NCBI RefSeq assembly: GCF_029278605.1
Contig: NZ_CP119574.1
Location: 310,001 to 374,000 of the forward strand
Source of the DNA: Cupriavidus sp. WKF15
GTDB lineage: Bacteria; Pseudomonadota; Gammaproteobacteria; Burkholderiales; Burkholderiaceae
Length of the DNA: 64,000 nucleotides
Direction of reading: 5' to 3'
Shown here: positions 1 through 64,000 of the stretch, in pieces
How the letters are laid out: each line of letters starts with the position of its first letter
Position numbering within the stretch: the first letter of the stretch is position 1
Position numbers and translations under genes: made by a program
Notes under the pieces: model-generated
Told to the model about the DNA's origin: nothing
What the model saw: the letters and a program-made list of their open reading frames with translations, nothing else
Databases searched by the model: none

Positions 1-1
1 C

Positions 2-586
2 TACCTGTGCATCATCGCGCCGATCTATGCCTTGAGCTTCTGGCTGCCGACTATCATCAAGTCCGCTGGTGTCACCAGCACACAGCTCCTCGGTTGGTAT
101 GCAGCCATTCCTTATGTGGCGGCGGCGTTTGCCATCTTCTTCGGCGGCCGTAGCTCCGACAGGCTTCAGGAGCGCCGGATTCACATCGCTGTGCCGGCTG
201 CCATAAGCTGTCTTTGCTTCATTGGCTGGTACCTCGCCGACGGCAGTCTCGCAGTGACACTGGTATGCGTTACCTTCGCTACCGGCCTGATGTGGATGGC
301 CAACATCGTCTTCTGGGCCATTCCTTCCGCGTACATCAAGGGCAACGCACGAGCGGGAGCCATTGCTCTGATCAATACGATTGGACTGTCTGGCGGCTTC
401 TTCGGCCCAAGCATCATCGGTTGGTCGAAATCCCTGACCGGCAGCATCTACCCCGGGTTCCTGCTGATGGCAGCGTTGTTGCTGATGTGTGCATTCATCA
501 TCATGTTCCTTCGCCTGAAGCCAAGCGGCGATGCCGCGCTTCGCCACGAGTCGCCCTTGCCGGCCAGCGTGCGTCAAGCGAAGTAG
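2..586 (+). CDS. MFS transporter, C-terminal part (cut by window start)
   Basis: The reading frame is open from the first bases of the window and ends at 586, so only the C-terminal half is seen. It contains about five or six hydrophobic segments, with a charged loop (GGRSSDRLQERR) typical of the central or late cytoplasmic loop of major facilitator permeases. The style (SFWLPTIIKSAG, then WAIPSAYIKG) resembles the anion:cation symporter family that imports phthalate, hydroxyphenylacetate or sugar acids. The protein would act in the inner membrane. An amidase starts 164 bp downstream on the same strand and may use the imported compound; this is inference. The substrate is unknown. Confidence 0.8.
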   Translation, partial: YLCIIAPIYALSFWLPTIIKSAGVTSTQLLGWYAAIPYVAAAFAIFFGGRSSDRLQERRIHIAVPAAISCLCFIGWYLADGSLAVTLVCVTFATGLMWMANIVFWAIPSAYIKGNARAGAIALINTIGLSGGFFGPSIIGWSKSLTGSIYPGFLLMAALLLMCAFIIMFLRLKPSGDAALRHESPLPASVRQAK

Positions 587-750
587 AGGCTCCGGCCACG
601 TAATCACACCTGTCGGTAGGTACTCGCCTATGAGACAGCCGGGGGCGATGCCGGACAAATGTCCGTCGTTGCCTGCGGCCAGAACAGACAGGTGCGCAAC
701 GCTGCCGATGCGCGCGCTGTCCCGATGTCTCCCTGAAAGAGAACGTCCAC

Positions 751-2271
751 ATGAAACTCGCCGAATATACCGCCCTTGACGGCATGGGGCTGCATCACCT
801 CATCGCTACGCGGGAAGTGACTGCAATGGAAGTGGCGCAAGCCGCATTGTCTGCCATCGAGGCGGCTAATCCCCAGGTAAACGCTGTGCTCGATTACTGG
901 CCCGACGAGGCTGAGATACAGTCCGCCAGCATCATGCGCGCCGATCCGAGACCGCTCGGCGGCGTGCCGTTTCTCCTCAAGGATCTCGGCGTCAGTATGC
1001 AGGGACGCAGGAGCGAAATGTGCAGTCGTCTGGCGATGGGAACCATCGCAAAGGAAGACTCGTACGTGATGACGAGCTTCCGTCACGCAGGCCTGATTAC
1101 GCTCGGGCGCACAACCATGCCGGAACTGGCGGTCAGCACGACGACCGAACCCGCGCTGTACGGCCCTACGAGGAACCCCTGGAGTCTGCAACATGGCGCG
1201 GGCGGATCGAGCGGGGGAGCAGCTGCGGCGGTGGCCGCCGGTATGGTTCCCATTGCGCATGCGACGGACGGAGGCGGATCGATACGGGTGCCGGCCTCCT
1301 GCAACGGGCTCTTCGGTCTGAAACCGACCAGGGGCCGCGTGTCGAACGGTCCCTACGTGGACGAAGTGTGGAATGGTCTGGGCGTGCATTTTGCCGTGAG
1401 CCGGACTGTGCGAGACAGTGCTGCGCTGCTTGATGCGATCCACGGCGGCGGCGTGGGCGATCCCTACTACATTGCCCCACCCAAAGCCAGCTATCTATCC
1501 GAGATCCGGCAACAGCCGGGAAATCTGAAGATCGGGTTCATGGTGAATCCATTAAATGCCGCACGTACTGACACGCGGGTCGCTGACGCTTTGAGTAAGG
1601 TGGCAAGGACACTTGAGACCCTGGGTCATCATGTCCATGAGGTAGCGCCAGATTTGGGAGTGAGCTGGGATGCCTTTGTGCAATGCAATGCGCAAATCTG
1701 GGCTGCCAACGCGGCGCTCCGGATCAACGGCATTGCCGCAGCCACCGGACGAACGGTGGATGAAAAACAACTTGAACCCGCAACGCTCGCGCTCTATCGA
1801 TACGGCATTGAGATTGGCGCCGTAGAGCTCCTGTCGGCATTGCAAGTCAGAAATACGGTCACACGGGCGCTGGGTAGGTTCTTCGGCGACTACGACGTTC
1901 TGCTGACACCGACGCTACCCGGACTTCCACCTCAAATTGGCGAATACAACCGGGTAGAAACGTCCGTGGATGGGCTTGGCTGGATCGCACACGTTTTTGA
2001 CCAGTCACCATTTACTGCGTTATCGAACGTAACCGGAACGCCAGCGATGTCAGTGCCGCTTTCCATCGACCTGCAAGCGGGTCTGCCAATCGGGTCGCAT
2101 TTTATGTCTGGCTTCGGGCGGGAGGACACGCTATTCCGACTCGCCGCGCAATTGGAAGCAGCATGTCCCTGGCGCGAATTGCGACCACCGGTATGGGCAG
2201 GGTCGATCGTCAACGAGATGTCGACACAGCAACATCCCTTTCCAGGGTCGAAGCTAGGGGGTTCTCCTTAA
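751..2271 (+). CDS. Amidase signature family hydrolase
   Basis: The 506-residue protein is a full-length amidase-signature enzyme, hydrolysing a carboxamide to acid and ammonia in the cytoplasm. The Ser-cisSer-Lys triad is visible: Lys77 in GVPFLLKDLG, the cis-Ser around residues 153-154 in the Gly/Ser-rich GGSSGG stretch, and the nucleophile Ser177 in DGGGSIRVP. The GLFGLKPTRGRV stretch that follows is also characteristic. The ATG at 751 gives a complete N-terminus, with only a weak purine-rich ribosome site before it. It lies downstream of a permease tail, which suggests an uptake-plus-hydrolysis pair. The family includes aryl, indoleacetamide and Glu-tRNA amidases; no GatB or GatC partner is present, so a catabolic amidase is more likely. 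The substrate cannot be assigned. Confidence 0.9.
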   Translation: MKLAEYTALDGMGLHHLIATREVTAMEVAQAALSAIEAANPQVNAVLDYWPDEAEIQSASIMRADPRPLGGVPFLLKDLGVSMQGRRSEMCSRLAMGTIAKEDSYVMTSFRHAGLITLGRTTMPELAVSTTTEPALYGPTRNPWSLQHGAGGSSGGAAAAVAAGMVPIAHATDGGGSIRVPASCNGLFGLKPTRGRVSNGPYVDEVWNGLGVHFAVSRTVRDSAALLDAIHGGGVGDPYYIAPPKASYLSEIRQQPGNLKIGFMVNPLNAARTDTRVADALSKVARTLETLGHHVHEVAPDLGVSWDAFVQCNAQIWAANAALRINGIAAATGRTVDEKQLEPATLALYRYGIEIGAVELLSALQVRNTVTRALGRFFGDYDVLLTPTLPGLPPQIGEYNRVETSVDGLGWIAHVFDQSPFTALSNVTGTPAMSVPLSIDLQAGLPIGSHFMSGFGREDTLFRLAAQLEAACPWRELRPPVWAGSIVNEMSTQQHPFPGSKLGGSP

Positions 2272-2467
2272 AGAACGATGCGTGGCTTCGCAATCCGTAA
2301 GGATCTTCCTCGCATTGGGCGCGGAGGCAGCTTAGGCGTGAGTGTCATCAGAAGCATAGAGATGGCGCTCGCGAAATGCCACCGCAGCCGAAGCCCTCAA
2401 GGCACAAAGAGACATCGCTCGTAGCAAGCAACCCTTCCATGCATCCTGCGAATTTAGGTTGGGCCAA
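2272..2467. other. Intergenic gap between amidase and IS element
   Basis: No open frame, clear hairpin or promoter stands out here. The stretch ends at the CTAA that is duplicated on the far side of the IS5-family element. Confidence 0.4.
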
Positions 2468-2471
2468 CTAA

Positions 2472-3664
2472 GGCAATGCTGATTAAGTCCTCCGCTTCAT
2501 GAGGAAGAGCGTTATGTGAGGGGATCAAGAACGCAAAGAGAAGAACATGAAGCAGATGACGTTGGCAGCGGGTGCAGATCAAGGGGCGGGATTCGAGCAA
2601 TACCGTAAGCCAACGCGACGTGAGGCATTTCTGGCGACGATGGAAACGATCGTGCCGTGGGGGGCGTTGTGCGCGGTGATCGAGCCGTACTATCCGAAGG
2701 CCGGCAACGGCCGGCCACCCATTGGCCTGGAGCGGATGCTGCGCATCCACTTTTTGCAGCACTGGTTCAACCTGGCGGATCTGGCTTGCGAAGAGGCGCT
2801 GTATGACAGCGCCAGCCTGCGCCGCTTTGTAGGTATTGACCTGGGTCGTGAGCCGGTGCCGGACGCCACCACGCTGCTGAAGCTTCGCCGCCTGCTGGAG
2901 AAGCACCAGCTTGCCGAGCGGCTGTTTGCTGAGGTAGGCCGGGTCCTGCAGGCCAGTGGCGTGAAGCTGAAGACCGGCACCATCGTGGATGCCACGATCA
3001 TCGGTGCCCCCAGTTCGACGAAGAACGAGGAGAAGGCTCGCGACCCCGAGATGCACCAGACGCGGAAAGGACAGCAGTGGTACTTTGGCATGAAACTGCA
3101 CATTGGCGTGGACAGCCAGAGTGGGTTGGCCCATTCGGCAGTCGTGACGCCGGCCAATGTCCACGACAAGCATGCGCTGCCCCAGTTACTGCATGGGCAG
3201 GAACAGCGCGTTTAAGATAGTGCCTACGCCAGTCAGCAGGAGCTGATCGCATCGAAAGCTCCTCACGCCAAGGACTTCACCAATCAGCGTACCCGCAAGA
3301 ACGGCCAGATTGACGAGGTGCAACGCGGGAAGAACCGAAACAAATCGAAGATCCGTGCCCGGGTCGAACATGTCTTTGCCGTGGTCAAGCGCCTGTGGGG
3401 CTTCACCAAAGTCCGCTACCGCGGCCTGAAAAAGAATGCCGGCCGGGCCTTCACAGCCCTAGCGCTGGCCAATCTTTACCTGAGCCCAGGACATCTGATG
3501 GGAGCAGTCCGCCCATAATGGGCGCGTGCGGGGCGAGCGCCTCGCCGACACACCCCGTTGGGGGCGCAGCATGCCAAAATCTCGTCATCACGGCCATTTT
3601 TCAAAGCGAATAGGCTCCACGTCGAACCGCTCCACAAAAATTCGGCAGCTTATTCAGCGTAGCC
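2472..3664 (+). mobile_element. IS5-family insertion sequence with CTAA target duplication
   Basis: The ends are defined by imperfect terminal inverted repeats: GGCAATGCTGATTAAG at 2472-2487 and CTTATTCAGCGTAGCC at 3649-3664 (13 of 16 positions match when one is reverse-complemented). CTAA sits directly outside both ends (2468-2471 and 3665-3668), which fits the YTAR target duplication of the IS5 family. The 1193-bp length is normal for the family. The single transposase gene inside is broken by one stop codon, so the element is probably immobile unless helped in trans. Confidence 0.85.
2547..3518 (+). pseudogene. IS5-family transposase split by an in-frame stop
   Basis: The DDE transposase reads from ATG 2547 to 3212, meets TAA at 3213-3215, and continues in the same frame (DSAYASQQELIASK) to the natural stop at 3518. 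No bases are lost or gained, so a point nonsense change is the simplest explanation. Motifs include TGTIVDATIIGAPSSTKN (first Asp region), KLHIGVDSQSGL (second) and the C-terminal RARVEHVFAVVKR block with the catalytic Glu. The stop falls in the segment where homologues have Y-G-D-A/S-Y, between the second Asp and the Glu. Intact length would be about 323 residues, like the transposase at 36580-37542. Confidence 0.85.
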
Positions 3665-3728
3665 CTAAAGCAGATTCCTCAACGAAGCAGTCCACGCGCC
3701 CACCTGAAACAGACGGGCGCACAATACA

Positions 3729-4190
3729 TCAATGCTCGTGCGGCTTCGAGATTCTTAGATCCGGGACCGTGACGGCTACCACCTCCGTAGCCAGGATCTT
3801 GTGGCTCGGGTCAGCCAACTCGAGCCGAAGCTTGTGCGGCCCCGGCGTGAGCCCGACGACGATGATCGGGTCTTCACTAGTATGGGCCCAGGTACCACGA
3901 ACGTCGTCTACTGTTACGTGCAGATGCCCGATGCGTGGCGAGATATCGACTGCTTGTTTGCCAAATACGGGCATGACGCGGAAATTCTCGGTCCGGAACT
4001 GGACAATGACTACGCCGCGCGCAAGCGGCTCGGCAAGTGCCGGGTACGCTATCAGCCTGGGGGCAGGCTCGCTGTTGAGCGGAAGAATGGCGGGTGGCCG
4101 CACGGCATCCTGTGCTGTTTGCGCGGATGCGCTTACGCAGAATGTCGCCGCAATGGCGACAGCCGCAAGGTACTTCAGGTTGTGGCGCAT
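3729..4190 (-). CDS. DUF6130-like exported protein
   Basis: The 153-residue protein starts at the ATG whose complement ends at 4190. It has a classic signal peptide (basic start RHNLK, hydrophobic AAVAIAATFCV, cleavage after ASA near residue 23), so it should be exported to the periplasm. The mature part contains the segment HLHVTVDDVRGTWAH followed by PGPHKLRLELADPSHK, the pattern of the small DUF6130 family, whose function is unknown. The sequence ends in a His-containing PHEH. It stands alone between an IS element and a broken Rrf2 gene on the other strand. Codon use looks native. Confidence 0.7.
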   Translation of the reverse strand: MRHNLKYLAAVAIAATFCVSASAQTAQDAVRPPAILPLNSEPAPRLIAYPALAEPLARGVVIVQFRTENFRVMPVFGKQAVDISPRIGHLHVTVDDVRGTWAHTSEDPIIVVGLTPGPHKLRLELADPSHKILATEVVAVTVPDLRISKPHEH

Positions 4191-4396
4191 GACATGGTCC
4201 TTTTCGTAGATGGGCTGCCTCGATGCGCGGGCCAGGTAAAGCGATCGCGCGCAGTTTTGAGATAGTCACCAAATTTCATCACACGCCAGCTGCCCGTTGT
4301 GGTGACATTGTATGGGCAAGTATCGCTTGCCGTTCCTGATACATAGCAATACACCAATCGCCGGAATTGCTGCTGGTGGGCTCGTAGTTAAACTAG
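4191..4396. other. Intergenic region, divergent promoters possible
   Basis: The 206 bp separate the minus-strand DUF6130 gene from the truncated plus-strand Rrf2 fragment. The sequence GATACATAGCAATACA near 4334 resembles GATACATAGCGATACG near 28459, upstream of the hydrolase, and may be a shared regulatory word. No clear sigma-70 promoter was seen. Confidence 0.3.
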
Positions 4397-4833
4397 GGCG
4401 TTCCCACCGAGTTTCTGGCCAAGCTGTTCACCAAATTGGCTAAGGCGGAATTGGTAGTGGCCACTGAGGGCATCAAGGGTGGCTTCAGGCTGGCACGCCC
4501 GGCCGCACGCATTGCTGTGCACGACGTGGTGGTAGCGATCGACGGGGACAAGCCAATATTCGACTGCTGCGAGATTCGCGAGCGCTGCGCAATATTCGAG
4601 GATAGCCGCCGGTGTGGGCCACGCGAGGCGTATGCTCAATCCGTGGGGTCATGCAGATCGCGGAAAAAGCCATGCGCGCAGAACTCAAGCGGCACACGCT
4701 GGCCGAGCGCACCAACAACAAGGCTCCGACTGGCTACGGCGTGCAAATCGTTCAATGGTTGACCGATCGCCAGGCCAACAGACGCAGCGACAAGGCCGAA
4801 CCCGTGCAAGCGAGAGCGCGAAAACGCGCCTGA
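4397..4833 (+). pseudogene. Rrf2-family regulator, truncated and frameshifted
   Basis: The frame open from 4397 reads VPTEFLAKLFTKLAKAELV and then GGFRLARPAARIAVHDVVVA, which is the recognition-helix and wing region of Rrf2 winged-helix repressors. It continues with CCEIRERCAIF, where family members carry the cysteines that bind iron-sulfur clusters. The N-terminal helices are missing: a TAG lies just upstream at 4394-4396. Near 4605 the frame shifts; the rest (RGVCSIRGVMQIAEKAM) continues in another frame to the TGA at 4833. It faces the broken NADH dehydrogenase gene tail-to-tail, with a hairpin between. This regulator is almost certainly dead. Confidence 0.75.
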
Positions 4834-4885
4834 ACCGCATCATTGCGATGGGCCCAGCCGCTTCGATGTAACAACAGAATGCAAT

Positions 4886-4910
4886 GAGGGCGATCATCTG
4901 GATCGCCCTC
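4886..4910. terminator. Perfect hairpin between convergent genes
   Basis: GAGGGCGATC (4886-4895) pairs perfectly with GATCGCCCTC (4901-4910) around a five-base loop. There is no strong T-run on either side, but its place between the 3' ends of the Rrf2 fragment and the NADH dehydrogenase remnant suggests a bidirectional terminator. Confidence 0.6.
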
Positions 4911-5093
4911 GTTCATGCTTGCTTAAGCTGTCACGCCACCACGGCAAGGTGCGGATCGGCCGAAGCTAGCGCTTCGACACGATTTGCACTTGGCGGATAG
5001 ATCCGCTGGGTGTTGATCCGCGTCTTCAGCGCCTTGGCTTCCGCACCCACCAGCTTCACCTGGCGGTCCCAACCTTCTGTGTATACGGCCCCC

Positions 5094-5318
5094 GTTACTA
5101 TCTTCGTGTCCCGATGATCGGGGCTTTGGCCAGCCAGGCCCGGCATGATTCTCGCCCCCAGTCGCCCATGATCCGGGGGGTGTTGTCACCGGGCCTGGTG
5201 GGTGGCTGGTGATCGCTAATAGGGGCTCGGCTGGAACATCTGGAGGCCGTCCGTAACGTGGATGCCGAGACTTGCCACCGTTGTTGCAGGCCAAACCGCT
5301 CAATCTGCAAAACCTTCG
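5094..5318 (+). ncRNA. Candidate bridge RNA region of the IS110 element
   Basis: IS110-group elements such as IS621 encode a structured bridge RNA in the non-coding end upstream of the transposase; its loops pair with target and donor DNA. Here about 225 bp lie between the left end and the start codon. They are rich in self-complementary C/G runs (for example TCCCGATGATCGGGG near 5109-5123). No RNA fold was computed, so this call rests on family knowledge and position. Confidence 0.4.
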
Positions 5319-6524
5319 ATGCAAGACAACCAACAACATAGCTCCGTCGATGTATTCGTCGGCGTCGATGTCGGCAAAGGCCACCATCATGCCGTCGCTC
5401 TCGATCGGAACGGAAAGCGCCTGTACAACAAAGCGCTGCCCAACGATGAGGCCAAACTGCGCGCGCTCATCGCCGAACTCAAGGCACACGGCCAACTTCT
5501 GTTCATCGTCGATCAGCCCGCCACCATCGGCGCGCTGCCTGTGGCAGTCGCCCGTGATGAAGGTGTCCTGGTCGCCTATCTGCCGGGTCTGGCCATGCGC
5601 CGCATCGCCGATCTGCATGCAGGTGAAGCCAAGACTGACGCCCGCGATGCCGCCATCATTGCAGAAGCCGCCCGCTCAATGCCGCATACGCTGCGCTCGC
5701 TTAGACTGGCGGACGAGCAACTTGCCGAACTCACCATGCTGTGCGGCTTCGATGACGATCTCGCCGCGCAGATCACGCAGACTAGCAACCGCATTCGCGG
5801 ACTGCTCACCCAGATCCATCCCGCTCTGGAGCGGGTTCTGGGGCCGCGCCTCGATCATCCAGCCGTGCTTGACCTGCTTGAGCGATATCCGTCGCCCGCC
5901 GAACTTGCAGCCGCCAGCGAGAAGACGCTCGCTAACCGCCTCACCAAACTCGCACCCCGCATGGGCAAAAGCCTCGCGGCCGAAATCGTTCAGGCGCTCA
6001 GCGAGCAGGCGGTAATCGTACCTGGCACTCAGGCAGCAACGATCGTCATGCCGCGTCTGGCACAGCAGCTCGCTGCCTTACGCAAGCAACGCGACGAGGT
6101 TGCCAGCGAAGTTGAACGCCTGGTGCATGCGAACCCTCTTTGGCCAGTCCTGACCAGCATGCCGGGAGTCGGCGTCAGGACCGCCGCCAGACTCCTCACT
6201 GAAGTCGCCCACAAAGTCTTCGCTTCGGCCGCGCATCTTGCCGCCTACGCTGGCCTGGCGCCAGTAACTCGACGCTCCGGCTCATCCATCCGTGGCGAGC
6301 ACCCGTCCAGGCGGGGCAACAAGGTCCTTAAGAGAGCACTCTTCCTCTCTGCCTTTGCCGCCTTGCGGGACCCTGTCTCACGGGACTACTACGCCCGCAA
6401 GGTCCAACAGGGCAAGCGCCACAACCAAGCGCTCATTGCTCTTGCCAGACGTCGCTGCGACGTGCTGTTCGCCATGCTGCGTGACGGCACCTTCTATCAA
6501 CCGAAATCCGCCCCTAATGCTTGA
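5319..6524 (+). CDS. IS110-family transposase (DEDD recombinase)
   Basis: The 401-residue protein begins MQDNQQHSS at 5319; an in-frame upstream start at 5262 exists but would extend into the likely RNA-encoding end. The N-terminal RuvC-like DEDD domain shows FVGVDVGKGHHHAVALD with the first catalytic Asp and the KTDARDAAIIAEAAR block. The C-terminal Tnp20 domain shows SMPGVGVRTAARLLTEV and YAGLAPVTRRSGS, followed by GEHPSRRGNKVLKRALF, which carries the conserved Ser used for strand transfer. All family blocks are in order with no stop, so it is likely active. It inserts without making a target duplication. Confidence 0.92.
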   Translation: MQDNQQHSSVDVFVGVDVGKGHHHAVALDRNGKRLYNKALPNDEAKLRALIAELKAHGQLLFIVDQPATIGALPVAVARDEGVLVAYLPGLAMRRIADLHAGEAKTDARDAAIIAEAARSMPHTLRSLRLADEQLAELTMLCGFDDDLAAQITQTSNRIRGLLTQIHPALERVLGPRLDHPAVLDLLERYPSPAELAAASEKTLANRLTKLAPRMGKSLAAEIVQALSEQAVIVPGTQAATIVMPRLAQQLAALRKQRDEVASEVERLVHANPLWPVLTSMPGVGVRTAARLLTEVAHKVFASAAHLAAYAGLAPVTRRSGSSIRGEHPSRRGNKVLKRALFLSAFAALRDPVSRDYYARKVQQGKRHNQALIALARRRCDVLFAMLRDGTFYQPKSAPNA

Positions 6525-7596
6525 CGAACCACATAGGGGCACCCCCCCACGGCCCGAGATCCAGGCAAGTGACATACCTCTTCTGGCTGGAAGGAATCGG
6601 CGTCGCTCCTAGCAGGTCCGCCGCCGCGTTATGTCCTGCTGTCCGACCCAGTCTCATCGCGTGCTGGCAAGACATCAAAGTGCGGTTTCCCTCATCATCG
6701 GTGGCCGCACAGGCAACGTCACCGGTTGCATAGACGGTATCGACACCCTTGACCTTGAGGTTTCGATCGACATGAAGTCGACCAAAGTCGTCGCGTTCCG
6801 CCGGAATCTGCGATGTTAGGGCACTGGCTCGTGCACGCCCGGTCCAAATAACGGTATTAGTCTCAATGCGCTCGCCGTTCTCAAGCGTAACGCCGTTCGC
6901 ATCGACAGCTGCGACACCAGATCCGAGCTTCCATGTCACACCGAGTTCAGACAGAGCCTGCGTGATCACGGGGCGTGGACCGGCACCAAGATCGGGACCA
7001 ATATCGGTGTTGCGCTCGACCATGATGACGTTCACGGCGGCGTCTGCGCCGAGCACCTCGCGCAGACGGGCCGGCATTTCCGCAGCAGTTTCGATACCGG
7101 TGAAGCCGGCACCGGCTACCACTAACGTGTTGCGCGCCGTGCTTTCGGGGCGGTTGGCCAAGTTGGAGAGATGCGCGTCAAGCTCCGCAGCACTCGCGAC
7201 CTGGTCCACATCGAACGCATACGGATCGAGCCCCGGGATCTGCGGCCGGAACAGCCGGCTGCCAGCGGCGAGGACCAGGCGGTCATAGCCAAGCTTGCTG
7301 CGCGACGTATCGGCACCCACCCCCAAAAATTCCACTTCCTGGCTTGCCACATCAATATGCTCCACCACGCCTTAAATGAATTTGACGCCAACAGCCTTAA
7401 AGATCTCCTGCAGTGGCGCCTTCATACCGCCTGGATTTTTCTCGTAGAGCCGCGGGCGGAGGTGCAGTTCTGCCGCCGGCGCGATAAGCGCGATCTCCAC
7501 GTCAGTGCGCCCCACTTCATCCAGAAGGCGAGCCGAGGCCAAAGCGCTCCACATGCCGGCAAAGCCGGCACCGATAACAACAATACGTTTCGACAT

Positions 7597-7995
7597 GCTT
7601 TCATGCTCCTAACTCAATGTTTGGTTTCGCGTGACGCGCAAATCCTTAGCTGGCGTAGCGACCTGATCAGCTCAACGGTAACCCACGGCTGCACGCAAGG
7701 TGCGACATTGTTTGTGCCAATTCGTGCGCTTCCTGCCTGCGGCTTGCACTTTCACCTTAGATCGATTATCTTTACTACGACTTCATTGTTCGTAGTATGA
7801 ACAGCGATGAAGTAGATCTAGAGACGGCTCCGATTGGTCGGCGCCATAGGCACAGTTGTTATCGTGACGACTGGCGTTGCCAGAATGAGCGCGGCCAACA
7901 AGTGGCGCGCCAGATGGCAATGCTGCTAGCGAAGCTTCGGTCCCACGCCTAGGCTTGCCGGAGGGACTCATATGGCCTCACCAAGGAGATCCGTT
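7597..7995. other. Divergent control region between NADH dehydrogenase and cupin remnants
   Basis: This roughly 400-bp stretch separates two divergently oriented broken genes. It holds the inverted repeat at 7774-7796, listed separately, and no convincing coding frame. Confidence 0.5.
7774..7796. promoter_or_regulatory. Candidate operator, ACTACGA inverted repeat
   Basis: ACTACGA (7774-7780) and TCGTAGT (7790-7796) form a perfect 7-bp inverted repeat with a nine-base spacer. It lies between the divergent NADH dehydrogenase and cupin remnants, where a repressor such as the nearby Rrf2 protein could bind. The regulator is inferred, not shown. Confidence 0.4.
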
Positions 7996-8250
7996 ATGAA
8001 AACAAGCGCATTCCTTTGCTCTCACTGGCAGCGATCGGAATCGCCTCCGCAGGCATCGCCGTTGCGCACGGGCTCTCCAAGACGGTTAAGCCGAAAGGAA
8101 CGCATCTACAAAGCGGGTGAAGGCTTCTACGAGGAGCCTGGGTCCCGTCACCTGGTCAGTCGCAACGCGAGCCGGACGCAACCAGCCACGCTTCTGGCCA
8201 TTTTCGTCGTCAATTCCAACGATCAGGAACTGACTAGCAATGACAAGTAG
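7996..8250 (+). pseudogene. Exported cupin-like protein, frameshifted and internally deleted
   Basis: An AAGGAG ribosome site precedes ATG 7996. The first codons (MKTSAFL) are followed, one frame over, by a signal peptide (LSLAAIGIASAGIAVAHG). The original frame later carries KAGEGFYEEPGSRHLVS and LLAIFVVNSNDQELT, which are the metal-site and last-strand motifs of small single-domain cupins. So a one-base shift lies in the signal peptide, and the middle of the protein is missing because the two parts are too close. It sits nine bases before the AhpD-like gene and probably belonged to its operon. Confidence 0.7.
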
Positions 8251-8259
8251 GAGTTTGAA

Positions 8260-8715
8260 ATGAGACTGGATTACACGAAAGCATCCCCTGCTGGCGTAAA
8301 GGCCTTTGGCAGTGTCTATGGTTACATCATGCAGTCGGGACTCGACGATGTATTGGTCGAGTTGGTATATCTGCGCGTTAGCCAGATCAACGGATGCGCA
8401 TATTGCCTGGACATGCACACCCGTGATCTTGTCAAGAAGGGCGTCAAGCTCGAGAAGCTCGCACTGGTGCAAGCCTGGCATGAAGCCGGCACGCTGTTCA
8501 GTGACCGGGAGAAGGCCGCCCTTGCCTGGGCGGAGTCAGTGACTCGTGTTGCCGATACGCATGTTCCGGACGACGCGTTCGAAGCAGCCGCGGCAGTCTT
8601 CAGCGAAAAGGAACTGGCCGATCTGACAATGGCCATCAGCCTGATGAATGCGTTCAATCGCCTGGCAATCAGCTTCCGCCGCGCCCCAGAAGCTTCGCTC
8701 GCGCTCAAGGACTGA
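8260..8715 (+). CDS. Carboxymuconolactone decarboxylase/AhpD-like protein
   Basis: The 151-residue protein matches the AhpD-like branch of the carboxymuconolactone decarboxylase fold. The redox motif Cys46-Ala-Tyr-Cys49 is followed by His53 (NGCAYCLDMH), which together give peroxidase or thiol-disulfide activity in this family. The later SEKELADLTMAISLMNAFNR helix is also typical. It is intact, although its upstream neighbours (cupin, NADH dehydrogenase, Rrf2) are broken. Such genes often sit together in oxidative-stress clusters. A role in aromatic degradation is less likely because the CxxC is that of AhpD, not of the ring-lactone decarboxylase. Confidence 0.9.
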   Translation: MRLDYTKASPAGVKAFGSVYGYIMQSGLDDVLVELVYLRVSQINGCAYCLDMHTRDLVKKGVKLEKLALVQAWHEAGTLFSDREKAALAWAESVTRVADTHVPDDAFEAAAAVFSEKELADLTMAISLMNAFNRLAISFRRAPEASLALKD

Positions 8716-9037
8716 TTGGCAGCACTAGTCGCGGACAGCTTACCGACCAGGGCCGCGCGATGTTCTGAAGCGGCTCGAACTCTGCGACAAACTAAGGCAT
8801 TGCGCCCCATCCGTCGCTTCGATGGCTTTCATGCTCCGCACCGGCCTGTTAGAGCTGCCCGTTGAAAACGCTGGCATGGCGACGGACGCATCTCGGTCGC
8901 CGGCAGCGCCGACCAACTCGGGCCGCCTGCCTGCTTAGGCGCACATTTCGATAAGGGGGGTCGTCTGAATCGCTCGCTTCCTCCTGGCAAGGCCTCTACC
9001 GTTCGGAAGCCCCCGTCCAGGGGCTAATCCCGATGCA
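8716..9037. other. Gap between AhpD-like gene and inverted-duplication arm
   Basis: No supported gene is seen. The right part leads into the decayed 3' end of the glutathione reductase copy. Confidence 0.4.
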
Positions 9038-10459
9038 TTAGCGTGCAAAAGATTGCGTCTGGCGTTCCGACGTCGGTTTGGCATCGCCATCGACCATCGG
9101 ACTCGAGGCTGGCCTGCAGACCTCTGCGGGTACATCGTAATCGGGCTCGGTGATGGCGGTTCTCATTGTGACGAACTCCTCGGCTGCCGTGGACCACCTC
9201 GCCTGCTTCCTCACCGACCATGAGTACCCCGACTACGCAGTCGGTGTCGGCGTCGACCACAAGCTTCATCAGCGTACGTGTTGCCCTCCCACTCAAGATA
9301 TGCTTCAGCGCGCGAAAGGTACTGCGGTAGATTGCTACCCCTTTTGAATCGTGCGCGCTTGTGTCTCGCTCAGCCCTGCGGTCGCAGTGTTCGGATGAGT
9401 GAATACGGCCGTCGGAATGGCGGAGTAGTCGATGCGAAGGGTGCCGCTCTAGCGAACAACCAGTCCATGAGCACCGTCGCTTCCCGCAGCGCGACGGGTG
9501 TGAGTTGTATGCGTCGATCACGTCGCCCACGGCATAGACCGACGGCACGCTCGTCTGAAACCGGGCATCGACCGCAATGGCACCGTCTGATGTTAGGGCA
9601 ACGCCGATCTCTTCCAGTCCAAGTCCACTCGTGTTCGGCCAACGGCCGGTCGCGCACAGAACGGCATCTGCCACAATACGCTCGCCGTCACTCAACGTGA
9701 CGATGCGATGGCCGGCCACAGTCTGTACCTTCCGAACGGTAGCGTTGAACCGAAACTCGATACCATCCGCTTCCATCTTTCCTTGCAGGAACTCCCGGAC
9801 GTCGTCGTAGCCGCTTAGCAGTCCCGCTCCACGGTACACCAGGATTACCTCGGCGCCGAGCGCCCTGTAGATCGCGGCGAACTCGCAAGCGATCCACCGC
9901 CAACCACCAGCAATCATCCGGGCACTTGTGGAAGATCGAACATGGCATCGGATGTCATCACCAGTTCCCGGCCCGGCATGTCGGGAAGGCTAGCACTCGC
10001 GCCGGTCGCAACCAAGATATGCTCTGCCGTTATCTGATGATTGCCGATGACGACCGTGTGCGCATCGGTCAGCCGAGCACGGCCGCGTAGAACCTGGACG
10101 CCGCCGGTCGCAAGCATATGCTCGTAGACCTCAATGAGGCGAGCGATCTCTGCCGCTCGGCGATGCTTTAGTGTGGGCCAATCGAGGCGCTGACCGTTTG
10201 GCACCGCCCAGCCAAAGCCGGTCGCCTCCTCGAAGGCGTGCGCGTAGCTCGCCGCATAGCTGTAAAGCTTCTTGGGAATGCATCCGGCATTGACTCAGAT
10301 GCCGCCCATGGCGCCCTGCTCCACCAGCGCAACGCGTGCGCCGCGTTCCGCGGCCAGACGAGCAGCGCGCACGCCTCCACTGCCACCGCCGATCACCAGG
10401 ATGTCGACATCGAAGTCTTGCGTGTTCTTCTTGATTCGGTTCTGCATAGGGAACTCCAT
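9038..10459 (-). pseudogene. gor: Decayed glutathione reductase copy
   Basis: This is the inverted, degenerate paralogue of the intact gene at 26514-27938. The start region is preserved at 10459. At 10295-10297 the codon for the first redox cysteine of C-V-N-A-G-C has become TGA (intact copy reads GGTCVNAGC, this one GGI-stop-VNAGC). Further on there are several frameshifts, and a deletion of about 26 codons removes the segment before the conserved VAEEFVTM near the C-terminus. Stretches such as VEVYEHMLATGGVQ-like and SGLGLEEIGVALTSDGA are still readable between lesions. The gene cannot make an active enzyme. Confidence 0.88.
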
Positions 10460-10498
10460 GAGCCGGTCAAACCGGCAAGTCTCAGCGAATGAGTACGC

Positions 10499-10517
10499 AG
10501 GATAGACCGACTATCCT
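10499..10517. promoter_or_regulatory. Candidate LysR-type operator before the gor copy
   Basis: AGGATAG (10499-10505) and CTATCCT (10511-10517) are a perfect inverted repeat around ACCGA. The inner T-N9-A dyad (TAGACCGACTA) resembles a LysR-type box. It lies between LysR and gor. The partner site at 26456-26474 has one mismatch. Confidence 0.45.
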
Positions 10518-10595
10518 CGATTGCAGAGCCATCAGGCAATGTCGTGGAGGAAAAGACGCTGATTAGCGTTGTGAATGACAGCCGTGGCGCTGCCA

Positions 10596-11495
10596 CTATT
10601 TGCTGAACAATGCCATGGTGACCCCGCGCAGCCAGCGGTTGCCGGGGTCACCATGCTGGCTACGATGCCAGTGTTGTTTCACGTCGTAGTGAGGGAAGTC
10701 AAAGGGAGGAGCAAGCAGACGCAACTCCGCATGATCGGCGTAGACCTCGCCGATCGACTGGCTTACGGTGGCAATCAGGTGCGTTGCGGCCACCACTTGC
10801 GGGATGCTGAGGAAGTGCGGACAGCATAGCTGCGCATTTCTCTGGATGCCGTTCTCTCTCAGATACCGCTCCACGAGATCATGAGTGCGGCTTTCGGACT
10901 GCACGACCGCGTGGGACGCTCGACAGTATCGCTCGCGAGTCAGGGTTCTGACAGCGAGTGGGTTGTTCCTTCCAGCAATGCAGACGAAGCCGTGAGTGAA
11001 CAGCCGCTGCTGGTACATGTCCGTGCCGAAAAGGTCTGGCAAGTGGCCCATTGCAAGGTCTACTTCGCCGCGCTGCAGACCCTCGCCGAGTTCGCGCGGG
11101 CTCAGCGATACGGTCTTGACGCTTACCCGGGGAGCCACGCCAGCCAGATGCCGTAGCAGCCGCGGTAGGAACGTCAACTCACCAATGTCCGACATCGCAA
11201 TAGTGAAGACGCGTTTGCTTAAAGACGGTTCGAACTGCGGTGTGACGAGGATACGCTCCCGTACCCCCGAGAGCATGTCCTGTATGACCGGTGCGATATC
11301 GACTGCCCTGGCTGATGGCTGCATGCCAGCGTGGGCCTTGACGAAAAGCACGTCTCCCACCTGCTCGCGCAAGCGCTTCAGAGCATGCGACAACGCCGGC
11401 TGGCTAAGCCCGAGCTCTTCCGCAGCCCTTCCCAGATGGCGGTGACGCCACAAGGCGTCGAAGATGCGCATTAGGTTGAGGTCGAACTGATCCAT
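10596..11495 (-). CDS. LysR-family regulator, copy 1
   Basis: The 299-residue protein starts at 11495 (MDQFDLNLMRIFDALW). The helix-turn-helix spans about residues 6-65 (LGRAAEELGLSQPALSHALK), followed by the effector-binding domain. Its sequence is identical to the second copy at 25478-26377. In both arms it precedes a glutathione reductase gene by about 136 bp and follows the aromatic hydroxylase gene, so it likely senses an intermediate of the hydroxybenzoate/gentisate route; this is inference. Being identical while its neighbours have diverged suggests recent gene conversion. Confidence 0.92.
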   Translation of the reverse strand: MDQFDLNLMRIFDALWRHRHLGRAAEELGLSQPALSHALKRLREQVGDVLFVKAHAGMQPSARAVDIAPVIQDMLSGVRERILVTPQFEPSLSKRVFTIAMSDIGELTFLPRLLRHLAGVAPRVSVKTVSLSPRELGEGLQRGEVDLAMGHLPDLFGTDMYQQRLFTHGFVCIAGRNNPLAVRTLTRERYCRASHAVVQSESRTHDLVERYLRENGIQRNAQLCCPHFLSIPQVVAATHLIATVSQSIGEVYADHAELRLLAPPFDFPHYDVKQHWHRSQHGDPGNRWLRGVTMALFSK

Positions 11496-11618
11496 CTGCA
11501 GAATGAAGCGATCCGTCGCTGATCCACTGCGCGCCGGTGCGCGCGGAACAGGAGTGTCCGCCAGGCGCGCTACCGTGAAGGCCTCATGGTAGCATCGCCA
11601 TCGGGACCCGTGCGGAGC

Positions 11619-12045
11619 TTAGCATACACGCCGCGGCTGGGCAGTATCATCTCGTTTCTCGGCGACAGCGGCGACGTGCATGCCATCCGCGGCCATATCG
11701 AAATCGGGCAACGAATGCCACTGGCGCACATATGCCGGCGCGGTGAATAGCCATGCTAGCCGGTCGTAGTATTCGGAGGGCGTTCGTCCCTCAAAGACCG
11801 AATTGCGTACTAGTCGCTCGACGCCGCCAGCATGGTAGATCCGATCCAGCATCAGCGACGAAATCTGAACGCGCGCCGACCGTACAATCCGCACGTCCTG
11901 ATACCTCTGAAACGCCTGTGCGCACGCACCATCTGCGGCGTCCAACTCTGTGGCGAGGGAGATCGGTTCTTCGAGCGCCATGGCAGCACCCTGTGCAATG
12001 TACTGCACCATGGGATGTGCAGCGTCGCCCCCAACGGCGTGGCCA
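11619..12045 (-). pseudogene. C-terminal remnant of the FAD aromatic hydroxylase
   Basis: The frame reads [20 protein letters not shown] and, further on, [20 protein letters not shown], closely matching the last third of the intact hydroxylase at 24060-25355. The FAD and substrate domains are missing. Upstream it fuses to the remains of a different LysR gene near 12045-12100, marking the outer edge of the inverted duplication. No function is expected. Confidence 0.85.
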
Positions 12046-12099
12046 GTCGGACTGGCTGTGGCGGCCAGATTGCGCCCGACCTGCCGCGCAGTCCGGCGA

Positions 12100-12910
12100 A
12101 GTTCCAGTCATTTCCCCTCGCCAGAAAACATCGTCATCCTCCGCGAGCGTGCCGGCCGCGATCTCCCGATACGCGGCGAACTCGCCGATCAGCGTCATGA
12201 AATTCTCGTAGGCGACGAACTGCTTGAGCGCCGTGAGGGAGTTGCTCACCAGCGTTGGCCGGATGCTGACGGTCTCGGCAAACTCCAGCATCTGCAGCGC
12301 GTGCCCCACGCCAAACGACGCGGGCATCATCGCGAGCGGGTACGACTGCAAGTTCCGGATGCTGGCCGGGCCGCCGCGCAAGGCCAGCGGGTGGTCACGC
12401 CGGAGCAGCAGCACCACGGGCTGCGATGCGCGCGCATGATACTTGATGCGCGGATGCGGCGGCGGATTGTAGGCAAGGCCGATGTGCGCACGACTTTCCG
12501 CAACTCCGTTCAGGACGTCATCCACCGGCAGGATCTCCAGCCGGAAGTCGAGCTCGGCGTATTGCGCCCAGAACGGCGCCAGGACTTCATTGACCAGTGG
12601 ATCCACATAGCCCTCGCTCATGGCCAGCTGGACCTCGCCTTGCTGCAGCCCCTCCAGCGCGCGCAGCTGGTCTTCAAGTCTCTCCTGGTGCGACCAGTAG
12701 CCCCGCCAAGATTCAATCAGGTGCGCTGCCGCCGCCGTCGGCCGCAGGCCGCGCGGCTCTCGCTCGAACAGGGTCGAGCCGAACGCCTCTTTGGATCTGC
12801 CGGCTAATCACCGAGGGCGAGGTATTGAGGCTGTCCGCCGCTCCGCGGATGGTGCCGTGAACTAGGACTTCCCGGAAATACCGCACGCGCTGCTGATTGA
12901 TCTCACGCAT
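12100..12910 (-). pseudogene. Second LysR-family regulator, frameshifted and 3'-truncated
   Basis: Starting at 12910 the frame reads [19 protein letters not shown] and [19 protein letters not shown], a LysR helix-turn-helix unrelated in sequence to the identical pair. Near 12799 a single-base loss shifts the frame; one frame over, [20 protein letters not shown] continues the winged segment. The effector domain ([20 protein letters not shown] onward) is then readable until about 12100, where it runs into the duplicated hydroxylase remnant. Its target genes are not identifiable here. Confidence 0.82.
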
Positions 12911-13019
12911 TTTGAAACATCCACAGGACCCAGGTGTGACGCGAAGCGCTACTCCCGAACCACGCGCCCTGTGTTCAACGTGCCTTGGTGCATTGCGAGG
13001 TGCCAGCCGCTTACGTTGC

Positions 13020-14126
13020 TCAAAAGCCAACGACCTGTGAACGCAGTTGCTGTTTGCCGGACCAGCCCGCCCTGTCACTATCGGCAGCCAGAAAAACCCG
13101 ATAGGCCACCTTGTTGTCCTGGCCAACCACGTACACGAACTTCTTGCTCTGGTCGCTGCCGACGGCCACGTCCGGCACCACCAGCGCGGATGTGTCGCCA
13201 CTGTCGGAGAGTCCGATCGAGACGAACATGCCGGGGACGAGCGCCCCGTCGCGGTTCTCGAACTTCGCCCGCGCGCGGATCGTCCCGCTGCGGGTGTCGA
13301 TCTTGTTGTCGAACGTGTAGATCACACCTGGGTAGATGCGCTCCGTGTCGCCCTGCACACGCATTTCCACCGGGATGTGCTGCTCCTTTTTTTGGGTCTC
13401 GGCATAACGGTGAATCGACTGGACATAGGCCTGTTCGTCAACATCGAAGTCGGCATAGATGCCGTCGTTCGACACGATGCGGGTCAGCACGGGCGCATTC
13501 GCGCCGGGCTGGACCAGGTTGCCGACGGTGACTTCCGCCCGGCTGATGCGGCCGGCGATCGGCGCCTTGACGTAGGCATAGTCGAGATTGATCTCGGCCT
13601 GGCGCAACGCGGCTTCGGCCGCCAGCACGGCCGCCTTGGCCATGCGGTCTTCGTTGGTGCGCTGGTCGTGCAGGCTCAGCGGGATCGCGTCGGCGTCGAT
13701 CAGGCCCTTGGCGCGCTCACGCTCGGCGGCCGCGAACTCGGCGCGCGCACGGGCCGACGCCAGGTCGGCGCGGGCACGGGCCACAGCTGCGCCATAGGGA
13801 CGCGGATCGATCACGAACATCACATCGCCCGCCTTCACCGTTTGCCCGTCGCGCACACGGACTTCCACGATCTTGCCGCCCACTTCAGGCCGAACCAGCG
13901 CCTCGTCCACCGCATTGAGGCGACCGGAGAAGTTGGCCCAGACGCGTACGTTCTCGGGCGCCAGTGTCTTCACGAAGACCTCGGGCGCGGCGGCCGCCGG
14001 GGCTGTTGCCGCGCGCGTGTCCTTCAATGCCATCGTTGCGACCAGCGTGCCGGTCGTCACGACCAGTGCCCCACCTGCCAATAGCCATCGCCGCCTGCCG
14101 GCCCGGCCGTTCTGTCTGTCTGCCAT
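13020..14126 (-). CDS. RND efflux periplasmic adaptor, C-terminally shortened
   Basis: The 368-residue membrane-fusion protein starts at 14126 with a basic N-terminus and one hydrophobic segment ([21 protein letters not shown]). The lipoyl/barrel-sandwich halves are visible ([19 protein letters not shown] and later [18 protein letters not shown]), with a helical hairpin rich in Ala/Arg/Glu between them. The beta-barrel domain follows ([20 protein letters not shown]). Family members usually continue about 20-30 residues with a V-x-x-G-L-x-x-G-E motif; here the frame ends at QLRSQVVGF, so the end seems cut. No pump gene follows, making it an orphan, probably inactive. Confidence 0.8.
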
Positions 14127-14210
14127 GCTCTGCTGCCCAATCCATCGATTGATTCATCCGTGATTCGATCCGATGACGCCCGTGCGCCTGTCGGGGTTCC
14201 CTCCTCAGCT

Positions 14211-15428
14211 TCAGCGCGCCGAATCGGATGTTGCGCCGACCACGCCGGCCCGTTGGACTTCCGGCCGGACGATCCGCTGTCGCGCCCATTCGGCGACGAA
14301 CAGCGCTATCGCCAAGAAGACCGCACCCACGAGGCCGAGGGCATGAGGGTCGAACCAGGCGATGGCCGCGCCGCCAATGACGCCTGACATCGATACGCCG
14401 ACGTAGATCGCCGCCGAATTCAGCCCCAGCAGCAGCGGCGACGCGGCCGGCGTGATACTGATGAGCCGGTGCTGCTGCGGGACCAGCACGCCCCAGCCGC
14501 ACACGCCCCAGACGATCAGAGCTGGGACCGCGGTCACCAGCGATGCCGACGTCAGCGGCAACAGGGCGAAGTCGATGACCAGTACGGCAATGGCGGCGTT
14601 GATGATGCGGCGGCTGCCGTAGCGATCGGTCAGGCGGCCGGCGGCGAAATTGCCGGCGGTCGCCGCCACGCCCCACAGCAGCAGCAAGGCCGCCAGCACG
14701 CGCGGGTCTCCGCCGGTGGCGCGGTCGAAGCTCAGGCCGATGTAGGTGTAGACGAGGAAGAGGCCCGCATAGATCATCCAGGTGGTCAGCAGAGTCAGCA
14801 GCACGCGAGTATCCGCCAGCGGTGCAAGGCGGCGCGACAGGCTGATGGCCGGCGGCGTCGGGATCTCCGGCAAGCGCCACGCTACGCCCAGTCCGGCCAG
14901 CGTGCCGACGGCGGCCACGAACCACATCGTCGCGCGCCAGTCCAGCGCGCCGCCGATGAAGGTGCCCAGCGGCGCGCCCAGCGCCGTTGCACTGGACAGA
15001 CCGCCGATCACGATGGCGAGCGCGCGCCCACGCTGCTCGGGCGGCACCAACGACGCGCCAGTTGCCGTCGCGGTCGGGCTGAACATGGCCGCGCCCAGGC
15101 CCGCAATGAGTCGGCTGGCCAGCACGAGTTCGATGTTCGGCGCCACAGCGGTCACCACGTTGCCCACCACGAACACGGCGAGACCCGTGAGCAGCAACTG
15201 CTTGCGCGGCCAATGCGCTGCCGCTGCAGCGATGATGGGCGACAGCAGCGCATAGCTGATCGCATACAGCGTCACCATCTGGCCGGCCAGCACCACCGAT
15301 ACGCCAAGCGAGGCCGAGACCTGCGAAAGCACGCCGGCAACAACGAAGCTGTCCGTGCCGATCGCGTGGTGGCCGAGGGCAGCGAACGGCGTACCGAGTA
15401 CCGACTGACGGAAAAGGGAGAGGCGCAC
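14211..15428 (-). CDS. MFS efflux transporter (AraJ/Cmr-like), rebuilt N-terminus
   Basis: The 405-residue protein has about twelve hydrophobic segments and the drug:H+ antiporter-1 style start IGTDSFVVAGVLSQVSASLG, with an LTDRYGSRRI loop between halves. It would export small molecules or sugars across the inner membrane. The first 15-20 residues (MRLSLFRQSVLGTPF) are read from DNA that on the other strand encodes an HxlR regulator C-terminus, so the native start is lost at a deletion joint near 15380-15400. Activity is uncertain because the first helix is altered and the promoter was probably removed. Confidence 0.75.
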   Translation of the reverse strand: MRLSLFRQSVLGTPFAALGHHAIGTDSFVVAGVLSQVSASLGVSVVLAGQMVTLYAISYALLSPIIAAAAAHWPRKQLLLTGLAVFVVGNVVTAVAPNIELVLASRLIAGLGAAMFSPTATATGASLVPPEQRGRALAIVIGGLSSATALGAPLGTFIGGALDWRATMWFVAAVGTLAGLGVAWRLPEIPTPPAISLSRRLAPLADTRVLLTLLTTWMIYAGLFLVYTYIGLSFDRATGGDPRVLAALLLLWGVAATAGNFAAGRLTDRYGSRRIINAAIAVLVIDFALLPLTSASLVTAVPALIVWGVCGWGVLVPQQHRLISITPAASPLLLGLNSAAIYVGVSMSGVIGGAAIAWFDPHALGLVGAVFLAIALFVAEWARQRIVRPEVQRAGVVGATSDSAR

Positions 15429-15656
15429 TACCCGATCATCGTTGGGCTACTGCAATGGGGCGACGAATGGTGCAGCGCCCAGAAGCCCATCCGCCTCGTC
15501 GAGGACAGCACCGGCGAGCCGATCGAGCAGGTCAGGCTGCGCGTGGGTCCGCGCACACTGGGCTTGCGGGACCTTCGTTTTGAACTCGGGGACGGCGCGA
15601 CAGAGCGAACGGCCGAGATCATCGCCGCCCGCAACAAGGCCATTCTAGGCAAGTAA
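15381..15656 (+). pseudogene. HxlR-family regulator, C-terminal fragment
   Basis: In frame from about 15381 the translation reads SERRTEYRLTEKGEAHYPII and VGLLQWGDEWC, the wing and last helices of HxlR winged-helix regulators. An additional C-terminal segment runs to the stop at 15656. The N-terminal helix-turn-helix is missing. In intact genomes HxlR and MFS efflux genes are often divergent neighbours, so one deletion seems to have removed both 5' ends and their shared promoter. Confidence 0.75.
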
Positions 15657-15784
15657 TCCAGCCATTCATTGATTACCACGGCTGAAGAAAATAATACCTT
15701 GTGGGTCATGGGAACGACTTCCTTGCCCATCACGCGCGGGCACTCCGGAAGTCGGACCACGCGAGCGACGGTGTGAGGAGTCTA

Positions 15785-17363
15785 GGAGCCTGTCGGGCTT
15801 TCCAGCCTTCCACTCAATGACGCCCTCCCAGATAATCGTGGCAGCACAACCGACAGACGACCCCGATGAGCCGCCTCGTTCCCGTTGACCGAGACACTGC
15901 GTACCTGCTGCCGCCGTAGGTGGACGAATGGTTACCGAGCGATCACCTGGCGCGCTTCGTGGTCGAAGTCATCGAGCAGCTTGATCTGAGCGAACTGACG
16001 CGCCAGTATGCGGGCCGGGGCTCGGCGGCGCACCATCCGGCAGTGTTGCTGGGCCTGCTGATCTACGGCTATGCCAACGGCATGCACTCCAGCCGCAAGA
16101 TCGAACGCGCGACCTTCGACTCGGTGGCTTTCCGCTACGTGGCAGCAAACACCCACCCGGATCACGACACGCTGGCGACGTTCCGACGTCGATTCCTGAA
16201 GGAAGTGGAGTTGCTGTTCGTGCAGGTGCTGGTGCTGGCGCGCGAGATGAAACTGCTCAAGCTCGGGCACATTGCGCACCAAGATCGACGCCAACGCGAG
16301 CAAGCACCGCGCGCTGTCGTGGGGTCATGCCCACAAGATCGAGGCGCAGTTGCGACAGGAAGTGCAGGCGGTGCTTGCGCTGGCCGAGAACAGCGACCGT
16401 GCAGCCATCCCGCGGCGGAGAGCGCTCGACGCGAAGATCGCTTGAGCGCGATGGCGCTGGCCAAGGCAAAGATCGAGCAGCGCGCCGCTGAGCGTCATCA
16501 GCGCGAACAGCAGGAGTACGAGGCCAAGACGGCCAAGCGCACGTCTCAGAGGGATGCCGGCAAGAAGCCGCGCGGCAAGGATCCCGAGCCGCCAGAGGCC
16601 GGCCCCAAGGACGGTGACCAGGTGAACCTCACGGATGAAGATTCGGGCATCATGCCCGTCTCGGGCGGGGGCTTCGAGCAAAGCTACAACGCGCAAGCCG
16701 GCGTCGACACCGAGACGATGATGGTGGTCACACAGCACGTGAGCCAGGCGTGCAACGACAAGCGCGAAGTCGTGCCCACACTGGAGCAGATCGTGGCGTT
16801 GCCTGCGGTGCTGGGCGAGGTGCACACGCTGATCGCGGACAACGGCTTCTTCGTTCAGGCCAAGGTGATCGCTTGCCTCGACGTGGGGGTCGATCCTCTG
16901 CTGGCGCTCAAGAGGGAGTCGCATCATGCCCCCGTGTTGGAGCGCTTTGCCCCCGATGTGCCGCCGCCCCAGACCACGGACCCGGTTGTGCAGATGGCGC
17001 ACCGACTGGGCACACAAGCCGGGCGTGCCCTCTACAGCTTGCGCAAGCAGACGGTGGAGCCGGTGTTCGGCATCATCAAGCGGATGATGGGTTGGCGCCA
17101 GATGAGCATGCGCGGGCTGGCCCACGCCCAAGGCGAATGGAGCTTGGTGACCATGGCCTGGAACATCAAGCGCATGCATGTGCTGCGCACCGCGTGAGGG
17201 GAAAGTGTGCCCCGGTCACGCCGAAACCGAGTCCTCAGGCGGCCCGATACGCCCTCGTGGAGACTCGCCAACCGCTGAGCGCGCTCGATCATCGCGACGC
17301 GGTCTCAACAAACGCGTCGCACCGATCCATCGGATTCGCTCGGGCTCAAGTCCGACAGACTCC
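15785..17363 (+). mobile_element. Decayed IS1182-family element
   Basis: Terminal inverted repeats are GGAGCCTGTCGGGCTT (15785-15800) and AAGTCCGACAGACTCC (17348-17363), matching at 14 of 16 positions. The 1.58-kb span and single transposase gene fit IS1182. No clear target duplication is visible. The transposase carries a stop and two compensating frameshifts. Confidence 0.75.
15866..17197 (+). pseudogene. IS1182-family transposase, nonsense and frameshift damage
   Basis: From ATG 15866 the frame reads MSRLVPVDRDTAYLLPP and hits TAG at 15917-15919 (codon 18). It continues in frame as VDEWLPSDHLARFVVEVIEQ. Between about 16275 and 16430 the frame is shifted: the correct protein (TKIDANASKHRALSWGHAHK) is one frame over. 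The original frame returns at REDRLSAMALAKAKIEQRA. The C-terminal catalytic part (GGGFEQSYNAQAGVD, LIADNGFF and RKQTVEPVFGIIKRMMGW) is intact up to 17197. With three lesions it is inactive. Confidence 0.85.
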
Positions 17364-17523
17364 CAGTGCTACTGTGTCATAGATGTGATTGATCAGCCAG
17401 ATGCGCAACATGGGCAAAGCATGCGATCGGTCACACGGACTTAAGTCCACCAAAGTCGTCGCGCCGCAGCCCCGTACGTGACCGCATGCACCACGCGACG
17501 GGTTATCCATTGTGCTAGCGTCA

Positions 17524-19029
17524 CTATCGCGCTGCCGCAATCCGCCAGGCTCGGGGGCCACTTTCGTGGATGCTATTGCCGCTGGCATCCACCGCGACGA
17601 CAACGGGAAGATTTTCCACATCGAACTCGTAGATGGCTTCCATACCGAGATCTCCAAAAGCAAGGACGCGAGCCGATCGCACTGCCCTGGAAATCAGATA
17701 TGCTGCGCCACCGGTCGCCGCCAGGTATACGCAGGCGTTTTTCTTGATTGCTCCGATCGCAGCCGGCCCCCGCTCAGCCTTGCCGATCATGCCGAGCAGC
17801 CCAGTCGACGAAAGCATCCGCTCCGCAAACTTATCCATTCGTGTTGATGTCGTCGGGCCGCATGGACCCACTACCTCACCGCGCACCGGATCGACGGGGC
17901 CGACGTAATAGATCATGCGATCACGGAAATCCACCGGCAATGGCTCGCCGCGCGTGAGCATCTCGTCAATGCGCTTATGCGCGGCATCGCGGCCGGTCAG
18001 CATGTGCCCCGACAGCAGCAGCGTCTCGCCGGCACGCCAAGTGGCGGCTTCCTCTCGAGTAAGGGTGTCGAGATCAACACGGCGGCTCGCAGTCCCGTCC
18101 GGCATCGGTAGATCCGGCCACAGGTCGGGTGACGGTGTTGGGAGCATCATTGGGCTGCTGCCATCGAGTACGAAGCGGGCACGCCGTGTCGCCGCGCAGT
18201 TTGGCACAACGGCGACCGGCATGCTGGCGGCATGCGTGGGATACGTGGCGATCTTGACGTCCAGCACTGTAGTCAAGCCGCCGAGGCCCTGCGCCCCGAT
18301 GCCGAGCGCATTGATGCGATCATGGATTTCGATGCGCAGCGCTTCCAGCGCGTTCCGCGGGCCTCGTGCCTTGAGGTCGAGCATGTCGAGCGGCGTCGTC
18401 AGGCTCTGCTTGGCGAGTAGCATGGCTTTCTCCGCGGTGCCGCCGACTCCTATCCCGAGCATTCCTGGAGGGCACCAGCCGGCGCCCATGGACGGCACTA
18501 TGCTGACGATCCAGTCAGCAACCGAATCACTGGGCATCAGCACCGCGAACTTGCTCTTGTTTTCACTGCCGCCGCCCTTCGCCATCACGTCGATCACCAC
18601 GGTGTTGCCCGGCACAAGCTCGACATGAACCACCGCGGGCGTGTTGTCGCCAGTATTGCGCCGCGAGAACAGCGGATCCTCGACGATGCTGGCACGCAAC
18701 GTATTGTCCGGGTCACGGTAGGCACGCCGCACTCCCGCATTGGCCGCATCAACGACGCTCGATGGGAATCCTTCGAGACGAACGTCCATCCCCACTTGTA
18801 TGAAGACGTTGACGATGCCCGTATCCTGGCAGATCGGGCGCCTGCCTTCCGCGCACATCCGTGAATTGATCAGGATCTGGGCAATCGCTTGCCTGGCCGG
18901 CTCGCTGGCCTCGCTTTCGTACGCCCTGGCGAGGTGCCGGATATAGTCGGGAGGGTGATAATGACTGATGAACTGCAGGGCAGCGGCGATGCTGTGGACA
19001 AAGTCCTCATAGGAAACTACGGTGGTCAT
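17524..19029 (-). CDS. Class I (iron-sulfur) fumarate hydratase
   Basis: The 501-residue protein is a single-chain class I fumarase, converting fumarate to malate with a [4Fe-4S] cluster. Cluster cysteines are seen in RRPICQDTGIVNVF, in VVPNCAATRR and in VGPCGPTTSTRMDKFA. The N-terminal alpha-like domain and the C-terminal beta-like domain (from about residue 320) are both present. It is the last gene of the minus-strand gentisate operon, 19 bp after gentisate dioxygenase. Because the upstream hydrolase releases fumarate, a dedicated fumarase would feed it into the TCA cycle. Tartrate dehydratase is a related alternative, but the neighbours favour fumarase. Confidence 0.88.
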   Translation of the reverse strand: MTTVVSYEDFVHSIAAALQFISHYHPPDYIRHLARAYESEASEPARQAIAQILINSRMCAEGRRPICQDTGIVNVFIQVGMDVRLEGFPSSVVDAANAGVRRAYRDPDNTLRASIVEDPLFSRRNTGDNTPAVVHVELVPGNTVVIDVMAKGGGSENKSKFAVLMPSDSVADWIVSIVPSMGAGWCPPGMLGIGVGGTAEKAMLLAKQSLTTPLDMLDLKARGPRNALEALRIEIHDRINALGIGAQGLGGLTTVLDVKIATYPTHAASMPVAVVPNCAATRRARFVLDGSSPMMLPTPSPDLWPDLPMPDGTASRRVDLDTLTREEAATWRAGETLLLSGHMLTGRDAAHKRIDEMLTRGEPLPVDFRDRMIYYVGPVDPVRGEVVGPCGPTTSTRMDKFAERMLSSTGLLGMIGKAERGPAAIGAIKKNACVYLAATGGAAYLISRAVRSARVLAFGDLGMEAIYEFDVENLPVVVAVDASGNSIHESGPRAWRIAAAR

Positions 19030-19048
19030 GGCGCCTCTCTCTCCCTTT

Positions 19049-20092
19049 TCAGAAGCGCTGCTCGCGGAACAGGCCGAGCTTTTCCTGCGCGACGCGATCG
19101 GAATACGCGAACAGCACGAGGTCCTGGCTAGCGTGCAGCGTGTAACGGCACCATCCCGGTACTACGAAGACATCGTGCGGTGCAAAGTCGATCCGCCGAT
19201 TACTGACCATTACGTGGCCCCCGCCTTCGACACAAACAAAGACGGTGCTGTCAGTCGCGCGGTACGGTAATGTCGCAAAGCCAGATGGCAGCAGCCGGAT
19301 CATCGTGGCGATGGTCGGCATTGCCCAGCCACCGTCCACAGGGTTGGTGTAGCGCATCAGGTAGCCGGTGTGCGGATCTGGCGCGCCAGCACGGGGTAAC
19401 GCGAACAGCGCCTCCCGCGTACGCGCGTAGGGATAGTTGAAGACCGGAGAATTCATTGTCGAGGATCGATGGCCCACTGGCATCAGGCCGGTCCCGTAGC
19501 GCGCTAGTGCATCGCCTACTGGCCGCGTGACTGGTGATGCCTCGGATTCGAACTCCTCCCGGAAGCCACCATTGAAGAACGACACAACGGGAATATCGAG
19601 GCCATCGAGCCATACCATCGGTGTGTCGCCATCGTGGCCATGATGGTGCCAGGTCCACGCCGGTGTGATGACGAAATCGCCGGGCTCCATATATGTCTTC
19701 TCGCCGTCCACGGCTGTGTAGGCGCCGGAACCTTCGATGATGAAGCGCAGCGCCGATTGGGTATGGCGGTGCGCGGGAGCCACCTCACCCGGCAGGATCA
19801 GTTGAAGGCCCGCATACATCGTGTTGGTGATGCGCGAACTCCCCGGCAGGCCGGGATTCTCCATCAACAGGACACGCCGTTCGGCCTCCTCGGCTGAAAT
19901 CAGCGTCGCCGATTCCATTAGATAAGGGCGGGTTGTGCCATAGGACCAGCAGTGCGCCTCGCCAGCCGGCGTAGGTTCCGAAGGAATTAGCTTGCGCAGC
20001 CGTGTCCAGAGCGCGGCCATCGCATGTGGCTGGAGTTCGCGGTAGAACGCATCACGCCGGCTCATCACGTCTGTAGCGGTGTTAGTTGTCAT
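19049..20092 (-). CDS. Gentisate 1,2-dioxygenase
   Basis: The 347-residue bicupin opens the ring of gentisate with O2 and Fe(II) to give maleylpyruvate. The first cupin shows APAHRHTQSALRFIIEGSGA, with metal ligands near His108 and His110, and TPAWTWHHHGHDGD, with a further His near 149-151. The second cupin (YRATDSTVFVCVEGGGHV) lacks the full ligand set, as usual. The length matches NagI/GtdA-type enzymes. It lies 24 bp downstream of maleylpyruvate isomerase and 19 bp before fumarase, so the genes are cotranscribed. Start 20092 (MTTNTATDVMSRRDAF) gives the family's usual N-terminus. Confidence 0.95.
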   Translation of the reverse strand: MTTNTATDVMSRRDAFYRELQPHAMAALWTRLRKLIPSEPTPAGEAHCWSYGTTRPYLMESATLISAEEAERRVLLMENPGLPGSSRITNTMYAGLQLILPGEVAPAHRHTQSALRFIIEGSGAYTAVDGEKTYMEPGDFVITPAWTWHHHGHDGDTPMVWLDGLDIPVVSFFNGGFREEFESEASPVTRPVGDALARYGTGLMPVGHRSSTMNSPVFNYPYARTREALFALPRAGAPDPHTGYLMRYTNPVDGGWAMPTIATMIRLLPSGFATLPYRATDSTVFVCVEGGGHVMVSNRRIDFAPHDVFVVPGWCRYTLHASQDLVLFAYSDRVAQEKLGLFREQRF

Positions 20093-20116
20093 GATCGAAT
20101 GTCTCCTGCGTCGATA

Positions 20117-20755
20117 TCAGTGGGTGGCGATGTAGTCGGGCTGCGCGTTTGGCGCCGCCACCCGGAAGGCCTCGTGACGCATGCAGTGCTCGTAGGTACG
20201 ACGTACACATGGAAAAGGATCGAGGCTGAACCCTGCACGCAGTGCGTTGGCGACTTGCGGCACCAGGCAACAGTCGGCCAGCGTGGGTGCGTCCCCAACG
20301 CCCCAGCCGCCGTCCGCAGGCAGCCATTGTTCCAACGCGCTGAAGCCAGTGGTGAGCCAATGCGCCACCCATTCCGACTTGTCGGCATCGGCAATCCCCA
20401 CACGGGCGCTCAGGTACTGCTGCACGCGCATATTGTTCAGCGGATGCATGTCACATGCGATCATCAGTGCAATCTCCATTACGCGTATGCGCGCCGGCCC
20501 CTCAGCGGGAATCAAGCGCGGCACTGGCCAAGTGCGATCGAGATAGTCGATGATCGCCAGGGACTGCGTGATGGTTTGCCCGCCGTCGAGCAGCGTCGGC
20601 ACCAGCCGATTCGGGTTGTGTGCCTGATACGCAGGCCGGCTCTGCTCGCCGGCGCGCAGGTTCACGCCGATATGGTTCCAGAGGATTCCCTTCAGCGCCA
20701 TGGCAATGCGAACCCGGTACGCCGCGGAGCTGTTGAAGAAGTTGTACAAATCCAT
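20117..20755 (-). CDS. Maleylpyruvate isomerase (GST zeta type)
   Basis: The 212-residue protein isomerises maleylpyruvate to fumarylpyruvate using glutathione. The zeta-class motif is visible as NSSAAYRVRIAMALKG at the N-terminus, followed by NPNRLVPTLLDGGQTITQS (cis-Pro and Ser of the GSH site) and an all-helical C-terminal domain. I chose ATG 20755 (MDLYNFFNSS): the frame is open 41 codons further up, but this start matches the thioredoxin-fold start and leaves a 13-bp gap after fumarylpyruvate hydrolase. Maleylacetoacetate isomerase is the close alternative, but the gentisate operon decides it. Confidence 0.92.
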   Translation of the reverse strand: MDLYNFFNSSAAYRVRIAMALKGILWNHIGVNLRAGEQSRPAYQAHNPNRLVPTLLDGGQTITQSLAIIDYLDRTWPVPRLIPAEGPARIRVMEIALMIACDMHPLNNMRVQQYLSARVGIADADKSEWVAHWLTTGFSALEQWLPADGGWGVGDAPTLADCCLVPQVANALRAGFSLDPFPCVRRTYEHCMRHEAFRVAAPNAQPDYIATH

Positions 20756-20768
20756 GGTCGACCCGTCT

Positions 20769-21467
20769 TTATGCAACGCGTACCTCGATATCGGTGAGCC
20801 CGGTGATGCCGCCCAGCATGACTTCACCACTGTGTACCGGCCCGACACCTTCGGGCGTGCCGGTGAAAATAAGATCACCGGGCTGTAGTTCGAAAAGCGT
20901 CGACAGATTGGCGACGATCTCGGGTACCGACCAGATCAGCTTGTCCAGGTTGCTGCGCTGGCGGTCCTGGCCATTGACCTGCAGCCAGATGTCGCCGGCG
21001 GCTGGGTGACCGACCTCGCTGGCGGGATGCAACAGCGAAACTGGCGCGGACTGATCGAAGGCCTTGCCTGGCTCCCAAGGGCGGCCGCGGTCGCGCGCCG
21101 CGATCTGCAGATCGCGACGTGTCATGTCGATGCCGACCCCATAACCCCAGATGTGCGAATTGGCGTGTTCGACGGATACGTTCCGCCCCGGGCGGCCAAT
21201 TGCGGCTACAAGTTCGATCTCAAAATGGAACTGCTCGGTCGCGAGCGGATAGGCAATCTGCGCGCCGGCACCCACCGGGGCGACCACGATTGCATCCGTA
21301 GGCTTGCAGAAGAAGAACGGCGCTTCCCGGCTTGGGTCCATGCCCATCTCGCGCACATGCGCGGCGTAGTTGCGGCCAACACAGTAGATCCGGCGGACGG
21401 GAAACAGTCCATTTTTACCAGTCACGGGAATCGTGACGGCGGGAATGGGAGGAACAGTGAGTGTCAT
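20769..21467 (-). CDS. Fumarylpyruvate hydrolase (FAH family)
   Basis: The 232-residue protein belongs to the fumarylacetoacetate hydrolase fold and cleaves fumarylpyruvate to fumarate and pyruvate. Motifs in order: IYCVGRNYAAHVREMG, PFFFCKPTDAI, the metal-binding FHFEIELVAAIGR, GYGVGIDMTRRDLQ, GKAFDQSAPVS and DLIFTGTPEGVGPV. The length equals that of NagK-type enzymes. It is the first enzyme gene after the porin in the minus-strand operon and is almost contiguous with the isomerase (13 bp). Confidence 0.94.
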   Translation of the reverse strand: MTLTVPPIPAVTIPVTGKNGLFPVRRIYCVGRNYAAHVREMGMDPSREAPFFFCKPTDAIVVAPVGAGAQIAYPLATEQFHFEIELVAAIGRPGRNVSVEHANSHIWGYGVGIDMTRRDLQIAARDRGRPWEPGKAFDQSAPVSLLHPASEVGHPAAGDIWLQVNGQDRQRSNLDKLIWSVPEIVANLSTLFELQPGDLIFTGTPEGVGPVHSGEVMLGGITGLTDIEVRVA

Positions 21468-21540
21468 GTGGAACTCCAGATCGTCGCGCTCGCTGCGCGG
21501 ATATTGTGAGCGAGACTAGTGGTGCGGACAGATGCCGCTT

Positions 21541-22632
21541 TCAGAAGACATGCTTGATGCCGACCATCGCCCCGAGTTGCGAGGCACCCGGCAGCGGATT
21601 GGCCCCGGCCGATCCGCTGCTGACGGACAGCGCCAACTGGCCATCGTTGTTGATGTAACCTGCCGTGGCATAGACCAATGTGCGTTTGGAAAAGTTGTAG
21701 GTGCCGCGCAGCGCGTACAGCATCGCCCTGTTGCCATTTCCGTGATAGCGCAGGTAGTAAATCTGGCCGGCTACATTGATGGCTGGTGTCAGGTCATGGG
21801 AGGCGCCGGCGTACCAGAGGTCGCTCAACCCTGCGGGGCTGCCTTCATTGTCGCGGCGCAGCCAGCCCACACCAACCCTGGTTTTGTCCAAAAGTGCATA
21901 CGCACTGAGCGACAAACGTTGGTCGGACTTCTCACTGGTGTTCAGTCCGGCGAATGCTCCCGATCCGCCACGAAGGACGTCATAGGCCGCGGCCACGCCG
22001 AATCGACTGGTCTCGTACTGCACCATTGCCGACCACTCTCGGCAGGCCGAATGGTCTGCCGGGTTCTCACCCGCACAGTTTGTGCCCGCCGGGCTCGGTC
22101 CTGCGTTCACTGCGTCGCGGCCGAAGCTGTATGTCGCGCCAATTGTCAGGGCTCCGAACTTTCCCTTGTAGGCAATTGCATTGTCGGCGCGTGCGTTGGG
22201 AATGTAGGTATCGAGTGAGCCGGAGCCGAATGTATTCGGGCCGAGGACGTCCGAGTCGAGCATCGACCAAAACAGCATGGTGTACTGGCGACCAAGCGAT
22301 ATCTGTCCCCAGCTACCCGACAGGCCGACCCACGCTTGGCGTCCGAACAGGCGCCCTCCCTGGTTGCTGACTCCCGAGTCGGGCGAGAAGCCGGATTCAA
22401 GCACGGCGTTTGCCTTCAGTCCGCCGCCGAGATCTTCGGTGGTACGCAAGCCCCAGCGTGATGGTACGGTGCCAGACAGCGAACTCATGCGGACGACGCT
22501 GTTATTGCTGGCACCGATGCGATTTACGTATTCGACGCCCGTATCGACTACGCCATAAAGCGTTACGGATTGCGCGCAGGCGAGCGCAGGCAAGGTCGCG
22601 GCGCATGCCAGCGCCAGTTCATTAAACTTCAT
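21541..22632 (-). CDS. Outer-membrane porin (Burkholderiales OmpC-like)
   Basis: The 363-residue protein has a signal peptide (MKFNELALACAATLPALACAQ) and the typical trimeric-porin start SVTLYGVVDTGVEYVN, many alternating beta-strand segments, and a terminal aromatic residue (GIKHVF) needed for outer-membrane assembly. Start 22632 is preceded by a strong GAGGAGG ribosome site. The frame stays open upstream into the tail of an MFS gene, but the signal peptide shows that the porin starts here. It is the first gene of the gentisate operon, 73 bp before the hydrolase, and probably admits aromatic acids. Confidence 0.92.
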   Translation of the reverse strand: MKFNELALACAATLPALACAQSVTLYGVVDTGVEYVNRIGASNNSVVRMSSLSGTVPSRWGLRTTEDLGGGLKANAVLESGFSPDSGVSNQGGRLFGRQAWVGLSGSWGQISLGRQYTMLFWSMLDSDVLGPNTFGSGSLDTYIPNARADNAIAYKGKFGALTIGATYSFGRDAVNAGPSPAGTNCAGENPADHSACREWSAMVQYETSRFGVAAAYDVLRGGSGAFAGLNTSEKSDQRLSLSAYALLDKTRVGVGWLRRDNEGSPAGLSDLWYAGASHDLTPAINVAGQIYYLRYHGNGNRAMLYALRGTYNFSKRTLVYATAGYINNDGQLALSVSSGSAGANPLPGASQLGAMVGIKHVF

Positions 22633-22869
22633 AGGTCTGCCTCCTCGTGATTTCGTTCTTCTCAGGAAACTATCGGACCGCGTCTGGTCACGCGGCGTCA
22701 GGCGCCGTTCGCGCAAGAGGATCACTGCAAATGCGGCATCGGCCATGGGCAGAAGGAAGAGGAAGTACAGGTCATGACCGTGCCATCCGGCGCCCAGCAA
22801 CATCCCACCAACTATCGGCGACAGCATTCCACCGTCCCGGCCGATGCCGACCGCGAAGGCGATGCCCAT
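22633..22869 (-). pseudogene. C-terminal tail of an aromatic-acid MFS permease
   Basis: The frame reads AFAVGIGRDGGMLSPIVGGM, LLGAGWHGHDLYFLFLLPMA and a charged tail, corresponding to the last two membrane segments of AAHS permeases such as the one at 30704-32047. Everything before it is missing. No stop codon lies between this tail and the porin start, so the frame runs through. It suggests that an intact permease gene once headed the gentisate operon. Confidence 0.7.
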
Positions 22870-23223
22870 AGTTCATACCTGCGGCTGGGTAGAGCGTTAG
22901 AGACACCGTTCTTCGAAATATCCGCGCTCACTTGGCCATCCTCCAGAGTTCTCATAAACCCCGTTGTAGACCGACGTTCTGTGCACTGTGCAGCGTCGTG
23001 GGGTGCACGATCAATGAAATGCGGCCTTGCGGCAATGGCGCGATGGGAAAGACCGTTATTCAGAAGTCGAATGATGGCCTTGCGAGCCAGTAACGACGCC
23101 GTAATCACGCTCGAAGAGGCGTTGAAAGTTCCGAGCAGATACCGCTTTCACGGGCGTTTGGATTGACCGCAAGATTGGCCGGGACGTACGCTCCAATCAC
23201 CTCAACCGAACACGGAGACTCAC
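22870..23223. other. Divergent intergenic region before GST
   Basis: No protein-coding frame is convincing in either direction. It probably holds the promoter for the plus-strand GST and any surviving promoter for the minus-strand porin operon. A ribosome site (CACGGAGAC) is present at its right edge. Confidence 0.45.
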
Positions 23224-23973
23224 ATGCTCTCGCTGTATCACGATTGGCGTTCGTTTTGCTCAATCAAGGTCCGTCTTTGCCTCGCCGAGAAGGGCCTCCC
23301 CTGGGAAAGCAACTTCGTCGACCTGATGAAGCTTGAACACACCACGCCGGAATATCTCGCCCTCAATCCAAACGGCGTGGTGCCCACGCTTGTTCATGAT
23401 GGCGTTCCCATCCACGAGAGCACGCTCATCAACGAATATCTGGAAGAAGTCTTTCCCGAAGTTCGCCTGATGCCGGTTGATCCGGTAGAACGCGCGCGTG
23501 CACGCTTTTGGGTGAAGTATGAAGATGACGTGCTTCACCCGGCGATCCGGCCAGCAACTTTTGCACTGATGATGAGTCCCGACCTGGCGCAGCGCTCGGA
23601 TGCCGAGCTGGCTGCGATGGTTGACGCGCATCCCAACAAGGCGCGCGCAGAAGAGCTTGTCAGGGCAGCACGCGCACCGATCGACGAAGAAAAGGTCGAA
23701 GTCGCACGCCTGAATATGAGTCGTGCTCTGGAACGCATGGAGAGCCAGCTCACTGCGACTCGATGGCTCGGCGGCCGCGAATACTCATTGGCCGACATTG
23801 CGGCCGCTCCGTTCATCGACCGGCTCGAGGAGCTCAACCTGTCGGGTCTCTGGTCCACCAAGCCAGCATTGATGGACTGGATTGCACGGACGAAGGAGCG
23901 ACCCGCCTACCGAGAAGCCATTCCGGACAACGCCCAGCGGTTCGCAGCTGCCTACCGCCCCCTGGAAGCCTGA
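23224..23973 (+). CDS. Glutathione S-transferase
   Basis: The 249-residue protein has an N-terminal thioredoxin-like domain (MLSLYHDWRSFCSIKVRLCL; cis-Pro in NGVVPTLVHDGVPIHESTLI with the GSH-binding Glu-Ser) and a helical C-terminal domain ending with REYSLADIAAAPFIDRLEEL. Members of this branch include bacterial beta-etherase-like and dehalogenating GSTs. It precedes the aromatic hydroxylase by 86 bp, and a glutathione reductase gene is downstream, so a GSH-dependent step such as isomerisation, ether cleavage or dehalogenation is plausible. Its substrate is not known. Confidence 0.88.
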   Translation: MLSLYHDWRSFCSIKVRLCLAEKGLPWESNFVDLMKLEHTTPEYLALNPNGVVPTLVHDGVPIHESTLINEYLEEVFPEVRLMPVDPVERARARFWVKYEDDVLHPAIRPATFALMMSPDLAQRSDAELAAMVDAHPNKARAEELVRAARAPIDEEKVEVARLNMSRALERMESQLTATRWLGGREYSLADIAAAPFIDRLEELNLSGLWSTKPALMDWIARTKERPAYREAIPDNAQRFAAAYRPLEA

Positions 23974-24059
23974 GTCCACCGTGTCGCTAGTCGACTCAGG
24001 CTGGCGGCACGGGTGGCGGTCATTAGCAAGTCGATTGCACTGAGGTGGAGGAAGTTTCA

Positions 24060-25355
24060 ATGACGAAAATGAGTAGAAACGAGTTGCCGATCATCGTCTC
24101 CGGTGGAGGTATCGGTGGCCTTGCATGCGCATTGGCGCTCGCACAGAAGCGATTTCGGGTCCTAGTATGCGAACAGGCGCCCCGCTTTGGCCAAGTGGGC
24201 GCGGGGCTTCAGGTTGCACCAAACGCTTTGTCCGTTCTGGATGCGCTTGGCGTCGGGGCCGATATCAAACGACAGGCACTGTTGATCGAGCAGATGCTGA
24301 TGATGGACGGCATCAGCGGCGAGTCTGTCGGTGTCATACCCTGCGGCAGCGAGTTCCAGCAGCGCTTTGGTAACCCCTATGGAGTAGCACATCGCGCCGA
24401 TGTACACGGCGCTTTGCTGGAGGCGTGCGAACGGCATCCACTCGTCGAATTGAGGACGGATAGCAAGATCATCAGGTACGAGCAGGACGGGAATGTCGTC
24501 ACAATCACCACGGATGCCGGTGCAACGCTCCGTGCATCCGCGCTTGTTGGTGCCGACGGCGTCCACTCGAGGATCCGGCAGCAGCTGATCGGGGATGGCG
24601 ACTCAGTGCCAATCGGTGCCGTGATCTACCGCGCCCTGGTGCCCGCATCCCACATGCCGCGCGAACTGCAGCATCCCTATCCCACCTTGTGGACCGGACC
24701 CGATGCGCATTTGATCTACTACCCGGTCCGAGACTGGAGTCAGTTCAATGTCGGCGCGACTGTTAGGACCGGCGACGGGGAAATGCGTGATGGCGAGGCG
24801 TCACCCGAGGAGGCCGCCGCCGCATTCGCGGATTGGGCCCCGGAGCCCAGGCGCGTGTTGTCGCTGGCCCCGGTGTTCCAGCGCTACGTGCTCCGTCAAC
24901 GCGCACCAATCCCTAACTGGACCGCCGGACGTGTGACCTTGCTGGGCGACGCTGCACACCCCATGGTGCAATACATTGCGCAGGGTGCTGCCATGGCGCT
25001 CGAAGATGCGATCTCTCTCGCCACAGAACTGGACGCCGCGGATGGTGCCTGCGGACAGGCGTTTCAGAGGTATCAGGATGTACGGATCGTGCGGTCGGCT
25101 CGCGTTCAGATTTCATCTCTGATGCTGGACCGGATCTACCATGCCGGGGGCGTCGAGCGCCTGGTACGCAATTCGGTCTTTGCGGGTCGAACGCCATCGG
25201 AGTACTACGATCGGCTAGCGTGGCTGTTCACCGCGCCGGCATATGTGCGCCAATGGCACTCGTCGCCCGATTGCGTCGGAGGCGCAGATGACATGCACAT
25301 GTCCGCCAATCGCGAGGAACGAGACGAGGCTACCCGGCAGCCACCTGCATGTTAA
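24060..25355 (+). CDS. FAD aromatic hydroxylase, 3-hydroxybenzoate 6-hydroxylase type
   Basis: The 431-residue flavoprotein monooxygenase carries the three group A motifs: GxGxxG in VSGGGIGGLACALAL near residue 15, the DG motif in VGADGVHSRIR, and the GD motif in [14 protein letters not shown]. The late segment [20 protein letters not shown] resembles 3-hydroxybenzoate 6-hydroxylases, which make gentisate using NADH and O2. Start ATG 24060 is preceded by GGAGGAAG; an upstream GTG at 24045 would overlap that site. Salicylate 1-hydroxylase is the main alternative, but a complete gentisate operon next door favours a gentisate-forming enzyme. Confidence 0.85.
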   Translation: MTKMSRNELPIIVSGGGIGGLACALALAQKRFRVLVCEQAPRFGQVGAGLQVAPNALSVLDALGVGADIKRQALLIEQMLMMDGISGESVGVIPCGSEFQQRFGNPYGVAHRADVHGALLEACERHPLVELRTDSKIIRYEQDGNVVTITTDAGATLRASALVGADGVHSRIRQQLIGDGDSVPIGAVIYRALVPASHMPRELQHPYPTLWTGPDAHLIYYPVRDWSQFNVGATVRTGDGEMRDGEASPEEAAAAFADWAPEPRRVLSLAPVFQRYVLRQRAPIPNWTAGRVTLLGDAAHPMVQYIAQGAAMALEDAISLATELDAADGACGQAFQRYQDVRIVRSARVQISSLMLDRIYHAGGVERLVRNSVFAGRTPSEYYDRLAWLFTAPAYVRQWHSSPDCVGGADDMHMSANREERDEATRQPPAC

Positions 25356-25477
25356 GCTTCGAACAGATCCCGAAGGCACCGCGATCGTAAGGATTTCACG
25401 GTGGCGAGCCTGGCGGGCAATACCGCTCCGCGCGCACCGGCGCTCATCTACTCAGCGACGGATCGCTCATTCTGCAG

Positions 25478-26377
25478 ATGGACCAGTTCGACCTCAATCT
25501 GATGCGCATTTTCGACGCCTTATGGCGTCACCGCCATCTGGGAAGGGCTGCGGAAGAGCTCGGGCTTAGCCAGCCGGCGTTGTCGCATGCTCTGAAGCGC
25601 TTGCGCGAGCAGGTGGGAGACGTGCTTTTCGTCAAGGCCCACGCTGGCATGCAGCCATCAGCCAGGGCAGTCGATATCGCACCGGTCATACAGGACATGC
25701 TCTCGGGGGTACGGGAGCGTATCCTCGTCACACCGCAGTTCGAACCGTCTTTAAGCAAACGCGTCTTCACTATTGCGATGTCGGACATTGGTGAGTTGAC
25801 GTTCCTACCGCGGCTGCTACGGCATCTGGCTGGCGTGGCTCCCCGGGTAAGCGTCAAGACCGTATCGCTGAGCCCGCGCGAACTCGGCGAGGGTCTGCAG
25901 CGCGGCGAAGTAGACCTTGCAATGGGCCACTTGCCAGACCTTTTCGGCACGGACATGTACCAGCAGCGGCTGTTCACTCACGGCTTCGTCTGCATTGCTG
26001 GAAGGAACAACCCACTCGCTGTCAGAACCCTGACTCGCGAGCGATACTGTCGAGCGTCCCACGCGGTCGTGCAGTCCGAAAGCCGCACTCATGATCTCGT
26101 GGAGCGGTATCTGAGAGAGAACGGCATCCAGAGAAATGCGCAGCTATGCTGTCCGCACTTCCTCAGCATCCCGCAAGTGGTGGCCGCAACGCACCTGATT
26201 GCCACCGTAAGCCAGTCGATCGGCGAGGTCTACGCCGATCATGCGGAGTTGCGTCTGCTTGCTCCTCCCTTTGACTTCCCTCACTACGACGTGAAACAAC
26301 ACTGGCATCGTAGCCAGCATGGTGACCCCGGCAACCGCTGGCTGCGCGGGGTCACCATGGCATTGTTCAGCAAATAG
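25478..26377 (+). CDS. LysR-family regulator, copy 2
   Basis: The 299-residue protein is identical in sequence to the copy at 10596-11495. The helix-turn-helix (LGRAAEELGLSQPALSHALK) is at the N-terminus and the effector domain fills the rest. It follows the hydroxylase gene by 122 bp and precedes gor by about 136 bp on the same strand. Here all its presumed target genes (GST, hydroxylase, gor and the divergent gentisate operon) are intact, so this copy is the better candidate for the functional pathway regulator; the effector is unknown. Confidence 0.92.
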   Translation: MDQFDLNLMRIFDALWRHRHLGRAAEELGLSQPALSHALKRLREQVGDVLFVKAHAGMQPSARAVDIAPVIQDMLSGVRERILVTPQFEPSLSKRVFTIAMSDIGELTFLPRLLRHLAGVAPRVSVKTVSLSPRELGEGLQRGEVDLAMGHLPDLFGTDMYQQRLFTHGFVCIAGRNNPLAVRTLTRERYCRASHAVVQSESRTHDLVERYLRENGIQRNAQLCCPHFLSIPQVVAATHLIATVSQSIGEVYADHAELRLLAPPFDFPHYDVKQHWHRSQHGDPGNRWLRGVTMALFSK

Positions 26378-26455
26378 TGGCAGCGCCACGGCTGTCATTC
26401 ACAACGCTAATCAGCGTCTTTTCCTCCACGACATTGCCTGATGGCTCTGCAATCG

Positions 26456-26474
26456 AGGATAGTCGGTCTATCCC
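26456..26474. promoter_or_regulatory. Candidate LysR-type operator before gor
   Basis: AGGATAG (26456-26462), spacer TCGGT, CTATCCC (26468-26474): the arms match except for the last base, where the other copy has a perfect CTATCCT. It lies between LysR and gor. Binding by the adjacent LysR protein is inferred. Confidence 0.45.
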
Positions 26475-26513
26475 GCGTACTCATTCGCTGAGACTTGCCG
26501 GTTTGACCGGCTC

Positions 26514-27938
26514 ATGGAGTTCCCTATGCAGAACCGAATCAAGAAGAACACGCAAGACTTCGATGTCGACATCCTGGTGATCGGCGGTGGCAGTGGAGGC
26601 GTGCGCGCTGCTCGTCTGGCCGCGGAACGCGGCGCACGCGTTGCGCTGGTGGAGCAGGGCTCGATGGGCGGCACCTGTGTCAATGCCGGTTGCATTCCCA
26701 AGAAGCTTTACAGCTATGCGGCGGGTTACGCGCACGCCTTCGAGGAGGCATCCGGCTTTGGCTGGGCACTGCCATCCGGACATCGCCTCGATTGGGCTAG
26801 GCTCAAGCATCGGCGCGCCGGAGAGATTGATCGCCTCAACAAGGTCTATGAGCATATTCTTGCGACCGGCGGCGTCCAGGTCCTCCGCGGCCGTGCTCGG
26901 CTCGCCGATGCGCAAACCGTCGTCATCGGAACACAACGAATTACGGCTGAGCATGTGCTAGTGGCGACCGGCGCGAGTGCGAGTCTTCCCGACTTCCCCG
27001 GCAGGGAACTGGTGCTGACGTCAGATGCGATGTTCGAGCTTCCGAAAGTGCCCCAACGATTGCTGGTGATCGGCGGCGGCTATATCGCTTGCGAATTCGC
27101 TACGATTTACCGAGCGCTAGGTGCCGAGGTGATTCTTGTACACCGTGGCGCGGGACTGCTCAGTGGCTTCGACGACGACGTCCGGGAGTTCCTACAGGTA
27201 GAGATGGCAGCGGATGGTATCGAGTTTCGGTTCAACGCCACCGTACAACAGGTAGAGGCAGAGGACGGATTCCGCATCGTCACGCTGAGTAACGGCGAGC
27301 GGATTGTGGCAGACGCCGTGCTGGGAGCGACCGGCCGCAGGCCCAACACGAGTGGACTTGGACTCGATGAGATCGGTGTCGCCCTGACATCTGACGGTGC
27401 CATCGAGGTCGACTCCTGCTTTCAGACGAGTGTTCCGTCGGTCTATGCTGTGGGTGACGTGATTAACCGGGTGCAGCTGACCCCTGTCGCTCTGCAGGAA
27501 GCCACCGTACTCATGGACAGGTTGTTCGGCAGCGGCACGCTTCGCATGGACTATGCCGACGTTCCGACGGCGGTGTTTACCCATCCGAGCATCGCGACCG
27601 CGGGCTTGAGCGAGGCCCAGGCAAGAGCACGTTTCAAAAGGGTAGCCATTTACCGCAGTACATTCCGCGCCTTAAAACATACCTTGAGCGGACGGGCGAC
27701 GCGTACGCTGATGAAGCTTGTGGTAGATGCCGACACCGACCGTGTATTGGGAGTGCACATGGTCGGAGAAGAAGCTGGTGAGGTGGTACAGGGGTTCGCC
27801 GTGGCGATGCGCGCGGGCGCCTCGAAGGCCCAGTTCGACAGTACCGTTGGCATCCACCCCACAGTGGCTGAAGAGTTCGTCACAATGAGAACGGCCGTCA
27901 CCGAGCCCCATCCCGACGTCCTCGTTGCTGCCGGATAA
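26514..27938 (+). CDS. gor: Glutathione-disulfide reductase
   Basis: The 474-residue flavoenzyme reduces GSSG with NADPH. It has the FAD motif ILVIGGGSGGVRAARLA, the redox disulfide Cys55-V-N-A-G-Cys60, the second nucleotide motif LLVIGGGYIACEFATIYRAL, the VYAVGDVINRVQLTP segment and the C-terminal His-Glu pair in GIHPTVAEEFVTM. ATG 26514 or the in-frame ATG at 26526 could start it. In a GSH-dependent gentisate pathway with an extra GST it would keep glutathione reduced. Mercuric or trypanothione reductases are less likely because the diagnostic extra cysteines are missing. Confidence 0.92.
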   Translation: MEFPMQNRIKKNTQDFDVDILVIGGGSGGVRAARLAAERGARVALVEQGSMGGTCVNAGCIPKKLYSYAAGYAHAFEEASGFGWALPSGHRLDWARLKHRRAGEIDRLNKVYEHILATGGVQVLRGRARLADAQTVVIGTQRITAEHVLVATGASASLPDFPGRELVLTSDAMFELPKVPQRLLVIGGGYIACEFATIYRALGAEVILVHRGAGLLSGFDDDVREFLQVEMAADGIEFRFNATVQQVEAEDGFRIVTLSNGERIVADAVLGATGRRPNTSGLGLDEIGVALTSDGAIEVDSCFQTSVPSVYAVGDVINRVQLTPVALQEATVLMDRLFGSGTLRMDYADVPTAVFTHPSIATAGLSEAQARARFKRVAIYRSTFRALKHTLSGRATRTLMKLVVDADTDRVLGVHMVGEEAGEVVQGFAVAMRAGASKAQFDSTVGIHPTVAEEFVTMRTAVTEPHPDVLVAAG

Positions 27939-28600
27939 GGTTTTCCTTGCTTGGGAGCTTGACGATCGATCGTAGCGCCTGACCTTGCAAGCGCCTCGCG
28001 CGCCAGCACGAGCAAACGGCCTTCGGAGCTACGGTCGTTCGCCGGAAATCGCGTCCCAGTCGGCCACCAGTTCCACGCTGCGCACCGGCCCGTTGACCTC
28101 GCCAGCCAGTTTGCTCTACCCAGGGACCGGGACCCTTCACACGCGTCATGACGCTGGGCGCACCGTGGACCGGAGAGCGAACTCGAAAAGGTATCAATCG
28201 CATGGTGGACCACGCTCCTCCGCAATCCGTTCGCATCGCCTGAATTCAGCAGCAAAGGGCGGCCTTTGTTTTCAACATCGATTTGTGCAACAACGCCGCG
28301 TCTCGGCACTCATTTCTACAGTCGTTCTGTTCTCGGGTACGAGTAAGTCTAGAGCAGATCAAGCACGCAGCCACTTGCCATCGCGAGGTGCCACTACCCT
28401 TTGCGACCCGTTACCGCGGCATCGGGCCGGCATCTTGTGCGCCACTGTATCTAGCGTGCACCGGGATACATAGCGATACGCTTCTGTTCATCCATCGTTA
28501 TACAGAAGAAACATCGATGTCCTTTAATGATACATATGCAACAACACGGCCAGGATCCCGTGGATTGCCGCGCCTCTTCAGCGCCTCAAAGGTGAAAGTT
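27939..28600. other. Long intergenic region before the hydrolase
   Basis: About 660 bp have no convincing gene. The right end contains GATACATAGCGATACG near 28459 and short A/T-rich stretches that may be promoter elements of the hydrolase. An in-frame ATG at 28517 could extend the hydrolase, but the ribosome site AAAGGTGAAAG favours 28601. Confidence 0.45.
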
Positions 28601-29578
28601 ATGACTGCACAACATCAAGATCGCCGTACCCGCCCGTCCGTCCGCGCGCTTGGATTGGCTGCCATCCTAGGCATGGTGCTCACAGCCGGATGCGTGTCAA
28701 CCGCGCCGGTGAAGAGGCCGGCACCCGAAATCGGCCATGTGGACATCAGCTCCGATATGCAACTCAGGAGGATGGTTGTACGCAATGACAATCCGAAGGG
28801 GACCGTCCTGCTTCTGCATGGCTTTCCCGAGACGTTACATGCTTGGGACAGCATCGCTGCTGCACTCGGAACCGACTATGAGGTCCATGCGTTCGACTGG
28901 CCAGGATATGGTGAATCGTCGCGCCCTTCTTCCGACAGCTTCGCCTATGCGCCTGCTGACTACGCGAAAGTGCTGAAGGGCTACATCGAACACGCTGGCA
29001 TCGACAAGCGGAATCTGGTGATCTACGCCACAGACATTGGCGCTCTGCCGGCGTTGCTTGCAGCCATCGATGATCCCGCGATCGCAAAGACCATCGTCGT
29101 GGGGGACTTTGCGCCGTTCAACCGACCGCAATATATGCAGGAGCGCCTGCAAGCCCTGAAGAATCCAGAATCGGCCGAGGGCGTGCGTGCAGCCTTCAAC
29201 AGGACGCGGGATGAAATCCTGGAGAACGCCTTTACGCGGGGCCTTCCGCCGTCATCGGGCTATGCCTTGTCTGCCGAATACAAGGCTGATATGGCACGCG
29301 GTTGGCAGAATGGTCCGCTGACATCCGCCGATGCGTTCTATCACTACTACTCGCATTTCACCCGAGACCAGCATGAGTTCGAGGCCAACATCGGCAGACT
29401 GAAGACGCCCGTCAAGGTGATCTGGGGAGAGCAGGACATCTACATCAAGAAGGAGATGGGCATCGAATTCGCACGGAAGATCAATGCCCCGCTCACGCTT
29501 CTTGCAGAGACCGGGCACTACCCACATTTGCAGCATCCGCAGCAGACCGCGGACGAAATACGTGCTGCATTTCGATGA
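28601..29578 (+). CDS. Alpha/beta hydrolase lipoprotein (epoxide hydrolase/dehalogenase-like)
   Basis: The 325-residue protein starts with a basic and hydrophobic signal ending in a lipobox (GMVLTAGC), so it should be a membrane-anchored lipoprotein. The alpha/beta-hydrolase core shows the oxyanion motif LLLHGFPETLHAWD. The nucleophile-elbow region YATDIGALPALLA has an Asp where esterases have Ser. The acid-His end is ETGHYPHLQHP. An Asp nucleophile points to epoxide hydrolase or haloalkane dehalogenase chemistry rather than an esterase. A second, broken relative lies just downstream at 29809. The substrate is unknown. Confidence 0.8.
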   Translation: MTAQHQDRRTRPSVRALGLAAILGMVLTAGCVSTAPVKRPAPEIGHVDISSDMQLRRMVVRNDNPKGTVLLLHGFPETLHAWDSIAAALGTDYEVHAFDWPGYGESSRPSSDSFAYAPADYAKVLKGYIEHAGIDKRNLVIYATDIGALPALLAAIDDPAIAKTIVVGDFAPFNRPQYMQERLQALKNPESAEGVRAAFNRTRDEILENAFTRGLPPSSGYALSAEYKADMARGWQNGPLTSADAFYHYYSHFTRDQHEFEANIGRLKTPVKVIWGEQDIYIKKEMGIEFARKINAPLTLLAETGHYPHLQHPQQTADEIRAAFR

Positions 29579-29624
29579 TCGCGCGGTCAGCAGATCGCCG
29601 ACGCCTGATCACAACGAAGGCGCG

Positions 29625-29652
29625 TCGCTCCGAGATCGCCACATCGGAGCGA
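29625..29652 (+). terminator. Hairpin after the hydrolase
   Basis: TCGCTCCGA (29625-29633) and TCGGAGCGA (29644-29652) form a perfect 9-bp stem with a ten-base loop, 47 bp after the hydrolase stop. There is no T-run, so its efficiency as an intrinsic terminator is uncertain. Confidence 0.5.
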
Positions 29653-29808
29653 CCGTAACAGACGTGGCGGACTTCCCATCTATTCCATACAACCCATCAT
29701 GATCCATACCTCGATCGAGTCATCTACACCAGAATCGTTCGCAAAGGGGCGCCACTGATAACGCCTGCAAGGTAGTCGCAGCATCCGCTTGCTTTGAGAG
29801 ATCCAGAA

Positions 29809-30105
29809 ATGACCGCATTTCACAACACTGTCGAGACGCCGGATCGGCTGCGCCGCAAGCTCCTGCTGGGTGGCACAGCCATGACGACGCTGGCCATGAT
29901 CCTCACCGCTTCCACCCTTGCGGCACCGTTGCAAACGGCACTGGATGTCGCGCCAGAAAGCGTCCGGCCGTTCCGGGTGAATATTCGCAGGCTGCGCTCG
30001 ATGACCTGCGCCGGGGACTTGCCGCAATGCGCTGGCCAGACGCTGGTACGGTCACTGACCCGTGGCAAGGCGTCCAACTGGACGTTCTGCAAGCGATAAC
30101 GGACG
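29809..30105 (+). pseudogene. Epoxide-hydrolase-like N-terminal fragment, frameshifted
   Basis: From ATG 29809 the frame has a signal-like start with an Arg-Arg pair before a hydrophobic run (LRRKLLLGGTAMTTLAMILT) and then RPFRVNI, the hallmark start of epoxide-hydrolase N-terminal domains. The following SQAALDDLRRGLAAMRWPD lies one frame over, so a single base was lost near 29983. The homology stops around 30105 without any hydrolase core. Only the first 90 or so residues of the gene remain. Confidence 0.75.
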
Positions 30106-30703
30106 TTCTCTGGACACTCTCAACCGCTCGCCCATGCGGCGGGCTGCTTGCGTAGGTCCGAGATTGCAGCCCATCGCGAAGATCGTCAGCAAAACGTGCC
30201 CTTGACCCGATCCGGCAGTTGCACGCATAGACATTAAAACCGGAACCCCGATCTCACGCCACGTGCTCCTGCCAAAAGGCAAAAACTCGCTCGACAGCCG
30301 GCGAAAACTTCAGCCTGGCAACGATCTCGTGTGCCCACCTTCCCCACCGCAATTGGCTTGCAGCTGGATCATTCGATTTCCGAATTACGGTCTTCGACTC
30401 CGCGATATTGCGACAGAGCCGCGTTTCGCCGATCGTGGAGCGCCACACAAATCGCAGAGTCTGGATCGCTATCGACGTGAGCAGGGCAGCTTGTCGCCCA
30501 ACGCAGGAATCCAACCACAAAAGATCGCCAGCATTGCAGCGGCCAGCCCCAATCGCAAATGCGAAGCTGCCCGGTCGCATCTTCTATATGTGCTGAGTCT
30601 CACCTCGGAGAAGACGAGGAATGTCAATAAAGGCTGCTGCCGCACTTGCGAAGTGCCTATCGGCCACATCAACCGGCAATACAACCTTGAGGAGGGTGGT
30701 GGA
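30106..30703. other. Intergenic region before the aromatic-acid permease
   Basis: About 600 bp. A minus-strand open frame (30254-30580) exists but I cannot link it to a family. The permease frame is open from 30263, but membrane-protein character starts only after the ribosome site GAGGAGG at about 30689. Confidence 0.4.
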
Positions 30704-32047
30704 GTGAGCACAAATATTCGGAAATTGATCGATGAGTCGCCCATGAGCAGGCTTCAGACAGTGGCCGTCATCGTGTGCATCATCTTGAACATGCTGGACG
30801 GATTTGACGTACTGGCGATGGCATTCACAGCTCCACATCTCGCCGCCGGTTGGGGACTGAGTGGCAAGGAGCTTGGTTTGCTGTTTAGCGCGGGACTGGT
30901 CGGAATTGGCGTCGGATCAGTCTTGATTGCTCCGATTGGCGATCGGATCGGCCGCCGCAAGGTCATCCTGTGCTGCCTGTGCATGATCGGGAGCGGGATG
31001 CTTGCGAGCTCGGTCACGCAAGGCGTCTTGCAGCTAGCTGCAGCACGCGCCTACACGGGGCTTGGAATTGGAGGCATGGTGCCCAGTATCACGGTAATTG
31101 CTGGGGAATACGCATCAAACAAATGGCGCAGCGCTTCCATTAGTTTTCAGGCCACCGGTTATGCCGTGGGGGCTACCGCAGGCGGCGCCATGGCCGCTTA
31201 CCTGATGTCGATCTGGGGATGGCGCAGCGTCTTCGCGTTCGGCGGCGTCGCTACGCTCCTGTCGATCCCAATGGTACTCGCCGTGCTCCCCGAGTCCCTA
31301 GACTACCTCCTCACCAAGCGTCCCGCCCGCGCGCTTCGAACAATCAATCGGACGCTTGTCAGAATGAAGCGCCCACCGATTGACACGCTTCCCGAGGTGA
31401 CCAACGTAGCCGCGGCCGCTGAACCATCCCGTGGCCTTGCCGCGCTCATGAAGGCGCCGTTGCTTCATCGGACTCTGGCGTTGTGGGCCGCCTTCTTCTT
31501 TGTCCTGGGAAGCTTCTACTTCGTCGCCAGCTGGACACCAAAGCTGCTGGTGCAAGCCGGCATGTCAGCGGAGCAAGGCGTTACCGGTGGTGTGTTGCTC
31601 AATCTTGGGGGCATTGTCGGATCAGCGCTATTCAGTTTGCTATCCGCCAGATTTGGCTTGCGTCCTCTCCTCATCGCCAGCCTGGTAGCCGGTGGTGTGC
31701 TGATGTTCGCCTTCGGCACCCAGACCACCTCTCTCGGCGTTGTGATGGCAATCAGCATTCTGCTTGGCGCTGTACTCACTTCATCCGTAGCAGGCATGTA
31801 TGCGCTGTCGCTGGCAATCTATCCGACCGGAATTCGGACGACCGGCGTCGGCTTTGCGGCAGGTGCCGGCCGAATTGGAGCGGTAGTTTCACCTCTTGTA
31901 GTCGGGGCGCTGCTGGATGGGGGGTGGTCCGTTCCCAACCTATATTTCGCTTTCGTCCTGCCCGTCGCCGGTGCCGCAATAGCAGTCGCCATCGCTCACG
32001 TAAGTGTTCCGGACTCGCGTGATGGACGTGAACCGGCAGTGTCATAG
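30704..32047 (+). CDS. Aromatic acid:H+ symporter (AAHS family MFS)
   Basis: The 447-residue protein starts at GTG 30704, eight bases after a GAGGAGG site. The first membrane helix carries the AAHS signature LDGFDVLAMAFTAPHL, and the loop after helix 2 is IGDRIGRRKVI, as in PcaK and BenK permeases for 4-hydroxybenzoate, benzoate or vanillate. About twelve helices are present, ending with a short charged tail. It stands directly upstream of the O-demethylase cluster and probably imports its substrate (a methoxylated or hydroxylated benzoate). The upstream in-frame extension to 30263 is not membrane-like and is likely not translated. Confidence 0.88.
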   Translation: MSTNIRKLIDESPMSRLQTVAVIVCIILNMLDGFDVLAMAFTAPHLAAGWGLSGKELGLLFSAGLVGIGVGSVLIAPIGDRIGRRKVILCCLCMIGSGMLASSVTQGVLQLAAARAYTGLGIGGMVPSITVIAGEYASNKWRSASISFQATGYAVGATAGGAMAAYLMSIWGWRSVFAFGGVATLLSIPMVLAVLPESLDYLLTKRPARALRTINRTLVRMKRPPIDTLPEVTNVAAAAEPSRGLAALMKAPLLHRTLALWAAFFFVLGSFYFVASWTPKLLVQAGMSAEQGVTGGVLLNLGGIVGSALFSLLSARFGLRPLLIASLVAGGVLMFAFGTQTTSLGVVMAISILLGAVLTSSVAGMYALSLAIYPTGIRTTGVGFAAGAGRIGAVVSPLVVGALLDGGWSVPNLYFAFVLPVAGAAIAVAIAHVSVPDSRDGREPAVS

Positions 32048-32301
32048 CTGATGCACCAGGGCGTGGCGATATACCAAAGTGACCCGACGATCTAAACCGG
32101 CCGAAATAGCCATTTATTGTTTGGAGACAATCAATTTTTGGCCTGAAATGAGTGCCGGTAAAAATGTGCGGTAGATAAGATAGCCTGGCGTCATTCGTGA
32201 AATTTTTAATCATCATCTGTATCAACAATCTTTCGCCGTCGCAAAGCATGTCGACGTTCACGCCGTCAGACAATAATTAATAGGATCCATAGGAGGCACA
32301 A
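32048..32301. other. A/T-rich control region before the demethylase
   Basis: This 254-bp gap is richer in A/T than its surroundings and marks the start of a low-GC island. It contains the dyad at 32116-32131 and ends in a strong ribosome site (AGGAGG). Confidence 0.55.
32116..32131. promoter_or_regulatory. Candidate VanR-like operator
   Basis: ATTGT (32116-32120) and ACAAT (32127-32131) flank TTGGAG. The dyad resembles the ATTG...CAAT operators of GntR-type VanR repressors that control vanAB. No vanR gene is present in the window, so the regulator would be elsewhere. Confidence 0.4.
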
Positions 32302-33396
32302 ATGTTTTCACCGCCAAAAACACAAAATTTCCCCATGAATGCATGGTATGCGGCGGCATACGATGTGGACGTCAAGCGCACGCTGCTGCCACGCACCGTC
32401 TGTAATAAACAGGTGGTCCTATATCGACAAACCGACGGAACCCCGGTAGCACTGGAAGATGCCTGCTGGCATCGTCTGCTTCCACTGTCGATGGGCCGGC
32501 TCGACGGCGATACGGTGGTTTGCGGGTATCACGGACTGGTGTTTAACGCCAGCGGCCGGTGCATTGAAATGCCATCGCAGGAAACTCTGAACCCTTCAGC
32601 CTGCGTCAGGTCCTATCCGGTGGTGGAAAAGCATCGCTTGATTTGGCTGTGGCTAGGCGATGCATCGAAAGCCGATCCGGCGACGATTCCCGACTTTCAC
32701 TGGAATGAGGATCCTGCCTGGGCCGGCGATGGCGAGACCATTCACGCAAAGTGCGATTACCGTCTGGTAGTGGATAACCTGATGGATTTGACGCACGAGA
32801 CTTTCGTTCACTTCACCAGCCTGCACCAAAAGGAACAAGCCGAGTCCCCATTCGAAGTGACTTACGACGATAAGTTCGTCACCGTATCGCGCTGGATGCA
32901 CAACGTCGATGCGCCGCCTTTTTGGGCGGTGCAATTGCGCAAACATAACGGCTGGACTGGCAAGGTCGATCGCTGGCAGATTATCCGCTTTGAAGCACCT
33001 TGCACGGTTACGATCGATGTTGGCGTAGCGCCCGTGGGAACTGGTGCGCGTGAAGGCGATCGTTCGCAGGGCGTTAATGGTTATGTACTGAATACGATTA
33101 CGCCGGAAACGGATACCACGGCTCATTATATTTGGGCCTTTTGTCGAAATTATCGCATTGGCGACCAGAGTATCACGCAGCAATTTCGGCAGGGCGTGCG
33201 CAGCGTATTCCGTGAAGATGAACTGATCGTCGAGGCGCAGCAACGGGCGATTCTGGATCATCCTGATCGCGAGTTTTATAATCTAAATATTGACGCTGGC
33301 GCATTATGGGCGCGGCGCTTCATCGATCGGATGATTCAAATTGAGAATGATATCGCTCTTCCTTCGGCTGTTATTCCAATTCGCGTCGCGAACTAA
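32302..33396 (+). CDS. Rieske O-demethylase oxygenase (VanA type)
   Basis: The 364-residue protein carries an N-terminal Rieske domain with Cys55-W-His57 and Cys74-G-Y-His77 (EDACWHRLLPLS and VVCGYHGLVF). The mononuclear-iron site follows: DNLMDLTHETFVHF, with His165 and His170. The family removes the methyl group of aromatic methyl ethers with O2, giving a phenol and formaldehyde. A strong AGGAGG precedes ATG 32302. The reductase gene follows 70 bp later and formaldehyde dehydrogenase next, which supports O-demethylation. Vanillate, m-anisate and dicamba-type substrates are all possible. Codon use is more A/T-rich than in the gentisate operon, suggesting a separate origin. Confidence 0.88.
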   Translation: MFSPPKTQNFPMNAWYAAAYDVDVKRTLLPRTVCNKQVVLYRQTDGTPVALEDACWHRLLPLSMGRLDGDTVVCGYHGLVFNASGRCIEMPSQETLNPSACVRSYPVVEKHRLIWLWLGDASKADPATIPDFHWNEDPAWAGDGETIHAKCDYRLVVDNLMDLTHETFVHFTSLHQKEQAESPFEVTYDDKFVTVSRWMHNVDAPPFWAVQLRKHNGWTGKVDRWQIIRFEAPCTVTIDVGVAPVGTGAREGDRSQGVNGYVLNTITPETDTTAHYIWAFCRNYRIGDQSITQQFRQGVRSVFREDELIVEAQQRAILDHPDREFYNLNIDAGALWARRFIDRMIQIENDIALPSAVIPIRVAN

Positions 33397-33466
33397 TGTG
33401 ACGCAGGTGTGAGATGACCTAATTTCGAAAATTAACACAAATCAATCTCTACAGGAATTTGGGATC

Positions 33467-34456
33467 ATGAAATTTCGAGACGACTGGGCGATGGTCTCTA
33501 TCGAGCGTATTGAGGACGTCAGCCCAACCATTCGATTGATCGAGATTGCGGCTGGCAACCATTTCAAAAACTGGGCGCCTGGTGCTCATCTGAGAGTACG
33601 AGTAAAGGTGGAAGAGCGAATCGAAATTCGGACCTATTCGTTGATCGATCTCGGCGATGACGAAAAAAAATATCGCGTCGCGGTTAAGCTAATGGAGGAA
33701 GGATTGGGCGGCTCGCGCTACATGTGGAGCCTGCAAGTTGGCGATGCGCTCGAAATATCGCAGCCACATAATCATTTCGAGCTGAGCTGCTACGCGTCCT
33801 CTTATACGCTGGTTGCCGGCGGTGTCGGGATCACACCGTTGGTCAGCATGGCATATGTCCTGAGAAATAGTGATAAACCGGTACGGCTGTTCTACGGCGT
33901 ACGAAGCCATACCGAGGCGGCGTTGGCGAACTTGCTTCGAAGCTGGCTGGGCGACCGGCTGGAACTATGCGTGGCCGACGAAACGGGACCACTCGATCTG
34001 AAGAGAATTGTCGACAGCGTGACGGGCGATGGTGAGCTGTACATCTGCGGGCCGATCGCCATGCTTGAGACAGTCAGTCGAATTTGGAAAGAAAGCGGAA
34101 AATCGATGGGCGCATTGCGCTACGAAACATTCGCCTCCAGCGGACATTACCCGACTCGCCCGTTCACCGTCGAACTTCCGCGATTCGGCAAGACAGTCGA
34201 GGTTGCTGCGCATCAGACGTTACTCGCAGCGCTCGAAGCGGAAGGGATAGAAGTGATGTCGGACTGCAAGCGTGGCGAATGTGGACTATGCGTGGTCAAC
34301 GTACTGGAAAGCAATGCGCCTGTGGACCATCGGGATGTGTTCTTAAATCCGTCAGAAAAAGAGGAGAGCAAGAAAATGTGCGCCTGTGTTTCGAGAATTA
34401 GCGGAGGCACGTTGACTCTGGATACAGCCTATCGCGGCCCAACGCCCAACGCATGA
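33467..34456 (+). CDS. Rieske oxygenase reductase (VanB type)
   Basis: The 329-residue electron-transfer protein passes electrons from NAD(P)H to the VanA-type oxygenase. Domain order is flavin-binding (RTYSLIDLGDDEKKYRVAVK), pyridine-nucleotide binding (TLVAGGVGITPLVSMAYVL) and a C-terminal plant-type [2Fe-2S] domain (SDCKRGECGLCVVNV and the last cysteine in KMCACVSRI). This flavin-first order is that of class IA phthalate-reductase-like VanB proteins. It lies between the oxygenase and formaldehyde dehydrogenase genes on the same strand. Confidence 0.9.
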   Translation: MKFRDDWAMVSIERIEDVSPTIRLIEIAAGNHFKNWAPGAHLRVRVKVEERIEIRTYSLIDLGDDEKKYRVAVKLMEEGLGGSRYMWSLQVGDALEISQPHNHFELSCYASSYTLVAGGVGITPLVSMAYVLRNSDKPVRLFYGVRSHTEAALANLLRSWLGDRLELCVADETGPLDLKRIVDSVTGDGELYICGPIAMLETVSRIWKESGKSMGALRYETFASSGHYPTRPFTVELPRFGKTVEVAAHQTLLAALEAEGIEVMSDCKRGECGLCVVNVLESNAPVDHRDVFLNPSEKEESKKMCACVSRISGGTLTLDTAYRGPTPNA

Positions 34457-34501
34457 CAAAACACGGCGGGTTTAAATATAAAACACAGCTAGGAGAATCG
34501 C

Positions 34502-35701
34502 ATGGCGGATAATCGCGGTGTAGCATACATCAGGCAGGGTGTAGTCGAAGTTCAAAGTATTCCATTTCCAAAGCTGGTTGATCCGCGTGGCCGTCCCATC
34601 GGGCACGGCGTCATTATAAAGACACTTTCGACGAATATCTGTGGTTCGGACCAGCATATGGTGCGCGGTCGCACCACCGCGCCGGCTGGCCTCATTCTCG
34701 GCCATGAAATCACCGGTGAAGTGATCGAACTGGGGCGCGATGTCGAAACCCTTAAAGTGGGCGATATCGTGTCGGTGCCGTTCAATGTGGCGTGCGGTCG
34801 CTGTCGAACCTGTAAGGAGCAGGATACCGGCGTGTGCTTGACGGTAAATCCTTCCCGCGCCGGAGGGGCCTATGGCTATGTCGATATGGGTGGATGGGTG
34901 GGCGGTCAGGCGGAATACGTGATGGTGCCCTACGCTGACTTCAATCTGCTGAAATTTCCGAACAGGGAGGTGGCGCTGGAAAAAATCCGTGATTTGACGT
35001 GTTTGTCGGATATTTTGCCGACTGGATTTCACGGCGCGGTGACGGCTGGAGTTCGCCCTGGAAGCACGGTATATGTTGCAGGCGCGGGGCCGGTCGGGCT
35101 TGCTGCCGCGGCATCAGCGCAGCTGCTTGGGGCTGCTGTAGTCATCGTCGGAGACGTAAATCCAGCCCGGTTGGTGCATGCTCGTAAAGTGGGATTTCAA
35201 ACAGTCGACTTGTCGCAGGATGTGCTGTTGGTGGATCAGATCGCACAGATACTTGGAACATCCGAGGTTGACTCTGCAATCGATGCGGTAGGTTTCGAAG
35301 CGCGCGGTCACGGGCACGAAGGTGCGCAACATGAAGCGCCGGCTACCGTGCTCAACTCTTTAATGGAGGTGACGCGCGCTGCGGGCAGGATCGGCATTCC
35401 CGGCTTATATGTTACTGATGATCCTGGTGCTGCCGATAAGGCAGCCAAGAAGGGCTCTCTATCAATTCGTTTGGGTCTCGGTTGGGCAAAATCGCATAGC
35501 TTTTTTACCGGTCAGACGCCGGTCATGAAATATAACCGGGCGTTGATGCAAGCAATTATTTGGGATCGCATCAAGATTGCCGATATTGTCGGCGTCCAGG
35601 TGATCTCGTTGGACGATGCGCCGAATGCGTATGCCGAATTCGATGCGGGAGTTCCGAAGAAATTCGTTATTGACCCGCATCGGCAGTTTGGCACGAATTG
35701 A
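34502..35701 (+). CDS. fdhA: Glutathione-independent formaldehyde dehydrogenase
   Basis: The 399-residue zinc enzyme oxidises formaldehyde to formate with tightly bound NAD+. It follows the Pseudomonas FdhA pattern closely: NICGSDQHMVRGRT, LGHEITGEVIELG, the structural-zinc loop ACGRCRTCKEQDTGVC, SRAGGAYGYVDMGGW and VYVAGAGPVGLAAAA. The start ATG 34502 follows an AGGAGA site. Its location, 45 bp after the VanB-type reductase and followed by a terminator, shows a dedicated role in detoxifying the formaldehyde released by O-demethylation. Confidence 0.95.
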   Translation: MADNRGVAYIRQGVVEVQSIPFPKLVDPRGRPIGHGVIIKTLSTNICGSDQHMVRGRTTAPAGLILGHEITGEVIELGRDVETLKVGDIVSVPFNVACGRCRTCKEQDTGVCLTVNPSRAGGAYGYVDMGGWVGGQAEYVMVPYADFNLLKFPNREVALEKIRDLTCLSDILPTGFHGAVTAGVRPGSTVYVAGAGPVGLAAAASAQLLGAAVVIVGDVNPARLVHARKVGFQTVDLSQDVLLVDQIAQILGTSEVDSAIDAVGFEARGHGHEGAQHEAPATVLNSLMEVTRAAGRIGIPGLYVTDDPGAADKAAKKGSLSIRLGLGWAKSHSFFTGQTPVMKYNRALMQAIIWDRIKIADIVGVQVISLDDAPNAYAEFDAGVPKKFVIDPHRQFGTN

Positions 35702-35792
35702 TTTTTGCCCAGCAAAATATGGATTCCATTCGTTATCCATAAAATGCTCCCGACAAAAATTGAAGAATTTAAAAGAAGTTTTATGTGAAAGA

Positions 35793-35826
35793 GCTCGGAT
35801 ATTAGGCTATGTATCCGGGCTTTTTT
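35793..35826 (+). terminator. Rho-independent terminator of the demethylase operon
   Basis: GCTCGGATAT (35793-35802) pairs with GTATCCGGGC (35811-35820), with two G-U pairs in RNA and an eight-base loop, followed by six T. It ends the vanA-vanB-fdhA unit. Confidence 0.85.
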
Positions 35827-35853
35827 AGGTCGATTGAACGCTCACACTAATCA

Positions 35854-36084
35854 ATGTCAAGAGTTCCAAAACGCTACGGTCATCTTTTCTACGGCGTCAT
35901 TCAATCCTGCTTGACGACCGGTATTACCGCCTGTATTGCAAGTTTCTCGTCTTTTGAAACTGGGAATTTTTTGATGCACTGGGCCAGATTGTGGCTGCTG
36001 TCCTGGGCTGCGATGCTGCCCGTGGTGGTGTTTGCCGCGCCGATCATTCGCAGAATGACAGACCGCATAACCGGCAATGTTTGA
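35854..36084 (+). CDS. DUF2798 small membrane protein
   Basis: The 76-residue protein has two predicted membrane helices (VIQSCLTTGITACIASF and LWLLSWAAMLPVVVFAAPII) separated by a short loop with HWAR, and ends with IRRMTDRITG, the pattern of DUF2798 proteins. Function is unknown. It follows the terminator of the demethylase operon by 28 bp, so it is probably separately transcribed. It belongs to the same relatively A/T-rich island. Confidence 0.75.
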   Translation: MSRVPKRYGHLFYGVIQSCLTTGITACIASFSSFETGNFLMHWARLWLLSWAAMLPVVVFAAPIIRRMTDRITGNV

Positions 36085-36419
36085 TACGCTTGGCATCCGA
36101 GGCGGCGCGAGGTCGATAGTGTTTAGCACTACATGATGGATCCGGACCAAGGCGCCGATGGTGCGCACGGGGCGCCGTGGCATTCAGGCGCTGCATCCGG
36201 CCCAGAGACGGCGAGCTTGGACGCTGCAAACCCGCCCGGATAGCACACACTGGTGATTCAGGAACTCCAAATAATGCGCAGCGTGGAAAATGCTGGCGAC
36301 TCTGGAGGCGCCGGCATTGTCGATGTTCTTTTCCAGGATCAATGGGCGGCCTGGCAAAGTGAAAGCCGTTCATCCACGTGTATTGATCTCTGAGACTGGT
36401 TCACTTCGATGCCAGCTAG
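36085..36419. other. Gap up to the IS5-family element
   Basis: 335 bp with no supported gene; the last four bases (CTAG, 36416-36419) are the left copy of the IS target duplication. Confidence 0.4.
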
Positions 36420-37610
36420 GGATGCTCTGCACAAACGCGAATCGAGTGTGCTTGGCCGTTTAACAGGAAGCTGAATGCGCCACGACGCCAACCTGTCAGC
36501 CCGGGGCGAAGCTGTCTGGCACGCGCGGAGCAGCACTCGCGGGCTACGCGCGAGGCATCGGCATGAGCCTGAAACGCGCTCATGCCTCAGCAGCCAGCAG
36601 TTTGCCGCGCGCCATCCACAAGTTGGACAGCGCGAACAAGGTCATGACTTGCGCGGTGTTCTTCCTCAGCCCTCGATAGCGGACCTTGGTGTAGCCGAAC
36701 TGCCGCTTGATGACCCGGAACGGATGCTCGACCTTGGCCCGGATGCCCGCCTTGATTCGCTCGACTTGATCGACGAGCGCGCCAAGCGGTTTGCTTTGGT
36801 CCAGAACGCGACGTTTGCCTGGCTTCATCGCCACGTGCCAGTTCACGTCCGCCCGCGCGTCAGGACGCTTCTCCACGCCCTGATAACCCGCATCGCCAAA
36901 CGCGTCGGTTTCCTCGCCATGCAGCAGGCTGTTGGCCTCAACCACGTCGTTGATGTTGCCAGCCGTGCCCCGCACCGTGTGCACCAGCCCGCTTTCGGCG
37001 TCCACGCCAATGTGCGCTTTCATGCCGAAATACCACTGGTTTCCTTTCTTACTCTGGTGCATCTCCGGGTCGCGTTCGCCCGACGCATTCTTGGTCGAAC
37101 TCGGTGCGCTGATCAGCGTCGCGTCCACCACCGTGCCCGCGCGCAGCATCAATCCCTTGTCGCGAAGGATGTCGTTTACCAGCGCGAGAATCTGAGCGGC
37201 CAGCTTGTGCCTCTCCAGCAGGTGACGGAACCGCAGGATGGTGCTCTCGTCGGGCAGCCTCACCGTCCAGTTGTCCAGCCCGGCGAACTCCCGATACAGC
37301 GGCACGTCGTGCAGCGCTTCTTCCATCGCCGGGTCCGACAGGCCGAACCATTGTTGAAGAAAGTGGATGCGCAGCATTGCCTCGACCGCGAACGGGGGAC
37401 GGCCGCGCTTGCCCTCCGGGGCGTACGGAGCGATCAGCATCACCAGATCGGCCCACGGCACCACGCGGTTCATCTCGTCCAGAAATTCGCGCTTGCGGGT
37501 GCGCTTGGTCGACAAGTTCAGTCCAAGGTCAGTTTGCTTCATGCGCTACATGCTCGCTGGCTCGACGATTCATTGCAAGCACATCCGCCGGCTAATTGTG
37601 CAGAGCATCC
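36420..37610 (-). mobile_element. Intact IS5-family element with CTAG target duplication
   Basis: The ends are perfect 15-bp inverted repeats: GGATGCTCTGCACAA at 36420-36434 and TTGTGCAGAGCATCC at 37596-37610. CTAG flanks both sides (36416-36419 and 37611-37614), fitting the YTAR duplication of the family. The 1191-bp element holds one intact transposase gene on the minus strand. Perfect ends and an undamaged gene point to recent, possibly ongoing activity. It lies at the right edge of the demethylase island. Confidence 0.92.
36580..37542 (-). CDS. IS5-family DDE transposase
   Basis: The 320-residue protein starts at 37542 (MKQTDLGLNLSTKRTRKREF) and carries the IS5 catalytic blocks: GTVVDATLISAPSSTKN with the first Asp, GMKAHIGVDAESGLVH with the second, and KVEHPFRVIKRQFGYTKVRYRG with the Glu. 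The N-terminal PFAVEAMLRIHFLQQWFGLSD region is typical. It is related to, but clearly distinct from, the broken transposase at 2547-3518. No lesion is visible. Confidence 0.95.
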   Translation of the reverse strand: MKQTDLGLNLSTKRTRKREFLDEMNRVVPWADLVMLIAPYAPEGKRGRPPFAVEAMLRIHFLQQWFGLSDPAMEEALHDVPLYREFAGLDNWTVRLPDESTILRFRHLLERHKLAAQILALVNDILRDKGLMLRAGTVVDATLISAPSSTKNASGERDPEMHQSKKGNQWYFGMKAHIGVDAESGLVHTVRGTAGNINDVVEANSLLHGEETDAFGDAGYQGVEKRPDARADVNWHVAMKPGKRRVLDQSKPLGALVDQVERIKAGIRAKVEHPFRVIKRQFGYTKVRYRGLRKNTAQVMTLFALSNLWMARGKLLAAEA

Positions 37611-37614
37611 CTAG

Positions 37615-37892
37615 AGGACGCCGACGGCATCCCCGCGGTCGCCCGTCGCGGGGTTAAGCGCAGAGGCACCCGCGCGAATGTCGACGTTAGCTCGGCTGCG
37701 GAAGTCGAGCGCCGCCGCCCGCCGATGGGGGTACTTCCGCGTTCGGCTATTACCGGCCACTCTTGGGAGATTGAAAGGCGCTACGCGTTAGACGCTCGTG
37801 AGTATCGATGAAACTCTGGCTGACCCACATGATAGCGACCGACTCTTCAATGCCGGGACCTGTCGAACGCTTATCCACCTCGGGACTTCTTC
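37615..37892. other. Gap right of the IS5-family element
   Basis: No supported gene. The stretch lies between the CTAG duplication and the AbrB remnant. Confidence 0.4.
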
Positions 37893-38540
37893 GAGCGTCG
37901 CGACGTCCGATGCAGTAACTCCCGCTGTCACAAACAGTGGGATAAGGGCATTGGCGTTCGGAAAGTTGTAGCGCCTTGCAGCTACTGCACAGCAGAGCGC
38001 CACGCCGGCGAGCAGCATAAGGGGGATAGTCGGCCAAAAGCTCGCCCAATGGACCTTCAGATGAGGGCTAAGGTGCGCTCCGTACTGCACGGCAGCGGGC
38101 ACGATGGAAACGGTGAGCAATACCCGGAGCATGTGCGCCGTCACGACTTGGTCGATGCAAGCCCCTTCCCGCTCGGCAGCAACCGCCATCTCGGGTGCGC
38201 CACCCATGGCGGTTGCAAAGTGAGCGGTCGCTCGGTCGACCCCGGCAAACTTTGAGATCGCGCCGCCGCCAATCAGGCCCAAGAGTATCGCAACAAAAGC
38301 TGCCGCGATCATGTAGGGAACATAGGCGGCAATTTGGGCGACCATCGCTGGAGTGAAATGCAGACCCAGCGCGACTCCGATTAACCATTGGTCTGTCGAG
38401 CGAAGCCAGCGGGGTGTGTCAACGCGCGCAACCGCAAGATTGCAGATTGCCACAGTCAATAGCGGGCCTATCAGCCACGGTACTGGCGCATGCGCCATCG
38501 CAAAAGCTGCGCCAGCCGATACACCCAATCTCGATTGGCT
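37893..38540 (-). pseudogene. AbrB-family membrane protein fragment
   Basis: The readable part runs from about 38540 (AFAMAHAPVPWLIGPLLTVA) through several hydrophobic helices (LIGVALGLHFTPAMVAQIAA) and the family segment FATAMGGAPEMAVAAEREGA to HMLRVLLTVSIVPAAVQYG. This is the AbrB-duplication domain found in putative membrane transporters. Both ends are lost: the N-terminus meets the DUF5131 fragment near 38520, and the C-terminal tail after VAARRYNFPNANALIPLF no longer looks family-like. Probably inactive. Confidence 0.6.
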
Positions 38541-39201
38541 TCTCCTGACCAAGCGCATCGGGAACGCGCATGCCATGCTGGATGCCGCGCTCGCCGACCT
38601 CTCGCACGGCTTGACCCGCTGGGCATGCGCGCCGTGGCCGAATGTCTGGCTTGGCGCCACCATTTGCAACCAAACTGAAGCCGACCACGACATTCCAAAG
38701 CTGTTGGCCACGCCGGCCGCAGTGCGCTTCCTCAGCATGGAGCCGTTACTGGGCTCGTTGACTATCCGCCAGCACCTGATGATCGGTGACCACCCCGGCC
38801 TCTGTGCCGCTTGTGGCAAGGGTCGCGGGTTCACGCGCTGCCCCAACCACGGTGGCGTGGCCGCTGCAAGGGAGAACTGCAAGGGGTTCGTGCGTGCGGA
38901 CTTCGCCATCGACTGGGTGATCGCAGGCGGGGAGAGCGGTGCCAGTGCACGTCCAAGGCATCCGGACTGGGCCAGAAGCCTGCGAGATCAGTGCGCCGCC
39001 GCAGGCGTGCCGTTCCTATTCAAGCAGTGGGGCGAGTGGGCGCCGGTAAAGGTCTGGGCCGACAGTCTCCCACCGAAACAGGCTGCAGGCCTGGGCGCAA
39101 CGCGCCGGGTCGGCAAAAAAGCCGCTGGCCGCCTCCTGGATGGGAGTAGAGCATCACTCGTTTCCACCAACGACTGGAGAGCCCGACCGAGGCCTACCCT
39201 G
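38511..39201 (+). pseudogene. DUF5131 (phage Gp37/Gp68-like) protein, both ends damaged
   Basis: The frame opens at TPNLDWLLLTKRIGN and goes on with WPNVWLGATICNQTEAD, RFLSMEPLLGSL, IDWVIAGGESGASARPRHPD and GVPFLFKQWGEWAP, all hallmarks of the DUF5131/Gp37-Gp68 family. It includes a Cys-rich insert (LCAACGKGRGFTRCPNHGG). Homologues have an N-terminal CxxxCxxC radical-SAM-like region, missing here. Near 39150 the frame shifts; VEHHSFPPTTGE continues in another frame. The family's biochemical role is unknown and it is often carried by phages and conjugative elements. Confidence 0.75.
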
Positions 39202-39280
39202 AGGCGCCCACGCCGCTGCTGTATGCGGCTGTCGCCCATGCCGCTGGCTTTTGAATTAAGCACGAACCATTCTTCTTTTT

Positions 39281-39604
39281 ATGCAACCTGAACAGCTTGA
39301 TCCAGATTTCCCATGCCCGACAACCGTACTCGCCATTCGGGGGGCTATTGCCCTTGGACTGCAGGGTGGACCCAGGCCCGCTGGCGGTTCGTGGCTCGCC
39401 GAGTTCTGGAAGGTCGGCAACGCCGCCCGCAGCGCAGCCGAGGCGATACACGAGGCGGCTCCCGGATTCCAGCAACTGGTAGGCGATGACACCGCCCAGC
39501 TGCAGGACCACCTAAACGCGCTCACCCGCGCCGCCGGCGCCATCGATGCCCTGTACCCGGCCCGACTTAAGCATCCCCCGATCCTTGGCGATAACGACAC
39601 CTGA
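39281..39604 (+). CDS. Hypothetical protein
   Basis: The 107-residue frame (MQPEQLDPDFPCPTTVLAIR) is Ala-rich and probably helical, without membrane segments or a signal peptide. I do not recognise a family. It sits between DUF5131 and Lar-like genes in a segment typical of conjugative plasmids, where small genes of unknown function are common. A short frame (39640-39711) with a similar start lies just downstream and ends before a GC-rich hairpin (AGCTCGGGCCGC with GCGGCCCGAGGAGCT). Confidence 0.45.
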   Translation: MQPEQLDPDFPCPTTVLAIRGAIALGLQGGPRPAGGSWLAEFWKVGNAARSAAEAIHEAAPGFQQLVGDDTAQLQDHLNALTRAAGAIDALYPARLKHPPILGDNDT

Positions 39605-39779
39605 AGTGCAACAACAACAAACAACCCCGGATCAGTCCATGCAACAAGCCATCACCGAACTGCTCGCCAAGGCTGCGCAGTATTTCCAGCTCGGGCCGCT
39701 CACCTCCTAGCCGCGACGTGGCTGGCGGCCCGAGGAGCTTGGCATAATGCGCCCTTGACTCCTGACACTCCGCCCAGCG

Positions 39780-40388
39780 ATGGCCGACAACCTTCTTAAC
39801 TGCGCCCACTGCGACAGCCAGCCTCGATTCATTGCCAACCGCCTCGAGGCGGTCATTGTCTGCACTGGGTGCGGCATTTCCACCCCGCCCCAACCCCTTG
39901 ATGGCGGCCGCGATCACGCCTTTGCTGTTCTGCAAGGTATCTGGAACACACGCGTGACGCCGCGCCCGACCGCGCAGCATGAGCTCTCTGCCATCGTTCG
40001 CCAGGAACTCACCAGTTCCGACCTCGGCACAGTGCTCGCGCTCATTGCTCGCAACGAAGGCAACTGGGAAGAGCGCGGGCCGCTGTTTGCCGCCATGGCC
40101 GAGCAGCTGTTGCAGCCCGAGCCATTCCTTCAGGACCTCGTGCCCGCTGAAACGCTTCTCCGGGACGCCGACCGCTACCGCAAACTGATGCGCCGCGCGA
40201 AGATCATTCAGATCGACGGCCGCCCGTGGGTCCACATCGAACCCATCGACGCGCTGCCGGCAACGGTCTCGGAAGAGCTGTTCGGCGGCACGATCATCCT
40301 GGAGGAGTTTTTGGCGCGCGCGCTCGATTGCGCACCAGAAAGCAGCCCGTCCGTCGCATCGCCGCTGGAAAAGAAACGGTCCCCTTGA
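39780..40388 (+). CDS. Lar-like zinc-ribbon protein
   Basis: The 202-residue protein begins with a zinc ribbon: LLNCAHCDSQPRF, then VIVCTGCGISTPP and a later GIWNTRV. This is the arrangement of Lar restriction-alleviation family proteins (C-P-x-C ... C-x-x-C-G ... W-N-x-R). The remaining 140 residues are unfamiliar and may be a fused domain. Lar proteins modulate type I restriction enzymes in phages and mobile elements; here the function is inferred from the N-terminus only. It lies among conjugative-element genes on the plus strand. Confidence 0.6.
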   Translation: MADNLLNCAHCDSQPRFIANRLEAVIVCTGCGISTPPQPLDGGRDHAFAVLQGIWNTRVTPRPTAQHELSAIVRQELTSSDLGTVLALIARNEGNWEERGPLFAAMAEQLLQPEPFLQDLVPAETLLRDADRYRKLMRRAKIIQIDGRPWVHIEPIDALPATVSEELFGGTIILEEFLARALDCAPESSPSVASPLEKKRSP

Positions 40389-40439
40389 CTTTGCCCTTGG
40401 CTTGGCAAGATAGGGGTACCGCCGTCTCAAACAACAACA

Positions 40440-41388
40440 ATGCGCAAACCTCTATTTCTTGCCGCGGCCATCGCCGCAACCGCCATCAGCGCGGCCGTCA
40501 CCAACACCGTTGGCAACGCCGCCTACGCCAAAGGCCCGGCCACCGATTGCCCGCATGTCTTCGGCACCAACGGGCGACCGAGTATTACGGCATCGACCTA
40601 TTCCAGTCGCACTCAGTTCATCTGCTACCGTGGCTACGCGGTTCAAACGTCTGCGACCACCCGCACTGCCCTTTGGTCGGCCGAGAACCTGACCGCCCAG
40701 GCCGTGCTGGCTGCGCGCTCGGTTCCACGGGACAGTGAGTTCTACGAGGAGGCCGAGATTCCCGCCCCCGACCGTGCCCGCCTGTCAGACTATGGTCGTG
40801 GTGCCGGCCTGGATCGTGGCCACCTCGCCCCGTCGGGTGACTTCCCAGACTTGGCGTCGCAAGCCGAAAGCTTCAGTCTGGCCAACGTCGTGCCGCAGGC
40901 ATCCGTCAGCAATCGCCGGCTGTGGAGCCATATCGAAACCTCGACTCGGCGTGGTGCGCGAGTATGGCCAGGCCTTCGTGGTGACCGGCCCGGCCTTTGA
41001 TGCCCAGCAGGCAGCGCGACTCAACGGTCGGATCTCGATTCCGACCTATCTGTGGAAGGCGGTCTATGTGCCCGGTGTCGGGGCCGCCGCCTACGTGGCC
41101 CGTAATGACGCGATGCCCTCGTATGCGGTCGTGAGCATCGCCGAACTGGCTGGCTTCGCTGGCGTTGATCCTTTTCCTCGCCTGGACAAGGCCTATCGGG
41201 ATACGCCGATGACACTGATTGCGCCGACGCCCCATCCGGGTGAAAAGACGGGCCGAAAGGTCAGTCTCCAGACACTCATGGCCACCGCCGTCGATCGGTC
41301 AGCATCGTCCGAGGCCGAGCCGCATCACTCTGCCTTCCGACTGTCCTCCGCGCGATCGTTCGTGCACGCCGTGTTCAATCCTCAGTAA
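40440..41388 (+). pseudogene. DNA/RNA non-specific endonuclease, frameshifted
   Basis: The protein begins with a signal peptide (MRKPLFLAAAIAATAISAAV) and shows the active-site motif DRGHLAPSGDF with the catalytic His, followed by FSLANVVPQASVSNRRLWSH with the metal-binding Asn. Near 40945 one base is lost or gained; the continuation VREYGQAFVVTGPAFDAQQA and YLWKAVYVPG is in another frame and reaches a stop at 41388. If the shift is real the secreted nuclease is dead; a sequencing error is a conceivable alternative because both halves are well preserved. Confidence 0.8.
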
Positions 41389-42613
41389 CCAGGACTTGAA
41401 AGACCGCGTAAAGCGCGAATGCGAGCGCACCGGACGCAAGTTCCTGTACTGGAAGCAGGCCGCGCCTTCTGAGTCAATTCGCCTGAATCCACTGGAGAAC
41501 TGGTCGCAGCCTTCGGAAATTCCCAGTCGGATCGCGCAGCTAATGGAGGAAGGCCCGTTCCGCGATTTCGCGTTTCTCTTCATCGACCGCGCCGTCAAGG
41601 GTGAGCTGTACGTCGGCGACAAGCCCAACCTGCGCTCCATCCTCAATTACGCGCAGTCCGGCATCAACAACTTGCTGGAGCGCTGCCTCAAGCGTTTCTT
41701 CCCAGAACACGGACTGGCCGACTGGGAGGAAGAGGTCAACGGCTTCATGCAGAAGCTCGGCCAGAAAAGCGGCGCTACGGTGCTCGACGGCATGGTGCAG
41801 CTCTACCTCCAGCGGTTCGCCAATGTCGGGAACGGGCACGAGTCGATCGATGGCCTGGTCTCGACCTTCACGCACGACCGCGAGCACTACATGCGCATCA
41901 TCGCATCGGCGCTGCCGCTGCTACAGATGCTGGCGACCGGCGAGACCGGGCTGATGCTCGCGCCCAAGGCCGATGACTTCGAGGACGACCGGGAAATCTG
42001 GGACATCGACAAGATCATCAAGCAGAAGGCTGTGCTGTGTGTCGGGCTCGACTCCATGTCCAACAGCATCGTTGCCAAGGCCATCGCCTCGATGATCCTG
42101 TCCGACATCGCTTCGGTGGCCGGCACCATCTACAACTTCTACGACAAGCCGCCGGGCGTGGTGCTCATCATCGACGAGGTGGCCGAGGCGATCAACGAGC
42201 AGGTGATCCAGATTCTCAACAAGGGGCGCGGCGCGGGCTTCAAGGCCTTCGTCGCCTTCCAGAGCCGGTCCGATCTGGAGGCCAAACTCGGAAACGCAGC
42301 AAAAATGCTGCAGGTTTTGGCGAACCTCAACAACCAGATCATCTTACGATTGGAAGACACCGACACGGCGCAGTGGTTCTCGGACAAGGTGGGCGAAACC
42401 GCCATCACCAACATCGTCCAGTCCAGCACCACGAGCACCGACAGTGAGGCCCACGTGGGCGAGTTCAGCGGATCGGTGTCGCGTTCCCGGCAGCTCGAAA
42501 AGGTTCCGCTGATTCCCGTGCGCCTGATTACCCAGTTGCCCAATCTCCAGTACTTCCTGCGGGTCTCTGGTGGCGCCGTCTACCAGGGTCGCATTCCCAT
42601 CATCGAAGGATAA
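41387..42613 (+). pseudogene. TraD-type conjugative coupling protein, N-terminally truncated
   Basis: Homology starts abruptly at NQDLKDRVKRECERTGRKFL, directly at the nuclease stop, so roughly the first 200-250 residues (membrane anchor and Walker A) are missing. The remaining part has ESIRLNPLENWSQPSEIPSR, the Walker B region GVVLIIDEVAEAIN and FKAFVAFQSRSDLEAKLG, typical of the ICE/SXT-TOL TraD family that pumps DNA to the transfer channel. The frame is open but lacks the ATP-binding loop, so the product would be inactive. A deletion joined it to the nuclease gene. Confidence 0.82.
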
Positions 42614-42619
42614 GTTCGC

Positions 42620-43126
42620 ATGACCAGTCTGTTTCGCCAGATCGTCAAAGAGCACAAGCTCTCGGCCAAGCTGTCGCCCGTGTTCATTTGCTTCCCGGAG
42701 CTGGACGACGTCTGCACCCGTCTCGTCGACTTCATCGGCCCGAACTTCATCGTGCGCGACGAGCCGCTGGTGAAGGAAATGCTTGTAGATGCGCTGGCCG
42801 GCTACAAGGCCGAGCGCAAAGAGGGGTCCGGCAACATCGCCTTCATGCGCGGCCTATTCGGCCGTTCGCACGATTTGTATGCCAAGCGCTACGCGGCCTT
42901 CAAAGGGGAGAAGTACGTGGTCTGGGCCCCGTTCCTGGAGCCAATCCCGCTGTTCGAGGCGCGCCAGGCACCGGGCTATGTCTGCCGTATGGTCGATGAG
43001 CCTTGCCCTGAGCCAATCACACCGCGCAGCGCCGCTTTCCAGCTGGCCGCGCGTGTCCTCAAGGGACCTACCTTCCGCCGCTATTTCGAGGAATACGATG
43101 CCTGTGGCCAACTCGCTCATCGCTAA
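42620..43126 (+). CDS. Conjugative-element protein of unknown function
   Basis: The 168-residue soluble protein (MTSLFRQIVKEHKLSAKLSP) starts six bases after the TraD stop and overlaps the next gene by 29 bp, so they form one operon. No motif that I can name is present; two cysteines occur in YVCRMVDEPCPEP. Proteins in this place between TraD and DUF4400 are common in integrative and conjugative elements. Confidence 0.65.
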   Translation: MTSLFRQIVKEHKLSAKLSPVFICFPELDDVCTRLVDFIGPNFIVRDEPLVKEMLVDALAGYKAERKEGSGNIAFMRGLFGRSHDLYAKRYAAFKGEKYVVWAPFLEPIPLFEARQAPGYVCRMVDEPCPEPITPRSAAFQLAARVLKGPTFRRYFEEYDACGQLAHR

Positions 43127-43343
43127 GCTCGCACGGGTGACGCCCGTCGAGGTGGACGACATGCGCGCCTGGGTTCGCTCAAGCGACCCAAACGCCGTGG
43201 TACCGGAAATGTTCGCCAACGGTCGCCATGCATTCGCCTTGGCGCTGCTGAAAGTCGAGCAGTCCCGCCCCGCGCTGTTCTGGGGCGGCCTGCTCGCCTT
43301 CCTCGCGATTCCGTGTCTCGTGCTCCATACCCTGCTGCGCTGA
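43098..43343 (+). CDS. Small membrane protein of the conjugative segment
   Basis: The 81-residue protein (MPVANSLIAKLARVTPVEVD) has one C-terminal membrane helix (ALFWGGLLAFLAIPCLVLHTLL). Its ATG lies inside the end of the upstream gene, and the next gene starts one base after its stop, indicating translational coupling. The family is unknown to me. Confidence 0.6.
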   Translation: MPVANSLIAKLARVTPVEVDDMRAWVRSSDPNAVVPEMFANGRHAFALALLKVEQSRPALFWGGLLAFLAIPCLVLHTLLR

Positions 43344-43344
43344 T

Positions 43345-43962
43345 ATGTCCAACAGTCGTTTCGTTTCGCACATGCGGTTGTGGCTGGTCGTCACGCCGGT
43401 ATTGATGGCAACGCTCGTGCCCCTCCTGCCCGATAGCGCAAGGTTCGAAGTTGACGCGGCCGAACAGGCGTCTGTCGAATCAGTCTTTGGGGAGGATCGG
43501 GCCGCTGCGCTAGCCGATCGCGCCAACCAGCGCTTTCGCGAATGGTTTGTCGAGTCGGGCATGATCCGACGCTCCTTGTCGGGTGCCACCAACCAGTCTG
43601 TGGTCGGCGACGGTGGCTCGGCCGGCTTTGCCGCGGGGTGGATGCAACGTTTCTGGATGGAACTGTACCGCGCTGTCTATCGGGCCACGATTGCCGGCAA
43701 CTGGGGATGGGGCGCGCTGATCTTTGCCGCCGTCATGCTCAACGACGGCGCGGTCCAGCGGCGCATCCGGGCGGCTGCCGCCGGCGTTGCAAGCCCTGTT
43801 GGCTTCCACCTGGCCGCACACGGCCTCCTGGCTGCAATGGGCCTCAGTGCCGTGGCAATGCTCCTGCCGATCTCGCTGCCTGCATCGGTATGGACGCTTG
43901 CCGTTGCGGGCGTAGGGAGCCTGTCGTGGCGCCTCGCCGCCTCGTTTCACGTGAACCGATAG
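43345..43962 (+). CDS. DUF4400 membrane protein (conjugation-associated)
   Basis: The 205-residue protein has an N-terminal membrane helix (LWLVVTPVLMATLVPLL), a soluble stretch, and two or three further helices from residue 110 on (WGWGALIFAAVML; VGFHLAAHGLLAAMGLSAVA). This is the arrangement of DUF4400 proteins from conjugative plasmids and ICEs, usually next to traD. It probably sits in the inner membrane with the transfer apparatus. Its exact role is unknown. Confidence 0.7.
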   Translation: MSNSRFVSHMRLWLVVTPVLMATLVPLLPDSARFEVDAAEQASVESVFGEDRAAALADRANQRFREWFVESGMIRRSLSGATNQSVVGDGGSAGFAAGWMQRFWMELYRAVYRATIAGNWGWGALIFAAVMLNDGAVQRRIRAAAAGVASPVGFHLAAHGLLAAMGLSAVAMLLPISLPASVWTLAVAGVGSLSWRLAASFHVNR

Positions 43963-44038
43963 CCGTACTCACCCCCACCACATCTTCAATCATTCAACGC
44001 GGATCGCCCATCTTGGGGGTCCTTTCAGGAGAAACCGC

Positions 44039-44911
44039 ATGACCACCATCACCGATACCGCCGTTGTGACGCTGCAGGACGATCCCCTGCTCGCCGCCGG
44101 GGCCGACACGCTGGCTCACGCCGCTACCGCAGGGGCTGCTGACGCCGCAACGGGCACGACCGATGGCGCTGACGATGGCTCGCTCGAGCGCGAGCTGCTG
44201 GAGATGGACGCCGCGGCCGACACGCTACGTAAGGAAGGCCTGATCACTTCGGCGGAAGCCGAGGAAAAGAAGGCAGAGGTCGCCAACACGCGCAAGCGCT
44301 TTCGCGACTTGAAGCCGGAGGACCGCGCTGCGATCATCCGTCGCCGCCGTGAGATCGGCAGCCAGATCCTGACGCGGCAACTTGCCGGCGCAGCCGTCGT
44401 GCCTGTCGCCATCAAGCTCAATCACACGCGCCTGCGCCCACTGTTCGAACAGTGGTGGCCGTTCATGAACCGCATGAGCATCAACCTGCAGCGCTTCGGC
44501 AGCAGCACGTTTGCCAAGGGAGAACTGGCGACGCTGGAGGACTACTTCGAGCGCACGCTGTCAAGGCTGGAGGACTATGTCGACGAGCAGTTGCGCGTTG
44601 CCGAGGCGCTGCGCACGCAACGGGAGGCCGAGATGCGCGCGAAGAACGACATCGTGTTTGAGCCGACCGTCACCCTGCCATCGTTGCACCTGACCGTGGA
44701 AGCTTACTCGCGCTTCTCCATGCGGGTGCTTGGCCTCCTCGCAAAGTTCGACCGCGCCATGGACCAGTTCGACTTCATGGTGTGGAACGGCATCCGCGAC
44801 CAGTCCGATATCAACGACGAAGTCGCGCGATTCCTGCGCACCTTCCATCCGCTCGGCCTGCGCAGCTATATGACTCACCTGAAGCTGATGACGACGGTTC
44901 GCGGCGTCTGA
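44039..44911 (+). CDS. DUF1845/AcaB-like ICE protein
   Basis: The 290-residue protein has an Ala/Thr/Asp-rich, probably disordered start (residues 1-55), a coiled-coil-like segment (LEMDAAADTLRKEGL) and a helical C-terminal domain with NHTRLRPLFEQWWPFMNRMS and LTVEAYSRFSMRVLGLLAKF. This resembles the PFL_4669/DUF1845 group, some members of which (AcaB) regulate conjugative plasmids. A GGAG ribosome site precedes ATG 44039. Regulatory function is suggested by family name only. Confidence 0.6.
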   Translation: MTTITDTAVVTLQDDPLLAAGADTLAHAATAGAADAATGTTDGADDGSLERELLEMDAAADTLRKEGLITSAEAEEKKAEVANTRKRFRDLKPEDRAAIIRRRREIGSQILTRQLAGAAVVPVAIKLNHTRLRPLFEQWWPFMNRMSINLQRFGSSTFAKGELATLEDYFERTLSRLEDYVDEQLRVAEALRTQREAEMRAKNDIVFEPTVTLPSLHLTVEAYSRFSMRVLGLLAKFDRAMDQFDFMVWNGIRDQSDINDEVARFLRTFHPLGLRSYMTHLKLMTTVRGV

Positions 44912-44974
44912 GTGATGCCTGGCCGCCCTTCGTCGAAATGGGCGGCACACTTCTTCAATACCTATTGCTGCAAC

Positions 44975-45166
44975 ATGAACCTTGTGAACGCTACCGTGGA
45001 ATTCCAAACCGATCTCGCGTCCTTCGGGGAAGGCGTGGTCATTGCCCACGATGAAGACGCCGGCACGCTCGTAATTCGCGACGACGTGGGAATCCACTGG
45101 CGCGGTGCCGAGGATCATATCGTTGTGATCCTCTCCCCCGACGAACAGGTGGCTCATGCTGGATGA
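44975..45166 (+). CDS. Small protein upstream of the helicase
   Basis: The 63-residue protein (MNLVNATVEFQTDLASFGEG) looks like a small beta-rich domain with acidic character. Its end overlaps the start of the UvrD-like helicase by 11 bp, so the two are translationally coupled. No family is recognised. Confidence 0.5.
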   Translation: MNLVNATVEFQTDLASFGEGVVIAHDEDAGTLVIRDDVGIHWRGAEDHIVVILSPDEQVAHAG

Positions 45167-46862
45167 ACTGAATCCGGCGCAGCGCGAAGTGGTGGAATTG
45201 CGGCGGCATTGCGTCGCGGTGGCCTGTCCGGGCGCGGGGAAGACCAAGACCATCGCCACCAAAGCGGCAATGCTCCTCGGCGAGGCCGACGCAACGGTTG
45301 GTGCGGTGACGTTCAGCAAGGATGCGGCGTTGGAACTGCGCGAACGTATCGTGGCGCTGGCCGGCCCGGGCGCCAAGAAGCGGCTGCTTGCGGGTACCTT
45401 CCACTCACTTGCGTACAAGCAGTTGGGTGGAGGGGGCGAGAGCGCACCAGACATTGCGACCGATGGCGACCGCACAGGCCTGCTCATCCAGGTCCTCGCC
45501 GACGCGGGACTGGATTGGAAGGTGGAGGACGCCATTGCCGCCATCGAGGCAATCAAGACGAACTTCGGCCAGGTACAAGCTGATGCCCCTGAAGCGCTGT
45601 TGTATCAAAGCTACCAGGACGCGCTGGAACGAAATGGGAAGATCGACTTCCAGGACATGGTGCGTCTTGCAGTCGACGGCATGCAGCGCGGGACCATCGC
45701 GCCCTACCCGCTGACCTATCTGCTGGTCGACGAGTTTCAGGACACGGATCCTCTGCAGTATCAGTGGATTGCGTTGCACGCCCAGGCCGGGTCGATCGTG
45801 ACCGTGGTCGGGGACGACGACCAGAGCATCTACGGCTTTCGCTCGGCGCTGGGCTTCCGCGGCATGGAATCGTTCATTCGACAGTTCGAAGCTCAGCCGG
45901 TGGTGTTGGGAAACAATTACCGCTGCCACGCGGAAATCCTTGGCGCGGCCGACAGGATCATCCGAAACAACCGCGACCGGATTCCCAAGGAGTTGGTCGC
46001 GCACAAGGGACCAGGAGGCGAGGTGTTGTTCCAGCGGTACCCGGATGAATATGGAGAAGCCGTGGCGGCCATGGAATACCTCGGGCCGGCGCTGCGCGAA
46101 GGTCAGTCCACCGCGATACTCGCTCGGACGAACCGGATTCTCGATCCCGTAGAAGCCGTCTGCCGATCGCACGGTATCAAGTATTACCGTGCGTCCGGCA
46201 AGTCGATCCTTGCCAGGCCCGAGGCCGCGCTGATGTGCAACCTGCTCGAACTGGTGCAGAAGACCAAGACGGCAGGTGTCGACGCCCTACTCTCGTTTGC
46301 CGGCATCGGCACGCAGGAGCTCAAGCTCATTCACCGGAAGGGCCGTGCGAGTGCGGACCAACGGCAGAAGAAGGAATTGCTCGAAATGGGCCTGTCCGAG
46401 AATTCCGCCGACCGGTACCGCGAGCTGATGAAGCGGCTCGCAGAATGGCGATCTCTCTGTGACCGGCAGTTCTACTCGCTGGTGCTCGAAGGGGTGCGAG
46501 AGTGGATGCTGCAACACACCGTTGTGGATCAGGCCAAGCGGGCCATCACCACGACCTACGACGTACTCACGCGGCTCAACGGTCCATTCTCCGAGCGCCT
46601 GGACTTCCTGCGCCGCGACAACAACGAGCCCGCGCCGGACGCGCTCATTCTCACCACCATGCACAGTTCCAAAGGGCTCGAGTGGGATCGGGTATGGATC
46701 ATCCGGGCCGAGGAAACGGTGGTGCCGGATGAAAAAAGCACCGAGTCCGAAGAGCGGCGGCTGTTCTATGTAGCGGTGACGCGCGCCCGTGCACACTTGC
46801 GGATCAGCACGGCGAAGAAGAATCCGACTTCACGCTTCGTCCTTGAGGCGGGGCTGGAATGA
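45156..46862 (+). CDS. UvrD/Rep-like superfamily 1 DNA helicase
   Basis: The 568-residue protein has the SF1A helicase motifs in order: Q-like NPAQREVVEL, Walker A CPGAGKTKTI, motif Ia VTFSKDAALELRERI, motif II LLVDEFQDTD, motif III VVGDDDQSIYGFRSA, motif IV NNYRCHAEIL, motif V LTTMHSSKGLEWD and motif VI RLFYVAVTRARAHL. It lacks the long C-terminal extension of chromosomal UvrD and is shorter. It would unwind DNA 3'-5'. Its place at the end of a conjugative segment, coupled to a tiny gene, suggests a plasmid-borne role in transfer, replication or defence; this is open. Confidence 0.9.
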   Translation: MLDELNPAQREVVELRRHCVAVACPGAGKTKTIATKAAMLLGEADATVGAVTFSKDAALELRERIVALAGPGAKKRLLAGTFHSLAYKQLGGGGESAPDIATDGDRTGLLIQVLADAGLDWKVEDAIAAIEAIKTNFGQVQADAPEALLYQSYQDALERNGKIDFQDMVRLAVDGMQRGTIAPYPLTYLLVDEFQDTDPLQYQWIALHAQAGSIVTVVGDDDQSIYGFRSALGFRGMESFIRQFEAQPVVLGNNYRCHAEILGAADRIIRNNRDRIPKELVAHKGPGGEVLFQRYPDEYGEAVAAMEYLGPALREGQSTAILARTNRILDPVEAVCRSHGIKYYRASGKSILARPEAALMCNLLELVQKTKTAGVDALLSFAGIGTQELKLIHRKGRASADQRQKKELLEMGLSENSADRYRELMKRLAEWRSLCDRQFYSLVLEGVREWMLQHTVVDQAKRAITTTYDVLTRLNGPFSERLDFLRRDNNEPAPDALILTTMHSSKGLEWDRVWIIRAEETVVPDEKSTESEERRLFYVAVTRARAHLRISTAKKNPTSRFVLEAGLE

Positions 46863-47270
46863 TGTTCAAGCATCCGACCAGCGGTGCGCTCCAGTTAGTG
46901 CAGGAGCTGAAGTGGAACTGGTCTTCGAATACACCCCACTCTTGAATCGGCGGCTCAGTTGCGAGCTCATGACTTTCATGACGTTCGCGCAAATGCTGTG
47001 AGTTCCTGCAGGTGGACTTCTGTCATTTCACGCCTCACGCTGTCCTATCGACGGTACACAACGACCTGGTCGTGGCTGACTGTGAATGGCGTGAACATGT
47101 GCCCCAGGATGTCATTGCAGATCTTCGCTCGTGCCCCTCGGATCGAGCTGCCCATGAGTATTGCTCCATAACGCCACTCGTATTGGCGGTCGTCAATCCA
47201 CTGCGCTTAGCTCGTCGCGCTTGAAAGGTGTTGCGGGCTGGGCAAGTTGCGTGCGTTGACCAGAATGCGC
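46863..47270. other. Gap between helicase and TnpB element
   Basis: About 400 bp. A 28-codon frame (MFKHPTSGALQLVQELKW) starts directly at the helicase stop but is too short to support. Otherwise nothing recognisable. Confidence 0.4.
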
Positions 47271-47308
47271 GTCAAGCCCCGGACTTCAGGCCGGGGAAGG
47301 ATAGCGCG

Positions 47309-47356
47309 GACGCCGCAGGCGTCCTTGACAACGCATGAATCCTGATACGATTTATA
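47309..47356 (+). promoter_or_regulatory. Hairpin and possible promoter before tnpB
   Basis: TTGACA at 47325-47330 is a good -35 element; TACGAT (47346-47351) at 15-bp spacing or CGATTT at 17 bp is a weak -10. The hairpin GACGCCGCAGGCGTC immediately precedes it. Confidence 0.35.
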
Positions 47357-47358
47357 TC

Positions 47359-48576
47359 ATGCAACGACTCCAAGCCTTCAAGTACGAATTGATGCCGACC
47401 GGCGAACAGACGCGGGACATGCGCCGCTTCGCAGGTTCGTGCCGATTCGTCTACAACAAGGCGCTGGCGTTGCAGAAGCAGCGTTACGAGCAAGGCGAGA
47501 AGAAGCTCGGGTACGCTGGGCTGTGCAAGGAACTCACGGCCTGGCGCAAAGGCACCGAAACACCGTGGCTCGCCGATGCACCGACACATCCGCTGCAACA
47601 GACGCTGAAGGACCTGGAGCGAGCCTATACCAACTTCTTCGCCAAACGGGCCGACTTCCCGCGCTTCAAGAAGAAGGGGCAAAGCGACAGCTTTCGTTAT
47701 CCCGATCCGAAACAGATCAAGCTGGATCAGGCCAACAGTCGTATTTTCCTGCCCAAGCTCGGCTGGCTGCGCTACCGCAACAGCCGGGCCGTGTTGGGGG
47801 AAATGCGCAACGCTACGGTTTCCGTGAGCGCAGGGAAGTGGTTCGTCTCGATCCAGACGCAACGAGAGGTCGAAGCCCCCGTGCCACAGTCCGCCAGCGC
47901 CGTGGGCATCGATGTCGGCGTGGCCCGCTTCGCGACATTCAGCGACGGCAGCTACCTTGCCCCGCTAAATAGTTTCAAGCGGCACGAAGCCCGGCTGCGC
48001 CGAGCGCAGCAAACGATGAGCCGCAAACAGAAATTCAGCAGCAACTGGCAGAAGGCGAAGGCTAGAATCCAGCGCATTCACGCCCGCATCGGGAACGCCC
48101 GCCGCGACTACCTGCACAAAGCCACGACCACGATCAGCCAAAACCACGCGATGGTGTGTATCGAGGACTTGCAGGTGAGGAACATGTCCAGGTCGGCAGC
48201 GGGCAGCGCCGAGAAGCCAGGCAGGAACGTTCGGGCCAAGTCCGGCCTGAACAAAGCGATTCTGGATCAGGGCTGGTTCGAATTCCGCCGCCAGCTGGAA
48301 TACAAGCTGGCGTGGAACGGCGGCTGGCTTGTCGCAGTGCCGCCCGAAAACACGAGCCGGACATGTCCGGCGTGCAGCAGCGTGAGCGCGGACAACCGGC
48401 TTACACAAGCTGGCTTCGCCTGCATCGAATGCGGTTTCGAGGAAAACGCCGACGTCGTCGGCGCGATCAACGTTTTGGCGCGGGGACACCGCGTTGCAGC
48501 CTGTGGAGAGCCGGTGCAGTCAGGCCGCTCTGCGAAGCAGGAACCCGCCGAAGTGGCTGCGCAGCTCATCGCGTAG
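47359..48576 (+). CDS. tnpB: TnpB RNA-guided nuclease
   Basis: The 405-residue protein is a complete TnpB. It has the N-terminal helix-turn-helix (QTRDMRRFAGSCRFVYNKAL), the split RuvC nuclease with Asp185 (AVGIDVGVARFATF), Glu269 (VCIEDLQVRNMS) and Asp365 (EENADVVGAINVL), and a zinc ribbon with Cys336, Cys339, Cys355 and Cys358. All catalytic and zinc residues are intact, so it should be an active omega-RNA-guided DNA endonuclease, ancestor type of Cas12. The guide RNA is expected from the 3' end of the element. Confidence 0.94.
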   Translation: MQRLQAFKYELMPTGEQTRDMRRFAGSCRFVYNKALALQKQRYEQGEKKLGYAGLCKELTAWRKGTETPWLADAPTHPLQQTLKDLERAYTNFFAKRADFPRFKKKGQSDSFRYPDPKQIKLDQANSRIFLPKLGWLRYRNSRAVLGEMRNATVSVSAGKWFVSIQTQREVEAPVPQSASAVGIDVGVARFATFSDGSYLAPLNSFKRHEARLRRAQQTMSRKQKFSSNWQKAKARIQRIHARIGNARRDYLHKATTTISQNHAMVCIEDLQVRNMSRSAAGSAEKPGRNVRAKSGLNKAILDQGWFEFRRQLEYKLAWNGGWLVAVPPENTSRTCPACSSVSADNRLTQAGFACIECGFEENADVVGAINVLARGHRVAACGEPVQSGRSAKQEPAEVAAQLIA

Positions 48577-48646
48577 CGCCGTAGGAATCCCCTTCCTTTC
48601 CGCCGACAGGCGGCGACCGAAGGTCGAGGGAGGGGAGGATGTCAAG
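48500..48646 (+). ncRNA. Candidate omega-RNA scaffold for TnpB
   Basis: In IS200/IS605 elements the omega-RNA overlaps the end of tnpB and finishes at the right element end, with the guide just beyond. Here the stretch contains several complementary blocks (for example GGCGGCGACC and the C-rich CCCCTTCCTTTCC opposite GGGAGGGGAGG) and ends in GTCAA. The guide would begin at about 48647 (CTCTTGGGCTCGGTTT). Neither fold nor expression is shown. Confidence 0.4.
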
Positions 48647-48853
48647 CTCTTGGGCTCGGTTTGAAGCCTTTTCGATAGAGTGGAATGCTCCCCTCGTGCT
48701 CCTATCGCTTCACAGTTACTGATGGCCCCCCCGCTCGTGCCCGGGCAATGCGCGTAAATGGGGGGTGCGAGTCGGCTCGCGGGGATCGGTAGGTCAACTG
48801 AAACAAACGCTTAACCCGCTGGCGAGATCGGCTGGGTAAGAAAATTGCGGTCT

Positions 48854-50293
48854 TTAGGCGCGCGAGGACGTCATTCGCCCAAACACGAATTGGCCCAGAT
48901 ACCATGCCAACTCGGAGTTGGCCAAGATCACCTCTTCGGACACGGATGAAGCCTCCAGCTTCATCCTCTTCAACACGAGCTTACCCTCGCGCGAGGCCAG
49001 CCATGCCCGGACAAACTCCTGTCGTGCTTTGGTATCGGTCGCACCGAAGTGCTCGCGGCCCTGCCGCGATTCGTCGTTCATGCGAGCGCGAGTCTCGTCA
49101 TCACGCGAGGCGACACTGCGCTCCACGCTTGTCTTGACAGCAATTTTCGCGGCTTCCTTCTGTTCTTCTTCGACGAGCAGCTTGGTCTGGACCTGAACCA
49201 TCGTCCGTTCGGCCTCTGACATGCGCCAGTTGTCGCGCAAGGCCTTCATCAAATAGCCAGCGGGACTCTTCTTTATCTGACCGCGATTGAGTTTGAACCG
49301 CGTGTACTCGATCGCCTGCAGGATGCGATCATCGTTCCATGTCTCGCGGTTCTCGGAGATCTCGCCGAATTGACGAGTTGAGAGGTTGAACTCTTCCTTC
49401 AGGATCTTATAGATCTGGCTAGCATCGGACAGGCTTGCCATGACAGCGTCCGCCGTGTCCTTGCGCTTGAGGAGGAACCGAATCCGGTCAACCTTCTTGG
49501 AGGAAGTCGATTCGGTCTTGGTCTCATATGACAGCTCGATATCCGAGATCTCATTGATCTCACGAACTGCCGGCTCCAGCCAGTCGCGCTTGAAATACTT
49601 AAAAATGGTCGCATTCGCGCCCATTTTTCCGGGCCAGGTCCGCATCTCTTCGAGCTTGATCCAATCTGTACGCCCGTTGGGCACACTTGGCAGGACCTTG
49701 TCATAGATCGCGCGTGCGAGACTGCGGGTAAACGACGTTGAGATGCGAAGGCTGAGCCAGTGCGACTTGCGGGGGTCACGAATGTGCGGGATCAAGCTGT
49801 GATGCACGTCGAAACGAACGCGGCCGCGGTGCATCGCCACCATGCCGATCAACTGGACCTGGACCCAGATATCGTTCTCATCCGGCTCACGGTCTGACGG
49901 TGTATTGGTGACCCGGACCTTGGCGTTCTGCGCCTCGTCCGCGATGGTACGCAGATGCTTTAGGTTACGGCTGTCATAGCGCATCAACCACTTGAAGTAG
50001 TTCAGCTCGACATCGTATTGGTCTGGAACCTCCGGTTCTTGTGCAACGATGAAATACGCGGCATCGAGAAACCGTCGCGCCGCCAATCCCATGTTGACGA
50101 TTTCCGTGAAGAAATTATTGCGCTGATAGCCGATTTCTCGGTTGGCCTCATTGATGGGCAACCCGAGGTCAAACATGTCTTCGAACAATGCCAGCGCCAT
50201 TTGGCGAGGCGTGGTTCTCGCTTTGACTTCCACTGGATTGTCCGTCTCCATACTCGTCGTCTCGCTCGTCTTGTTCTCGGGCGACTCTAGCAT
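48854..50293 (-). CDS. Plasmid replication initiator protein
   Basis: The 479-residue protein begins at ATG 50293 (MLESPENKTSETTS); an upstream in-frame start at 50380 would place coding sequence in the iterons. An alternative start is 50251 (METDNPVEV). The middle part (QVQLIGMVAMHRGRVRFDVH, then LSLRISTSFTRSLARAIYDK and EMRTWPGKMGANATIFKYF) resembles the paired winged-helix domains of RepB/Rep_3-type iteron-binding initiators. The C-terminal third is charged and helical. The gene lies directly beside about 20 iterons and parAB, which supports the role. The incompatibility group is not assigned. Confidence 0.8.
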   Translation of the reverse strand: MLESPENKTSETTSMETDNPVEVKARTTPRQMALALFEDMFDLGLPINEANREIGYQRNNFFTEIVNMGLAARRFLDAAYFIVAQEPEVPDQYDVELNYFKWLMRYDSRNLKHLRTIADEAQNAKVRVTNTPSDREPDENDIWVQVQLIGMVAMHRGRVRFDVHHSLIPHIRDPRKSHWLSLRISTSFTRSLARAIYDKVLPSVPNGRTDWIKLEEMRTWPGKMGANATIFKYFKRDWLEPAVREINEISDIELSYETKTESTSSKKVDRIRFLLKRKDTADAVMASLSDASQIYKILKEEFNLSTRQFGEISENRETWNDDRILQAIEYTRFKLNRGQIKKSPAGYLMKALRDNWRMSEAERTMVQVQTKLLVEEEQKEAAKIAVKTSVERSVASRDDETRARMNDESRQGREHFGATDTKARQEFVRAWLASREGKLVLKRMKLEASSVSEEVILANSELAWYLGQFVFGRMTSSRA

Positions 50294-50298
50294 GTGAT

Positions 50299-50615
50299 GG
50301 TGAGGTCCTGTCAACACAACAAACCTCACCTTCACGTTGGTCCGTCGCGCTGTCGGCTCAGTTTGGGGTGACGCGCACAATGAACCTCACCAGACGCACA
50401 ACCAACCTCACCAATATCCGTTACGCGTGTGGTTCGAACCATAGCCCCGCCTGGGCAAAACGGACTTGTCCACACGTGCCGCACAATACATCTCACCTTC
50501 GGGGTGTTTGCACAATGAGCCTCACCTTGTCGCGGAATAGACCTCACCTGCGCCACACAGTAAACCGCACCTTGGCAGCACAGAGAACCTCACCAATGAC
50601 ACAGCTAACCTCACC
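50299..50615. repeat. Iteron cluster 1 of the replication origin
   Basis: About nine copies of a 17-bp word, consensus GCACAATNNACCTCACC, follow in the same orientation upstream of rep (examples: GCACAATGAACCTCACC at about 50377, GCACAACCAACCTCACC at about 50397, GCACAATGAGCCTCACC at about 50511), with one partial copy inverted at 50299. Initiator binding here would both start replication and repress rep. A near-match to a DnaA box (TTGTCCACA) lies at 50466-50474. Confidence 0.85.
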
Positions 50616-50886
50616 TTTGGAGGGTTAAGTCATTGATCGAAAAGGATTTCGTGATTCTCCGTTTGTTGGCTAGGTGGTTTACTTCAAAAAACATCCAACC
50701 AACACGGGACTTGCAGTCTCGAAGCAGTGCGCATTGACCTATTGATCTCTGCACAAGCAGCGTACCCATTTCTGCGTCCCTGTAGTCGTGATCTCTAACT
50801 GGAACGGCGCCGAAGTTGCAAGAGGATCGCTGGGGTCATGTACACCCACTTGGACAGGGCAAGGCCAACACCGCGCTCAGCTGCAG
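50616..50886. other. Iteron-free gap between the two iteron clusters
   Basis: About 270 bp lack iterons and genes. The left half is richer in A/T than its surroundings and could be the DNA-unwinding element. No further DnaA box was found by eye. Confidence 0.45.
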
Positions 50887-51379
50887 GGTGAGGTTCCTTG
50901 TGCCTGAGATGAAGGTGAGGTTTCTTGTGCTGACTATTAGATAGGTGGAGGGCACAACAAACCTCACCGCCGCTCCCAGGCAAAGGGGCTCGCCGCTCAA
51001 AGGATGGTGAGGTCCATTGTGCATCGGCGGACAGGTGCACCCCGCTCCACTCTTGACGGCTGAAAATCGTCGTCACTGCGACGTGATGAGGCTCCAGCGC
51101 TAATCCATGCTGTAAAGCAGCACAAAGGACCTCACCATCTCTGCTTTTGCGTCATGCCTTTCTTTGTATGGGTCGTGCAAAGGTGAGGTGGATTGTGCTT
51201 AAGAGGTGCCCTCCCCACACCAAACGTCCGACCACCTTGTACTGGGAGGGAACGAAGGTGAGGTTCATTGTGCTAGAGTTCGCCAAGTTCACTTCTCCAG
51301 TTCTGCCGAACGGCACAATCGACCTCACCTTGGCCGGTGGCGACGGCGATGAACAGGTTGAAGGTGAGGTCATTTGTGC
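50887..51379. repeat. Iteron cluster 2, mixed orientation
   Basis: Nine further copies of the same 17-bp word occur here in both orientations (for example GGTGAGGTTCCTTGTGC at 50887, GGTGAGGTCCATTGTGC at about 51005, GCACAATCGACCTCACC at about 51313, GGTGAGGTCATTTGTGC at 51363). A degenerate copy follows at about 51400. The cluster ends about 80 bp before the parA operator. Confidence 0.85.
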
Positions 51380-51460
51380 CACCTTTTGGCTTTGCTTATA
51401 AGGTGAGGAATGTCGCACGGCTTTCCAAAGCCATCATGTGAACCCCAAGACGTCCAGAGG

Positions 51461-51479
51461 TTGCCTAAAATTTAGGCAA
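51461..51479. promoter_or_regulatory. Perfect palindrome upstream of parA
   Basis: TTGCCTAAAATTTAGGCAA is a perfect 9-1-9 palindrome about 110 bp before parA. ParA proteins with an N-terminal helix-turn-helix usually repress their own promoter by binding such a site, so this is a likely parAB operator. Confidence 0.65.
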
Positions 51480-51550
51480 AATCGTTGTTTTCAAAGAAAC
51501 TTTAGTTAAAAAACAGCGATTTATGAGCCGTTGCTCAAGTGTTTCCTGTA

Positions 51551-51588
51551 TTCTGAGCTTTATCGAGTTATCCGGATAAACCTCAGAA
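51551..51588 (+). promoter_or_regulatory. Hairpin touching the parA start codon
   Basis: TTCTGAGCTTTATC (51551-51564) and GATAAACCTCAGAA (51575-51588) are complementary at 13 of 14 positions, and the last base is the A of the parA ATG. A smaller palindrome TTATCCGGATAA (51568-51579) overlaps the loop. It may be an operator or an RNA hairpin limiting translation. Confidence 0.5.
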
Positions 51589-52799
51589 TGGTGAAAACGA
51601 GCCAACTTCCAGCAGTCGACCGAACTGTACCGCTAGAGCAGATATCCCAGTTCGCGGAAAAGGTCACCATTTTTACAGACGAACTTCGCGAGACGATTCT
51701 CGCACCGCGGCCGCGAAAAACCGCACCGATTTTCAAGACGGGGGAGATTGCAGACCTGTGCAACATCTCCCACTCGCAAGTTCAGTACCTCGCGACCAAG
51801 GGAGACGGCGAATTGCCACCCGGAAAGGCTGCCGGTACTGGGCGTACCCGAACCTTCACGCTCGAGGAGGCACGCATCTGGGTGCAGAAGGTCTCCGACA
51901 TTTACCAGACGCCGTTGGTCACAGGCACGCGAGAGCCCGAAGGAAAAATCATTATTACCGCCCAGCTCAAGGGCGGCTCGGCAAAGACGACCACGACTAT
52001 GTGCCTAGCTCAGGGGCTGACATTACGTGGCAGAAAGGTCCTGGTTGTCGACCTGGATCCTCAGGCCTCACTCTCGGAACTGTGTGGCTTGTACGCCGAG
52101 AAGGATGTCACGCCAGAAGACACGGTCTTGCCTTATATCTACGACCAGCAAATCGAGGGGGGACTGCAGGGAAGCATCCAGTCAACCTATTGGGATGGCC
52201 TTGACCTGATCCCTGCGCATACCGAACTGATTGGGGCAGAGTTCCATCTGCCCGCGATGCAGAAAATCAAGCCTGGCTTTCGCTTCTGGACGGTGCTGAG
52301 GGAAGGGTTAGAGCCGTTGCGCAAGCACTATGACTATATCCTCATGGATACGTCTCCCTCGCTTTCCTACATGAACCTGAACGCCTTGCTGGCGGCAGAC
52401 GCGATGGTCATGCCGATGGTTCCTGAGAACCTCGACTTCATCAGCTCGCTGTCGTTCTGGCGCTTGTTTTCAGACGTCTCCAAAAGCTTCATCAAGTATG
52501 AAGCCGACAAGAAATACGACTTCGTCTCGTTGCTGCTCTCGAAGGTCGATTATGGGCGCACCTCGTCGGCACCCATTGTGCGTGCCTGGGCGCAGAGCGC
52601 TTATGAGAAGTGGCTGCATTCGATCGAGGTGCCGGCGAGTTCGGTGATGAGCACCGGGGCGCTGGCATTCTCGACAGTGTTCGACGTGAGTAGCACGCAT
52701 AGCGCGGCCAAGTCGCTGCAGCGCGTGCGTCAGCCGATTATGGATTATTGCCGGTGGTTGGATGAAATCTATGCAGAAAAATGGAGGAGCGCGCAATGA
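51588..52799 (+). CDS. parA: ParA partition ATPase with N-terminal DNA-binding domain
   Basis: The 403-residue protein starts at ATG 51588 (MVKTSQLPAVDRTV). Residues about 40-100 form a MerR-like helix-turn-helix (TGEIADLCNISHSQVQYLA and RTFTLEEARIWVQKV), as in large type Ia ParA proteins that autoregulate. The deviant Walker A motif is KGGSAKTTTT (residues near 130-140), followed by VLVVDLDPQASLSELCGLY and YILMDTSPSLSYMNLNALLA (Walker B). It positions plasmid copies along the nucleoid with ParB. Its stop overlaps the ParB start (ATGA). Confidence 0.94.
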   Translation: MVKTSQLPAVDRTVPLEQISQFAEKVTIFTDELRETILAPRPRKTAPIFKTGEIADLCNISHSQVQYLATKGDGELPPGKAAGTGRTRTFTLEEARIWVQKVSDIYQTPLVTGTREPEGKIIITAQLKGGSAKTTTTMCLAQGLTLRGRKVLVVDLDPQASLSELCGLYAEKDVTPEDTVLPYIYDQQIEGGLQGSIQSTYWDGLDLIPAHTELIGAEFHLPAMQKIKPGFRFWTVLREGLEPLRKHYDYILMDTSPSLSYMNLNALLAADAMVMPMVPENLDFISSLSFWRLFSDVSKSFIKYEADKKYDFVSLLLSKVDYGRTSSAPIVRAWAQSAYEKWLHSIEVPASSVMSTGALAFSTVFDVSSTHSAAKSLQRVRQPIMDYCRWLDEIYAEKWRSAQ

Positions 52800-53767
52800 G
52801 CAATATGCGAGAACAGCTGCTGGCTAAGACGGCGGGCATCCGCAAGACCTCGGCGATTCAGCAGGACGAAGTCAAGCGTAGCGAGCGGACCCAGACGGCG
52901 CCTGGCCTTACCGGGGCGCTCGCCGTTGCGCAACTCCGTGTCCAGGAGTTGGAGGCAGCCGGCGTCGCGTCGCAACTCGCTGTCGCCGAGATCGTGCCGA
53001 ATCCATGGCAGCCCCGGCGCGTGTTTAGTGAAGCCAAGCTGTCGGAGCTTGCAGAGTCGATTCGTGAGGTGGGACTCATGCAGCCGATCGTGGTACGCCG
53101 CGGTGAATCCGGCTACCAGATTGTGGCTGGGGAGCGCCGGTGGCGCGCCCACAAAATGCTTGGGCTCGATACCGTCAAGGCCGTGGTCGTGGAGTGTTCT
53201 GATGCGGATATGGCGGTGCTCGCCATGGTCGAGAATATCAGTCGCGACGACCTTTCTGACTATGAAATCGCGCTGTCGGTCCGGCGCACGGAGAAGGAAT
53301 TTCCGTCCCGCGTGCGACTTGCAGAGGCGCTTGGCCTGTCCAAGAGCGGTCTTTATCGATTCCTTAGCTTCGCGCAGTTGCCGGATTTCGTTTTGCAGGA
53401 TCTCGACCTTCAACCGCGGCTGCTCGGCGGAAGCGCGGCCGAAGCTATTGTCACGACGATTCGGAAGTATGGTGAAGCTGGCAACGATGCTGCGAAAGAG
53501 ATTTGGCCGCTCGTAGCATCGGGAAAGATGGAGCAAGGGAAAGTCGCTGGCGCTATCAAAGCACTCGCCACCCGGCGCGCATCGGCGCCAAGTTCCGCGA
53601 GTGAGCGAAGTATTGACAAGTTCTTTTCCGGCAGGGAACAGGCTGGTTCCATTACGAAGGACGTCAACGGCTTCACGGTGAAGATTAGAGCTGGGGTTCT
53701 GTCCGAGGCCCTGGAGACGCAAATCCGACAGCTCATCAGCGAATCGTTCCACCACCAGCCCAAGTAG
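52796..53767 (+). CDS. parB: ParB centromere-binding protein
   Basis: The 323-residue protein has the ParB/Spo0J N-terminal CTP-binding domain (IVPNPWQPRRVFSEAKLSEL and GYQIVAGERRWRAHKMLGLD), the second box ENISRDDLSDYEIALSV, and a helix-turn-helix (RVRLAEALGLSKSGLYRFLS). A C-terminal dimerisation part follows. It overlaps parA by four bases (ATGA) and is followed by a strong terminator and the 39-bp repeat array, which could contain its binding sites. Confidence 0.93.
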   Translation: MSNMREQLLAKTAGIRKTSAIQQDEVKRSERTQTAPGLTGALAVAQLRVQELEAAGVASQLAVAEIVPNPWQPRRVFSEAKLSELAESIREVGLMQPIVVRRGESGYQIVAGERRWRAHKMLGLDTVKAVVVECSDADMAVLAMVENISRDDLSDYEIALSVRRTEKEFPSRVRLAEALGLSKSGLYRFLSFAQLPDFVLQDLDLQPRLLGGSAAEAIVTTIRKYGEAGNDAAKEIWPLVASGKMEQGKVAGAIKALATRRASAPSSASERSIDKFFSGREQAGSITKDVNGFTVKIRAGVLSEALETQIRQLISESFHHQPK

Positions 53768-53787
53768 GTACACCTACAAGTAACCAC

Positions 53788-53813
53788 GCCCGCTTCGAGC
53801 GGGCTTTTTTTTT
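53788..53813 (+). terminator. Rho-independent terminator of parAB
   Basis: GCCCGCT (53788-53794) pairs with AGCGGGC (53798-53804) around TCG and is followed by nine T. It lies 20 bp after the parB stop. Confidence 0.92.
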
Positions 53814-53839
53814 GTCGAACGCAGAGCATGGGCGACGCG

Positions 53840-55420
53840 GGTCGACCTTCCCAAGTTGGGGCAGTGCCAAGTACGGCTCGCAGACCTTCCCAAGTTGGGA
53901 CGGTGCCCGGCGCAGTTCGTTGGCCTTCCCATGTTGGGATAGTGCCAAGCACGGCGCGCCGATCTTCCCAAGTTGGAACAGCGCCGGGCTGCGGCTCGTC
54001 GACCTTCCCAAGTTGGGACGCTACCAGGCACAGCTCGAGGATCTTCCCAAGTTGGGACGCCGCCGGGTCCGACTCGTAGACCTTCCCCGGTTGGACGCCG
54101 CCGGGCACGGCTCGTCGACGTCCTAAGTTGGGATGCAACCAGGCACAGCTCGCGGACCGTCCCGAGTTGGGACGCAACCAGGCGCACCTCGCTGACCTTC
54201 CCAAGTTGGGACGCTGCCCGGCACGGCTCGCTGACCTTCCCAAGCTGGGACGCCGCCAGGCGCGGCTCGTCGACCTTCCCAAGTTGGGACGCTACCAGGC
54301 ACAGCTCGCGGATCTTCCCAAGTTGGGACGCCGCCGGGTCCGACTCGTAGACCTTCCCAGGTTGGACGCCGCCGGGCACGGCTCGTCGACCGTCCTAAGT
54401 TGGGACGCTACCAGGCGCACCTCGCTGACCTTCCCAAGTTGGGACGGTGCCCGGCGCAGCTCGTTGGCCTTCCCATGTTGGCATAGTGCCAAGCACGGCG
54501 CGCCGATCTTCCCAAGCTGGGACAGCGCCGGGCCGCGGCTCGTCGACCTTCCCAAGTTGGGACGCTACCAGGCACAGCTCGCGGATCTTCCCAAGTTGGG
54601 ACGCCGCCGGGTCCGACTCGTAGACCTTCCCAGGATGGACGCCGCCAGGCACAGCTCGTCGACCGTCCTAAGTTGGGACGCCGCCAGGCACGGCTCGCGG
54701 ACCGTCCCGAGTTGGGACGCTACCAGGCACAGCTCGCGGACCGTCCTAAGTTGGGACGCTACCAGGCACAGCTCGCGGACCGTCCCGAGTTGGGACGCTA
54801 CCAGGCGCACCTCGCGGACCTTCCCAAGTTGGGACGGTACCTGGCGCGGCTCGTCGACCTTCCCAAGTTGGGACGGTACCTGGCGCGGCTCGTCGACCTT
54901 CCCAAGTTGGGACGGTGCCAGGCGCGGCTCGCTGACCTTCCCAAGTTGGGACGGTGCCAGGCGCGGCTCGTCGACCTTCCCAAGTTGGGACGGTACCTGG
55001 CGCGGCTCGTCGACCTTCCCAAGTTGGGACGGTGCCAGGCGCGGCCCGCCGACCTTCCCAAGTTGGGACGCTGCCCGGCGCGACTCGCTGACCTTCCCAA
55101 GTTGGGACGCTACACGGCGCGGCTCGTCGGCCTTCCCAAGTTGGGACGCTGCCAAGCGTGGCCCGCCGACCTTCCCAAGTTGGGACGGTGCCTGGCACGG
55201 CTCGCTGGCCTTCCCAAGTTGGACGGTGTCTGACCCGGGTCGCCGACCTTCCCAAGTTGGACGGTGTCTGACCCGGGTCGCCGACCTTCCCTATTTTGGA
55301 CGCTGCCCGGCGCGGCCCACCGACCTTCCCAAATTGCGACGTTGCTTGGCGCGACTCACCGACCATCCCAGTTCGGGAAGCTGACGAGCGGCATTCGTGT
55401 CGTTCCCAAGTTGGGGCGGC
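53840..55420. repeat. About 41 tandem 39-bp repeats with a palindromic core
   Basis: From 53848 to about 55403 the block TTCCCAAGTTGGGA recurs every 39 bp (spacings of 37-40, mostly exactly 39), giving about 41 units. Each unit holds the palindrome TCCCAA-N-TTGGGA and a G/C-rich spacer of the type CGCTACCAGGCRCGGCTCG. Unit edges vary (CCGAGTTGGGA, CCATGTTGGGA, CCCGGTTGGA). 39 is a multiple of three, so long repeat-coded frames appear on both strands, but none has a gene-like start. Lying directly behind parB, it is a candidate plasmid centromere; ParB spreading or incompatibility functions are inferred. Confidence 0.9.
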
Positions 55421-55743
55421 CCTAGTATCGCCCTCCCGCATTGAGCGAGGCCGGTATCAATTCCGCTTGATGCCCAAGCCATAAAGTCGCGGGGGAATTT
55501 CGGTAAGAATTTTAGGTGCGACGGCCGGGCGGGCAACTGCATGTCGATCTCGGTGAACCCCGGCCCCGGCTTCATGGCGCGTATGCTGCTCAGTCTGACT
55601 TGGGCACATTCGCCGTGGATCGCTTGCTCACTGGGCCATACCAACGAGGGTTTTCATCCCTGGTTCTTCACTGCCTTTCATAGACAGTTGAATAAGTCAG
55701 CGGCACACGGGGAGAGAGCGCACGAGTGCTCTCGACTAGCACT
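55421..55743. other. Gap between repeat array and recombinase
   Basis: About 320 bp with no supported gene, stem-loop or further copy of the 39-bp unit. Confidence 0.4.
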
Positions 55744-57039
55744 CTACGCGACGCCTGGAATTTTGCCGGCTAGCGCATGCGCTACGTCTTCCAGCGCTTC
55801 GTGGGTGTACCGCCGCGTGGTGTTGATGTCCCGGTGCCGCAAGGCACGCTGCACGTCGGTTACCGGTACGCCGGCGCGTAGCAGATGTGTGGCATGCGTA
55901 TGCCGTAGCCAGTGCGTCGACGCGGCCCGGAGTCGGGCCGCTTCCTCGCTACGGCGCCCTCGCTCCAGGCGGTCGGCCGCTTCGGCGAATGCCGCGCGTA
56001 CGACCGCGTAGATCCCTTGGCGCGTACGCAGCGGCTGGCTCAGCTTTCGATGGAGCTCAACCGTATCGGCCAGCGGTGCGGCGCGCAGCCGCCCGCTGGC
56101 GATCGCCGGGATGACCGCCATGGTGTCGGTGGCACTCGGCGTCGGCGGCAATCCCACCAAACGGCGCCACCGCGCTAGTTCGTCCATCGCGTTGTCGCAC
56201 GGCACCAGTTGATCGTTGCCACCTTTGGCGTGACGGATGCGTACGGTCCAGAACGCACCGGACCGGCCAGGATGGCGTTCGAAATCCGCCCACGTCAGCC
56301 CGGTCACCTCGGAGGCGCGTAGTCCCGTCTGGAACAGCAGCGCAACTAGCAGGCGGTCGCGCGCCTGGTGTAGTTGCGCCCATCGTGTCGGCGCCGGACG
56401 CGCTTCGATCGCTTCGAATACCGCGGCGACCTGTTCCAGTTCGAGAAAACGCCGCTGAGAGCCCGGCCCTGTGGCAGCGCGCACGCGCGGCACTGACGCG
56501 AACGGATTGATCCGCAGCGCCCCAATCCGTACCAGCCAGTCGAACAGGCCGCCCACGATAACTGCGCTCTGGCGCCGCGATGCCTCGGAAAGCGGGCCAC
56601 GCAGCGGCCGCCAAGCCGCGCTGCCGCGACGCGCCCTGGCGTCGCTAACCGCGTGCGCCGGCGGGTCACGCAGGAAGGCAAGATAGTCGCTGGCATGGGT
56701 AACCTGCCAGCTGGTGATGGGTCGGCCCAGCGCATGCGCATACCACAGCAGGCGCTGCGCCTCGAGTTCGTACTGACTGCGCGTGCTGGCGCGCAGACCA
56801 AGGCCCGCTGCGGACTTGGCGTCGATCCATGCGCGCACCAGCTCGGCGTCGGAGAGCCCACCCGGCAGCACCGGGCTAGCCAGCGCATTCGGCGAGAGCA
56901 AGGTATCCATTGGCGGGGCAGTTTGGGCAGATGTCATGGCTGGCCACGGCGGAGGTAGGTAGCCGGCTGGCGCATCACCGGGCAGGACCAGCGGCGGGCT
57001 CTCGAGCCAGATGTGACCCATTATATCTAGCCAGTACAT
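55744..57039 (-). CDS. Tyrosine recombinase (XerC/D-like, plasmid resolvase type)
   Basis: The protein has an N-terminal core-binding (SAM-like) domain (STRSQYELEAQRLLWYAHAL) and a catalytic domain with the Arg box LFQTGLRASEVTGLTW, the Lys-bearing hairpin RIRHAKGGNDQLVPC, the HxxR box STHWLRHTHATHLLRAG and the Tyr nucleophile in INTTRRYTHEAL. I prefer the ATG at 57039 (431 residues) or 56937 (397 residues), because the frame above 57043 overlaps the palindrome. Next to rep, parAB and the repeat array it likely resolves plasmid multimers; an integrase role is the alternative. Confidence 0.85.
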   Translation of the reverse strand: MYWLDIMGHIWLESPPLVLPGDAPAGYLPPPWPAMTSAQTAPPMDTLLSPNALASPVLPGGLSDAELVRAWIDAKSAAGLGLRASTRSQYELEAQRLLWYAHALGRPITSWQVTHASDYLAFLRDPPAHAVSDARARRGSAAWRPLRGPLSEASRRQSAVIVGGLFDWLVRIGALRINPFASVPRVRAATGPGSQRRFLELEQVAAVFEAIEARPAPTRWAQLHQARDRLLVALLFQTGLRASEVTGLTWADFERHPGRSGAFWTVRIRHAKGGNDQLVPCDNAMDELARWRRLVGLPPTPSATDTMAVIPAIASGRLRAAPLADTVELHRKLSQPLRTRQGIYAVVRAAFAEAADRLERGRRSEEAARLRAASTHWLRHTHATHLLRAGVPVTDVQRALRHRDINTTRRYTHEALEDVAHALAGKIPGVA

Positions 57040-57042
57040 TGC

Positions 57043-57068
57043 CTTACCATTATTCGGATAATGGTAAG
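57043..57068. promoter_or_regulatory. 11-4-11 palindrome, candidate recombination site
   Basis: CTTACCATTAT (57043-57053) and ATAATGGTAAG (57058-57068) are perfect inverted 11-mers around TCGG. Arms of this length are typical for one pair of tyrosine-recombinase binding sites; read as 9-bp arms with an 8-bp spacer it fits a crossover core. It lies immediately upstream of the recombinase. An operator is the alternative. Confidence 0.5.
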
Positions 57069-57324
57069 TAAAAACGGAGCATGCGCACCGCACCTCGATC
57101 TGAGATGGCGATCATCTTTGGTCCGCTGGGCGGTCCAGGCACCTCTCGGTAGGAAGGTCCAATAGCCGGAAAGCGCAGAACTGCCTAGGACTCCCTCAGA
57201 TGTCCCTCGCCATCCGGTCCCATCTGTGTTGGGGGCGCTAAGTGCTTGATCTATAACAAAATTCAATGAGCGTCACATCGAACCGGGCTCAAAATGCTGA
57301 TATAAACGCAATGTAAATTATTTT
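57069..57324. other. Gap between recombinase and intron-like sequence
   Basis: About 255 bp with nothing recognised apart from A/T-rich stretches that could serve as a promoter of the recombinase. Confidence 0.4.
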
Positions 57325-57860
57325 GCGCGACGTGAGGTCGCGTTATTTCTTGCTTCACCACCTCACAAGCGAGGAAGGAAACCGGGCGTTCCGTCAGGCT
57401 ACCGGTGCATGCGGGGCTGGTAGCGGCCCCGTGTGAAGCCATCGGGACAACGTAGCCCGACGTCAGTCACGCCAAAGTCGCGAGACCGAGGCGCATCTGC
57501 GAGTGTCAATGCGGATGGGGCGCTAGGCTGGATGGCAAGGTTAAGGTATCTGAACGGTCACAACTATCTTTATTACAGAGGAAATATGGGGCAACACGGA
57601 CAGACGCCTTACCGGTGGACAGACTGAACCTACTCCATTCTTGCAAACACAATGTGGAACACGGTAAGTCCGTATCGCTGTCCATCCGGGCAGGGCGGTG
57701 CGATAGAGGAGGACTGAGAAAGCGAAGGCCGTCCTGTAATGGGACGGATAGGGTTGCGCCGCAAGGCAACATCACCCCCCGCGAAAGCGGGCAGACTTCA
57801 GCTGGTCTTTCATCACGAAATGGTTTGACGAACCTCTTTGAAGGAGGGGTTGAGGATCAA
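57325..57860 (+). ncRNA. Group II intron-like 5' ribozyme fragment without its protein
   Basis: The stretch begins GCGCGACGTGAGG, close to the GUGYG intron start. It carries blocks I associate with bacterial group II intron domain I, in order: GTGTGAAGCCATCGGG, GTGGAACACGGTAAGTCCGT, GGTGCGATAGAGGAGGACTG, GAAAGCGAAGGCCG and GGACGGATAGGGTTGCG. After about 57860 no reverse-transcriptase/maturase frame follows and no domain V hairpin is seen. It is therefore a 5' fragment, cut in or near domain IV. The call rests on remembered family patterns; no covariance search was done. Confidence 0.55.
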
Positions 57861-58473
57861 GGATCGCGCGAGCGCTGCTCACCATGCGCAAGAGCAATCA
57901 CACAGCCAAAAGGCTCTGATTTGGATTTCGTCCATAAGTATTCCCTTCGACAGTTGCTGAAAGACAGTCAAGGCTATGAATGCTCAGCATTCATGAGACT
58001 ACGTCGAACTGCCGAACTCGCAGTTACTTCGCCGATCCCGTAACGCTCCCCCCTTTCCGGTCGCTCGCGTGCCCGCCCCGCAACCGGCCATGGCGCCTCA
58101 AGGCGCCGATGCCAATCTGATGGCGTGGCGCCTCGTCATGGACCGCGGCTGGCGGGGGCGCGTCGAAATTATTCAGAAAAACAGGGAGTGGCCATCACCG
58201 ATGCCCGCCCCACGGCGGCTGCGCTGCGCGCCATGCTGGAGGACGAGGATAAGAATACAAGCTCAAACGCTGCTGGCGACCATGCCCCAAGGGGCGTCGG
58301 GGACGCTCGACAAGGCCTCGCGCTTTGTTTTCCCACCGAGCGGCCCTGCGAAGTGTCGCTGGCGTGAAGAGTACTAAAGATGCTACGTAAGGGGCTGAGA
58401 ACGAAGCTATATCAATCAATAAGTTATAAATTTTTGTGTTGACGCCCGTATCAACATTGCGACGATTTTTCGA
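57861..58473. other. Unassigned region between intron fragment and Tni element
   Basis: About 610 bp. Several short frames exist but none looks like a protein. The block CTATGAATGCTCAGCATTCATGAG near 57975 contains the hairpin ATGAATGCTCAGCATTCAT. Around 58435-58465, TGTTGACGCCCGTATCAACATT may be the outer end of the Tni transposon. Confidence 0.4.
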
Positions 58474-58932
58474 GTAGTAATCCTGGCACTTTGGTGAGGC
58501 GAGAAGTAATTCTGAAACGATCGCGGGTCCGTCACTTCGTGTCATCTTTACTACTTTTCGCTCTGACCTATGCGGCTTCGCTCTGGTTGATAAAAAGGAG
58601 CGTTCGCGCGAAACATGCCTGAATAAGGCTGCAATCACAGTCGAGAACCGAATGCGAGGTGGGCCTTGCCGCAGAGTGAGAGTAGTCGAGAAGGGGACAC
58701 GATTTCTCAGAACTGCGGAAGTAAAGATGATACTTTCTATGGGATTAAGCGCGCGGAGCAACATTACTACGCCGGGGTATCACGATTACCGATTACTACA
58801 GTTCACGCTCGCCGACGTTAATCAGAAAGAGGAGTGGTGGGTAGTGGGGCGGGAAAAACGTGACAAGGTCCTCCACGCGAGTTTGCCGTCGTCACACAAA
58901 TTGCGGAAGACCCGCGATTACTACAGTTCACG
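58474..58932. repeat. Repeated ATTACTAC motifs, likely left end of the Tni transposon
   Basis: ATTACTAC occurs at 58763-58770, 58792-58799 and 58917-58924, inverted as GTAGTAAT at 58474-58481, and as TTTACTAC at 58557-58564. Two of them extend to ATTACTACAGTTCACG (58792 and 58917). Tn7/Tn5053-type transposases bind several such repeats at each end. The region has no gene. Confidence 0.6.
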
Positions 58933-59051
58933 ATAAGGGATTTATGCTCCGTTGTGACGTCTACCACCGTTGTTCGTAAGCAACGCGTTTCTGGGCCTCC
59001 ACGTTCACAAATTCCGCTTGCTTGGGTCGACCGTTCATTTAATCGCCTAGT

Positions 59052-60707
59052 GTGGGTAAGACCACGGTCTCGAGTATGGGGATGAGGATTGCAACGAAGC
59101 GCGAACTGGCGATTGCGAGGGTCCTACGTCCGTTGGGGAGGGCGCAGCTCTCGCGAAAGCAAGCTGAGATCGCTGGAAAATTGCTTGGAATCCATTGGGC
59201 TACGGTTTATCACCTGCGCCGGCGCTTCCTCGCAGATCCTGTGGCGAGCGCGTTGATACCTTATGACCGAGGTCCCAAAGTGGGAAAGCCGCGTCTAGCA
59301 GCGACTGTCGAGGAAATCGTGGGTGAGGTCCTGACCGATTGGCTGCCGCGACAGCGTCATCTCGCTCATCCGCTTTTCGAGCTTGAGGTCGAAATCCGGA
59401 AGAGATGCGCAGGGGCCAGTGTTAGTCCGCCAAGCAGGTCCACCATTTCGAGACGCTGGGCCGCCCATCGAAAAGAAGAAGCTCTTAGGCTCGCAACGCT
59501 GCCGGGTTCTGAGATTCCCCCAGGCCATCTTGTCGCGCGTTGTCCGATGGACATTGTGCAGATTGATCACACGCTGGCCGACTTGATGCTGGTCGATGAT
59601 GCTAGTCGACGCCCAATTGGCCGGCCATGGCTGAGCATAGCCCTCGACGTTTCGACCAGATGCGTCGTCGGCATCTATGTCGGGATGGACCGCCCCAACG
59701 CGGCCACGGTCGCGTTGCTGTTGACCCGCGTTGTCCTGCCGAAGGACGGCTGGCTCGCCAGCCTCGATGTGAGTGTTGATTGGCCCATGCACGGTCTTCC
59801 ACAGCTACTTCACCTCGATAATGCGGCCGAATTCAAGAGCAGGGCATTGCGATCGGGGTGTCGGGAGTATGGTGTTGAACTGATGTATCGACCTGCAGGA
59901 CGGCCGTACTTTGGGGGGCATATCGAACGCTTGATGCGGACCGTCATGGAACGTGTCCATAGCTTGCCCGGATCGACTGGATCGTCACCCAAGGGGCGCA
60001 AGGCCAGGCCGCCGGAAAAGGAAGCCTCCTTGACGATCCGGGAATTTGAGCGGTGGCTAGTTCTCGAGATTGGCGAACGCTATCACCAAAACGCCCACCA
60101 CGGGCTGCAGGGAGCGACACCGTTTTCGGAGTGGGCCATGGCAAGTCGGAAGACGCCCCCACGCGCACTTCCCAATGCGGCGCCTGAACCCCTGCGTTTC
60201 CTCATCCAATTCTTGCCGATGACCTATCGGACCGTGCAGTCAGATGGGCTGACGCTGTTCTACCTCCGATACTGGCACCCGATATTCGCGGCCTGGCGGG
60301 CGACAAAGCAAAAAGTTATTGCAAGGTACCACCCCGAGGATCTCTCCAGGATCTTTGTCAGCGTCGACGGAAAACACTACGTTGAGGCGACATTTGCAGA
60401 CTTGCGCCGTGGCCGAGTGTCATTGTGGGAGCAACGCAGTGCGTTACGGCGCTTACGATCACAAGGGAAAGAGTTCATCACAGAAGCAAAGGTCTTTGCA
60501 GCGATTGACGAGCAACGTCGGATTGTCTCCCGCGCTAGATCGCAAACGTTGGGGGCAGGCCGTCAAGGCGAGGCGCTGAAGGAACTGGCGCCTCAGATTA
60601 TTGGTGCGGCGTCAAGCACGGTGCGTGCAGACGCGTTGCACAAGCAGTCTGAGCCTGCGCTGGATTACAACAAGCCGCCCCCAGTGTTCAGTGTGGAGCT
60701 CCTGTAG
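59052..60707 (+). CDS. tniA: TniA/TnsB-like DDE transposase
   Basis: The protein (551 residues from GTG 59052; ATG at 59076 or 59082 are alternatives) has N-terminal helix-turn-helix domains (SRKQAEIAGKLLGIHWATVY and SPPSRSTISRRWAA) and a retroviral-integrase-type core with Asp in MDIVQIDHTLADLML, Asp in LLHLDNAAEF and Glu in YFGGHIERLMRTVMERVH. A Mu-transposase-like C-terminal beta-barrel follows (RARYHPEDLSRIFVSVDGKH-like). This is the Tn5053/Tn402 TniA type related to Tn7 TnsB. The ATPase gene starts five bases later. Confidence 0.92.
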   Translation: MGKTTVSSMGMRIATKRELAIARVLRPLGRAQLSRKQAEIAGKLLGIHWATVYHLRRRFLADPVASALIPYDRGPKVGKPRLAATVEEIVGEVLTDWLPRQRHLAHPLFELEVEIRKRCAGASVSPPSRSTISRRWAAHRKEEALRLATLPGSEIPPGHLVARCPMDIVQIDHTLADLMLVDDASRRPIGRPWLSIALDVSTRCVVGIYVGMDRPNAATVALLLTRVVLPKDGWLASLDVSVDWPMHGLPQLLHLDNAAEFKSRALRSGCREYGVELMYRPAGRPYFGGHIERLMRTVMERVHSLPGSTGSSPKGRKARPPEKEASLTIREFERWLVLEIGERYHQNAHHGLQGATPFSEWAMASRKTPPRALPNAAPEPLRFLIQFLPMTYRTVQSDGLTLFYLRYWHPIFAAWRATKQKVIARYHPEDLSRIFVSVDGKHYVEATFADLRRGRVSLWEQRSALRRLRSQGKEFITEAKVFAAIDEQRRIVSRARSQTLGAGRQGEALKELAPQIIGAASSTVRADALHKQSEPALDYNKPPPVFSVELL

Positions 60708-60712
60708 TCGCG

Positions 60713-61582
60713 ATGCGCGCGCTGCTGACCCACTTACTCCCGGCCGCCAGAGAACTGGCACTGTGCGACGACGGTGTCAGAATTAAAGGCTTGGCACGTG
60801 GCCATTGGATAGACTACCCGCGCGCTACCCAAGCATTGGAGATTCTCGAGCGTCTCCTGCAGACACCTCAGCGAGAGCGTATGCCGTGCCTACTGCTGCA
60901 CGGAGATTCCAACATTGGTAAGACACAGATTGTTTCGAAGTTCCAGCGTCGTCATCCACCTGAGTATGACGAAGAGAAGGGCGTCGAGTTGCGAAGCATT
61001 GTTGCCATGCAGATGCCGCCGACACCCGATCAGTCGCGTTTCTATTCTTCATTGCTCTTTGAACTGGGCGCCCCCTTCAACTCGGCGGCAAGACTATCTG
61101 CGCTTGAGAATCTGAGTCGCGCACTGCTTCGAAAGGTCTCGGCGCGCATGCTGATCGTTGACGAGGTTCATCATCTGCTTGCCGGCAATTATCGGGAACA
61201 GCGTGCGTCCTTAAATTTATTGAAGTTCCTCGCCAATGACTTGAAAATTGCTGTTGTGCTGGTCGGCACGCAAGACGCCGTCATGGCCCTCGAAACGGAT
61301 CCCCAGATGGTCAGTCGATTCTCCCGTCTCGAGGTGCCGAGATGGCAAGAAACGGAGGCATTTCGTTCTCTTCTTGCCGCCTTCGAGATGATCTTGCCGC
61401 TTCGACGTCCGTCGAATCTCGCACGGCGAGAGATGGTACATGCCATTCTGATAGCAAGTGGGGGGCTGACAGGGGAAGTTTCGCGCGTCTTGACCGTTTC
61501 CGCAGAACTAGCGATCCGCGATGGGCAGGAGGCTATCGGCCTGGGTCACATCGAGAATGCCGCGCGGACCCTGGTCTCCTGA
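60713..61582 (+). CDS. tniB: TniB transposition ATPase
   Basis: The 289-residue AAA+ protein has Walker A LLLHGDSNIGKTQIV, Walker B ARMLIVDEVHHLL, sensor 1 IAVVLVGTQDAVM and an arginine region MVSRFSRLEVPRW, followed by a helical lid. TniB/TnsC proteins bind target DNA and activate the DDE transposase. It is in operon with tniA (5-bp gap) and its 3' end overlaps the start of the tniQ frame. Confidence 0.93.
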   Translation: MRALLTHLLPAARELALCDDGVRIKGLARGHWIDYPRATQALEILERLLQTPQRERMPCLLLHGDSNIGKTQIVSKFQRRHPPEYDEEKGVELRSIVAMQMPPTPDQSRFYSSLLFELGAPFNSAARLSALENLSRALLRKVSARMLIVDEVHHLLAGNYREQRASLNLLKFLANDLKIAVVLVGTQDAVMALETDPQMVSRFSRLEVPRWQETEAFRSLLAAFEMILPLRRPSNLARREMVHAILIASGGLTGEVSRVLTVSAELAIRDGQEAIGLGHIENAARTLVS

Positions 61583-62131
61583 GAGCGTCAGACCTTGGCC
61601 CGTTGCTCCGCGCCAATTCGATGATGAAGCGTTTGGCGGTTGGCTCGGTCGCCTGGCGGCGAGGTATCAGATCAGGGTTGACCAGTTGTGGCAGATTGGC
61701 GGCTTTGGTGCGTTTCCAGCGTTGACGAATGCTGGCTGGCTTCTATTCCCGCCGATGGACGGGCAGGCATTGATTCGCCTCGCGCTGCTGACGCATGTTG
61801 GCGTCCCAAGGTTGGAAGCCCTTCAAACGCCAACGGCGTGGGTGTCAGATCGAGATCGGCTCCCATACTGCTTCGATTGCCTTGTGCTGAATCCCTTCGA
61901 CGTCTTCTCACCTCGCTGGAAGCGGGACTGGCTAGATCCTCACACGACAGTCTGCCACGTCCCAGGCCATAGACTGAACATGCTTACGCCATGCACGCTA
62001 CGGCTCTGTGGCAACTTGACTGCGCTGCTCCGTGAGGTTGGCAAGCGTCAGCGCAAGGGCGTGCAAAGGCGCTTGGAGCTCGATATTGGCAAAATTGTGA
62101 CCGCCATTGGCGGAAATAGCGATCTGCAACA
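61521..62131 (+). pseudogene. tniQ: TniQ target-selection protein, C-terminally truncated
   Basis: The TniQ signature is visible at FDDEAFGGWLGRLAARYQI, with the zinc-finger region PYCFDCLVLNPFDVFSPRWK and TTVCHVPGHRL. TniQ proteins of this class are usually about 400 residues; here only about 205 remain before the frame runs at 62131 into DNA identical in style to the middle of tniA. The joint lies in the shared word CCTGTGGCGAGCGCGTTGAT, suggesting recombination at a short homology. It overlaps tniB. Target choice by this element is probably impaired. Confidence 0.8.
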
Positions 62132-62428
62132 CCTGTGGCGAGCGCGTTGATACGTCATGACCCAGGTCCCAAGGCGGGGGAGCGGCATCTAGCAGCGCCG
62201 GTCAAAAAGATCGTGAGTAACGTGCTTACCGATTGGCTGCCACGACAGCGTCATCTCACGCATCCTCTTCTCGAGCTCTGCGTCGAAATCCGGAAGCGAT
62301 GCGCAGCGGCAGGCGTTAGTCCGCCGAGCAGACCTACCATTTCAAGGCGTTGGGCCGCCCAACGGCAAGCGGAGGCCCAGAGCAGTGTGAGAGTCAGGGC
62401 ACGTCGGAGAGTACGACAGGAGGTATAG
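62132..62428 (+). pseudogene. Fragment of a second, diverged tniA
   Basis: The frame reads SALIRHDPGPKAGERHLAAP and TDWLPRQRHLTHPLLELCVE, then SPPSRPTISRRWAAQRQAEA, clearly similar but not identical to TniA residues about 64-145. It ends in an unrelated basic tail (SSVRVRARRRVRQEV). It shows that a second related Tni element was once present, since tniA at 59052 is complete. Confidence 0.8.
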
Positions 62429-62431
62429 GCC

Positions 62432-63079
62432 ATGGTCTTGCCGATCCTTGTGTTGGAGCTGTCTGAGCCCGACCCCGCGTACGTGCCGATACCGCGCAAA
62501 CGGGCAGCTTCTCAGCCACCGCCAACGAGTAAGCGCGATAAACTCATTCGTTACTGGCGCCAACTCTTGGCGCGCCGAGCGTCTATCGCCAGCAGCTGGC
62601 GCCATCAGGCCCGTGCCTCGAGCGACTGGACCTACGAGGCGATGGCTTACGGCGATTCGAGTGCGTTGCTGCACGACAGCGAGCATTTGACGAGATTATT
62701 GCTGCGCCGGGCGTGGGCAAACGTGCCGCGTCGCCAACGGATAATGATTCGTCGCGCCGTTCGACGTTTCGATCCGAACAAGCCCAACATCAAGGTTGCA
62801 GCCGCTCAAGTCAACGCCGTGGCGTGGCTGCTCGCCGCGATGCACTGGAACGGCTGTCGACATCCCAACGCGCTGTGGTGCAAACCTCTGCATCCCCTGA
62901 CCGGAGTGGTGCGTTGGCTCAGCGGCTTTGACGTTGTCGAACAGCATGAGCATTCGCGAGAGATCCTCATGATGCTGGCGGAAAGGGTAGTGCGGGTCGA
63001 ACGGCAAAGCCGCCAGCTCGTTGCTGCGATGAAGGCCGAACGGCAAGTTGTCGCGTTGCTGCCTGAGTTGCTGCAGTGA
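62432..63079 (+). CDS. Unknown basic protein within the Tni element
   Basis: The 215-residue protein has an excellent ribosome site (AGGAGGT, eight bases before ATG 62432). It is rich in Arg, Trp and Ala, with motifs such as SKRDKLIRYWRQLLARRASI and RIMIRRAVRRFDPNKPNIKV. It has no signal peptide and may be a helical DNA- or RNA-binding protein. I recognise no family. It lies directly between the tniA fragment and end-type ATTACTAC repeats, so it is likely transposon cargo or an accessory transposition gene. Confidence 0.6.
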   Translation: MVLPILVLELSEPDPAYVPIPRKRAASQPPPTSKRDKLIRYWRQLLARRASIASSWRHQARASSDWTYEAMAYGDSSALLHDSEHLTRLLLRRAWANVPRRQRIMIRRAVRRFDPNKPNIKVAAAQVNAVAWLLAAMHWNGCRHPNALWCKPLHPLTGVVRWLSGFDVVEQHEHSREILMMLAERVVRVERQSRQLVAAMKAERQVVALLPELLQ

Positions 63080-63132
63080 GAATACTTGAGTCGTGAGAGA
63101 CGAAACCGGCACAGCCCACGGAGCGTACCAAC

Positions 63133-63170
63133 ATTACTACGAAAACGTACCAACATTACTACAGTTCACG
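63133..63170. repeat. Two ATTACTAC end motifs at the right flank
   Basis: CCAACATTACTACG (ATTACTAC at 63133-63140) and CCAACATTACTACAGTTCACG (motif at 63155-63162) repeat the left-end words in the same orientation. In a normal Tni element the right end should be inverted, so these may be the left end of a second, deleted element. Confidence 0.55.
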
Positions 63171-63174
63171 GAAG

Positions 63175-63456
63175 CGCAAGGAGATGCAAAGCAAGTCCGT
63201 GAAGTGGCAGGTGGCCGTCAAGCGCGGCAGGATCAAGACGATGCCTGATGGTGCAGTCAAGGACCTGCTATTCGCCGTGGAGCAGGCCAAGGCCCAGATT
63301 CGGGCGCGGGTCGAGCATCCGTTCCACGTCATCAAGAATCTGTTTGGTCATCGCAAGGTTCGCTACAAGGGCCTGCTCAAGAACACCGCGCAATTGTTCA
63401 GCCTGTTTGGTCTGGCAAATCTGGTGCTCGCCAGGAAGCTGTTGTTGGCCCCATAG
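63175..63456 (+). pseudogene. IS5-family transposase, C-terminal fragment
   Basis: The frame reads MQSKSVKWQVAVKRGRIKTM, then the catalytic-Glu block RARVEHPFHVIKNLFGHRKV and YKGLLKNTAQLFSLFGLANL. Only the last third of a transposase related to the one at 36580-37542 is present; the left part was replaced by the Tni-type end. Right of it about 140 bp lead into the acyl-CoA synthetase fragment. Confidence 0.85.
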
Positions 63457-63597
63457 GGGCGTAATCCGTCCTGAGCGCGCAAAGCGCGCCAGGAAAGGTG
63501 CAAAACGAGAGAAAACGCGACTTGAATCGGCCCATCTCTCCCGCGTAGCGAAAACCGAAGTCGTTGGCTTGTGCAACATCAAGCGCAAACCTCATTA

Positions 63598-64000
63598 GCT
63601 GGCGCAGAGCGGGCGCACCATGCCGTTCGCGAGCTGGCCGCTCGCGGCACGGCGGCGGCCATCGTACTGGCGAGCGGCTATACCGAGACCGGCGCGGAAG
63701 GCGCGCGGCGGCAGGCTGAACTGGTCGAAGCGGCCGGCGGCATGCGCCTGCTCGGTCCGAACACGATCGGGCTGGTCAATGTGACGGACAGCATTCCACT
63801 TTCGGCGAGCGGCGCGCTGGAAATGGAGCGGTTCCCGGCGGGCGGCGTCGGCGTGGTGTCGCAAAGCGGCGGCATCCTGGGTGCGCTGCTGTCGCGTGCG
63901 GCGGCGCGGGGCGTCGGCCTGTCCAAGCTGGTGTCGACCAGCAACGAGGCGGACCTCGACCTTGCGGACTTCATCGACTATCTGGCTGACGACCCGGCCA
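63598..64000 (+). CDS. NDP-forming acyl-CoA synthetase, internal fragment (cut at both sides)
   Basis: The plus frame from about 63598 to the window end reads AVRELAARGTAAAIVLASGY and LLGPNTIGLVNVTDSIPLSA, then GVGVVSQSGGILGALLSRAA and KLVSTSNEADLDLADFIDYL. These are the CoA-binding and succinyl-CoA-ligase-like segments of NDP-forming acetyl/acyl-CoA synthetases, which in Burkholderiales often serve aromatic or fatty acid catabolism. The N-terminal part is cut off by the IS5 fragment (a TTAG at 63595-63598 could be the target duplication). The frame is still open at the window edge. Confidence 0.75.

What the first reader, a model, noticed from the sequence alone, without database searches (positions are those of the whole stretch)
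53840..55420. Forty-one-unit 39-bp palindromic array behind parB: candidate giant centromere
About 41 tandem units of mostly exactly 39 bp each carry TCCCAA-N-TTGGGA. The array starts 27 bp after the parB terminator and sits between parB and a resolvase-type recombinase. Typical plasmid parS regions have far fewer sites; 1.6 kb of regularly spaced dyads is unusual. A DNA-binding partner, most simply the ParB encoded here, is inferred. The fixed 39-bp spacing suggests selection or rapid homogenisation.
Basis: partly seen in the sequence, partly recalled or inferred. Interest (0 to 1): 0.85.

Follow-up and report, generated by a model that had tools for sequence, protein, structure and literature searches.

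The report
Giant ParB-site array on Cupriavidus megaplasmid
A soil-bacterium megaplasmid carries 41 tandem copies of what is very probably the DNA handle gripped by its segregation protein ParB, while close relatives have far fewer, so it is a natural test of why a bacterial centromere would need dozens of sites.

Summary
The array is real: 41 units at 53840-55420, 39 bp apart in 31 of 40 gaps, on a 904-kb contig. At up to 1 mismatch, 33 of the genome's 37 motif matches lie in it. Among 94 ParB loci, a palindrome (GTGTC-core-GACAC) follows parB in most, in 1-6 exact copies outside this clade, and its core changes with the ParB clade. In one Cupriavidus clade, 11 of 11 loci are dense (7-34 exact, 14-58 sites at up to 2 mismatches); the 7 nearest relatives have sparser sites with the same or a closely related core. 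ParB and site covary: the recognition-helix arginine equivalent to Caulobacter ParB R173, which contacts an outer parS guanine, is lysine in all 11 array loci and in 2 of 83 others. In these 13, and in none of the 69 arginine loci with a core, that guanine is mostly T on one or both arms. So the array is most likely the ParB centromere, built like F sopC (12 x 43 bp) but larger and mostly asymmetric in one direction. Binding and function were not tested; replicon size does not explain it.

The parts
48854..50380 (-). Rep3-family replication initiator gene
   Evidence: Pfam Rep3_C E 7.6e-08, Rep3_N E 2.6e-04, just under its cut-off; homologue found by tblastn in 87 of the 94 ParB loci
50299..51408 (.). 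18 CCTCACC/GGTGAGG iteron-like repeats (the first two inside the 5' end of the rep ORF): likely replication origin, separate from the array
   Evidence: sequence scan; 20-23 bp tandem repeats before parA in most of the 15 plasmid loci examined
51461..51479 (.). 19-bp palindrome upstream of parA, possible ParA operator
   Evidence: shorter perfect form in L023 and L024 only
51588..52799 (+). parA, 403 aa; long N-terminal region before the Walker ATPase domain (type Ia layout)
   Evidence: Pfam AAA_31 E 9.9e-34; start matched to the 1212-bp annotated parA of relatives
52796..53767 (+). parB, 323 aa, ParB_N plus HTH
   Evidence: Pfam ParB_N E 6.4e-31; solved relatives are Spo0J/ParB/Noc/KorB; start matched to the 972-bp annotated parB of relatives
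53312..53314 (+). ParB V173 codon (172 in alignments A1/A2, column 178 in the scripts)
   Evidence: V in 11 of 11 array loci, L in L043/L044, K/T/S/A/R in the other 81
53342..53344 (+). ParB K183 codon (182 in A1/A2, column 188 in the scripts); aligns with Caulobacter ParB R173
   Evidence: K in 11 of 11 array loci plus L043/L044, R in the other 81; alignment; contact from PMC7383237 passages
53788..53813 (+). parB terminator
   Evidence: sequence
53840..55420 (.). parS array: 41 tandem dyads, consensus CC[T/G]TCCCAAnTTGGGACG, mostly 39 bp apart, in one orientation
55744..57093 (-). tyrosine recombinase conserved beside the array (72-89% in 9 array relatives); possible multimer-resolution enzyme

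Best explanation
The array is the centromere (parS) of this megaplasmid's ParABS system, an expanded form of the few-copy palindrome that follows parB in most of this ParB family. Each 39-bp unit carries one ParB dimer site. ParB, a ParB_N/HTH protein of the Spo0J type, would dock on a unit through its HTH, close as a CTP clamp and slide into neighbouring DNA; ParA on the nucleoid would then move the loaded replicon. In this clade the helix residue that should read an outer base is Lys instead of Arg (with V at 173), and one arm of most sites has T instead of G. Shown by sequence: array, family-wide palindrome, clade-specific cores, residue-base covariation, conserved dyad against drifting spacer. 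Inferred: binding, clamp loading, segregation. More speculative: many re-specified, one-directional sites stand in for a few symmetric ones.
For: Odd-centred palindromes of arm 6 or more occur within 400 bp after parB in 90% of 91 loci against 16% of 1257 control pieces (arm 8 or more: 60% against 1.5%); even-centred ones are not enriched (13% against 18%). The arm consensus outward is A-N-N-N-C-T-G-T-G, with the inner bases varying by ParB clade. Nearest relatives share the TCCCAA core with 5-11 dispersed sites at up to 2 mismatches and median arms of 7.5-8 (6 loci; the seventh, L025, has 14 inexact sites). All 11 array loci have K183 and V173; the only other K183 ParBs (L043, L044) have L173, and their sites read T7 in 15 of 16 half-sites. 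With R183 and a core, 66 of 69 loci have G7 in at least 70% of half-sites. The aligned Caulobacter R173 bonds parS guanine 1 (passages; alignment), by my count seven bases from the centre; B. subtilis R149G loses specific parS binding (passages). Between nine arrays the 13-bp core is 0.82-0.95 identical and the spacer 0.42-0.72. Layout matches F sopABC: twelve 43-bp repeats after sopB (passages).
Against: No binding or stability data exist. The covariation rests on two K183 lineages, which were defined by that residue: they are separate on the best tree (2 changes), but the AU test does not reject one clade (p 0.135), and with 2 independent pairs a sign test gives p 0.5 and cannot reach significance. 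Support for the array loci as one clade is weak (89/28). Three R183 loci (L042, L045, L047) have A7 in half or more of their half-sites. L043/L044 have K183 but only 4-5 sites, so K183 does not by itself entail an array. 12 of 94 loci got no core: 4 have variant sites, L015 a different 79-bp array, and 7 show none (3 of them with 1761 bp or less held downstream). The array loci are also marked by their own recombinase.
Confidence: 0.88

Rival explanations
1. The array is a set of accessory or core sites for the adjacent tyrosine recombinase (multimer resolution), and ParB binds elsewhere.
For: The recombinase lies next to the array and is 72-89% conserved in 9 of the 10 other array loci (the tenth, L106, has only 1500 bp held), while of the 7 nearest non-array loci two (L006, L007) give only 24-27% matches and five none at E 1e-8.
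Against: The same TCCCAA palindrome follows parB in relatives without this recombinase. The core tracks ParB across the loci and the outer base tracks a ParB HTH residue. Recombinase homologues of 27-42% occur in loci with no such array.
Confidence: 0.04
2. The array is a block of Rep-binding iterons or an incompatibility and copy-control element.
For: A Rep3 initiator is nearby and tandem repeats are typical of iterons.
Against: Separate CCTCACC repeats (18) lie at rep-parA and 20-23 bp repeats lie there in most relatives examined. The array unit is unlike them, is palindromic and lies beyond parB.
Confidence: 0.02
3. The expansion is neutral or selfish satellite growth: one or a few units suffice for partition, and slippage and unequal exchange inflate the count. 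(This concerns copy number and is compatible with the best explanation.)
For: Copy number varies from 14 to 58 (up to 2 mismatches) among close plasmids; 7-unit blocks are duplicated; no exact unit is shared between the window and 8 other arrays; one sopC repeat suffices for mini-F (title of Biek and Shi 1994 seen in a reference list).
Against: All 11 loci keep at least 14 sites; the dyad and its position-7 asymmetry are kept while spacers diverge.
Confidence: 0.35
4. The repeats encode a repetitive protein (39 bp = 13 codons; long ORFs run through the array).
For: One plus-strand ORF of 418 codons is listed.
Against: Long open frames exist on both strands in several frames (longest 103-434 codons in the six frames); 38- and 40-bp units shift the frame, and the longest frame differs between relatives.
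Confidence: 0.01

Closest known systems
F plasmid sopABC / sopC (type Ia ParABS)
   Same: Order parA-parB-centromere; centromere a tandem array, each repeat with one inverted repeat read by a ParB dimer (passages)
   Different: 12 repeats of 43 bp (ten called functional in PMC7205306, passages) against 41 of 39 bp here and 58 (up to 2 mismatches) in L021; ParB shows no SopB among its PDB sequence matches; palindrome odd-centred and mostly asymmetric at position 7
Bsr partition systems of Burkholderiales secondary replicons (PMC5450999)
   Same: Burkholderiales megaplasmid or chromid ParABS with replicon-specific palindromic parS; one system (R. pickettii 12J) also keeps an asymmetric site, repeated five times
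   Different: Bsr parS are 16-bp palindromes with a central CG; here the palindrome is odd-centred, without central CG, and far more numerous
Chromosomal ParB/Spo0J-parS and Noc-NBS
   Same: Closest solved structures; the same helix residue reads the outermost base (R173-G1 in ParB, Q158-A1 in Noc; passages)
   Different: Different palindrome; K183 with T7 would be a third residue-base state
pENH92 (L015) repeat array after parB
   Same: Tandem repeats after a 59%-identical ParB, with inverted GTGTCCCG/CGGGACAC arms
   Different: 79-bp unit, about 5 copies

Membership tests
Type Ia ParABS (F/P1 class) | ParA with N-terminal DNA-binding region before a Walker ATPase domain | tested here: inconclusive
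   AAA_31 starts at residue 139 of the 422-aa ORF, leaving a long N-terminal region, but no HTH family was reported there
Type Ia ParABS (F/P1 class) | HTH-type ParB with ParB_N fold, encoded right after parA | tested here: met
   ParB_N E 6.4e-31; Foldseek best hits Noc/ParB/Spo0J; parA stop overlaps parB ATG
Type Ia ParABS (F/P1 class) | Centromere of inverted repeats, next to parB | tested here: met
Type Ia ParABS (F/P1 class) | ParB binds the repeats; locus stabilises a replicon | not testable with these tools
   covariation only
SopB subfamily | Sequence similarity to SopB | tested here: not met
   None of the 14 distinct PDB sequences with E up to 1 is named SopB; SopB was not compared directly
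Bsr families | 16-bp palindromic parS with central CG | tested here: not met
   odd-centred palindromes TCCCAAnTTGGGA and relatives; definition from PMC5450999
ParB CTPase clamp | CTP-binding GERRxR and ENxxRxDL motifs | tested here: met
   GERR (111-114 in A2) and E145, N146, R149 invariant in 43 ParBs and aligned with CDP-bound 6sdk; motif names recalled; activity not tested
Rep iterons | Same repeat as at the rep/origin region | tested here: not met
CRISPR array | Identical repeats with unique spacers | tested here: not met
   spacers average 67% identity to one another; cas genes not searched

The most novel reading that the evidence does not exclude
A directional, multi-site ParB-loading array. 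A recognition-helix change (R183K with V173) went with re-specification of one arm of most sites (T7 on the left, G7 on the right), giving 14-58 mostly identically oriented asymmetric sites. The plasmid relies on number and phase of weaker or asymmetric sites, rather than a few strong symmetric ones, to build the partition complex, and the orientation may bias where clamps slide.
Probability: 0.3. Interest if true: 0.78.

Novelty: new variant of a known kind. Interest (0 to 1): 0.6.

Why it matters
How many parS sites a replicon needs, and why, is unsettled: one sopC repeat suffices for mini-F, yet arrays persist. Here plasmids with ParBs 84-100% identical to one another's reference offer natural versions with 5, 10, 14, 22, 28, 45 and 58 sites (up to 2 mismatches), so site number, strength and orientation can be compared directly. 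The residue-base pairing (R-G, K-T) at the position known from Caulobacter ParB and Noc gives a predicted specificity switch to test.

Tried and rejected
Replicon size as the reason for many sites: rejected as a general rule. Within Cupriavidus, the six array records of known length (window contig included) are 0.90-1.67 Mb and three non-array ones 0.51-0.69 Mb, but Paraburkholderia replicons of 1.24, 1.44 and 1.47 Mb have 3, 3 and 1 exact sites (L010, L011, L052).

'Eroded outer positions': my first reading (note) was that array units had lost the outer GTG. Counting showed that positions 8-9 are a new consensus, CC on both arms, and only position 7 is asymmetric, so I dropped 'eroded'. The negative correlation of site number with arm length (Spearman -0.62, n 81 of 94) was not corrected for kinship, and I do not take it as evidence of compensation.

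Rapid homogenisation within each array: not clearly supported. Within-array spacer identity (0.67 in the window) is no higher than that between it and L001 or L021 (0.66, 0.67), although block duplication is visible.

Conserved parA operator palindrome: not found as a perfect palindrome beyond L023 and L024. Coding repeats: rejected. Rotational phase: 39 bp is not a whole number of helical turns (own arithmetic); nothing further could be made of it.

Literature: no listed title or abstract start describes this array; apart from PMC5450999 (parts 1-4 of 5) I saw only passages of eight papers and listings of the rest. The earlier paper that PMC5450999 cites as [26], which I recall as a 2012 survey of Burkholderiales partition systems, was not held under the DOI that I recalled, so earlier mention cannot be excluded.

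Full report
What is there. The window is bases 310001-374000 of contig C3 (904,440 bp) of a three-contig, 7.38-Mb genome with 59 other genomes of its genus searched; its closest plasmid relatives are Cupriavidus megaplasmids. Downstream of rep, iteron-like repeats, parA and parB lies an array of 41 palindromic units, 53840-55420, with spacings 31 x 39, 7 x 38 and 2 x 40 bp. The dyad TCCCAANTTGGGA (up to 2 mismatches) is found 40 times in the window, 38 of them in the array, against 1.86 expected, and 33 of the 37 matches with at most one mismatch in the whole genome fall inside the array. The neighbour beyond the array is a tyrosine recombinase.

Relatives with the array. In the PLSDB plasmids, five megaplasmids with ParB 90-97% identical (C. 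necator C39 and N-1 pBB1, Cupriavidus sp. KK10 and P-10, C. oxalaticus X32) carry 39-bp arrays at the same place, 13.6 to 48.5 copies by TRF. Adding loci from genome contigs and the genus search gave 94 distinct ParB loci after 26 duplicates were removed. All 11 with ParB at least 89.6% identical have 14-58 sites at up to 2 mismatches, 7-34 of them exact (L106 was held for only 1500 bp). Cupriavidus lacunae (L021) has 63 at up to 3 mismatches over 2.5 kb. Two of the 11, L023 and L106, are less regular, with common spacings of 35-40 and 69-73 bp. An exact two-unit pattern is found in 9 of 398 genomes of the family, all 9 in this genus (1 of 25 genera); the exact pattern misses diverged arrays.

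Relatives without it. Seven loci with ParB 84-87% identical have sparser sites: six have the same core with 5-11 dispersed sites at up to 2 mismatches and median arms of 7.5-8 (TGTCCCAAnTTGGGACA), and L025 has 14 inexact ones, mostly with a one-base change. Across the family a palindrome follows parB, the first site usually 60-130 bp after the last codon, with few copies: exact counts are 1-5 in 31 TCTAGA loci, 1-2 in 13 TCAGTA loci and 2-6 in 6 TCCATA loci. Odd-centred palindromes are strongly enriched in the 400 bp after parB relative to 1257 control pieces, while even-centred ones are not. The outer arm (C-T-G-T-G at positions 5-9 outward) is the consensus of the non-array loci; the inner positions differ by clade. 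Twelve loci got no core: four have variant forms (L025, L031, L067, L083), L015 has a different 79-bp array, and seven show nothing recognised, three of these with 1761 bp or less downstream.

ParB and site covary. The array loci differ from the other sampled ParBs at two HTH positions: V173 and K183 (counted from the ATG at 52796). K183 is shared only with L043 and L044, which have L173; the other 81 have R183 and K/T/S/A/R at 173. Of 328 columns these two alone separate the 13 K-type ParBs from the rest at the threshold used (residues seen in at most 3 of the others); the set was defined by K183, so that column is there by construction. As a control, L043/L044 were replaced by 114 other close pairs, asking for a rare residue identical to the window's: 112 pairs shared none and 2 shared one, where the real pair shares one, K183. 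K183 aligns with R173 of Caulobacter ParB, which hydrogen-bonds parS guanine 1 and is exchanged for glutamine in Noc, which reads adenine there (PMC7383237, passages); the B. subtilis HTH residue R149 is required for specific parS binding (PMC5731820, passages; that it is the same column is my recall plus the alignments). In the sites (up to 1 mismatch), G7 is 423 of 448 half-sites in the 69 R183 loci with a core; in the array loci the left arm is T in 263 of 290 and the right arm G in 277 of 290; in L043/L044 T is 15 of 16. Exceptions: L042, L045 and L047 (R183) have A7 in half or more of their half-sites. Independence is limited: residue 183 needs two changes on the best tree and base 7 five, both independent pairs agree (p 0.5), AU p is 0.135 for a single K clade, and the array loci form one clade only with support 89/28.

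The array as a selected sequence. Between nine arrays the 13-bp core is 0.82-0.95 identical and the spacer 0.42-0.72. Consensus units of distant arrays share ACCTTCCCAAnTTGGGACG and little else. Hence the dyad and its asymmetry are kept while the spacer drifts. Copy number and unit order turn over: no exact unit (of those spaced 38-40 bp) is shared between the window and eight other arrays, and 7-unit blocks are repeated within the window array.

How it most likely works. ParB has the ParB_N/HTH build of CTP-dependent clamps (AlphaFold mean pLDDT 75, helices 171-178 and 182-193 in alignment numbering). From established knowledge of ParABS, ParB dimers would load at the units, slide and build the partition complex that ParA moves. 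That the array does this is inferred. Why dozens of sites is open: compensation for re-specified asymmetric sites, a kinetic advantage, or neutral expansion all fit. PMC5450999 (parts 1-4 of 5 read) reports a natural asymmetric parS repeated five times and suggests that reducing ParB/parS affinity may sometimes improve a Par system, which is the nearest published thought that I saw.

Comparison and novelty. It works like sopC (twelve 43-bp repeats after sopB; PMC9178275 passages), with 41 units here and 14-58 sites in the clade, and its ParB shows no SopB among its PDB sequence matches. It does not meet the Bsr definition (16-bp palindrome, central CG). I file it as a new variant of a known kind. 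In eight literature searches no listed title or abstract start describes it; most subscription papers are not in the library.

Noticed in passing
55744-57093 and L001-L005, L020-L023: A tyrosine recombinase marks the array loci (72-89% identity in 9 relatives); of the 7 nearest non-array loci two give 24-27% matches and five none at E 1e-8. Its link to the array is unknown.
   Followed up: partly
50299-51408: 18 CCTCACC iteron-like repeats in both orientations around rep-parA, the probable origin.
   Followed up: partly
L012:9200-9300; also L011, L052, L053, L058, L062: In few-site relatives single parS palindromes can reach 35-51 bp of perfect symmetry (51 bp in L012), much longer than an HTH dimer should need.
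   Followed up: no
L015:3512-3955 (C. necator NH9 pENH92): A second kind of parB-linked array: 79-bp unit with GTGTCCCG-AA-CGGGACAC arms.
   Followed up: no
59052-61582: Mu-type transposase C-terminal domain and TniB genes, a Tn5053-like transposition module, near the par region.
   Followed up: no
47335-48576: IS605 OrfB/TnpB-like gene beside rep.
   Followed up: no
own genome C3:181084-181356: Second ParB_N protein (589-aa frame) on the same contig; contig C2 has no ParB_N match at E 0.001, so its partition protein is of another kind or missed.
   Followed up: no
L053: parB of Cupriavidus sp. UYMMa02A contains an in-frame stop.
   Followed up: no
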